From Anaerolineae bacterium (GTDB lineage: Bacteria; Chloroflexota; Anaerolineae; Anaerolineales; E44-bin32), in the NCBI GenBank assembly GCA_030605795.1, contig JAUWHR010000066.1, forward strand, positions 1 to 35,295: DNA of 35,295 bases, in the 5' to 3' direction. The notes under the pieces are model-generated. The model saw only the letters and a program-made list of their open reading frames with translations, did no database searches and had not been told where the DNA came from. A program made the position numbers and the translations under genes. Shown here in pieces: positions 1 to 35,295 of the stretch (positions within the stretch are counted from its first letter, which is position 1; each line of letters begins with the position of its first letter).

Positions 1-123
1 CCGAAGGACTTGTCTGTCCGTATTCACAATTGTCCTCACTGCGGTCTCATTCTCGATAGAGACCACAACGCCGCTATAAACATACTTGCTCGTGGGATGG
101 CGAGCATCCGGCTTGACCGGTAG
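1..123 (+). CDS. tnpB: IS200/IS605-family TnpB, C-terminal end only (cut by window edge)
   Basis: Frame 1 is open from base 1 to a TAG at 121-123. It encodes the end of a TnpB/OrfB RNA-guided nuclease: a CPHCG half of the zinc ribbon followed by LDRDHNAAINILARG. The RDxNAAxNI stretch carries the last catalytic Asp of the RuvC-like domain and is diagnostic of TnpB. About 40 residues are visible of a protein that is normally about 350-450 long, so nothing can be said about whether the rest is intact. The right-end hairpin of the element follows directly. The gene upstream on this element (tnpA, if present) lies outside the window. Confidence 0.88.
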   Translation, partial: PKDLSVRIHNCPHCGLILDRDHNAAINILARGMASIRLDR

Positions 124-126
124 AAG

Positions 127-146
127 CCCCGTCCCTTGGGATGGGG
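127..146 (+). mobile_element. Right-end hairpin of the IS200/IS605-type element
   Basis: CCCCGTCC (127-134) pairs with GGATGGGG (139-146) around a 4-base loop, with one G-U pair. It starts 4 bases after the tnpB stop. IS200/IS605 elements end in a short subterminal hairpin just after tnpB, and the GAAGCCCC...GGGGAGC context is typical. The element probably ends a few bases further on, near 150-165, where TTCAC and TCAAC occur. The exact cleavage site cannot be fixed without an empty-site comparison. Confidence 0.7.
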
Positions 147-204
147 AGCATTCACGTCAACAGGAATTGACCCCTATTGGATATCTTCACCAACTGACGC
201 CAGT

Positions 205-232
205 TTGAATCCGGAGTAAGTGGGCCTATAAT
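205..232 (+). promoter_or_regulatory. Putative sigma70-type promoter for the membrane-EEP gene
   Basis: TTGAAT at 205-210 and a perfect TATAAT at 227-232 are separated by 16 bases. Transcription would start near 239, giving a leader of about 30 bases that contains the AGGAGG ribosome site at 259-264. The promoter lies about 50-60 bases beyond the presumed IS end, so the gene appears to have its own promoter. Confidence 0.6.
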
Positions 233-269
233 TCCGGGCAGTACACCTTCACCCCCCCAGGAGGTCACT

Positions 270-2222
270 GTGAATAGTAGAGACCGCGTCTTGTTCAGCC
301 CAGTCATGCTGCGTACCCTGGCTCTGCCAGCGCTGACTGTTGTTCTTGGCCTGCAGATCTTTCGGGTGTTCTTCCCCAGTCTGGCTTGGTACCTGAAGGA
401 CACGGTAGGCGTGGGGACGATTACACTTGCCGGCTACGCTTTCGTTCCATTCCTGGTCGGTTTACTGGCCGCCATCCTGCATCGCCTGTCCGGCCCACGT
501 CTTGCATTATGGTTGACCGCCGGTGGACTCGCTCTCGTCCGCTTAGTGGAGCAGGTCGTCACGCACCCAGCCGTCGATCTGTGGCTGAGCATAGCCGGCT
601 CTATTTTATTCCTGCTCTTCTTGCCAATTATCATAGGACAAATTCGCGCTCTGGGAAAAGACGCCGCTGCGCCTCGCTGGGGTTACGGATTGGTATTAGG
701 CATAGCGTTCGATAGCGCCATCCGTGGCGTTGCCGGTACACTCGATTTGAGTTGGATCCCCGGTTTTTTCCCCTTGATCGTCGTCGCCGCCATGGCCGGT
801 CTCGTCCTGTGGCTGCTGTGGCTTGAACCGTTCCCCACCTCGGAAGCGATTCCTGGAGCCAGTTGGCGAGAAGCACTCCCCATGCTGGCGCTAGGCCCCT
901 ATTTATTGATCCAGGCTTTGATCTTCCAGAATCAGGGGTGGATTTCGGAAATCGGCGGGTTATCTTCTTCCTCAGCGTTCCTGGTACTGATGCTGGGCAA
1001 CTTGCTTTCTGTCGCCGGGTTGGCCTGGGGCTTCGCCCGTCCACGTATATTCAACCCTCTGCTGGCGCTTGTGGTTGCAATATATCTAGGGTTTGCCACG
1101 GCCACCGCCGACCAACCTGGGACCACCTTTCTCATCACTGTGCTGGTCAGTCAATTGCTTATGGGTTGGGGCTGGGCACTACTAGCAAGCACGCTCGCAC
1201 CCGCCTCTCGGCCTGGTATGGGACGGACGACGGTCGTAATTGGCTTGAGCATGATTCTGTTTTTGCTGTTGGCCTTCATTTACTATATTTCACTCGACAT
1301 AGCCATTCCAATCCCCCGAACAGCCATCCCGCCTGCAGGGGCGGTCATCTTAGGAGTAGCCATCCTCTACGCCTCGACGCGGGTGCGGAGGCTATCCCTG
1401 CCTAGCTTGAGGGACACGACTGCCCTGATCGCGGCTATCGCTTTGACCTCGATATCTCTGCTCTATTGGATCGCAACCGAAGCATTTCCACGTGTTGAGG
1501 GTGAGATCACCCCGTCGCTTCCAGTGCGGGTGATGACCTACAACATCCATTCAGCATTCGCAAGCGATGGCCGGCAGGACCCAGAGGCGATCGCCCGCGT
1601 CATCGAAGCCAGCGGCGCTGATATCATCTCCCTACAAGAGGTTTCTCGCGGTTGGCTGATCGACGGCTCAACCGACCTCACAACGTGGTTTGCTCGCCGG
1701 CTCGGCATGCAGGTCTTGTTCAAAGGCACCACCGATCCGATGTGGGGCAACGCCATACTTACCCGCTACCCAGTCCTCGAACATGGCTCGGGGTCACTTC
1801 CGCTAGCCGGCAGTCTGATAGCTCGTGGCTATCTGTGGGCCAAGATCGATGTCGGCGATCGAGAACCGCTCCTGGTCATCGCCACCCACCTGCACCATGT
1901 CGAAGCCGAGAACTATGTACGCCTGGAGCAGGTGCCGGTTGTGCTTACGTTCTGGGATCAAGCTCCTTACAGCCTGATCATGGGCGATATGAATTCCGAA
2001 CCCGGCTATCCCGAGATGGATTTGATCGCACAGTCTGGGCTGGTCGACTCCTGGGTTGAAGCCGGGGTAGGCAAAGGGCTTTCATGGCCCGCCATCGACC
2101 CCTTCGAGCGTATCGATTGGATCTGGCACACACCAGACCTTACAGCCTTGGAGGCTGAGATCATCCAAAGCACAGCCTCCGACCACCTTCCCCTGGTGGT
2201 TACCCTCGACGCAGCTCATTAG
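270..2222 (+). CDS. Polytopic membrane protein fused to an endonuclease/exonuclease/phosphatase (EEP) domain
   Basis: 650 residues. The start is GTG at 270, with AGGAGG at 259-264 five bases upstream. Residues about 8-405 are strongly hydrophobic and look like 10-12 membrane segments. From about residue 415 the protein is a soluble EEP (DNase I/sphingomyelinase superfamily) domain. The catalytic set is visible: N425 in MTYNIH, E457 in SLQEV, D573 and N575 in GDMN, and D638-H639 in the terminal SDH. The phosphodiesterase domain therefore looks active, and it probably sits at the membrane surface. The EEP family acts on phosphodiesters in nucleic acids, phosphoinositides or phospholipids. A membrane anchor favours a lipid or membrane-linked substrate, but that is inference. 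The arrangement recalls eukaryotic Cwh43, which has an EEP domain after a membrane domain; homology of the membrane half was not established. The next gene is 286 bp away and unrelated. Confidence 0.85.
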   Translation: MNSRDRVLFSPVMLRTLALPALTVVLGLQIFRVFFPSLAWYLKDTVGVGTITLAGYAFVPFLVGLLAAILHRLSGPRLALWLTAGGLALVRLVEQVVTHPAVDLWLSIAGSILFLLFLPIIIGQIRALGKDAAAPRWGYGLVLGIAFDSAIRGVAGTLDLSWIPGFFPLIVVAAMAGLVLWLLWLEPFPTSEAIPGASWREALPMLALGPYLLIQALIFQNQGWISEIGGLSSSSAFLVLMLGNLLSVAGLAWGFARPRIFNPLLALVVAIYLGFATATADQPGTTFLITVLVSQLLMGWGWALLASTLAPASRPGMGRTTVVIGLSMILFLLLAFIYYISLDIAIPIPRTAIPPAGAVILGVAILYASTRVRRLSLPSLRDTTALIAAIALTSISLLYWIATEAFPRVEGEITPSLPVRVMTYNIHSAFASDGRQDPEAIARVIEASGADIISLQEVSRGWLIDGSTDLTTWFARRLGMQVLFKGTTDPMWGNAILTRYPVLEHGSGSLPLAGSLIARGYLWAKIDVGDREPLLVIATHLHHVEAENYVRLEQVPVVLTFWDQAPYSLIMGDMNSEPGYPEMDLIAQSGLVDSWVEAGVGKGLSWPAIDPFERIDWIWHTPDLTALEAEIIQSTASDHLPLVVTLDAAH

Positions 2223-2508
2223 CGATACAAGCGAACCTCTTGTAAGCTTTAAGCTCGTGGGAATCTGAACAAGCCTTTGCCAGAAAGATGAGGTCACCGG
2301 CGAAAATGATGAGTCCTTTGACCACATCGTTGACAGCTTTCATAGATAGGTGGAACACCTACATGTTATCAGCACATCACCCGCCGGCACCCAGACGGTC
2401 GAAGCGTAAAAACGGACGGCGACCGATATTACCGCTAAAATCCTGGCCGCGCTGCGCGGGGAAAAGCTGCGTTGGCGCGCAACTAAAATAAAATAAGAAG
2501 GAGATTCA

Positions 2509-4017
2509 ATGTCCGATAAGTATCAGCAACTCCGGGAATTGTTAGGCGAAATATTTGATTTGGAGGCAGCATCTGCTGTGCTGCATTGGGATCAGCGCAC
2601 CTACATGCCCCCGGGAGGTAATTCGGTTCGGGCTTTACAGATCGCCACTCTCAAACGACTAGCACACGAGAAATTCACCAGCGATGAGTTGGGCGCCACG
2701 CTTGAAGCGGCCAAAGCAGAGGTCTCCAGCCTTGATCCAGACTCGGACGAAGTGCGTGTAGTGCAGAAGGTGGAGCGCGACTTTGACCGAAAGCGCAAGG
2801 TACCCACTAAATGGGTGAGCGAGTTTTTTCGCATCACCGCTCTCACCGAGCATGCCTGGGTTAAGGCACGGGCTAATGCCGATTTCGCCCAGTTCCAGCC
2901 ACATCTAGAGGAGGTTGTCGAGTTACGGCGGCAATACATCGAATTCTTCGCTCCCTACGACCACCCCTATGATCCCCTGCTTGACTATTTCGAGCCGGGG
3001 ATGAAAACATCCGAGGTTAAAGCCGTTTTTAATGAGTTACGCCCCCGACAGGTCGATCTGGTACAGGACATCGCTGAGCGCGGCACTCCGGTTGACGGCT
3101 CCATGCTCCACCAACCTTTCGATGAGGGCAAACAGTGGGATTTCGGCGTCGAGGTAGCTAAAGCTTTAGGCTACGATTTTGAGCGTGGACGCCAGGACAA
3201 GACTATTCACCCTTTCACGATTGGTTTCGGGGTCGACGACGTGCGTATCACCACCCGCTTTGATCCAAACTACCTCGGAACGGCGCTCTTCGGCACAATG
3301 CATGAAGCCGGGCACGCCATGTACGGTCAGGGGGTCAGCCCCAACCTCGATCGGACAAATCTCATTGAGGGTGCATCCCTAGGGATCCACGAATCTCAGT
3401 CCAGGATGATGGAAAACCTTGTCGGTCGCAGCCGGCCCTTCTGGGTGGCCTTCTATCCGCGGTTGCAGGAGGTCTTCCCCAGTCAACTGGGTGAAGTCGA
3501 CCTAGAATCCTTTTACCGTGCGATCAATAAGGTAGAACGTTCCCTCATCCGGGTTGAGGCCGATGAGGCGACCTACAACCTGCACATCATGCTGCGCTTC
3601 GAAATTGAGACTGCACTGATGGAAGGTAAAATATCGGTTGGCGAATTGCCTGAAATTTGGAATAGTAAGATGGAGGAATATTTAGGGATCCTACCTCCCG
3701 ATGACGCCAAAGGCGTTCTTCAAGATGTCCACTGGTCGTCTGGCTACATCGGATACTTTCCAACCTATGCCTTGGGCAACCTGATGGCTTCCCAGTTATG
3801 GATCAAGATCGAAGAAGATATCCCGAATCTATCCCGTCAGATTGAACGTGGTGAATTCGGTGACCTACTGGCATGGTTGCGAGAGAACATCCATCAACAT
3901 GGAGCCAAATTCGAGCCGATGGAACTCCTCCAGCGCGTCACCGGAAGCGGCCTGTCCGCAGAGCCATACATGCGATACTTGCGCAACAAGTACACCGACA
4001 TCTACAAGTTGTCCTGA
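2509..4017 (+). CDS. M32-family metallocarboxypeptidase (carboxypeptidase Taq type)
   Basis: 502 residues, the usual M32 length. ATG at 2509 follows AAGGAG with good spacing. The zinc-site motif HEAGH is at residues 265-269, with the third ligand probably E295 in the HESQSR motif. Other M32 signatures are present: IHPF, DVRITTRF (the DxRxT motif) and LQDVHWSSGYIGYFPTY near the C terminus. M32 enzymes are cytosolic zinc exopeptidases that remove C-terminal residues with broad specificity. No signal peptide is seen. The 286-bp gap upstream (2223-2508) contains no convincing gene, only short spurious frames. A TTGACA occurs at 2330-2335 but has no matching -10. Confidence 0.96.
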   Translation: MSDKYQQLRELLGEIFDLEAASAVLHWDQRTYMPPGGNSVRALQIATLKRLAHEKFTSDELGATLEAAKAEVSSLDPDSDEVRVVQKVERDFDRKRKVPTKWVSEFFRITALTEHAWVKARANADFAQFQPHLEEVVELRRQYIEFFAPYDHPYDPLLDYFEPGMKTSEVKAVFNELRPRQVDLVQDIAERGTPVDGSMLHQPFDEGKQWDFGVEVAKALGYDFERGRQDKTIHPFTIGFGVDDVRITTRFDPNYLGTALFGTMHEAGHAMYGQGVSPNLDRTNLIEGASLGIHESQSRMMENLVGRSRPFWVAFYPRLQEVFPSQLGEVDLESFYRAINKVERSLIRVEADEATYNLHIMLRFEIETALMEGKISVGELPEIWNSKMEEYLGILPPDDAKGVLQDVHWSSGYIGYFPTYALGNLMASQLWIKIEEDIPNLSRQIERGEFGDLLAWLRENIHQHGAKFEPMELLQRVTGSGLSAEPYMRYLRNKYTDIYKLS

Positions 4018-4186
4018 GCACCTTGGTAGTCAACCGAACTTGCGCAAGCCCATCAACCTAGACATACTAGACGGCGTCATTGCCGAGAAACAAGCCATGT
4101 CTAGAACGAGCCAACCCTCGATTGTCGTCGGAGAGCACGCTTACTTCTACCGAAGAGGTTCTCCCCGCGCTTTCAGGGGCTGGCCA

Positions 4187-5101
4187 ATGATCCGTAAATG
4201 GGTTGGATTACTTCTCTTAGTGACCATCTCAGCGGCCTGCAGCACACCCACCGTGTCACTAGTAGAGCCATCCACCGCGCCGTCGAAACCCGCGGTGTCC
4301 TCACCGACCCCTTCGGCCACTCCCGACTCCCCCGCGACGCCAGCCCCTCTGACGGCGGCCACACCGGCCATCGTGATCGAATCATCACAAATTCCCCCCA
4401 CCGCTACCCTCTTGAGCCCCGTTGTTCCACTTCCAACTGAGCAGTTGAAGATCTTCTATCCCGGACCCGCCTCCCAGGTAACCAACCCATTCCGGGTTGC
4501 AGGCTGGGGTGGACCCAGCTACATGGATCGGGTCAAGCTGAGGTTGCTTGGCGAGAATGGGCGTGTACTTGCCCAGGGCACCGCCTGGCTGCACGTTTTG
4601 CCGGAGGTGGAAAACAGCGGACGCTTCTACCTAGAAGTCCCTTTCGACATCTCTCTCGTGGCCGAATCCGCTCGACTGGAAGCCAGCATGTACGGCTACC
4701 GAGACGGGCAACTTAGTCATCTTAATACCGTCAACTTGACCCTGCTATCAGTTGGAAGCCCGTTGACCCATCCAGCGATCGACGGTCCGGAGAAGTTAGC
4801 CATCTTCTATCCGCGCCAGGAGGCCGTAATTGAAGGTGGGCAGGTCACCGTTTATGGAGCCGGATGGGTGGATTCTGATCTGCCGCTGACAGTCGAAGTG
4901 CTAGACAGCAATGGAGAGGTTATAGGATCTTCCCAGGTATATCTTGACGCACCAGCCATCGGTCAGCTGGGCACCTTCCTGGTTGATGTCCCATACCAGA
5001 TCACTTTCCCCCAATGGGGCCGGATCGGCGTATCTGAACATAGCGCCGACATCCCAGGGCTGATCCACTACTCTAGCGTGGAGGTCTGGCTGAAACCCTG
5101 A
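4187..5101 (+). CDS. Lipoprotein with Thr/Pro-rich linker and two Ig-like domains
   Basis: 304 residues from ATG 4187, which has AGGGG at 4175-4179. The frame is open upstream to 3842, but that part overlaps the M32 gene and has no signal, so the internal ATG is preferred. Residues 1-18 form a lipoprotein signal (RK, hydrophobic run, lipobox SAAC with C18), so the protein should be lipid-anchored outside the cytoplasmic membrane. A low-complexity Ser/Thr/Pro/Ala linker of about 70 residues follows. Then come two related beta-rich units, each opening with an IFYP motif (LKIFYPGPAS and LAIFYPRQEA). They resemble the Gmad2-type immunoglobulin-like domain of spore-germination and surface proteins. 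No catalytic motif is seen. A role as a cell-surface binding or adhesion protein is inference. Confidence 0.8.
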   Translation: MIRKWVGLLLLVTISAACSTPTVSLVEPSTAPSKPAVSSPTPSATPDSPATPAPLTAATPAIVIESSQIPPTATLLSPVVPLPTEQLKIFYPGPASQVTNPFRVAGWGGPSYMDRVKLRLLGENGRVLAQGTAWLHVLPEVENSGRFYLEVPFDISLVAESARLEASMYGYRDGQLSHLNTVNLTLLSVGSPLTHPAIDGPEKLAIFYPRQEAVIEGGQVTVYGAGWVDSDLPLTVEVLDSNGEVIGSSQVYLDAPAIGQLGTFLVDVPYQITFPQWGRIGVSEHSADIPGLIHYSSVEVWLKP

Positions 5102-5380
5102 CCATAAGGACGGGGCTGTCTAAAAGGCCTATCGAGCAAAGACTGATAGGGGCGGACCATCGTGTTCGCCCATTGCAAACCAAATTTGAGCCGACAATTT
5201 GGTCGGCTCCTATAGGGTGAATTTGTTGATCGCGGTTACCCTTTCGGGTGCAGCACGCGATCGAAACTAGCCTTCTCATACGCCTTCACATCCTAATACA
5301 GCCCGATGCAACCGCCTTGCGACCCTCCAACGACATGGAAAGTGGAACCCTCGTCACAGATACCGGTCCTCTTCTCGCGG
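5102..5380. other. Intergenic region with a perfect hairpin; no gene seen
   Basis: No convincing coding frame occurs between the lipoprotein and the vanW promoter. GAGCCGAC (5188-5195) and GTCGGCTC (5202-5209) form a perfect 8-bp stem. CAAATT (5181-5186) and AATTTG (5196-5201) are also exact complements and could form an alternative, mutually exclusive pairing. The hairpin is not followed by a T run on either strand, so it is not a clear intrinsic terminator. Confidence 0.5.
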
Positions 5381-5404
5381 TTGACCTTTTTTCAGTGGAG
5401 TAAA

Positions 5405-5413
5405 TGATATAAT
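5405..5413 (+). promoter_or_regulatory. Putative extended -10 promoter for the vanW-like gene
   Basis: TGATATAAT at 5405-5413 matches the extended -10 form TGnTATAAT exactly. TTGACC lies at 5381-5386, a 21-base spacer that is too long for a standard -35, so the extended -10 probably carries recognition. The start site would be near 5420. The AGAGGG ribosome site is at 5425-5430, before the ATG at 5436. Confidence 0.55.
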
Positions 5414-5435
5414 TCCGCCCTCACAGAGGGACCAG

Positions 5436-7274
5436 ATGAGCACGTCGCGCGCCCTGCTTAAACGAACATCTGACTTGCTGACTCTAGCTACGAGAGTACT
5501 GCTAGCACTCTTCAGCGCCGGGTTGGCTTTACTCGTCAGCATGGTGATTTTCTTGCTCGGCACGCGCCTGTTCTACGCCGAACGAGCGCTGCCAGGGGTA
5601 CATGCCGCCGGGGTCAGTCTGGGCGGATTGACACCCGATGAAATCGAGACTGTCTTAGGGCAAGCGCTAACTTACCCCAAGACTGGGTTGATCGCACTAC
5701 AGGATGGCGACCAGCTGTGGACCACCCGCCCCGAAGAACTTGGGGTCATAATCGATCTCCCCGCCATGGCGCTTCAGGCGATAGCAATCGGCCGTCAAGG
5801 GAGCCTCATTGAGCATCTTCAACAGCAAATAGATGCCTGGTACCTCGGACACCCGATCTCCCCGATCGTCATCTTCGATCAAGTGGTGGGAGGATTCTAC
5901 TTACAAGGACTAGCACAGGGGATCGACCGCCCAACCCTGGAGGCCTCACTGGCCCTGAACGGGACCGTTGTCGAGATGCGACCCGGTCAAATCGGCCGGC
6001 AATTGGAGATCCAGGCTAACCTTGAGGCGCTCGCCACTCCGATCTCCCGCCTTCACGATGGTGGTATTGCGCTGGTGATCAATGAGACCCCGCCACAGGT
6101 GCTCGACGCCTCCGAACAGGCCGAGATCGCCCGCGAGATACTGCGCCTGCCGCTCACCCTAACCGTTGAAGACGCTGGGCCATGGGTCATCGATCACCCA
6201 GAACTGGCGAGCATGCTGCGCTTCGACCTGGCAGAGGATGCCGGGGATATCCATTACCAGGTCACGCTTGATCCCCAAGCCCTGACCGCCATCCTCGAGC
6301 CCCTGGCTCTTGAATTAGCGCGCCAGGCAGAAAATTCCCGATTCTATTTCGACGACGACACCGGCGAACTGGTATTGATCGATGGAGCAGTTATCGGCCG
6401 ATCGCTAGACATTCCTGCCACGATTGAGGCAATCAATACCGGTCTTACCGGCGGGCAACATCAGATCTCGCTCGCATTCGAGATTACTGAGCCGATTGTA
6501 GGCGACGAGGCTACGGCTTCAGAATTAGGTATCAGCCAGCCGGTGAGCGTGGTTTCGACATATTTCTCCGGTTCCAGCGCCGGGCGAATACATAACATCA
6601 AGATCGCCTCAAGCGCCTTCCACGGCCTGTTGGTCGCCCCTGGCGAGACGCTCTCCATGGCCGAGGTGCTGGGTGACGTTAGCCTGGATACGGGCTATGC
6701 TGAAGCCCTGATCATCTATGGCAACCGGACGATCAAAGGAGTTGGGGGTGGGGTGTGCCAAGTCAGCACCACCCTTTTCCGCGCCATATTCTTTGGCGGC
6801 TACCCGATCGTTGAGCGCCATTCCCACGCCTATCGGGTGGGCTACTATGAAGCAGGTCCTGGCTCTCCAGGACCCGGCCTCGACGCGGCAGTATTCGTGC
6901 CTTTAGTGGATTTAATATTTACCAACGACAGCCCCTACTGGCTGCTGTTGGAGACCTACACTTACAGCAACAACCGGTTGCAATGGAAGTTTTACTCGAC
7001 CTCAGACGGCCGTCAGGTAGAGTGGAGCAGAGAAATCATCAGCGAGACCGAGGCTCCTGAACCTCTGTACCGGGAGAACCCAGACCTGCCTGAAGGGGAA
7101 ATCAAACAGGTCGATTACCAAGCCGATGGCATGGACGTGATCGTCTACCGCACCGTCACCCGCGAAGGCGAGGTAATCCACCAGGATACAATCAAGACCC
7201 ACTATCTTCCATGGCAGGCGATCTACGAATATGGCCCAGGAACTGAATTACCCCCGGGGGTAAAAACAGAGTAG
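5436..7274 (+). CDS. VanW-family protein with peptidoglycan-binding-like repeats and G5-like tail
   Basis: 612 residues. ATG 5436 has AGAGGG upstream. Residues 21-45 form one membrane helix, so the rest should be extracytoplasmic. A region of two PG_binding_4-like repeats spans about 70-350 (PGVHAAGVSLGGLT opens the first). The VanW core follows from about 378 to 505, with the hallmark APGETLSMAEVLG, GGGVCQVSTTLFRA and ERHSHAYRVGYY stretches. A C-terminal part of about 70 residues looks like a G5-type beta domain. This is the architecture of Firmicutes and Chloroflexi YoaR-like proteins. VanW is named for the vancomycin cluster, but its biochemical function is unknown; a cell-wall association is likely from the domains. 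There is no vancomycin-resistance gene set nearby, so resistance should not be inferred. Confidence 0.92.
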   Translation: MSTSRALLKRTSDLLTLATRVLLALFSAGLALLVSMVIFLLGTRLFYAERALPGVHAAGVSLGGLTPDEIETVLGQALTYPKTGLIALQDGDQLWTTRPEELGVIIDLPAMALQAIAIGRQGSLIEHLQQQIDAWYLGHPISPIVIFDQVVGGFYLQGLAQGIDRPTLEASLALNGTVVEMRPGQIGRQLEIQANLEALATPISRLHDGGIALVINETPPQVLDASEQAEIAREILRLPLTLTVEDAGPWVIDHPELASMLRFDLAEDAGDIHYQVTLDPQALTAILEPLALELARQAENSRFYFDDDTGELVLIDGAVIGRSLDIPATIEAINTGLTGGQHQISLAFEITEPIVGDEATASELGISQPVSVVSTYFSGSSAGRIHNIKIASSAFHGLLVAPGETLSMAEVLGDVSLDTGYAEALIIYGNRTIKGVGGGVCQVSTTLFRAIFFGGYPIVERHSHAYRVGYYEAGPGSPGPGLDAAVFVPLVDLIFTNDSPYWLLLETYTYSNNRLQWKFYSTSDGRQVEWSREIISETEAPEPLYRENPDLPEGEIKQVDYQADGMDVIVYRTVTREGEVIHQDTIKTHYLPWQAIYEYGPGTELPPGVKTE

Positions 7275-7335
7275 AAGTAGTCAACGCACCTTGATCCATT
7301 ACGTCGCGTGTCGGACAGCGTCAACAACGCTCACA

Positions 7336-7344
7336 TGGTAGAAT
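7336..7344 (+). promoter_or_regulatory. Possible extended -10 promoter before the Trm112-like gene
   Basis: TGGTAGAAT at 7336-7344 fits TGnTAnAAT. No good -35 is seen. The start would fall near 7351, just before AAGGAGA at 7354-7360 and the ATG at 7366, so the leader would be very short. The same arrangement, an extended -10 with a short leader, precedes the vanW-like gene. Confidence 0.4.
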
Positions 7345-7365
7345 CATTACGTCAAGGAGAAAACC

Positions 7366-7590
7366 ATGATCAGTGAAGACCTGCTTGAGATCTTGCGCTG
7401 TCCAGCATGCGTGCGCGAGAAGGAAGGATTGCTGACGGTGGTCAAGGACACCTGGCTTGTGTGCCAGGAACCGGACTGTGGTCGCAAATACCCTATCAAG
7501 GACGACATCCCGGTAATGCTCATCGATGAAGGGGACAAGTGGGTCTCGGTTGCCGTTGAGGATTTGCCGGTTCCCCCACCGAAAGATTAA
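7366..7590 (+). CDS. Trm112-like small zinc-ribbon protein
   Basis: 74 residues, with AAGGAGA 5 bases before ATG 7366. Four cysteines (C12, C15, C33, C38) make a CPAC/CxxxxC zinc ribbon. It is followed by GRKYPIKDDIPVMLIDE, the conserved tail of the UPF0434/Trm112p family. In eukaryotes and archaea Trm112 activates methyltransferases; the bacterial homologues are small and mostly uncharacterised. The HEAT-repeat gene follows within 10 bases, so the two are probably co-transcribed. Confidence 0.88.
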   Translation: MISEDLLEILRCPACVREKEGLLTVVKDTWLVCQEPDCGRKYPIKDDIPVMLIDEGDKWVSVAVEDLPVPPPKD

Positions 7591-7597
7591 TCCCCTG

Positions 7598-8173
7598 GTG
7601 GACGATCTCCAATTCATGCTAAACGAACTGATCTCAGGCGATGACGCCCGGGCGGAGGCGGTTGTTCCAGGTTTGGCTCAAATTGGAGCAGCTAGCCTCG
7701 ACCCGTTGCTCGCTATGCTCGACTCCCCAGGATCTGACCAACGCTGGTGGGCGACCCGGGTTTTAGCAGCCCTTACCCAACCTGAAGCGCGCGATGGACT
7801 GCGTCGATCCCTTAAAGACCGCGATCCCGCTGTCCGCCAATGCGCCGCCCTTGGCCTACGCCAACGCCCCACCCAATCCGCCATCTCGGCGTTGATCGAC
7901 GCCCTGCACGACCCCGATCGCCTGTTCGCCCGTCTGGCCGCTGACGCGTTGGTAGCCATTGGTCCAGTAGCTATTTCTTCGCTGATCTCGGTTATAGAGT
8001 CACCGGACCCTGCTGCGCGCATTGAAGCCATCCGAGCACTGGCGGCGATCGAGGACCCCCAGGCTATTCACCCACTCTATGCCGCGCTGGATGATCCCTC
8101 ACAAATGGTCGGTTATTGGGCAGAACAAGGCTTGAACCGCCTGGGTGTCGGGATGGTCTACTTCAAGCCCTAG
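7598..8173 (+). CDS. HEAT-repeat (PBS-lyase-like) protein
   Basis: About 191 residues from GTG 7598. The frame is open back to an ATG at 7526, but that part overlaps the preceding gene; ATG 7616 is another option. The protein is a run of about five helical pairs with the HEAT/PBS-lyase pattern, for example DPAVRQCAALGL, DRLFARLAADALVAIG and DPAARIEAIRALAAIEDP. Such repeats form curved scaffolds for protein-protein contacts. No enzymatic motif is present. The family includes phycobilin lyases, but nothing here suggests phycobilisomes. The start is uncertain because no strong ribosome site is seen. Confidence 0.8.
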   Translation: MDDLQFMLNELISGDDARAEAVVPGLAQIGAASLDPLLAMLDSPGSDQRWWATRVLAALTQPEARDGLRRSLKDRDPAVRQCAALGLRQRPTQSAISALIDALHDPDRLFARLAADALVAIGPVAISSLISVIESPDPAARIEAIRALAAIEDPQAIHPLYAALDDPSQMVGYWAEQGLNRLGVGMVYFKP

Positions 8174-8178
8174 CAGGC

Positions 8179-8667
8179 CTAACCCACGACCACCCATACT
8201 ACCCATACCACGACCATCCCTAACCCTAAAACCAGCTTGATCCCAAAGGACGCTCCACACCCAAGCCCCATGCCAAGCATCGCTTGGGCCGCTTTGTTCA
8301 CGTCCTGAAGACGGACATATTCAGCCAGGTAAGTGCCCAAAAGTAAACCAATAACGCCCCCAACAGGGCCAGAAAGAAGCAACGCTACCAGGCCCAGGGC
8401 AAGGCCGGCGAATATTGCCCGAATCGACGCCCCACCCATCCTTGCCGCGGTCCCACTGACCCATAACTCAGTAAACAATCCCGCCAAACCAAGAAGCGAG
8501 ATCAATCCAAACAGCCAAATTCCTCTCTCACCCCAACCCACGTACAATCCATAACCCAACGCCGCGCCCCAAATCAGCACGACGTCCGGGAACCCAGGCA
8601 CGATGGCCCCCATCAATCCAATGAACATCACCAGGCCAACAATGATCGCCACCGCAATATCAAACAT
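8179..8667 (-). CDS. DUF456 family membrane protein
   Basis: 162 residues, almost wholly hydrophobic and glycine-rich, with about 5 predicted membrane segments. The pattern [18 protein letters not shown] near the N terminus and the Gly-rich repeat [18 protein letters not shown] match DUF456 proteins, whose function is unknown. Its ATG at 8667 overlaps the end of serS by 8 bases, so the gene is translationally coupled to serS and should share its T-box control. It converges with the HEAT-repeat gene, leaving only a 5-base gap. Confidence 0.82.
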
Positions 8668-9955
8668 CGACCACTTCCGCTTTAATCAATTCCACGTCGC
8701 CCATCCATGGTCGCAAAACCTCCGGCACCGCCACGCTGCCGTCAGCTTGTTGGTAATTTTCGAGAATAGCGATTACCGTTCGCGGCAGGGCTAACCCAGA
8801 CCCATTCAAGGTGTGGACATGCTCTGCTTTGGCGCCCGGCTCAGGACGATAGCGAACCTCGGCTCGCCTGGCTTGGAAAGTCTCACAATTGGAGCATGAA
8901 CTGACTTCCAACCACTCCCCACAGCCAGGCGCCCACATCTCTACATCATACTTCTTGGCAGCTGTGAAGCCTAAATCCCCAGTTACCATTTCGGCCACCC
9001 GATGGGGAATGTTCAGCGCTCTACAGATGTCCTCAGCATCGTCTACCAGTTGCTCAAATTCCTCATAGGACTCATCTGGCTTGGTAAATTTATACATCTC
9101 CACCTTGTCGAACTGGTGTCCGCGCTTGATCCCTCTCACATCTCGGCCAGCTGAAAATTTCTCGCGCCGGAAACACGGCGTGTAGGCCACGTAGTTCTTC
9201 GGCAACTCGTTCGCTTCTAGGATCTCATCCCGATGCAAGTTGGTTAGTGGAATCTCTGCCGTACCGACAAGCCAGAGGTCGTCCTCGACATCGTGGTAGA
9301 TATTGTCAATGAACTTAGGCAACTGGCCTGCTCCCCACATGCACTCCTCCTTGACGATGAAGGGTAGGTATACCTCGGTGTAGCCGTGCTTTTCAACATG
9401 GAAGTCTAGCATCCATTGGATCAACGCCCGTTGCAGTCGCGATCCTAATCCCAACATCACGTAGAATCGGCTCCCCGATAACTTGACCCCCCGCTCGAAG
9501 TCGAGTATCCCCAATCTGGGACCTAGCTCCCAGTGAGGCAGCGGCTTAAAGCCAAAATCCCTTTCTGTTTTGGGCTCACCTTCCTGGCGAATGACCACGT
9601 TTTCGTTTTCATCAGCGCCCACCGGCACACTCGAATGTGGAAGGTTGGGCACAAGGTACAGGGCTTGTCGAAGCCGATGGCTGACGTCGCGCAGCCGGTC
9701 TTCAAGGTCCGAAATCCGCTCACCAACGGCACGCATCTCATCGATAAGCGGCTGGCGTTGATCCAGATCCTGCATCTGACCAATTTGCTTCGAAGCGACT
9801 TTGCGCTTATGGCGGAGCGCCTCCAACTCTTGCAGGATGTCCCGCCGATCGGCGTCCAATTCAAGGATCTCGTCAATAGGCGCCTCAGCATGCAACTTCC
9901 GTAGGGCTTCCTTCACCTCATTGGGGTGTTGGCGAATATACCGTAAGTCGATCAT
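8660..9955 (-). CDS. serS: Seryl-tRNA synthetase
   Basis: 431 residues, the normal length. The N-terminal 100 residues form the tRNA-binding antiparallel coiled coil (charged heptads after [18 protein letters not shown]). The class II catalytic core follows: motif 2 around residues 257-283 ([20 protein letters not shown]) and motif 3 near the end ([19 protein letters not shown]). The [10 protein letters not shown] serine-site loop is also present. It charges tRNA-Ser with serine, and in selenocysteine users it also charges tRNA-Sec, which is relevant to the selD fusion elsewhere in the window. ATG 9955 follows TGGAGG (9962-9967). Expression is preceded by a complete T-box leader. Confidence 0.97.
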
Positions 9956-9975
9956 GGCAGGCCTCCAGCTATTAA

Positions 9976-10010
9976 GATCGCCCCCTCATCTGCAGGACGA
10001 GGAGGCGATC
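9976..10010 (-). terminator. T-box-controlled terminator (or sequestering) hairpin
   Basis: GATCGCCTCCTC (9999-10010) pairs with GAGGGGGCGATC (9976-9987) over 12 bp with one G-U pair and an 11-base loop. It shares bases with the antiterminator, so the two are mutually exclusive. The downstream sequence is TTAATAGC, with only two U residues before AAU. That is a poor U tract, so termination may be weak. The serS ribosome site begins only 9 bases after the stem. Confidence 0.75.
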
Positions 10011-10261
10011 GTGGTGCCACCTGCTTTCGCCGCTCCCCATCGGAGCGGCCTCTTAGCGCTATAACGGGCGAACCCGGCCTCCCTTACGGCAGTTTCCTGC
10101 CCCTTCGAGGGCGACGGGCCCCGCATTGGGGCCGGCGGAGAGGATTCCCCCCGCTCCCTCACCGTCTCTCACCAGTCGGCGGCTCTCTGAAAGAAGGAGG
10201 TTGGGGTAGTATGCTCCGCGCACGCCTTTCATTGGCACATACACAGTGCCCCTAAATTGTG
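9976..10261 (-). promoter_or_regulatory. T-box riboswitch (tRNA-Ser sensing) leader of serS
   Basis: Read on the minus strand, Stem I has a basal helix GCGGAG/CTCCGC (10214-10219 with 10135-10140) and an upper helix CCCC/GGGG (10203-10206 with 10149-10152). They enclose an internal loop whose 3' side reads GGAATCCT. UCC at 10142-10144 is the specifier, a serine codon. A Stem III hairpin is at 10029-10049. The antiterminator is GCAGG-[UGGCACC]-ACGA paired with UCGU-CCUGC (10009-10024 with 9992-10000). UGGC in the bulge complements the GCCA end of tRNA-Ser (discriminator G). A competing terminator hairpin uses 9976-10010. Uncharged tRNA-Ser should stabilise the antiterminator and raise serS expression. 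Only the distal Stem I details were not resolved. Confidence 0.93.
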
Positions 10262-10267
10262 GTTTTG

Positions 10268-10295
10268 ATTATATGGGCTGAGCCGGCGAAGTCAA
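10268..10295 (-). promoter_or_regulatory. Promoter of the serS T-box transcript
   Basis: On the minus strand TTGACT (10290-10295) and a perfect TATAAT (10268-10273) are separated by 16 bases. Transcription would start near 10261, exactly where the T-box leader structures begin, giving a leader of about 305 bases. Confidence 0.8.
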
Positions 10296-10325
10296 GCCTA
10301 ATTTTCACCAGGTTCCCTAAGAGCT

Positions 10326-10346
10326 TGAAGCTCGCGGTGAGCTTCA
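10326..10346 (-). terminator. Hairpin just after xdhC
   Basis: TGAAGCTC (10326-10333) and GAGCTTCA (10339-10346) form an 8-bp stem with a 5-base loop, starting 12 bases past the xdhC stop and before the serS promoter. The following minus-strand sequence (AGCTCTTAG) is only mildly T-rich, so it is a weak candidate terminator insulating the T-box unit. Confidence 0.4.
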
Positions 10347-10358
10347 GTTGGAATGGGG

Positions 10359-11438
10359 CTAAAACGAAGATGTTCCACTGCGCACAGCAACAATCTGCGC
10401 CATAACAGCCAGAGCAATCTCCGCGGGCGTTCTGGCGCCAATGTCCAGGCCAATCGGTCCGTGCAGACGGTTGAGGTCCGCCTCAGACAGACCTCCAGCA
10501 AGCAACCGCTGGCGTCGAAGCTCTTGCGTCTTGCGACTGCCGAGCGCACCCACGTAGAACACAGGACTCTGCAGAGCGATCTTCAGCGCCGGGTCATCCA
10601 CTTTGGGATCGTGGGTCAACGTCGAGACAGCGGTCGTGCTTGTTAGTCCGACTTCCGCAAACGCCTTCTCCGGCCATTCTTGGATCAACCGATCGACATT
10701 CGGGAATCTTACTTTGCTAGCAAACGCTCGGCGCGGGTCAACAATCACGGTGCGGTAACCGAGCAGGCCAGCGATCTGGGTAAGCTTCATAGCAATGTGC
10801 ACCCCCCCGACGGCAATTAAGGTCGGCGGAGGCTGGATCAATTCAAGAAAAACCTCGATAGCATCATCCGTCTTTGACTCCCCTTCTGTCGCTCCTTCAA
10901 CACCACGAGAGCTGATAGTAAGCCGGCAGGATGCTCCAGCTACCAGCACACCTCGGGCTTCTTCGGCTGCCTCCAACTCCCATTCGTCACCGGACTCCAC
11001 CACCATCTTTCCGTCATCGAACAGCAAAAATTGATGACCTATCAGATCCACCGGACCCCTCACACACGTCACTACTACCAATGTGCGTTCTGCAATCAGC
11101 GCAGATCGCAAATAGTCATACAAAGCTCGATCAAGCGGCTGGACAAACACCTCAATCGTACCCCCGCATGCCAACCCAACCTCCCAGGCGCGGTCATCTG
11201 CCACACCAAAATGAAGCAACTGCGGTTGACCGGTTTCTAGCACCTCGACGCCCGTCTCAACCACCGCGCCCTCCACACAACCTCCGCTTACAGATCCCGC
11301 GAACATGCCGTCGGGCGTTATCGCCATCTTGGCTCCCACACCACGCGGCGCCGAGCCCCACGTTTGCACCACAGTCGCCAGGGCCACGTCCTTTTTTCCC
11401 ATAAGCCACCGGTCAATATCGGGGATTATGTCTCGCAT
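10359..11438 (-). CDS. XdhC/CoxI-family protein (molybdoenzyme maturation)
   Basis: 359 residues from ATG 11438, which has a perfect GGAGGAATC spacing; the frame is open further upstream to 11570 without a better site. The N-terminal XdhC_CoxI domain shows WGSAPRGVGAKMAI, GSVSGGCVEGAVVE and GLACGGTIEVFVQP. The C-terminal Rossmann domain carries LIAVGGVHIAMKL, a VDPRRAFA segment and YVGALGSRKT. XdhC binds molybdenum cofactor and helps its sulfuration and insertion into xanthine-dehydrogenase or CO-dehydrogenase type enzymes. No such enzyme is in the window, so its client is elsewhere. It is 176 bp downstream of ecfT on the same strand and could be read with the ECF operon. A short hairpin (GCGTT...) lies in that gap. 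Confidence 0.92.
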   Translation of the reverse strand: MRDIIPDIDRWLMGKKDVALATVVQTWGSAPRGVGAKMAITPDGMFAGSVSGGCVEGAVVETGVEVLETGQPQLLHFGVADDRAWEVGLACGGTIEVFVQPLDRALYDYLRSALIAERTLVVVTCVRGPVDLIGHQFLLFDDGKMVVESGDEWELEAAEEARGVLVAGASCRLTISSRGVEGATEGESKTDDAIEVFLELIQPPPTLIAVGGVHIAMKLTQIAGLLGYRTVIVDPRRAFASKVRFPNVDRLIQEWPEKAFAEVGLTSTTAVSTLTHDPKVDDPALKIALQSPVFYVGALGSRKTQELRRQRLLAGGLSEADLNRLHGPIGLDIGARTPAEIALAVMAQIVAVRSGTSSF

Positions 11439-11614
11439 GATTCCTCCAAAGGAGTGGGAGTCCATAATCGCGGGGCGCAACGACGGAATATTTCCGGCGT
11501 ATCGGTCTTGACAGAACTTCCCACAATTCCTAGGCTCACGGTAAGCTCGGGCCAAACCAACACTAGACACTCCATAGATATCGGTCGCGTTCTAACGCAA
11601 CGCGCAGGATTCAC

Positions 11615-12334
11615 CTAGCGAACCAATATCAATGCCAGCAGAGAACTGAGACCCACCGTCAGGATCAACCAATCAAATGCTCCTATCTCTAAGGGAATAA
11701 TGCGACTTCTATCAGGAGAAAAGGCCCGAGCCTCTGCAGAAAGCACTACCTCATCCGCGCGACACAAAGCATTGCCTATAATATTAACCAGCAGCAACCG
11801 AAGTCCACGCCATCGCTGCCGACGTAGCCCTCCTTTCATCCGCAAGCTGCGCCACGCGTTCAAACTCGACTGCCGTAGAAAAGGGAGTAGATTCACCGCC
11901 ACACCCATCGAGAAACCGAGGCCCTCCAATCCAAAGCGCTCCAGCAATCCAGCCACCTCCGCAATATCCACAGAATTGGAGAAGCCCTCCACGGCCACCA
12001 ATACCACCACGGCGCGCAGAACCATCTGTAGCCCAATCAGTAGACCTTCAGACGATACCGCTAATCCCCACAAATTCCAATCAAGCTCGCCCACCCAGAA
12101 AATATTAGCGACGATCAGGAACCCGAACAGCAGTATCCATCGTCGTCGAAATGGCACGCGTAGGGCTGCCGGGTGGAGTAACACGGCAACTCCCAACCAG
12201 GTACCCACCGCGAGGGGTATCCAATTAGGGGGCGCAATCAGGAGCAGACTGATCGACCAAAAGAAGACCACGAGTCGACCCATAGTCCCAACAAGCCGTC
12301 TCACTGGTTCCGCCGATCTTCCCTCGGTGCTCAT
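11615..12334 (-). CDS. ecfT: ECF transporter T component (EcfT/CbiQ family)
   Basis: 239 residues with about 5 membrane segments. The two cytoplasmic coupling motifs of EcfT proteins are visible: AWRSLRMKGG and, about 35 residues later, the SAEARAF motif (an Ala-Arg-x type signature). They dock into the ATPase subunits. Its ATG overlaps the S-component stop by 4 bases (ATGA, 12331-12334). In energy-coupling-factor transporters EcfT joins the ATPases to the substrate-binding S component. Confidence 0.88.
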   Translation of the reverse strand: MSTEGRSAEPVRRLVGTMGRLVVFFWSISLLLIAPPNWIPLAVGTWLGVAVLLHPAALRVPFRRRWILLFGFLIVANIFWVGELDWNLWGLAVSSEGLLIGLQMVLRAVVVLVAVEGFSNSVDIAEVAGLLERFGLEGLGFSMGVAVNLLPFLRQSSLNAWRSLRMKGGLRRQRWRGLRLLLVNIIGNALCRADEVVLSAEARAFSPDRSRIIPLEIGAFDWLILTVGLSSLLALILVR

Positions 12335-12924
12335 CTCTCAGGTCTACCCAGCCTGGCGTATACGCTGCGCCCTACGCTCCAGGCCAACAACCCCGCGGCA
12401 GCACCAATGCCTAAGCGCAAACCTATCAAGGCCAAGATCAGCCATAGTACAGCCGAAGGGTCTATTCCGAGCACCTGGGATCCCTGATCGAGGGTTCGCA
12501 ACCACACGGTGAGTATCCCACTTCCCATGATCAACCCGTGCATTACAAACGGATGAACGAAAGTCCACAGCACGCCAACTGCTCCAGCCATGGTAAACGC
12601 GCCTTGAGAGGGTTTTCTCAAAGCACTCAATACCACCTCGGCCAAGAGTGCTTCAATTACAATCCCCAACAATGGCCAAATAACCACCCCTCCCAGGCTG
12701 AACAATTTGAGCAGTGCGGCGATAAGACCGATGAAAAGCGTCGCTCCTGGCCGGCATACGAACAGACGGCCAATCATGGCAATCGCCAGACCTATCGCCG
12801 TCAGGATTACCCCAGCCATGGGTACTTTCATTACATGGAGAATGGAACCGAAGGACAACTCGACTGCCCCCCACAGAGCGCCAAACACACCAAGGGTAAC
12901 CAGTTCGCGTGTGCTAAATTTCAT
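12331..12924 (-). CDS. ECF transporter S component (substrate unknown)
   Basis: 197 residues from ATG 12924, preceded by GGAGG 7 bases upstream; a TTG two codons earlier is less likely because ATG makes the same ATGA overlap seen throughout the operon. There are about 5-6 hydrophobic segments. The N terminus (FSTRELVTLGVFGALWGAVEL) has the typical S-component opening with small residues in helix 1. The sequence did not match a vitamin-specific S family that I recognise (ThiT, RibU, BioY, CbiM, PdxU and so on). Position between the ATPase and EcfT genes makes the S-component assignment firm even though the ligand is unknown. Confidence 0.8.
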   Translation of the reverse strand: MKFSTRELVTLGVFGALWGAVELSFGSILHVMKVPMAGVILTAIGLAIAMIGRLFVCRPGATLFIGLIAALLKLFSLGGVVIWPLLGIVIEALLAEVVLSALRKPSQGAFTMAGAVGVLWTFVHPFVMHGLIMGSGILTVWLRTLDQGSQVLGIDPSAVLWLILALIGLRLGIGAAAGLLAWSVGRSVYARLGRPER

Positions 12925-14408
12925 CCCCAAGCCTCCCTCGCCTCCACATGGGCATAAGTCTTCTCCTGTTCACTTCGCCTAAACCGACCCTCTAAAGCGA
13001 TCTTACCTTCTTCCATCACGATAACACGCTGAGCATACCGGCACACGAGTTTGTAGTCATGGGTAATGAGCAATATCGTAGTCCCCTTCTGGCTGAGTGT
13101 TGTCAGGAAGTCCATCAACCGCTGCAGATGCCCCCAGTCCTGCCCAATCGTTGGCTCATCGAGCATCAGCAATCTGGGACACAACGAAAGACAAGCTGCC
13201 ATGGCTGTACGCTGCTGCTGGCCGCCCGAGAGCGCCATCAGACGCCTCGACCGAAGATCCACAAGGTCAGCCTCCGCCAAAATCTGTACATGTCGCTCAG
13301 GTTCAAATAGACCGTAGTTCCGCGGTCCAAAGGCGACTTCCTCATTAACCGATTCCGTGAACAGTTGATCTAACGGGTTCTGGAAGAGCAAAGAAATGTC
13401 CAACCCAGGTTGCTTCAGTTCTCCGCCATTGAAACATATCGTTCCCTCCAACGGCTTGAGCAGACCGGCAGCTACCAGAGCCAAGGTTGACTTCCCCGCC
13501 CCGTTATCGCCCACCAGTGCCACGAACTCACCTGGATACAACGTAAGATTTATGTCCTGGATCACCCTTCGACCGCCGTACCCAGCCGAAACCCCTCGCA
13601 TTTCAATCAACGCTGTCAAATCACCACGATGTCGGCTATCCGCGATCACGAGTGACCGCCACGGTTCTGTCGGGTAATCCATTAGCCTACGCAAACCAAG
13701 GTTGCGCCATAAATGCTGATCGGACAAGATGGCGGTCGGCTCGCCATCCGCGATGACGCGCCCCTCGGCCATAAGCAGCACCCGATCAGCCAGTCGAGCG
13801 CCTTCCACCAAACGATGTTCGATCAGCACGATCGTCACCCCATGGCGTTCACGCAATGCTTGAAGCGTCGCCGTCACCTGACGGATTCCATGCATATCGA
13901 GTGAGGCAAATGGCTCATCCAGTACCAGCACCCGAGGTCTCATCGCCAGCGCGGCGGCGATGGCGACCTGCTGCTTCTCGCCGCCAGACAACTCCGACGG
14001 CCTGCGGTCCATGCTTCCCATCAGGTTGGTTGCCGACAGGGCCCAGCTTACCCGTTCCCGGACCTCATCCTTGCTCAAACCAAGATTGCGCGGGCCGAAC
14101 GCGACCTCATCTTCCACCCGTAGATGAAAGAGTTGCGAGGATGGATTCTGAAAGACCGCGCCTACTCGCTGGGCAAGCTCGGCGATCGTATGCTCGCGCA
14201 CGTCCATACCCGCTACATGTACTGCGCCCTCAAATTGCGCCGATATGGCATGAGGGATAAGGCCGGTTAGCACCCGAGCCAGGGTGCTCTTCCCGCAACC
14301 TGAAGGACCAGTCACCAGCACGCACTGTCCGGTCGGGATGTCCAGGGTCACGTCCTGCAAGGCGAACCCGGAATCATAGCGCACGGTCAAGTTGCGCACC
14401 CTGATCAT
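12921..14408 (-). CDS. ECF transporter ATPase, two ABC domains in one chain (EcfA-EcfA' fusion)
   Basis: 495 residues from ATG 14408, which overlaps the upstream stop as ATGA. There are two complete ABC ATPase modules. Module 1 has Walker A GPSGCGKST (34-42), signature LSGGEKQQ (140-147) and Walker B VLVLDEP (160-166). Module 2 has Walker A GDNGAGKST (300-308), signature LSGGQQQ (from 393) and Walker B LLMLDEP (413-419). Both Q loops read FQNP, as is usual in ECF and cobalt-type ATPases. In many bacteria these are separate proteins EcfA1 and EcfA2; here one polypeptide provides both. The protein powers uptake through the T and S components encoded directly downstream. Confidence 0.95.
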   Translation of the reverse strand: MIRVRNLTVRYDSGFALQDVTLDIPTGQCVLVTGPSGCGKSTLARVLTGLIPHAISAQFEGAVHVAGMDVREHTIAELAQRVGAVFQNPSSQLFHLRVEDEVAFGPRNLGLSKDEVRERVSWALSATNLMGSMDRRPSELSGGEKQQVAIAAALAMRPRVLVLDEPFASLDMHGIRQVTATLQALRERHGVTIVLIEHRLVEGARLADRVLLMAEGRVIADGEPTAILSDQHLWRNLGLRRLMDYPTEPWRSLVIADSRHRGDLTALIEMRGVSAGYGGRRVIQDINLTLYPGEFVALVGDNGAGKSTLALVAAGLLKPLEGTICFNGGELKQPGLDISLLFQNPLDQLFTESVNEEVAFGPRNYGLFEPERHVQILAEADLVDLRSRRLMALSGGQQQRTAMAACLSLCPRLLMLDEPTIGQDWGHLQRLMDFLTTLSQKGTTILLITHDYKLVCRYAQRVIVMEEGKIALEGRFRRSEQEKTYAHVEAREAWG

Positions 14409-14926
14409 CGGTACTTTTCCCCTTCTGCCCCCGCGGACACGGAACCCTGGTTCAAGTTCACCACCCCCGCCCATGGCCACCGGTCCAGGGCCTGCGACAA
14501 CAACTCGGGTCGAACGACGACATAGACCTGCGGAACCTGCTGGGCGTCGATCAAGCGCAGTCCCTCCTCTAAGCCCTCCCCCAGAATGAATTCGAGGGGA
14601 CCTATTTCGTCGATAATTACCATATCACAGGGTGGGAGATCGCGTAGCACCTTGTTGGCCCATTCCAGGGTCTCTGGATTAAATTGCCAACATGGAGTCA
14701 CTGATTTGCGGGAGGTCATAGTTTGAGGAAACGCCAGCTGACGGCTCTCCCCAGATATGAGGTCAAGAAGATCGATTCTAACTTTGCGTCCTTCCTCCAT
14801 AATGGAAAGGGATAGTAGGCCTCCGACGGTCATTCCCTCACCTCGAGCCTGCTCCGCAAGCTTGAAACACCAGGTGCTTTTTCCTGAGCCGCTCGGGCCG
14901 GTGATAAGGGTAAGTTTGGTGGTCAT
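14405..14926 (-). CDS. THEP1-like P-loop NTPase of the ECF operon
   Basis: 173 residues. Walker A is GPSGSGKST (10-18). The Walker B region VIIDEIGPLEF is the THEP1 hallmark (DEIGxxE). THEP1-type proteins are nucleoside triphosphatases; related DUF2478 proteins occur near molybdenum transport genes. The stop overlaps the ATPase gene start by 4 bases, so it is the first gene of a tightly coupled four-gene operon. No ribosome site is visible before ATG 14926. A TAGAAT at 14932-14937 lies only 5 bases before the ATG, so the transcript may be leaderless; this is tentative. Its job with the transporter is unknown: processing an imported nucleotide-like cofactor is one possibility. Confidence 0.82.
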   Translation of the reverse strand: MTTKLTLITGPSGSGKSTWCFKLAEQARGEGMTVGGLLSLSIMEEGRKVRIDLLDLISGESRQLAFPQTMTSRKSVTPCWQFNPETLEWANKVLRDLPPCDMVIIDEIGPLEFILGEGLEEGLRLIDAQQVPQVYVVVRPELLSQALDRWPWAGVVNLNQGSVSAGAEGEKYR

Positions 14927-14934
14927 ATTATGTA

Positions 14935-15136
14935 ATTCTACAGTAACTACTCAGGTATCGTCTGGAAAGAGGCAAGCCTACTCACGAAGCGATTTTTGGA
15001 TGTCATTGCGAGTCCTTCGGTACCTCAGGGCCTTCGGCTCCGCGAAGCAATCTCCTGCCTTCAACATGTAATCAACGGTGGAGATTGCTTCGTCACTTCG
15101 TTCCTCGCAATGACAGACTGAGTAGTTACATTCTAC
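14935..15136. mobile_element. MITE-like palindromic element with 7-bp flanking duplication
   Basis: Terminal inverted repeats GTAACTACTCAG (14943-14954) and CTGAGTAGTTAC (15118-15129) match over 12 of 12 bases. Inside, TGTCATTGCGAG (15001-15012) pairs with CTCGCAATGACA (15104-15115), and CGAAGCAATCTCC (15043-15055) with GGAGATTGCTTCG (15080-15092), both perfectly. The direct repeat ATTCTAC flanks the element at 14935-14941 and 15130-15136, as expected for a target-site duplication. No transposase is encoded. TGTCATTGCGAG...GAAGCAATCTC palindromes are common dispersed repeats in several bacterial phyla. The element lies directly upstream of the THEP1/ECF operon and may supply part of its promoter. 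Confidence 0.82.
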
Positions 15137-15274
15137 GATGAATTCCTTATTCGAATGGGAGATTACAAATTCAGTATTCCATATCTAGTCATCGGTAAGA
15201 AAATACCTGCAGGCTGACGTTCGCTTGCAGATTACACAATGGCAAACCCATCCATGACTGAGCGAGCCACACGA

Positions 15275-15329
15275 GCGAGGAATCCCTATGATTCCACTAG
15301 TTAGAAGAACCATCATAGGAATTCCTCGC
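15275..15329. repeat. Second imperfect palindromic repeat
   Basis: GCGAGGAATCCCTATGAT (15275-15292) and ATCATAGGAATTCCTCGC (15312-15329) are inverted copies with one mismatch and a 19-base spacer. The right side continues as CGCAACGCGGCATGGAATGACA, which resembles the outer arm of TGTCATTCC-type palindromes related to the MITE at 14943. It is probably a degenerate relative. The rest of 15137-15404 contains no convincing gene. Confidence 0.6.
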
Positions 15330-15404
15330 CGCAACGCGGCATGGAATGACATTATAAAGAAGGGGATTCCACACAACTCGCCGGGAGCTTTTATGGGATC
15401 CACA

Positions 15405-15429
15405 TACCCGGCGCTGATCGCGCCGGGTA
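15405..15429 (-). terminator. Hairpin after nifJ
   Basis: TACCCGGCGC (15405-15414) and GCGCCGGGTA (15420-15429) form a perfect 10-bp GC-rich stem with a 5-base loop, beginning 23 bases past the nifJ stop. The minus-strand sequence after it has no strong T run (TGTGGATCCCATAAAAG), so it may act as an mRNA 3'-end stabiliser rather than a strong intrinsic terminator. Confidence 0.5.
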
Positions 15430-15451
15430 CATAGAACGGGCGATGTACATC

Positions 15452-18400
15452 TTAGATGTCGAGATTCGCCATCTGCTCGTAGAATTTCCAGCGGGTGATC
15501 ACATCCTGCCGGATGGCCTCCAGCAGCTTTTTCGCTCGCTCGGGTTTCGTTTGGCGCAGGGAGCGGAAACGGTTCTGCTTGTACATGAACTCCTCAATGC
15601 TTTCCGTCGGAGCCTTCGAGTCCAGTTGCAGCGGGTTTTTACCTTGATCCGCCAGCATTGGGTTATAGCGATAAAGCGGCCAGAAACCGCTGGCAACGGC
15701 GTTCTTGTGCAGGTCTGTAGCGGTGGTCATGTCGATGCCGTGAGCGATGCAGTGGCTGTAGGCAATAATCAGCGATGGGCCTTTATAAGCCTCTGCTTCT
15801 CTGAAGGCTTTCACTAATTGGGTCATATTAGCGCCATAGGCCACCTGAGCCACGTAGATATTGCCGTAGGTCATGGTGATGGCGCCCAAATCCTTCTTAG
15901 GCATGTCCTTGCCCGCGGCGGCGAACTTGGCGACTGCCGCTCGAGGTGTGGCCTTTGAAGCCTGCCCACCGGTGTTGGAGTAGACGCCGGTATCGAGCAG
16001 TAGCACGTTGACATCACGTCCAGAAGCCAGCACGTGGTCCAATCCACCATAGCCGATATCGTAGCCCCAGCCATCGCCTCCGATGACCCACACCGACCTG
16101 GGCACCAGGAATTCAATCACGCTAAGCAGACGGCGCGCCATAGTATCATCGCGCTTCTCCAAGATTGACTTCAATTCCTCCACCCTCACCCGCTGCGTCT
16201 CGATCGCCTCCTGTGTGCTCAGATCAGCGGTCTTGATCGCCTCGACCAACTCGGCTTTTCCATTCAATGGGACTTTGTCAAGCAACTCTTTCGCGAAGGC
16301 GGTAAGTTTATCCGCCGTCAACCGCATACCCATGCCGAATTCGGCGTTGTCCTCGAAGAGCGAGTTCGACCAGGCCGGGCCACGACCATCAAAGCGTGGG
16401 ACATAGGGTGTAGTAGGCAGGTTGCCACCGAAGATCGAGGAGCAGCCGGTGGCGTTGGCGATAATCATGCGGTCGCCAAAGAGCTGAGTAAGCAACTTGA
16501 CATATGGGGTCTCACCACAGCCGGCGCAGGCGCCAGAGAATTCGAACATCGTGGGTAGAAACTGCGACCCTTTGACGGTGAAACGGTTGAAAAGGGCCGG
16601 ATCAGGATCAGGGATCGATAGAAAGTAATCCCAATTAACTACCTCCTGCTCCCGAATCGGCGGCTGTGGCGCCATGTTGATCGCCTTGCGGTCGGTCTTC
16701 TCTCCCTGCTCATCCTTGACGTAGGACGGGCAGATGTGCACGCAGGCTCCACAGCCGGTGCAGTCCTCGGGCGCCACCTGGAGAGTGTACATCATACCCT
16801 CCAAGCCGCGACCCTTGGCCGGTACGGCTTTCCAGCCGTCAGGCGCATCCCCATTGGCATATGAGGCGTCGTATATCTTAGGTCTGATCGCGGCATGCGG
16901 GCAGACAAAAGCGCATTGGTTGCATTGGATGCAAACCTCCGTCTCCCACACAGGGATTTCCAAGGCGACGTTGCGCTTCTCGAAGCGGGTTGTGCCGACC
17001 GGGTAGGTGCCGTCGTTGGGCAAGGCAGAGACAGGTAATCGGTCTCCCCGTAATGCGATCATCTCCGCCGTGACCTCTTTCACAAACTCTGGGGCGTGAT
17101 CCGGCACCGGGGGTCGGATGTGGATGGTGCTGGTAGCCTTCTCGGGCAGCCGCACCTCATGTATCCGCTCACCGGCAAGATGGGCAGCTTTGATGTTCAT
17201 GTCTACCACAGCCTTGCCCTTACTGCCATAGGTGTCCTCTACCGCCAATTCCATCATCTTCAGAGCCCGCTCCTCCGCTAGCACGCCCGAGATGGCGAAG
17301 AAAGCCGTCTGCATGATGACGTTGATGTGTCCACCAAGACCCAGTGATCTCGCCAACGAGTATGCATCGATGACATAGAACTTGGCCTGCTTTTCAATCA
17401 GCGCCTGCTGCACCTCGAAGGGCAAGTGATCCCAGACCTCATCCGGCAGGTAGGGACTATTGAGCAGAAAGGTGCCCCCCGGCTTGAGATGGCTGAGGAT
17501 GTCGAAGCGCTCTAAGAAAGCAAACGCATGGACGGCCAAGAACTCTGATTGGTCGATCAGATAGGTGCTGCGGATCGGGTGCGGACTGAAGCGCAGGTGA
17601 GAGATGGTCAGCGAACCCGACTTCTTCGCTTCATACACAAAGTAGCCTTGAGCGTAGTAATCGGTGGCCTTGCCAATGATCTTGATCGAGTTCTTGTTTG
17701 CCCCGACGGTACCATCACCGCCAAGGCCGAAGAACAGCGCTCGATGCTCACCCTCAGGCGCCGAGGAGAAAACGTCGTCCCATGGCAGACTGGTGTCGGT
17801 GAGATCATCGATTATGCCGACGGTGAAGTGGTTCTTCGGCTGCTCGGAAGCCAAGTTATCGAGCACCGACTTGGCCATGCCGGGGTTGAACTCCCTGGAG
17901 CCAAGCCCGTATCGCCCGCCAACCACCAGCGGCATGGCACTTCGCTCGATGCGACCTTCAACCATCGCTTCGGCGATAGCGTTCTGCACATCCAGATACA
18001 GCGGCTCGCCCGCTGCGCCCGGCTCCTTGGTACGATCGAGCACCGCGATCACTCGTACGGTCTCCGGCAAGGTGTCCACAAATGCCGCGCTGTTAAAGGG
18101 ACGGTAGAGGCGAACCTTGACCAGTCCCACCTTCTCCCCCTGGCCGACCAGGTATTCGACCACCTCATGCATCGTGTCGGCACCCGAGCCCATCATCACC
18201 GCCACCAGCTCGGCGTCGGGGGCGCCGACGTAGTCGAAGAGGTGGTACTCTCGGCCGACGATCTTGGCAAAGCGATCCATTGCCCCCTGTACGATCCCAG
18301 GGGTCTTTAGATAGTAGGGGTTGACTGTCTCGCGGGCGGCAAAGAATACATCCGGATTCTGGGCTGTGCCCCGGATGGCGGGCCGGTCAGGGGAAAGACC

Positions 18401-19033
18401 CCGCATGCGGTGGGCGATTACCCATTCCTCATCAATCATCGCCCGCATGTCATCATAGGTCAACTCTTCGATCTTCTGGATCTCGTTGGAGCTGCGGAAA
18501 CCATCGAAGAAATGGAGGAAGGGGACGCGCGCTTCCAGCGTAGAAGCCTGGGCAATCAAAGCAAGATCCATGACCTCCTGGATGTTATTGGAAGCTATCA
18601 TCCCCCAGCCAGTGGAGCGGGCGGTCATCACATCGCTGTGGTCGCCAAAGATCGACAAGGCCTGAGCCGCCACTGAACGAGCGGCGATGTGGAACACCGC
18701 CGGCGTCAACTCCCCGGCGATTTTGAACATGTTGGGAAGCATCAGCAACAAGCCCTGGGAGGCGGTGAAGGTGGTTGTCAGGGCGCCTGTCGTCAGGGCG
18801 CCGTGGACTGCCCCCGCTGCGCCGCCTTCGGACTGCATCTCAGTGACATCTGGAATAGTCCCCCAAATGTTCGGTTCGCCGCGCGCAGCCTTCTCATCGG
18901 CGATTTCACCCATCAGCGACGATGGGGTAATGGGATAGATGGCGATCACCTCGTTGGTGGCATAGCCCACGTGGGCTGCGGCCGTGTTGCCGTCATACGC
19001 CACCAACTTGCGCTTGGTTTTTTTCTTTGCCAT
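15452..19033 (-). CDS. nifJ: Pyruvate:ferredoxin (flavodoxin) oxidoreductase, single-chain
   Basis: 1193 residues, the usual homodimeric PFOR length. ATG 19033 follows AAAGGAG. Domain order is complete: pyrimidine-binding domain I (from VAYDGNTAAAHVGYATNEVIAIYPITPSS), domains II-III, then a two-cluster ferredoxin domain with CIQCNQCAFVC (C701, C704, C707, C711) and CTGCGACVHIC (C758, C761, C764, C768). The C-terminal TPP domain has CAGCGE (C836, C839) for the proximal 4Fe-4S cluster and GDGWGYDIGYGG near residue 987. SHCIAHG supplies the last cluster cysteine. It oxidises pyruvate to acetyl-CoA and CO2, reducing ferredoxin or flavodoxin, with CoA and TPP, in the cytosol. It marks an anaerobic or microaerobic lifestyle. 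It stands alone, with hairpins on both sides. Confidence 0.98.
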   Translation of the reverse strand: MAKKKTKRKLVAYDGNTAAAHVGYATNEVIAIYPITPSSLMGEIADEKAARGEPNIWGTIPDVTEMQSEGGAAGAVHGALTTGALTTTFTASQGLLLMLPNMFKIAGELTPAVFHIAARSVAAQALSIFGDHSDVMTARSTGWGMIASNNIQEVMDLALIAQASTLEARVPFLHFFDGFRSSNEIQKIEELTYDDMRAMIDEEWVIAHRMRGLSPDRPAIRGTAQNPDVFFAARETVNPYYLKTPGIVQGAMDRFAKIVGREYHLFDYVGAPDAELVAVMMGSGADTMHEVVEYLVGQGEKVGLVKVRLYRPFNSAAFVDTLPETVRVIAVLDRTKEPGAAGEPLYLDVQNAIAEAMVEGRIERSAMPLVVGGRYGLGSREFNPGMAKSVLDNLASEQPKNHFTVGIIDDLTDTSLPWDDVFSSAPEGEHRALFFGLGGDGTVGANKNSIKIIGKATDYYAQGYFVYEAKKSGSLTISHLRFSPHPIRSTYLIDQSEFLAVHAFAFLERFDILSHLKPGGTFLLNSPYLPDEVWDHLPFEVQQALIEKQAKFYVIDAYSLARSLGLGGHINVIMQTAFFAISGVLAEERALKMMELAVEDTYGSKGKAVVDMNIKAAHLAGERIHEVRLPEKATSTIHIRPPVPDHAPEFVKEVTAEMIALRGDRLPVSALPNDGTYPVGTTRFEKRNVALEIPVWETEVCIQCNQCAFVCPHAAIRPKIYDASYANGDAPDGWKAVPAKGRGLEGMMYTLQVAPEDCTGCGACVHICPSYVKDEQGEKTDRKAINMAPQPPIREQEVVNWDYFLSIPDPDPALFNRFTVKGSQFLPTMFEFSGACAGCGETPYVKLLTQLFGDRMIIANATGCSSIFGGNLPTTPYVPRFDGRGPAWSNSLFEDNAEFGMGMRLTADKLTAFAKELLDKVPLNGKAELVEAIKTADLSTQEAIETQRVRVEELKSILEKRDDTMARRLLSVIEFLVPRSVWVIGGDGWGYDIGYGGLDHVLASGRDVNVLLLDTGVYSNTGGQASKATPRAAVAKFAAAGKDMPKKDLGAITMTYGNIYVAQVAYGANMTQLVKAFREAEAYKGPSLIIAYSHCIAHGIDMTTATDLHKNAVASGFWPLYRYNPMLADQGKNPLQLDSKAPTESIEEFMYKQNRFRSLRQTKPERAKKLLEAIRQDVITRWKFYEQMANLDI

Positions 19034-19432
19034 AAACCGCTCCTTTCACTTCGCTAATATAAGCAGTCATACCTACGCGCCTAAGCGCGCAAATTATCAT
19101 AAGGGAATCAACCATTAAGTCTAGAACGCTTTGCCCCACTGTAACAGTGTAAAAGAGCATTGTGAACCATGGTACACCTATCACTATTCCCTTGCTGCAC
19201 ATTCTTCTTTGCCATTAATCACCACTTATCGATCTTTAAGTGGTCATTATTTCCGATTTACCAACAACTTACATGGTTTTCATACTCCAGGAAACTAGGG
19301 TTTAAATCGCCAAAACGATTATCTCTTTGTAAAGCAGGGTTTGAGGATTAGGATCAAGATACGACATCAGTTGAGTTCATGATGATAGCAGATTATGGGG
19401 AGTTGCAATCTATCATACAAAGACGAGATGGG
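19034..19432. promoter_or_regulatory. Palindrome-rich upstream region of nifJ; no gene seen
   Basis: This 399-bp AT-richer stretch has no convincing coding frame. It contains three inverted repeats: CACTG-TAA-CAGTG (19137-19149); GTGAACCATGGTACAC (19162-19177), a 16-base palindrome with one mismatched pair; and ACCACTTA...TAAGTGGT (19221-19228 with 19237-19244), extendable to 12 bases with one mismatch. On the minus strand TAGACT and TATGAT, 16 bases apart and between about 19095 and 19125, form a possible nifJ promoter. The first two palindromes lie just upstream of it, a sensible position for operators. Regulation by redox or oxygen is inference only. Confidence 0.45.
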
Positions 19433-19888
19433 TTAAATATTTTTACTACCCTCCATGTAGACCACCAGCCATCGTCCCAACAGGGGATATAGGAAGTCAC
19501 GTCCAGCCAGAATGCGGGAAGCACCCAGCAATCCAAACAAAAGGGTGAGGCCCCACCCTACCAGGATCATTCCCACCAATACACATCTCAGGGTCAAAAG
19601 ACCAGAAGGGAGGGCACCACCCAAACCATCAGGGAGACCACCCAACATCGTGCCATACAAGCCCCAGAACCCTAGTAGATACACCACCGAGAAGGCAGAG
19701 GGCATGGCTAGCTGGTAGATCAACGCCTGGAGCGCTTGAAAGTGGACGAACTTTGACCAATCACGCTGGGTGATCCAGATATGCAAAGGGACGATAAAAC
19801 CCAGAAAAGGGAGCAGCGCCCCGCTGTGGGCCACGGCTGCCAGGAGGCGCTCATCCTGGGAAGCCTGTTGTGCCGATGTAGACATCAT
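19433..19888 (-). CDS. DUF4870/Tic20-like small membrane protein
   Basis: 151 residues. Two adjacent ATG codons start at 19888, preceded by AGGAGGAA. The N-terminal motif (DERLLAAVAHSGALLPFLGFIVPLHIWITQRDWSKFVHFQALQALIYQL) is typical of DUF4870 membrane proteins: an amphipathic start, then W-x-x-F-V-H-F-Q-A-x-Q-A followed by 3-4 membrane helices. A Gly/Leu-rich loop separates the helices. Function is unknown for the family. Confidence 0.78.
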   Translation of the reverse strand: MMSTSAQQASQDERLLAAVAHSGALLPFLGFIVPLHIWITQRDWSKFVHFQALQALIYQLAMPSAFSVVYLLGFWGLYGTMLGGLPDGLGGALPSGLLTLRCVLVGMILVGWGLTLLFGLLGASRILAGRDFLYPLLGRWLVVYMEGSKNI

Positions 19889-20133
19889 TTCCTCCTAATA
19901 TATGAATAATGCACAAATAAACCTCGATTGTGTTAATTTATTGCATGTATACTGAGCAGTGTCATCACGTAGGTGTTTTCATTCAAAGACCACATGAAGA
20001 AAACCGATGTACAAAGACATATTCAGTATCATTTTTTTTCTCGGTATGTCAAATCAACAAAGGTTCGGTTCGTTCTATCGGCGAAAGAATTGACTAAGGG
20101 ATTCAAGCAACCAACCTCTTTCCTATAGACTCC

Positions 20134-20161
20134 TTGACAGTGCCAAAAAGCGTTCCATGAT
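20134..20161 (+). promoter_or_regulatory. Putative promoter of the sensor kinase gene
   Basis: A perfect TTGACA at 20134-20139 and CATGAT at 20156-20161 (4 of 6 in the -10) are 16 bases apart. The start would be near 20168, leaving about a 16-base leader with only a weak GAG ribosome site before ATG 20185. Confidence 0.5.
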
Positions 20162-20184
20162 AAACTACCTCGAGTTCGATCGAG

Positions 20185-23100
20185 ATGGCACTCTTGGGCA
20201 TTCTAAAAAAGGCTCGGCAGGGATCTGCGAATGATGCGATTTGGGCTTCGGCGTTGCGCGCGGCAGCTGGCGTGGCGCGCAAAGCTGCCTCGAGTGAGAG
20301 CGATGTACTGCGGGCGGTGACCGAAGAGTTGCAACACCTCAAATTGAGGAGCACGGTGGCACTTCTGACCCCAGATGGCCAACTAGAAGTGCAAACTCGT
20401 CCAGTTAGCCAATCCATAGAGAACACTCTTCGACGACTGACCGGTCTGCAGATTGCAGGCTATCGTTTCGATCCCCAACAGGTTGACATCTACCGAGAAG
20501 CCTTATCCTCCGGTGAGGCCGTTTTTACTACCAAACAGGCACATTCGGTTCGCCAAATAATGCCCAAAAACCTGCGACCGCTGCTGTCACGGGTTATGCA
20601 CCTGCTTGGTCGCGAACAACCGGCGATCGTCGCTCCTTTAATCCTGGGTGATCGTACACTGGGGACCATTAGCGTCACCGCACATTGGCTGACCGCAGAC
20701 GATAACCCCATGGTGGCGGCTCTAGCCGATCACATATCTATTACTCTGGGACACGTCCGATCTCGAAAAAAGATGGAAGCCTCCTTGGAGCGCGAGCGAC
20801 TACGCAACCAGGTGGCCGAAACTCTATCCAGCGCGCTTGACCTATCGACGGTGTTCGAACGCGTTATTCACCTAGCAGCCGAGATGACTAACGCCGACGC
20901 TGGGGCGATCACTCTCATCGAACCAGACGGCGAAACCGTTACCTACCCCTATATATTTGGGTTGCCAGACAGTCTACGCTTCCAACCCACCCCGCGCAGC
21001 CAGGGCTTGGCCTGGCTCATAATCGAAAGCCGCACTCCGATCCTCCTCCCTGACTACAGAGAACATCCAAACGCTCTACCCCACTGGGTCGATGCCGGCA
21101 TACGTAGTTTCCTCGGCGTGCCATTGATCGCCGGGGACGAGGTCATCGGAGGCCTGGGTTTTTTCTCCCTTGCCAAAGATCGACCCTTTGGGGAGGAACA
21201 GCTCGAGATAGCTCAGGCTATTGCTAGCATGGCTGCTATCGCCATTAAAAACGCCAGGTCGTACGCCGAAGCCACACGGCGTGCCAAGGAGTCTCAAGCG
21301 CTGATCCGCACTGCCAGTTACATCGGCTCTTCGCTCGACCATGAGATCGTGCTTCAGACCATCGCTGAACAGGCCAAAGCTTTGTTGCAGGCAGATGGAA
21401 GCCGCATACATCTGGTCGAACCCGAGAAGGGCATCCTGCGTTGCCTGATCGCGCTAGATCCAGAGGCTGAGGCTATTATGGCGATTGAACTGGAGATCGG
21501 CCAAGGGATCACCGGTTATGTCGCCGAGCAGGGCGTACCGCTCCTGGTAAATGACCCCTCCTCGGACCCACATGGTATACACGTATCAGGTCCGTTGGGG
21601 GACGAACCTGAATGCTTGGTTATGGCACCACTTAAAGTTCGCCAACGAACGATGGGGGTTATGACCGTGCGCCGCCTCGGCCTCAACCGACCGTTCTCCA
21701 CCTCTGACCTTGACCTGCTAACCGCTTTCGCTGCCCAGGCTGCAGTGGCACTCGAAAACGCCGACCTTTACGGTCAGATCGCAGCCCAGGCCCAGCGCTT
21801 GGAGACAGAAGTGGCTAAGCGCACCCGCGAGCTAGCTCTTTCTGAAGCCCATTATCGGGCGCTGGTTGAGACCTCACTGGCAGGCATCGTTCAGATCGAC
21901 ACCGAAGGTCGATTCACTTATGTCAACCAGGCCTTCGCTGATTTGCTTGAAATCACACCGGAGGAGATCATTGGGAAATCAGTGTCAAGCTACGAAGGCT
22001 TTATCCCTGAAATCCATGATGTAGTATTGGAGCGGTTTCATGCGCGCATGCGCGGTGAGCAGCCCGACCGCGGGGTTCACGACATAGAACTCATCACAAA
22101 AAACGGCCGGCACATCCCCGCCCTAATCGCCGCCAGCTTGATCACCGACGATGAGGGCATCCCTCAAGGGGCTACTGGCCTCATCTTCGATATCTCCGAA
22201 CGTAAGGGGCTTGAGGCCGCGCTGCAGACCGAACGAGATCGCCTCGACGCCATCCTGACCAATGTTGGCGACGCGGTGATGGTGACCGATCCCAATGGGG
22301 TGATTGAGTACGTCAACCCAGGCTGGGAGCGCTTGAATGGTTACTCAGCCGAGGAAGCCCTAAATAAAACTCCACGCTTCATCCAAAGTGGCCAACACTC
22401 AGTTGATTTCTACGCTGACATGTGGGAGACCATCCTCAGCGGAGAGACCTGGCGGGGCGAGGTTGTCAACTCCCGCCAGGACGGCACGATCTACGACGCC
22501 GCGCTCACCATCACCCCCGTGCTGAACGACGCCGGTGAGGTAATCAACTTCGTTGGCGTGCAGCACGACATCAGCGCCCTCAAGGAGCTCGATCGGATCA
22601 AGTCGCAGTTCGTCTCCGACGTTTCACATGAATTGCGCACCCCTCTCACCAACATCCGTCTCTACCTCGATCTCTTAAGTAGAACCTCTGAGGACCCCAC
22701 AAGATCTACCCGATACCTAGAAACGCTATCGCGCGAAAGCGAACGTTTGGCCAATCTGATCGACGACCTTCTCTCATTATCACGATTGGATGCAGGCGCC
22801 GTTCCTTTCGAGCCTGCCCCGGTTGATATCAATCCTTTGCTGACGAGTTTAGTTGAGGATCGAAGGACGCTTGCCTCCAAGCGAGGTCTTGAACTGAAAC
22901 TAGAGACTGATACGTCACTTCCACCGATTATCGGGGACGAACGCCTTCTTACCCAGGTATTCACCAACCTGCTCACCAATGCCATGAACTACACCCCAGA
23001 TGGGGGACAGATCACTCTGCGCACCTACCAACGGTTATGGGCTAGGGGTAGCTGGGTGGTGGCAGAAGTGGAGGACACCGGCCTGGGAATCCCGCCTGAC

Positions 23101-23298
23101 GAGATAACGATGATCTTCCGCCGCTTTTTCCGTGGTCATGCCGCCCAAGCTACTGCCGCGGCTGGCACCGGGCTTGGGTTAGCGATCTGCAAGGAAATCA
23201 TCGATCGACACCAGGGTCGCATAACGGCTAAAAGCGATGGCGTAGCCGGCCATGGCTCACGCTTCTACGTTTGGCTGCCCTTCCCAGAGATAGAATGA
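20185..23298 (+). CDS. Cytosolic multi-sensor histidine kinase (GAF-GAF-GAF-PAS-PAS-HisKA-HATPase)
   Basis: 1037 residues. Three GAF domains occupy about 30-185, 210-360 and 385-530; the second and third carry the typical SFLGVPLIAGDEVIGGLGF and VMAPLKVRQRTMGVMTV cores. Two PAS domains follow (about 555-675 and 685-800), each ending in a DISE/DISA linker. The HisKA H box is FVSDVSHELRTPLTNI with phospho-acceptor H815. The ATPase domain has the N box (N928, N932), G1 box EDTGLGIPP (963-971) and G2 box GTGLGLAI (994-1001). No membrane helix or signal peptide is seen, so ligands are likely cytosolic (small molecules, redox or light via bound cofactors). No response regulator is adjacent, so it is an orphan kinase by position. 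Confidence 0.93.
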   Translation: MALLGILKKARQGSANDAIWASALRAAAGVARKAASSESDVLRAVTEELQHLKLRSTVALLTPDGQLEVQTRPVSQSIENTLRRLTGLQIAGYRFDPQQVDIYREALSSGEAVFTTKQAHSVRQIMPKNLRPLLSRVMHLLGREQPAIVAPLILGDRTLGTISVTAHWLTADDNPMVAALADHISITLGHVRSRKKMEASLERERLRNQVAETLSSALDLSTVFERVIHLAAEMTNADAGAITLIEPDGETVTYPYIFGLPDSLRFQPTPRSQGLAWLIIESRTPILLPDYREHPNALPHWVDAGIRSFLGVPLIAGDEVIGGLGFFSLAKDRPFGEEQLEIAQAIASMAAIAIKNARSYAEATRRAKESQALIRTASYIGSSLDHEIVLQTIAEQAKALLQADGSRIHLVEPEKGILRCLIALDPEAEAIMAIELEIGQGITGYVAEQGVPLLVNDPSSDPHGIHVSGPLGDEPECLVMAPLKVRQRTMGVMTVRRLGLNRPFSTSDLDLLTAFAAQAAVALENADLYGQIAAQAQRLETEVAKRTRELALSEAHYRALVETSLAGIVQIDTEGRFTYVNQAFADLLEITPEEIIGKSVSSYEGFIPEIHDVVLERFHARMRGEQPDRGVHDIELITKNGRHIPALIAASLITDDEGIPQGATGLIFDISERKGLEAALQTERDRLDAILTNVGDAVMVTDPNGVIEYVNPGWERLNGYSAEEALNKTPRFIQSGQHSVDFYADMWETILSGETWRGEVVNSRQDGTIYDAALTITPVLNDAGEVINFVGVQHDISALKELDRIKSQFVSDVSHELRTPLTNIRLYLDLLSRTSEDPTRSTRYLETLSRESERLANLIDDLLSLSRLDAGAVPFEPAPVDINPLLTSLVEDRRTLASKRGLELKLETDTSLPPIIGDERLLTQVFTNLLTNAMNYTPDGGQITLRTYQRLWARGSWVVAEVEDTGLGIPPDEITMIFRRFFRGHAAQATAAAGTGLGLAICKEIIDRHQGRITAKSDGVAGHGSRFYVWLPFPEIE

Positions 23299-23332
23299 CA
23301 AGGTGACGAATGCCCCATCAAACGCAACCTGA

Positions 23333-23757
23333 TTACACTCGCGCCGCCTCCTCGCGCAGTGTCTCCTCCCACGCCTGCTCAGCAGGCATGAACACAACCT
23401 CGAATTGATCCACCGCCTTTTCCGATCGGTAGCGAAAAGACACAAATTAAATCTCCCGCATGACAAGCACATGGCCAGCAAGGAAATTGGTCTCGCCTGG
23501 TTGCCCCCGCTCCCCCGCCAGGAGGAAACTATTGGCGACATCTTCCACTTGTCCGAAGGTATAAGCACCCTCCGGAGCCTAGATTAGCGGTGGCAGCAGG
23601 CCGCGCACAAACAACTTGGTTAAATACCCAACCCCCCCTCCATGTTAACCGCCCACATGCGTCTCCGCGCCCGACGGGGAATCCCCAGTTCGTACCAACC
23701 GGCGTTGTGGAATATCAAATCCGGCGTTGATAGTGCATCAGCGAAGTTGCTTATTTT
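23333..23757 (-). pseudogene. Decayed NAD-dependent epimerase/dehydratase (extended SDR)
   Basis: Two minus-strand frames together read as pieces of one extended SDR. Frame A (23757 to stop 23620) gives DLIFHNAGWYELG...RMWAVNMEG, a typical epimerase segment. After a frameshift in a run of seven G, frame B gives YLTKLFVRGLLPPLI, a stop at 23579, then APEGAYTFGQVEDVAN and LAGERGQPGE. Another stop follows MREI, and the tail EKAVDQFEV ends at 23333. The N-terminal nucleotide-binding glycines and the catalytic YxxxK region are absent, so there is also a large internal deletion. The gene cannot make a working enzyme. Its 5' part runs into the DUF2148 gene end. Confidence 0.8.
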
Positions 23758-24266
23758 GAGCGATCGAAGTAGATGCTCTTTCCGGTAGCTGAAAGCGGGA
23801 TCCCCATCACGAAATCTGCATCAACCAACTTCATCTCGCGGGCAACAACCCCAACCCGATACATGACCCGGTTATCAACATTCATCAACCCGGCGATTTT
23901 AACCGCCGATCCCAGCGCGATCCCCATGTCCAACAAACGAAGAGCGCAGTTTGGGCCTTTAAATTGACCATCGAAGGTATTGATAAGGATACAATTCTCC
24001 GCGCCACATGCACCGCAGTTCAGATCTGCCACATCCGCGTCTTTTATGCCGATGAGTACCACGACCTCCGTGTCCAGCGTATTCCGCCCATCTCGTTCGA
24101 AGCCAGCGTCATCATGTTGTCGACCGTGATTGATCATCCCTCGACCAAGCCGTTGCACAGTCTCACCTTCGACCACTTCTACAACGATAAAATCCTCCCC
24201 GCGGGTCTTGGGAGCCGTGCGAGCGGCGATCGCCATCAAGTCCGCAACCATCCTCAGGCCTTCCAT
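23751..24266 (-). CDS. DUF2148 ferredoxin-like domain protein
   Basis: 171 residues from ATG 24266, which has AGGAGG six bases upstream. The adjacent ATG 24269 and an upstream start at 24338 are alternatives. Residues after the start (MVADLMAIAARTAPKTRGED) match the DUF2148 opening. The cysteine motif NCGACGAENC, and later a GPNC cysteine, could bind an iron-sulfur cluster, which is why the family is described as containing a ferredoxin-type domain. The activity is unknown. It is downstream of the NifS-SelD gene on the same strand but separated by a strong hairpin, so it is probably its own unit. Confidence 0.85.
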   Translation of the reverse strand: MEGLRMVADLMAIAARTAPKTRGEDFIVVEVVEGETVQRLGRGMINHGRQHDDAGFERDGRNTLDTEVVVLIGIKDADVADLNCGACGAENCILINTFDGQFKGPNCALRLLDMGIALGSAVKIAGLMNVDNRVMYRVGVVAREMKLVDADFVMGIPLSATGKSIYFDRSK

Positions 24267-24413
24267 CATCCTCCTCCTGGTAAGTTCTGGTCGAAATCGT
24301 TGTGCTTCAAGAATCGTCCACAGGTACCACCTCAGCACTAAATAATCATATTTGACCTATCATCATGGAAGTAATCACAGACTGCACTGAAAAAAGCTAG
24401 AGAAAGGGAACGG

Positions 24414-24452
24414 CATATATGGGGTGTGGGCAAAACCCACACCCCATATATG
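24414..24452. terminator. Perfect 17-bp hairpin after the NifS-SelD gene
   Basis: Positions 24414-24430 and 24436-24452 are exact complements over 17 bases (CATATATGGGGTGTGGG on the left), with a 5-base CAAAA loop. It begins 45 bases past the stop of the minus-strand fusion gene. A TTTTTT run appears on the minus strand about 20 bases further down. A smaller CTGCT/AGCAG hairpin at 24473-24488 with a T-rich loop lies nearer the stop. It likely separates the fusion gene from the DUF2148 gene. Confidence 0.6.
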
Positions 24453-24496
24453 ACCCCTTATCCCGCTGACGGCTGCTTTTTTTAGCAGACTCATCA

Positions 24497-26719
24497 CTAC
24501 CGTACTGTGATTCGGCCAGGGCCAGGTTGGGTGAACTGACCAATGTTCGCCACCAGGTCCACCCCTCGCTCTTCCAACGCTTCCAACAGCGCCTCCAGCC
24601 GCTCAGCAGGGACAGCTATGAGTAACCCGCCGGAGGTCTGAGCATCCGCCAAGAGAAGCTTCTGTGCCTGTGAGACGCCCTCACCCCAGATCATGTGTGG
24701 CTCAACATAAGCCAAGTTATCGCGGGTACCGCCCGGAATAACGTTGGCGCTAATAAAAGTCTCAGCTCCACTCATGATTGGCACCCGATCGGCATAGATT
24801 TCGGCATCCAACCCCGCGCCGGCGGTCATCTCCCTCAAGTGCCCTAACAAACCAAAACCGGTTACATCGGTGCAGGCCGATACGCCCACTTCTACCATCG
24901 CCTCAGCAGCCGCGCGGTTAAGGGTCGCCATCCACTTATTAACCTCTCGCTCCGTACCCTCATCCGCCAAGCCCCTTTTAACCGCCGTGACAATGATGCC
25001 TGTACCGATCGGTTTGGTGAGGACGATCTGATCACCGGGCTGGGCTGCGGCGTTGGTCACTACCTTATCGGGGTGCACGACTCCGGTCACCGCCATCCCA
25101 TACTTGGGCTCGGTGTCGTCCACTGTGTGGCCACCGATGATGCTCACCCCGGCTTCGGTGGCCTTGTCGAGCGCCCCCTGCAGAATACGCTCGAGCACCT
25201 TTAGGGGTAACCGGTTGATTGGAAAGCCAACGATATTTAACCCGAAGAGCGGCTTGGCGCCCATGGCGTAGATATCGCTTATCGAATTGGCGGCCGAGAT
25301 CGCGCCGAAATCATATGGATCATCGGCGATCGGGGTGAAAAAATCAACTGTTTCCACAATTGCCAGGTCATCGCTAATCTGATAGACCGCAGCATCATCC
25401 GATGTTGAGATATCGACTAATACCGCGGGGTCATTCGGCTTGGGAAAATTAGCCAACACCTGCTCCAGCGCCTGCGGCCGCAGCTTACAGGCACATCCCA
25501 TGCCGTGCGTGTAGCGGGTCAACTTGATCTCCTCGTCGTCGACCAGTACCGGAGTGATCGACGGACCAATCGGTTGCATTCTCCGCACAGCAGCTGCGAC
25601 CACCTCAACCGCCCGATCCACCTCCTCGGTGGTGGTCATTCTACCGACCGAGAAACGAATCGTCCCCATGGCGTACTCCAACGGGACGTCCATCGCCTCC
25701 AAGACTGGTGAAACATCGATGCTCTCGGCATGGCATGCAGCTCCCGCCGAGGCAGCCACTTGCTCACCAATCTCCGATAGCAGTGTGTTAGCTTCGATAG
25801 AGCGAAAGCTGACATTTAGCGTGTTGGGCAGGCGTTCGTCCGGGTGGCCATTCAATCTCAGCCGGTCAGGGGTGTCCAATTCGCGGTTCAATCCCTCCCA
25901 TAGTCGGTCGCGCATCGCGCGCATGTGCGCCATCACCTGCTCTAGATTCCGCCCGGCTACTTCAGCCGCCTTCCCCAGGCCGACGATTTCCAATACATTT
26001 TCGGTCCCAGCCCGGCGGTCAGCCTCGTGGTCAGCGCCATGCACGAACTTAGTCAGCCTGATGCCAGACCGAACGTAGAGCGCGCCGACCCCTTTGGGGG
26101 CATACAACTTATGCCCTGCCACCGAGAGCAGATCAACTCCGAGATCTTCCACGCTGACCGGGATCTTACCCAGCGACTGTGCCGCGTCGGTGAGCATCAG
26201 CGCACCGCGACGGTGAGCGATAGCCGCGATCTCAGAGATTCGTTGGATCGTGCCGACCTCGTTGTTGGAGTGCATAACAGCCACTAGAATGGTCTCCGGT
26301 GTAAGGGCCTGCTCGACATCCGCCGGGTCCACCATCCCATATTCGTCAACCGGCAATACAGTGAGGCGGTAACCCTGACGCTCCAGGTAGCGACAGGGCT
26401 CTATCACCGCCGGGTGTTCAACGGCCGAGGTGATGATGTGAGCTCCACGTTCGCGGTAGGCGATAGCTACGCCCTTAATGGCCATATTGTTGGCCTCAGT
26501 ACCGCCGCTAGTGAATACGATTTCGGTGGGTGAGCAGTCTAACAGCGCAGCCACTTGCCCCCGGGCGTTCTCCACCGCCAGCCTGGCTTGCACGCCATAG
26601 GGATGCGCGCTCGACGGATTGCCGAAGATGTCGTAGAGATAAGGCCTCATGGCTTCAGCCACACGGGGGTCGATCGGGGTAGTGGCGTTGTAGTCGAGGT
26701 AAATCGGTTCTGTTTTCAT
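24497..26719 (-). CDS. Cysteine desulfurase (NifS/IscS-like) fused to selenide, water dikinase (SelD)
   Basis: 740 residues. Part 1 (1 to about 380) is a PLP-dependent cysteine desulfurase: YLDYNATTPIDP start, PLP lysine K204 in AGHKLYAPKG and persulfide cysteine C329 in SAGAACHAE. Part 2 (about 390-740) is SelD: HGMGCACKLRP holds the catalytic cysteine C409 (Sec or Cys in the family), K412 is the conserved lysine, and glycine-rich segments such as ISDIYAMGAKPLFGLNIVGFP follow. NifS-type enzymes can mobilise selenium from selenocysteine or cysteine-derived pools; SelD then makes selenophosphate from selenide and ATP. Joining them would channel selenium directly. No selA, selB or tRNA-Sec is in the window, so whether the product serves selenocysteine, selenouridine or a Se-cofactor is open. 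The short 387-bp upstream gap has no gene. Confidence 0.95.
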   Translation of the reverse strand: MKTEPIYLDYNATTPIDPRVAEAMRPYLYDIFGNPSSAHPYGVQARLAVENARGQVAALLDCSPTEIVFTSGGTEANNMAIKGVAIAYRERGAHIITSAVEHPAVIEPCRYLERQGYRLTVLPVDEYGMVDPADVEQALTPETILVAVMHSNNEVGTIQRISEIAAIAHRRGALMLTDAAQSLGKIPVSVEDLGVDLLSVAGHKLYAPKGVGALYVRSGIRLTKFVHGADHEADRRAGTENVLEIVGLGKAAEVAGRNLEQVMAHMRAMRDRLWEGLNRELDTPDRLRLNGHPDERLPNTLNVSFRSIEANTLLSEIGEQVAASAGAACHAESIDVSPVLEAMDVPLEYAMGTIRFSVGRMTTTEEVDRAVEVVAAAVRRMQPIGPSITPVLVDDEEIKLTRYTHGMGCACKLRPQALEQVLANFPKPNDPAVLVDISTSDDAAVYQISDDLAIVETVDFFTPIADDPYDFGAISAANSISDIYAMGAKPLFGLNIVGFPINRLPLKVLERILQGALDKATEAGVSIIGGHTVDDTEPKYGMAVTGVVHPDKVVTNAAAQPGDQIVLTKPIGTGIIVTAVKRGLADEGTEREVNKWMATLNRAAAEAMVEVGVSACTDVTGFGLLGHLREMTAGAGLDAEIYADRVPIMSGAETFISANVIPGGTRDNLAYVEPHMIWGEGVSQAQKLLLADAQTSGGLLIAVPAERLEALLEALEERGVDLVANIGQFTQPGPGRITVR

Positions 26720-27106
26720 ACCATTGCGCCTCTGCCAAGCATTTGACTTACAGCTATACCGAGCGGATCTAATCTTATCCTAATCCAATAATTCCCCTAT
26801 GGCGGGTAGGATTGTACCCCCTTACACCCCTCAGGGGAGAGGGTCCACCATCCAGTCAAATCATCACCATCACTCTCGATCGGGAAACCCTAGCTACATC
26901 TTCCCCATTGGGCTGCCCTTCCGCATCAAGCCCCACCCCGAAATATCTAGCGAAGCTGGGAACCTCTTGGGTGAGAGTATTTCAGGACCGGTCAGACGCA
27001 CAATGCGGACTGCGTTAAAAATGACAGGTGCGCTCCCGATCCCCGCGACTTTCCCCTGCGTGCCTGCAGTCGAAGAATTAAATACACCATGACATCCAGG
27101 AGATCG
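26720..27106. other. Intergenic region; no gene supported
   Basis: The stretch between sbcC and the NifS-SelD gene has only short frames with no family features, RNA gene or clear promoter. A CCCCTCAGGGG palindrome near 26828 and the nearby AGAGGGT make a small local hairpin. The ribosome site for the fusion gene is probably AGAGG, about 10 bases before its ATG. Confidence 0.4.
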
Positions 27107-29200
27107 CTAAGTGAAATGGAATTGTGAGCCCTGTGGTGTCTTGGTGACCTCGATACGGGCGGGGAATTCCTCTTTAAGCTCATCGATGTGAGTGATGACC
27201 AGGATGCGGTCGAAGTCGTCTTGAATGGCGTTGATGGCCGCTATTAGATGGTCGCGACCACGGGCATCCTGGGTGCCAAAGCCCTCGTCGATGAATAGAC
27301 TGCGTAATTGGGCTCCCGCGCGCCGAGCCAGCAAACGTGATAGCGCGATGCGGATGGCGAAATTGATGCGGAAAGCCTCGCCACCACTATATAGCTCGTA
27401 AGGCCTGCTGCCGAGTTCGTCGGATATGATTATGTCCAACACTTCACGAAGTTCACCGGTTTTGATCTCGCGTTGGGTCTCGATCCGCACATGCATCCGA
27501 CCGTCGGTCATCCGCCCTAGCAACTCATTGGCCGAGCGCTCCAGCTCCGGCACAGCGGTTTCAATGATCATCGCCGGCACGCCGCGTTTGCTAAAGGCCT
27601 CCCGCAAGTCCTCGTATAACCCTAGGTCGACGGCCATCCGTTCGCGCTCCGCCAGCCTCTCGGCTCGTTGTTTTTCGAAGGATTCGAGCGCAGCCAGCTT
27701 CTGGCGCGCTCCACCAACACGTTCATCGGCCATACGCTTCTCCAGGCGCAATTTATCCACATCTGCCTGAGACAGTGAGGCTGCCCGTAGGCGACGTTCG
27801 GATTCCTCGACCTGACTCTCCAGCGCCTGGCGCCGCTTTCGATCCTGCCTAAGATCCTTCAACCAACGGGTGAGCTTTTGCTCCGACTCTGCCACCCGCT
27901 GGGCGGCCTCATCAGCATGACTCAACGCCGTCTCCAGTTCTCCAGCCCGCTTCTCCAACTCTGGACGCTCGGCCAATTGCCCTTTAAGTCCCGACCTTTC
28001 GCGGTCGTTTTCAGCGATCCCAGCCTGAAGCTCAACAATACGATCTCGGTTAGCCCGGTACTGTACCCGCCGCTTCTCGATCTCCATCTCCAATTCAGCT
28101 ACTAATTCAGCCCGGTGTTCTTCAGTCAACTGCTGACCACAGGTTGGGCAAACCGGTTCGGTGGCCGCCTTCAACACCGCCAACCGCGCTTTGACGGGTT
28201 CAGTCTCGGGACCCAATGCCTGGTTGACTCCATCCAAGCGGGCAGCCTCTTCAGCCCGGGTAGCACGTATGTGGGTGATCTCCTCGAGCCGGGTCTGGAT
28301 TGGCTGGAGCTTGGTCAGCGCTGTACGCACTTCCTCCAACGCTGCATTCAGAGCCGCTTTGTCTGCTCGGGCCTGGGCCGTAGCCCGTTCTCGCTTCACA
28401 TCAGCCACCTCGCGCTCAATGTTGGTGATGCGACGGGTTAAATCATCGATCTGGCGCTGAAGTGCTACCATTTCATGGCGGGTCTGCTCCAGGTCAGCCC
28501 ACTGCTTTTCAGCCTGCTCTAGCCGCTCGGCCGCCTTACTCGCCTCCACTTCAACCGCCGCCATCTCACTTTCGTACGCCTCCCGCTGCTTTAACTCACG
28601 CTCGATCTCCTCCAGCCGACCGTCGAGGCGATGGATGCCCGCTTTGGTCTCTCCAATGCGTTCCTTAGCCCAGCGCTCATAGACCTCCCAGCGAGAGAGA
28701 CCAAGGATGTTGGCCAGCACCTGTTTACGCTGGTTAGGCGTCTTGGTGGTGAACTCATCGGCCCGACCCTGTACTAAGAAGGCGGAATTGACAAAAGTCT
28801 CATAGTCCAATCGCAATAAGTCAATAATCTTTTTCTGTGTGGCTCGAATAGTCTTCTCCGAGATCCCTCGCCAGGACTCGGTCTCTGGATCCCAGGCCTG
28901 TAACTCAAGCAACGAGGCGCCGCGCTTACCAGCTTTACGCTGGCGGTTCACCCGGAAGCGAACGCTACCAAGGTCGAAGGTCAGAGCGACGCGCATCTCC
29001 GCCTGACCCTGGTGGATGAGCTCATCTGGAGAGTTGGTGCGCGCCTTCCCCCACACAGCCCAGGTGATGGCATCCAGCAACGACGACTTTCCAGCCCCGT
29101 TAGGTCCAGCCAAACAGGCGATGTGGATACCCTCGAAGCTTAGTGGCCCAGGGTCACGGTAGGCTAGGAAGTTAAGTATTTCAAGTTCAATCGGGATCAT
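27107..29200 (-). CDS. sbcC: SbcC/Rad50-type DNA repair ATPase
   Basis: 697 residues, shorter than the roughly 1050 of E. coli SbcC because the coiled coils are short. The head begins with the Walker A motif AGPNGAGKSS (31-40). Coiled-coil arms occupy about 180-340 and 365-530, with the zinc hook CPTC (C351, C354) between them. The C-terminal half-head has signature ELYSGGEAFRINFAIRIALS and Walker B SLFIDEGFGTQD. Together with SbcD it forms a nuclease-ATPase that processes DNA ends and hairpins. It starts 24 bases after the sbcD stop, so the pair is an operon. Confidence 0.94.
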   Translation of the reverse strand: MIPIELEILNFLAYRDPGPLSFEGIHIACLAGPNGAGKSSLLDAITWAVWGKARTNSPDELIHQGQAEMRVALTFDLGSVRFRVNRQRKAGKRGASLLELQAWDPETESWRGISEKTIRATQKKIIDLLRLDYETFVNSAFLVQGRADEFTTKTPNQRKQVLANILGLSRWEVYERWAKERIGETKAGIHRLDGRLEEIERELKQREAYESEMAAVEVEASKAAERLEQAEKQWADLEQTRHEMVALQRQIDDLTRRITNIEREVADVKRERATAQARADKAALNAALEEVRTALTKLQPIQTRLEEITHIRATRAEEAARLDGVNQALGPETEPVKARLAVLKAATEPVCPTCGQQLTEEHRAELVAELEMEIEKRRVQYRANRDRIVELQAGIAENDRERSGLKGQLAERPELEKRAGELETALSHADEAAQRVAESEQKLTRWLKDLRQDRKRRQALESQVEESERRLRAASLSQADVDKLRLEKRMADERVGGARQKLAALESFEKQRAERLAERERMAVDLGLYEDLREAFSKRGVPAMIIETAVPELERSANELLGRMTDGRMHVRIETQREIKTGELREVLDIIISDELGSRPYELYSGGEAFRINFAIRIALSRLLARRAGAQLRSLFIDEGFGTQDARGRDHLIAAINAIQDDFDRILVITHIDELKEEFPARIEVTKTPQGSQFHFT

Positions 29201-29224
29201 GTGATACAGTGAAGCTTGCCAACA

Positions 29225-30460
29225 TCATCGACTTGGGCCAGTCTCCTCACGTAGCAAACCCTCGGCTTTGGTGAGGAGCGCCGACAAGCGATCCTCTTCC
29301 ACATCACGGGATTGAAAATAACGCTCAACCAACTCTAGGGGGGAGAGCGTCTCCGGTGCTAGACCGCCCAACCTTGACCTGGCCTCTGATTCCACCTCCC
29401 GGATGATCGAGAAGTGGGCAGCCTGGTCAAGCACTGCCTCAACCTCGCGCTCGCGCAGCGCCGCTTCCTGCTCAGCCCGCAGTTTAACCTGGACCCGCAC
29501 CACAGCATCCGCCAAAGGTAGCCCCTCCAATTTCGCCAAGACGGCAGCAGTGGGATCCTGCGTCTCACGCACATCCACCCTCACGGTGAGAAATGAGCGC
29601 GATGCCACCGGCACGAAGGACCACCGGGTCTCAGTCCGCGCTAGTTCAACCCAGCAGAACCCTTTCTCCTCAACCTCTTCGCCGAAGTCGATTCGTTCCA
29701 ACGAGCCGCTGTAGACGACAGGCGGATATCCATCTTGGTTGAGGCTCTGGTGTTTATGGATGTGTCCTAGTGCGATGTAATCCCAGCGCGGGTCAGCTAA
29801 GACCGATGTGAATATTGCCACATCGCGCCCTAACATCACCGAGCGTTCAGAGCCAAATTCCGCTTCAGCGACTGAGAAATGGCCGGCTAACACCCGGGGC
29901 ATCTCATAACCATCTGCTTCTTTAGCGAAATTTCGCACTATAACCGATACCGTCTCGCGCAAGGCAATCTCAAGTTCCTCAATCGACTTACCCTGATGTT
30001 CCTCCCGACTCATTAGACGGTTGCGCATCGGATAGGGCATCCAGGCCAGAAAGACTGGACCACGTCGCGTTTCGATTACTCGCCCTTCGGGCTTGTAGCC
30101 CACGATCACTCCAGGCACATCCAATGCTCGGAAGATATCAAGACTGTTAGCCTTGGCAACCATGCCGGGCATATCGTGGTTGCCAACAAGCAGGAGGATG
30201 GGTATTGAGTCGGCTAGTCGCTTGATCCGTCGGGCAAACTCTCGCTGCTGGGTAGGTTTAGGATCGCGGTTCTTGAAAGCATCACCGGCGAAGATCACTA
30301 GGTCCGCCTCGTGCTCAAGCGCGTACTCGATCACCTCATCCAGGCGGTCTAGGAAATCACGCACCCGGCTTGAGGTGCCTGTAGTCGGGTCAAGCCGACC
30401 GTAGTTCTCCATGCCGACGTGCAAGTCGGCAAAGTGTAAGAGGCGAATCGGTTCAGACAT
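29225..30460 (-). CDS. sbcD: SbcD/Mre11-type nuclease
   Basis: 411 residues from ATG 30460; the frame opens further upstream to 30553 but with unconserved sequence. Metallophosphoesterase motifs are all present: HFADLHVG (D12, H14), FAGDAFKNRDP, LLVGNHDMP, the GHF histidine and GHIHKHQ. The C-terminal part (about 260-411) is the capping domain plus the helical segment that binds SbcC. It is a Mn-dependent 3'-5' exonuclease and endonuclease acting with SbcC. No clear ribosome site is seen before the ATG, and a strong palindrome lies 11 bases upstream. Confidence 0.94.
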   Translation of the reverse strand: MSEPIRLLHFADLHVGMENYGRLDPTTGTSSRVRDFLDRLDEVIEYALEHEADLVIFAGDAFKNRDPKPTQQREFARRIKRLADSIPILLLVGNHDMPGMVAKANSLDIFRALDVPGVIVGYKPEGRVIETRRGPVFLAWMPYPMRNRLMSREEHQGKSIEELEIALRETVSVIVRNFAKEADGYEMPRVLAGHFSVAEAEFGSERSVMLGRDVAIFTSVLADPRWDYIALGHIHKHQSLNQDGYPPVVYSGSLERIDFGEEVEEKGFCWVELARTETRWSFVPVASRSFLTVRVDVRETQDPTAAVLAKLEGLPLADAVVRVQVKLRAEQEAALREREVEAVLDQAAHFSIIREVESEARSRLGGLAPETLSPLELVERYFQSRDVEEDRLSALLTKAEGLLREETGPSR

Positions 30461-30470
30461 CGGTTCACGC

Positions 30471-30501
30471 GACTTCGGAAGTCCTGCCGACTTCCGAAGT
30501 C
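30471..30501. repeat. Palindromic repeat upstream of sbcD
   Basis: GACTTCGGAAGTC (30471-30483) and GACTTCCGAAGTC (30489-30501) are exact reverse complements with a CTGCC spacer. Each arm is itself nearly palindromic. It sits immediately before the sbcD start codon and is probably a dispersed intergenic repeat or a 5' mRNA structure. Confidence 0.7.
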
Positions 30502-30568
30502 CAATTAAGCACGACACACAGAAAATCCTGCCAAACCTGATGCCAATAACCAAAATACTGCGTTATGT

Positions 30569-31168
30569 TCACCTTGCTTCCTTATGACGGTTTACCCAGC
30601 GTTCCAACCCTTCGGGCGGTCGATAAGCTTGCATGAGGTCGAGTAGAACATCAGGGTCGGAGTCACTTAGCAGCAGGGCGCGGTGTTCATCATAGATGAA
30701 CCCTTCTGCGCGGGCGTGTTCAATCAGATTATGTAGGGGGTCGAAGTACCCCATTGTGTCGAGCACACCAACCGGTTTGCTGTGCAGGCCAACTTGAGCC
30801 CAGGTGAGTATCTCAAATAGCTCCTCAAGAGTGCCAAAGCCCCCGGGGAGCGCCACGAAGGCATCTGAAATATCCACCATCATGGCTTTGCGTTCATGCA
30901 TAGATCCAACCACACACAACTCGGTCAGGTTGTGGTGGACAAGCTGGGGAGTATTAAAGCCTTCTGGTATGACGCCGATTACTTGGGCACCCCCCGCTAG
31001 AACAGTATCTGCCACCGCGCCCATCAACCCCGTCCCCCCACCACCGAACACCAGGGTTAGCTTCCGCTTTGCCAAGGCACGCCCCATCTGGCGTGCTGCT
31101 TCCAAATAGGGTTCGCCGACTTTATCACTCGACCCGCAATATACACACACCTTATTGATAGAATTCAA
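30569..31168 (-). CDS. LOG-family protein (nucleotide 5'-monophosphate phosphoribohydrolase-like)
   Basis: 199 residues. The start is TTG 31168; no ATG or GTG is available in a suitable place. AAGGA lies about 9 bases upstream. The family signature PGGFGTLEE is present, as are the paired GSMHERK and GGGGTGLMGAVADTVLAGG motifs of the Rossmann-like LOG fold. LOG proteins release bases from nucleoside monophosphates, classically activating cytokinins in plants; bacterial members have similar phosphoribohydrolase activity. The next gene downstream, sbcD, has its start 108 bases away. Confidence 0.9.
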   Translation of the reverse strand: MNSINKVCVYCGSSDKVGEPYLEAARQMGRALAKRKLTLVFGGGGTGLMGAVADTVLAGGAQVIGVIPEGFNTPQLVHHNLTELCVVGSMHERKAMMVDISDAFVALPGGFGTLEELFEILTWAQVGLHSKPVGVLDTMGYFDPLHNLIEHARAEGFIYDEHRALLLSDSDPDVLLDLMQAYRPPEGLERWVNRHKEAR

Positions 31169-31497
31169 CGTCGGTTATCCTTTTCGATCTCAGCTTGAAG
31201 TCTGCTTCTTGCATAAATCCGCCTGCACATCGGGTCCGCCGAAGGTCCTGGCGCTCTTCCAGGGCTGAAAGTCCATGGCCGCCGTTCGCACCGGATGGTC
31301 TTACCGGTGTTCGTCCCGCGAGCGTCACGTAGCACCGTTCGTCCGGTCGTCCATCCAGCTTGACTGGACTGGACCGTTCGTCCCGCGAGCATAGCGAGAC
31401 GGGATCCTAGTTCTCTATTAGAGTTCCATTGAGTCGTCAGATGCCAGGTCTTCTTTTATCATTTTCGATGGTTATGGTCCCAATGATAAAATCACCA
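31169..31497. other. Intergenic region with a 15-bp direct repeat; no gene supported
   Basis: GTTCGTCCCGCGAGC occurs exactly at 31309-31323 and 31376-31390, a 67-base period. Fragments such as CGTTCGTCC and CACCGTTCGTCC recur between them. One Arg-rich minus frame (31165-31392) spans the repeats and would overlap the LOG start, but it resembles no family. The part right of 31400 is AT-rich, like the neighbouring acetyltransferase gene. Confidence 0.5.
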
Positions 31498-32049
31498 TTA
31501 ATCAAACGTTTTCCACTCCTCTTTAAGCATGCCGTATACTTCCAAGTCCTCTTGCTTTCCCCACTTCTTTATATGCTTCCTCAGGCTACCCTCATGGATC
31601 ATTCCGGTATTTTGCATAACTCTTCCAGAGGCAGGGTTTCGCCTGAAATGCGAAGCGTGGATACGTACCAACCCCAACACATCAAAACCGTACTGAATTA
31701 AAGCACGCGCAGCCTCGGTACAATATCCTTTATTCCAATATGGCTTTCCGATCCAGTAGCCAAGCTCAGCTCTATCGTTGTCCCTACTGATCTCTAAACC
31801 TATTGCTCCAATGAGTGTACCGTTGCCATTAAGCACAATCGCCAATACTAACGACTCACCCTTCTCATATCGATCTTGATGTGTGCCAATCCATTCCTCT
31901 GCCATTCCATCTTCGTATGGGTGAGGGATATTCAAAGTAGTTGAGGCGATATCCTTCTCTCCAGCTAGTTTCTGAACCATGGAAGCATCTTCCAAGTTGA
32001 AAGGTCTCAAGAGTAAACGATCTGTTTGAATGGTTGGACGTTCATTCAT
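31498..32049 (-). CDS. GNAT-family N-acetyltransferase (RimJ/RimL-like)
   Basis: 183 residues. The RimJ/RimL opening TDRLLLRPFNLEDA is followed by the acetyl-CoA-binding region AELGYWIGKPYWNKGYCTEAARALIQYGF and the usual LGLVRIHASHFRRNPASGRVMQNTGM. Such enzymes acetylate protein N termini or small amines; the substrate cannot be read. Base composition is visibly more AT-rich than the flanking genes, a sign of recent acquisition. No strong ribosome site is seen before ATG 32049. The HIT gene upstream ends 22 bases away on the same strand. Confidence 0.92.
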   Translation of the reverse strand: MNERPTIQTDRLLLRPFNLEDASMVQKLAGEKDIASTTLNIPHPYEDGMAEEWIGTHQDRYEKGESLVLAIVLNGNGTLIGAIGLEISRDNDRAELGYWIGKPYWNKGYCTEAARALIQYGFDVLGLVRIHASHFRRNPASGRVMQNTGMIHEGSLRKHIKKWGKQEDLEVYGMLKEEWKTFD

Positions 32050-32071
32050 GGCTCATTATCTGACAGGCATC

Positions 32072-32539
32072 TTACTCTTCCTGCTCGGAAGATTCTCCTC
32101 GGTTCCCCCTCAAAGCCGCCTCCACCTTTGCAGCTACAGTGTCTAAATCCTCGCGCGAAGCTCCGCTGCCATACCCTGGAGGAAACCGTAAGCCGAAACC
32201 ATCACCTATAAAACGAGGAATGACATGCAGGTGACTATGAAACACCGTCTGACCAGCTGCCGGTCCGTCTGCAAGGAAAAGGTTGATCCCTTCGCAACGC
32301 AGTCCTGAGCGCCGTAGCGCCTGGGCTAACTGGCAGCCGACGACGAACATTCGACCGGCGATCGTCTCATCCAGCCCAGCAAGATTAGCTGTATGCTCGT
32401 TGGGTACCACCAACAAATGGCCGGGAGTCAACGGTCGCCTGTCCATGAAAGCCGTCACCAGGTCGTCTTGATAGACCTTGCTGGCCTCCGCTTGGCCAGC
32501 AATGATCCGACAGAAGATGCAGGATGGATCATTCGTCAT
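32072..32539 (-). CDS. HIT-family (histidine triad) nucleotide-binding protein
   Basis: 155 residues from ATG 32539. The frame extends to 32584, but the family begins at DPSCIFCRIIAGQ. The triad HSHLHVIPR is intact, and CxxC (CIFC) at the start is typical of HIT hydrolases. These enzymes cleave nucleoside phosphoramidates or related nucleotides. A 7-bp hairpin (CTTGGAT/ATCCAAG, 32573-32592) lies in the 5' region. Confidence 0.92.
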   Translation of the reverse strand: MTNDPSCIFCRIIAGQAEASKVYQDDLVTAFMDRRPLTPGHLLVVPNEHTANLAGLDETIAGRMFVVGCQLAQALRRSGLRCEGINLFLADGPAAGQTVFHSHLHVIPRFIGDGFGLRFPPGYGSGASREDLDTVAAKVEAALRGNRGESSEQEE

Positions 32540-32726
32540 CACTCGCCCCATGCACTTACTCATCAACACAAACTTGGATGGCAAAATCCAAGATGATTGA
32601 CCTATGCTATGGTAGAGATGGATTCTACCACCAGCGTCGTTGATGACCTAACGCATTAAGCCGTGCGGCATTAAGACATATATATTTTTACTAAGAAAAA
32701 AGCTCAACCGAGGAGTAAATCCACCC

Positions 32727-32759
32727 AGGTGACCGGCACTTATAAAGTGCCGGTCACCT
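32727..32759. repeat. Perfect 15-bp palindrome in the divergent gap
   Basis: AGGTGACCGGCACTT (32727-32741) and AAGTGCCGGTCACCT (32745-32759) are exact complements with a 3-base ATA loop. It lies in the leader of the plus-strand P-loop gene, downstream of a possible weak promoter (TTAAGC 32656-32661, TATATA 32679-32684, 17-base spacer). It may be a dispersed REP-like repeat or an RNA element. Confidence 0.65.
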
Positions 32760-32836
32760 ATACTACCTGCTTGACTACAGGCGCACCTCAGGTGAGAATC
32801 AACACTATCGGTCATCCACCCAAGTGAGAAGGACAC

Positions 32837-33562
32837 ATGTCATCTCTATTCACAACCCTGATTATGAACGCCCGTCCCGGAGCGGGTAAGAGCGAGATTA
32901 TTCATTTCCTGCAGCAGATCGCTCTAAGCGAACGAATCGCTCGATTCCATATTGGTCCGATGCACGTACTGGATGACTTCCCCTTGCTTTGGGCGTGGTT
33001 TGAGGAAGACGATTTGTTGGAACGGGTCTTTGATCGTCCTCGATTACACACCACCCACGATGGTTACTTCATCCACAACGACCTTTGGCATCTGCTGATC
33101 CGTCGCCTTAGCTTGGCATACGATAAATGGCGTCGTGATGTCAGAGATGAAAGCACCATTGTAATTGAGTTTGCGCGCGGCACGGAACATGGCGGATACC
33201 AAGCCGCCTACGAGCACCTGAGCGACTCCATTTTGCATGAAGCCGCCTGCCTATATGTAAGAGTCTCTTTTAAGGAATCGCTGCGTAAGAACCGCGCCCG
33301 GCGTAGCATAGAACGCCCCGATAGCATCCTCGAGCACAGTCTACCTGATGAAAAGCTTGAACGCCTGTATCGCGACGACGATTGGAATGACCTCACCGCT
33401 GCCAACCCTACTCATCTGACAGTACGAGGAATTCATATCCCCTACGTCGTCTTTGAAAACGAGGATGATGTCACAACCGCCGGAGGGCTGGAGCTAGGAG
33501 ATCGTCTAGAGACCGTCCTTGGAAGACTGTGGTTGATTCGGCATGGAGAGCCAGCAGTCTAG
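32837..33562 (+). CDS. P-loop NTPase of unknown role
   Basis: 241 residues. ATG 32837 has AGAAGGA nearby. Walker A is RPGAGKSE (13-20), close to the N terminus as in small nucleotide or adenylylsulfate-type kinases. Further segments (DESTIVIEFARG, AACLYVRVSFKESLRKNRARR, DDWNDL) fit a kinase-like fold with an Arg-rich lid. I do not recognise a specific family. The extreme C terminus reads LIRHGEPAV, resembling the start of histidine phosphatases, but no phosphatase domain follows. The thioredoxin-VKOR gene starts 55 bases downstream. Confidence 0.75.
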   Translation: MSSLFTTLIMNARPGAGKSEIIHFLQQIALSERIARFHIGPMHVLDDFPLLWAWFEEDDLLERVFDRPRLHTTHDGYFIHNDLWHLLIRRLSLAYDKWRRDVRDESTIVIEFARGTEHGGYQAAYEHLSDSILHEAACLYVRVSFKESLRKNRARRSIERPDSILEHSLPDEKLERLYRDDDWNDLTAANPTHLTVRGIHIPYVVFENEDDVTTAGGLELGDRLETVLGRLWLIRHGEPAV

Positions 33563-33565
33563 CGG

Positions 33566-33603
33566 TATAATAAACGCCGTTGTTTATGTCCCTAGGACAT
33601 AAA
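33566..33603 (+). promoter_or_regulatory. TATAAT box and hairpin before the Trx-VKOR gene
   Basis: A perfect TATAAT is at 33566-33571, but no good -35 is at the right distance. TTTATGTCC (33583-33591) and GGACATAAA (33595-33603) form a 9-bp stem with a 3-base loop. The AGGAG ribosome site (33607-33611) and ATG 33617 follow at once. The stem would be near the 5' end of the message and could affect translation, or it could end the upstream transcript. Confidence 0.4.
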
Positions 33604-33616
33604 TCCAGGAGTCTTC

Positions 33617-34852
33617 ATGAAACGCATTGTCCGCTGTTTCCCGCTGATTTTCCTTGCTCTATTTGCTCTTGCTCCTTCGGCGGCTGCACAGAACCCGATC
33701 GCACGGGCGGTCTTATTCTATTCCCCATCCTGTCCCCACTGCCACACAGTAATGACCGATCACCTGCCACCACTGATCGACAAGTACAACAGCCAAGTTG
33801 AGGTGACCTATCTATCTACAGAGACACCCCTTCAGCCCGAGGAATTGCCACCGCTGATCGGGATAATAGGCGATAAACTACAACTCGTCTACATCAACAC
33901 TGGAACCCCCATCGGTTCAGAGTTTTACTATGCTGCGGTCGAACACTTCGACATCCCCGATGAACGTAAGGGAGTGCCGGCTTTAATTGTGGGCGAAACT
34001 GTACTCGTCGGTTCATTCGAAATCCCAGATCAATTTCCGGGTATCATCGAGCAGGGACTCGCCCAAGACGGAATAGACTGGCCTGAAATCCCCGGTTTGG
34101 CGGAAGCATTAGCGCGCATGATCCCCGCGCCCACACCCGAACCCACGCCAGAAGACACCCCCCACCCAGCCGAGGAAACCACTACCGGAATCCCCTCGGA
34201 GGTTGCGCCTGCCACAAGCACGCCCCAGACATCAGCCGCTACATCCACATTCAACTTCGACCAGTTGAGACCGACGGTGATCGATATGATAAAGAACGAC
34301 CTGGCGGGCAACATCGTCTCCATTGTGGTGCTGATCGGCTTGATGTTCGCCGTAGTAGCTGTTGGAAGAAAGGTATTTCAACAACCTACCAACCATTCAG
34401 CTTGTAAGATCAACTCGGCCATTCCGCTGCTCGCTGTGTTAGGCATCATTGTCGCCGGTTACTTGGCCTATGTCGAGACCACCGGGACAGTGGCTGTTTG
34501 CGGGCCGGTGGGCGACTGCAACACCGTGCAGCAAAGCGAGTACGCCATGCTGTTCGGCGTCATCCCAGTTGGCGTTCTGGGGCTTTTCGGTTACATCGCC
34601 ATCCTGACAGCTTGGCTCTTCACCCAACCGGAAAACGGATTGCTCTCCGATATGGCCACTATGGCTATTTTTGGGATGACCACTTTCGGTACTTTATTCT
34701 CAATCTATCTCACTTTCCTCGAGCCCTTTGTCATTGGCGCCACCTGTGCCTGGTGCCTAACCTCGGCAGTGGTTATCGCAGTCCAAATGTGGCTGGCCGT
34801 TGACCCTGCAATGTCAGCTCTGTCTCGGTTGCTAGAGGAGCAAGGTAAATAA
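33617..34852 (+). CDS. Secreted thioredoxin-like domain fused to a VKOR membrane domain
   Basis: 411 residues; AGGAG lies 5 bases before ATG 33617. Residues 1-24 look like a signal peptide or anchor. A thioredoxin-like domain follows with the redox pair CPHC (C39, C42) and a VPALIVGE cis-Pro-type segment. A Thr/Pro-rich linker spans about 170-212. The C-terminal VKOR domain (about 230-400) has about 5 membrane helices, the loop cysteines C295 and C301, and the active-site CAWC (C377, C380). VKOR reoxidises thioredoxin-like partners using quinone, so this protein could catalyse disulfide formation outside the membrane in one chain. In the well-known cyanobacterial fusion the Trx domain is C-terminal; here it is N-terminal. 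Confidence 0.9.
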   Translation: MKRIVRCFPLIFLALFALAPSAAAQNPIARAVLFYSPSCPHCHTVMTDHLPPLIDKYNSQVEVTYLSTETPLQPEELPPLIGIIGDKLQLVYINTGTPIGSEFYYAAVEHFDIPDERKGVPALIVGETVLVGSFEIPDQFPGIIEQGLAQDGIDWPEIPGLAEALARMIPAPTPEPTPEDTPHPAEETTTGIPSEVAPATSTPQTSAATSTFNFDQLRPTVIDMIKNDLAGNIVSIVVLIGLMFAVVAVGRKVFQQPTNHSACKINSAIPLLAVLGIIVAGYLAYVETTGTVAVCGPVGDCNTVQQSEYAMLFGVIPVGVLGLFGYIAILTAWLFTQPENGLLSDMATMAIFGMTTFGTLFSIYLTFLEPFVIGATCAWCLTSAVVIAVQMWLAVDPAMSALSRLLEEQGK

Positions 34853-34878
34853 AGTAAAAGCGCCAATCGCTGCCAGGC

Positions 34879-35147
34879 CTACAGGCCAGCGTTCAGGGTC
34901 GGAATAATCCCCGGTGAGGAAGGGACAACACCCGCGCTCGTGGATTGCGCCCAGCCCATTTGGCAAGATGATCACCGGTCGTGTCGGTAGAGCTATCATC
35001 CACAGCCACGATCTCATGCTCTGGCAATGTCTGTCCAAGAAGTGATGCGACCGCCACGTCGACCGTACCGGCTACGTTATAACAAGGTATGAGGATCGAC
35101 ACGGTTGGCACGTCAATGCTATGATCAGGTCTACAAGATTCTTGCAT
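34879..35147 (-). pseudogene. Truncated, frameshifted family-2 glycosyltransferase
   Basis: From ATG 35147 the minus frame reads VSILIPCYNVAGTVDVAV and EIVAVDDSSTDTT, the nucleotide-sugar-binding start of GT2 enzymes with its first Asp pair. It then runs ...LSLPHRG and stops at 34893. Shifting one base inside a GGGG run restores IIPTLNAGL, the expected continuation, before a TAG at 34879. Only about 90 of a usual 300 or more residues remain. A single-base deletion plus 3' loss explains it. Confidence 0.8.
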
Positions 35148-35160
35148 CGCGAGGCTAACC

Positions 35161-35295
35161 ATGAACCTGTCCGAATTAGCGCTTGATGGATTATGGAACA
35201 GCGTCCTGGCTTTCCTGCCCAAACTCGGGTTTGCCATCCTCATCTACCTCGTCGCTCGGTTCATATCTTCCTGGGCGGTAAGGCTCTTACGTAAA
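35161..35295 (+). CDS. MscS-like mechanosensitive channel, N-terminal start (cut by window edge)
   Basis: 45 codons are visible from ATG 35161 (GAGG at 35151-35154) to the window end, with no stop. They encode a short polar start and one hydrophobic helix ending in Arg/Lys-rich residues (FAILIYLVARFISSWAVRLLRK). This fits the first membrane helix of MscS-type channels. Only the start is present, so the assignment is tentative. It diverges from the glycosyltransferase remnant with 13 bases between the starts. Confidence 0.5.
   Translation, partial: MNLSELALDGLWNSVLAFLPKLGFAILIYLVARFISSWAVRLLRK

Follow-up and report, generated by a model that had tools for sequence, protein, structure and literature searches.

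A THEP1-like NTPase encoded with a predicted group I ECF transporter in Anaerolineae and its very probable link to the molybdenum-cofactor economy

Closest described systems

YkoEDC, the ECF transporter for HMP/thiamine, combines a dedicated S component, a double ATPase and a T component in a group I layout, and it is among the described systems closest to an operon of an Anaerolineae bacterium (GenBank assembly GCA_030605795.1, contig JAUWHR010000066.1, positions 1 to 35,295; this whole stretch of 35,295 nt is called the window below), whose S component also has its closest fold there. The operon differs from YkoEDC in that it gives no sequence match to a named family, has no TPP riboswitch (none was found in the window or at any tested locus by Rfam search), stands in a molybdenum-cofactor context and includes an additional NTPase. 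The latter resembles THEP1 of the NTPase_1 family in its Walker A motif, its DExG Walker B motif with catalytic glutamate and its size (PMC1079890), and hydrolysis is predicted for it; it differs in being built into a transporter operon and, in Deltaproteobacteria, in being fused to the T component. THEP1 itself is RecA-like in fold and shows a basic cleft next to the gamma-phosphate, and its nearest structural relative was a cobalamin adenosyltransferase; it was described as an ASCE NTPase by authors who argue against a kinase and give no physiological function (PMC1079890).

Relatives of the operon share with the Moco/Tuco riboswitch regulons the same RNA family placed before transport and cofactor genes, which in the accessible part of the source include ModABC and tungstate transporters and no ECF system (Regulski 2008, PMC2408646); the window copy differs in lacking the RNA. 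ModABC, TupABC, WtpABC and MOT1 belong to the same cofactor pathway and to protein families different from the ECF set, and genomes carrying the ECF set mostly lack ModABC, yet retain TupABC, WtpABC or MOT1. The periplasmic pterin-binding PruR proteins share fold and size with a lipoprotein of related operons, for which pterin binding is putative; the window operon encodes no such lipoprotein. A literature search, with most subscription papers and all preprints outside its scope, gave no report of an ECF system tied to molybdate, tungstate, the Moco riboswitch or THEP1. Bacterial importers of molybdopterin or Moco are not known to us.

The operon in the window and its flanks

The operon lies on the minus strand and consists of genes for the THEP1-like P-loop NTPase (14405-14926; 173 aa), the double ECF ATPase (12921-14408; 495 aa), the S component (12331-12924; 197 aa) and the T component (11615-12334; 239 aa), in this order. 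All three junctions, read directly from the sequence, are exact ATGA overlaps (14405-14408, 12921-12924 and 12331-12334, minus strand), so that the four genes and three overlaps given in the preliminary description were found exactly at their positions. A single ATGA junction is frequent in bacterial operons, and three consecutive ones are therefore weak evidence by themselves.

The NTPase matched NTPase_1 (PF03266) with 71.4 bits against a Pfam cut-off of 23.9, and also DUF2478 with 26 bits. Its Walker A motif (GPSGSGKST) and Walker B motif (IIDEIGPLE; DExG with the catalytic Glu) are both kept in relatives. The score against the NCBIfam equivalog NF010248 (57.6 bits) was below the cut-off of 156, which marks the window protein as a relative rather than as that equivalog. 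The double ATPase is an EcfA-EcfA' fusion with two ABC_tran domains (NCBIfam TIGR04521, 380 bits, and TIGR04520, 373 bits, both above cut-off), and the T component belongs to the CbiQ family (PF02361; 43 bits, Pfam cut-off 25). Neither ModA nor ModB was matched among the genes of the operon in Pfam or NCBIfam. By the fold of its S component, its CbiQ-type T component and its two-domain ATPase, the operon encodes a group I ECF transporter, whose predicted activity is the uptake of a micronutrient at the expense of ATP.

The S component could be assigned to no named family: Pfam gave only matches under cut-off (Trep_Strep, 24.3; ABC_cobalt, PF09819, 20.6 vs 25.2 bits), NCBIfam gave none, and a sequence search against the PDB found no match. 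The AF2 model (pLDDT 91.5, pTM 0.86) has seven helices, and its best Foldseek match was the ECF S-component 5edl (TM 0.64, prob 1.00, E 5e-3, 24% identity), followed by RibU. We take 5edl to be YkoE, the S protein of the HMP transporter. The protein has a confident ECF S fold, and the lack of any profile match over cut-off bears out the earlier view that it matches no known vitamin family. Residues E22, K73, E91 and E96 are conserved. One of the cargoes already known for vitamin-type importers, such as HMP (the thiamine precursor carried by YkoEDC), would agree with the closest fold, the sub-threshold ABC_cobalt similarity and the double-fusion ATPase; we consider it highly improbable, as the Foldseek E-value is only 5e-3 at 24% identity, no thiamine gene was seen adjoining the operon, and the tested loci show no TPP riboswitch as opposed to a Moco riboswitch at 26 of 47.

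Next after the T gene on the same strand, after a gap of about 176 nt, lies an XdhC-family molybdoenzyme maturation gene (10359-11438; PF13478, 136 bits; PF02625, 95 bits), which likely starts at the ATG at 11438, preceded by GGAGG, while the listed reading frame opens at a GTG at 11570. At the other end, inverted-repeat search and BLAST identified a repeated element of 187 nt (14943-15129, minus strand) with 12-nt terminal inverted repeats GTAACTACTCAG, which ends 17 nt ahead of the NTPase start. This element gave 27 BLAST matches, itself included, in the genome of the window, where over 20 other copies, complete or incomplete, are scattered. The remaining leader (15130-15451, minus strand), in which no Moco riboswitch was found, extends up to a 2-oxoacid oxidoreductase gene (15452-19033); a hairpin follows directly after that gene, which probably forms a separate unit from the operon. 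A search with the Moco riboswitch model RF01055 found none in positions 10000-20000 of the window up to E 5, and none in the whole genome under stricter filters. A hidden Moco riboswitch in the leader was rejected as well, since none of the conserved motifs could be traced there. The repeated element occupies the place where relatives have the riboswitch; it may have displaced one or may merely sit where none ever was.

Two other features of the window were recorded. A T-box leader-like RNA (10000-10232, minus strand; 48.6 bits, gathering score 93, E 2e-8) lies upstream of a seryl-tRNA synthetase gene. A 740-aa reading frame (24497-26719, minus strand) appears, from reading of the sequence only, to join a cysteine desulfurase to a selenide,water dikinase (SelD).

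Conservation and molybdenum-cofactor context of the operon family

Among 298 genomes of the class to which the window belongs, the S protein was found in 35 (referred to as carriers). A scan of named genomes showed that the family occurs in Anaerolineae and in genomes labelled Bacillota, Actinomycetales, Eisenbacteria, Deltaproteobacteria and Bacteroidetes, most of them metagenome-assembled, with organism names given by the depositors and single contigs possibly misbinned. Clostridiales, Mollicutes and Neomarinimicrobiota (L134, L137, L140) have weaker relatives of the S protein (E 1e-5 to 1e-8), which are encoded within xanthine dehydrogenase clusters, beside XdhC and an NTPase. The order NTPase, double ATPase, S and T recurs in many of the extended carrier loci, and it is found across Chloroflexota and in other phyla. 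The 4-nt NTPase/ATPase overlap is present in 22 of 31 related loci, in contrast to the other two overlaps, which are mostly not kept elsewhere (ATPase/S 8/47, S/T 6/32). In four deltaproteobacterial loci (L118, L122, L123, L128) the NTPase forms the C-terminal part of a fusion with the T component. At L125 it is joined to an HTH-PBP_like regulator, and genes for ATPase, S, T, a lipoprotein and a TonB receptor come next.

That the NTPase is a mere bystander, or a generic NTP hydrolase carried in the operon, would agree with 12 loci in which the operon lacks it and opens with a PadR regulator instead; we consider this distinctly unlikely in view of the conserved overlap, the fusions to the T component and to a regulator, and the presence of the NTPase gene near a second ECF system (L208; see below). 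The coupling of the NTPase to the uptake system, which had been proposed from the window alone, thus recurs in other genomes in gene order, in the NTPase/ATPase overlap and in gene fusions, and the link is well supported. Of the two outcomes that the preliminary description had set as refuting, a clear vitamin match of the S component and a missing NTPase link in related genomes, neither occurred.

An Rfam search found the Moco riboswitch RF01055 upstream of the gene set in 26 of the 47 loci tested, in nearly all cases ending a few to some tens of nt before the first operon gene; at L128 the distance is about 2 kb. In L051 it precedes MoeA-MobB-MobA-AA-S-T, the first gene being identified by its MoeA domain. 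The aptamer stem P1 has GGAG as its 3' strand, a sequence that looks like a ribosome site and stands about 6-12 nt ahead of the NTPase start in most riboswitch-bearing relatives. As this GGAG pairs with the invariant CUCC of the 5' strand, binding of Moco would be expected to hide the ribosome site of the NTPase gene, and the 4-nt overlap would pass translation on to the transporter genes. Translational control combined with coupling through overlaps would explain the tight packing of the genes, if we infer correctly.

TupABC and WtpABC also adjoin Moco aptamers in the same class. A P3 hairpin, scored with a rough script, was present in 25/28 ECF-linked, 8/12 TupB-linked and 1/5 WtpB-linked aptamers; as a test for molybdenum versus tungsten this stem leans to molybdenum, and it was dropped since aptamers of this class do not follow the published rule (PMC2408646) cleanly. 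Where the genome lacks this ECF set (L203, L204, L206, L207), FmdE-like genes, as judged by eye from their sequences, come first behind a Moco riboswitch, followed in some by MOT1-like or TauE-like membrane proteins. At another locus (L212, 1663-4056), a Moco riboswitch precedes a gene whose product contains two Peripla_BP_2 stretches and gives a sub-cut-off Oxidored_molyb match.

At many loci the operon is accompanied by genes for DmsABC-type enzymes, a TorD-type chaperone, MobB, MobA and FmdE, and also for MOT1, MoeA, MoaA and XdhC, where some labels (e.g. DmsA and MobB at loci without a Pfam search) rest on phmmer against labelled relatives. XdhC lies inside the operon in L057, L060 and L061, MOT1 in L070 and L060, and TonB receptors and HTH-PBP_like regulators are found among the neighbours of related operons. 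DMSO-reductase-type, XDH-type and AOR-type genes are adjoined alike. We conclude that the operon family very probably belongs to the molybdenum-cofactor economy, a link that the preliminary description had missed while being right about the NTPase and the S protein. The same holds with somewhat less assurance for the copy in the window, where XdhC is a neighbour and the riboswitch is missing; this copy may do the same job as its relatives.

An importer of a molybdoenzyme substrate, such as a purine, an aldehyde or a sulfoxide, would agree with the weak S relatives in the xanthine dehydrogenase clusters mentioned above. We regard this as very improbable, given that the three enzyme types have the cofactor alone in common and that AOR genes are missing altogether from two carriers (G127 and G252). 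On the latter ground, restriction of the operon to AOR enzymes was rejected too; overall, AOR-family genes are more numerous in carriers (mean 7.8 vs 3.5 in non-carriers).

Candidate cargo and role of the NTPase

In the best reading, which is about as likely as not, the operon encodes a Moco-regulon importer with a dedicated NTPase, and the cargo is probably a molybdopterin-type pterin. In such a system, the group I ECF importer (S, T and fused A-A') and the cytosolic P-loop NTPase would together serve Moco supply. The S component would bind the cargo, possibly Moco, molybdopterin or a dephospho form, on the outside; a PruR-fold lipoprotein would often assist it, as would a TonB receptor in Gram-negative relatives. 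The NTPase, conceivably a kinase, a nucleotidyltransferase or a chaperone, may then act on the entering cargo or gate it, in a step that would precede MoeA, MobA/MobB or XdhC. We hypothesise, as had been suggested before, that it processes or senses the imported molecule; one idea that would fit is a transfer reaction onto a negatively charged cargo, or else its NTP-gated hand-over. A dedicated bacterial importer for Moco or a molybdopterin-type pterin, with the NTPase processing the cargo on entry, is put forward as a tentative proposal, possible rather than probable. If the reading is true, bacteria may take up Moco or its building blocks by this operon, which joins the Moco riboswitch, cofactor uptake and a THEP1-family NTPase across several phyla, each of them directly testable.

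A small lipoprotein is encoded between S and T, or adjoining them, in 19 loci; many loci lack it, as does the window operon. Its model shows the PruR fold over its whole length (TM 0.69/0.75 to 7kom) and also resembles the Moco domain of sulfite oxidases; a sequence search against the PDB found sulfite dehydrogenase only, so that the PruR match rests on the fold. The PruR structure 7rkb contains neopterin. For the lipoprotein of Deltaproteobacteria, a distant relationship is probable (hhalign probability 92). Downstream of RF01055, four carriers (G043, G059, G075, G100) encode a second ECF system in which a YkoE-type S domain (PF09819) is joined in one protein with one or two Oxidored_molyb domains, similar in kind to the lipoprotein, and followed by a double ATPase (L208, 2720-5595; L209, 4990-7959; L210, 9465-12506; L213, 951-3952). 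The PruR-fold lipoprotein, the S components fused to such domains and the TonB receptors indicate an organic, pterin-like cargo. Against this, the Moco cysteine is missing from the lipoproteins, whose ligand could be a different one.

The gene content of the 35 carriers was compared with that of 45 non-carriers, with shared ancestry uncorrected and genome completeness varying. ModB scored over cut-off in 1/35 carriers compared to 21/45 non-carriers (Fisher p 7e-6), and in 1/33 compared to 13/27 outside the order to which the window belongs. This near-exclusion of ModABC would also be explained by an ECF-type molybdate/tungstate importer, for an oxyanion or a metal chelate, that replaces ModABC and uses the NTPase as a metallochaperone-like hand-over helper. 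Such an importer, the main alternative if a rather unlikely one, would also suit the TupABC and WtpABC genes adjoining Moco aptamers in the same class, the HTH-PBP_like regulator adjoining the deltaproteobacterial operon, and four carriers with no ModB, TupB, WtpB or MOT1 (G065, G116, G127 and the window's own genome, G000), one of which is 98% complete. However, TupB is as frequent in carriers (18/35 vs 23/45), for which reason replacement of tungstate transporters was rejected, and WtpB (9/35 vs 3/45) and MOT1 (12/35 vs 4/45) are commoner in them; where MOT1 lies in the same operon (L070, L060), molybdate import by the ECF system would be redundant. The PruR-fold lipoprotein and TonB receptor suit a bulkier organic cargo, and to our knowledge there is no ECF S protein for an oxyanion. 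A molybdate cargo would make this the first oxyanion transporter of the ECF type known to us and would help to explain the many Anaerolineae that do without ModABC.

The molybdopterin-type cargo has to be weighed against the carriers' own synthesis. MoaA or MoaC is present in 32/35 carriers, so that few need an external cofactor, and cofactor auxotrophy was rejected as the operon's general reason. The salvage unit suggested in the preliminary description is thus a possible role which, most carriers making the cofactor themselves, would add to synthesis in most species and not replace it. In five genomes without an S gene of this family (G164, G243, G253, G263, G038; 97-99% complete), xanthine-dehydrogenase-family genes were found without a MoaA or MoaC match. 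Three carriers (G043, G075, G100; 89-91% complete) have many Mo/W enzyme genes, and MoaA, MoaC and MoeA were not detected in them; they would live on imported cofactor if import of Moco or a related pterin were true. They make up three of the four carriers showing the second ECF system compared to none of the 31 others (p 6e-4), a system that was sought in only some carriers.
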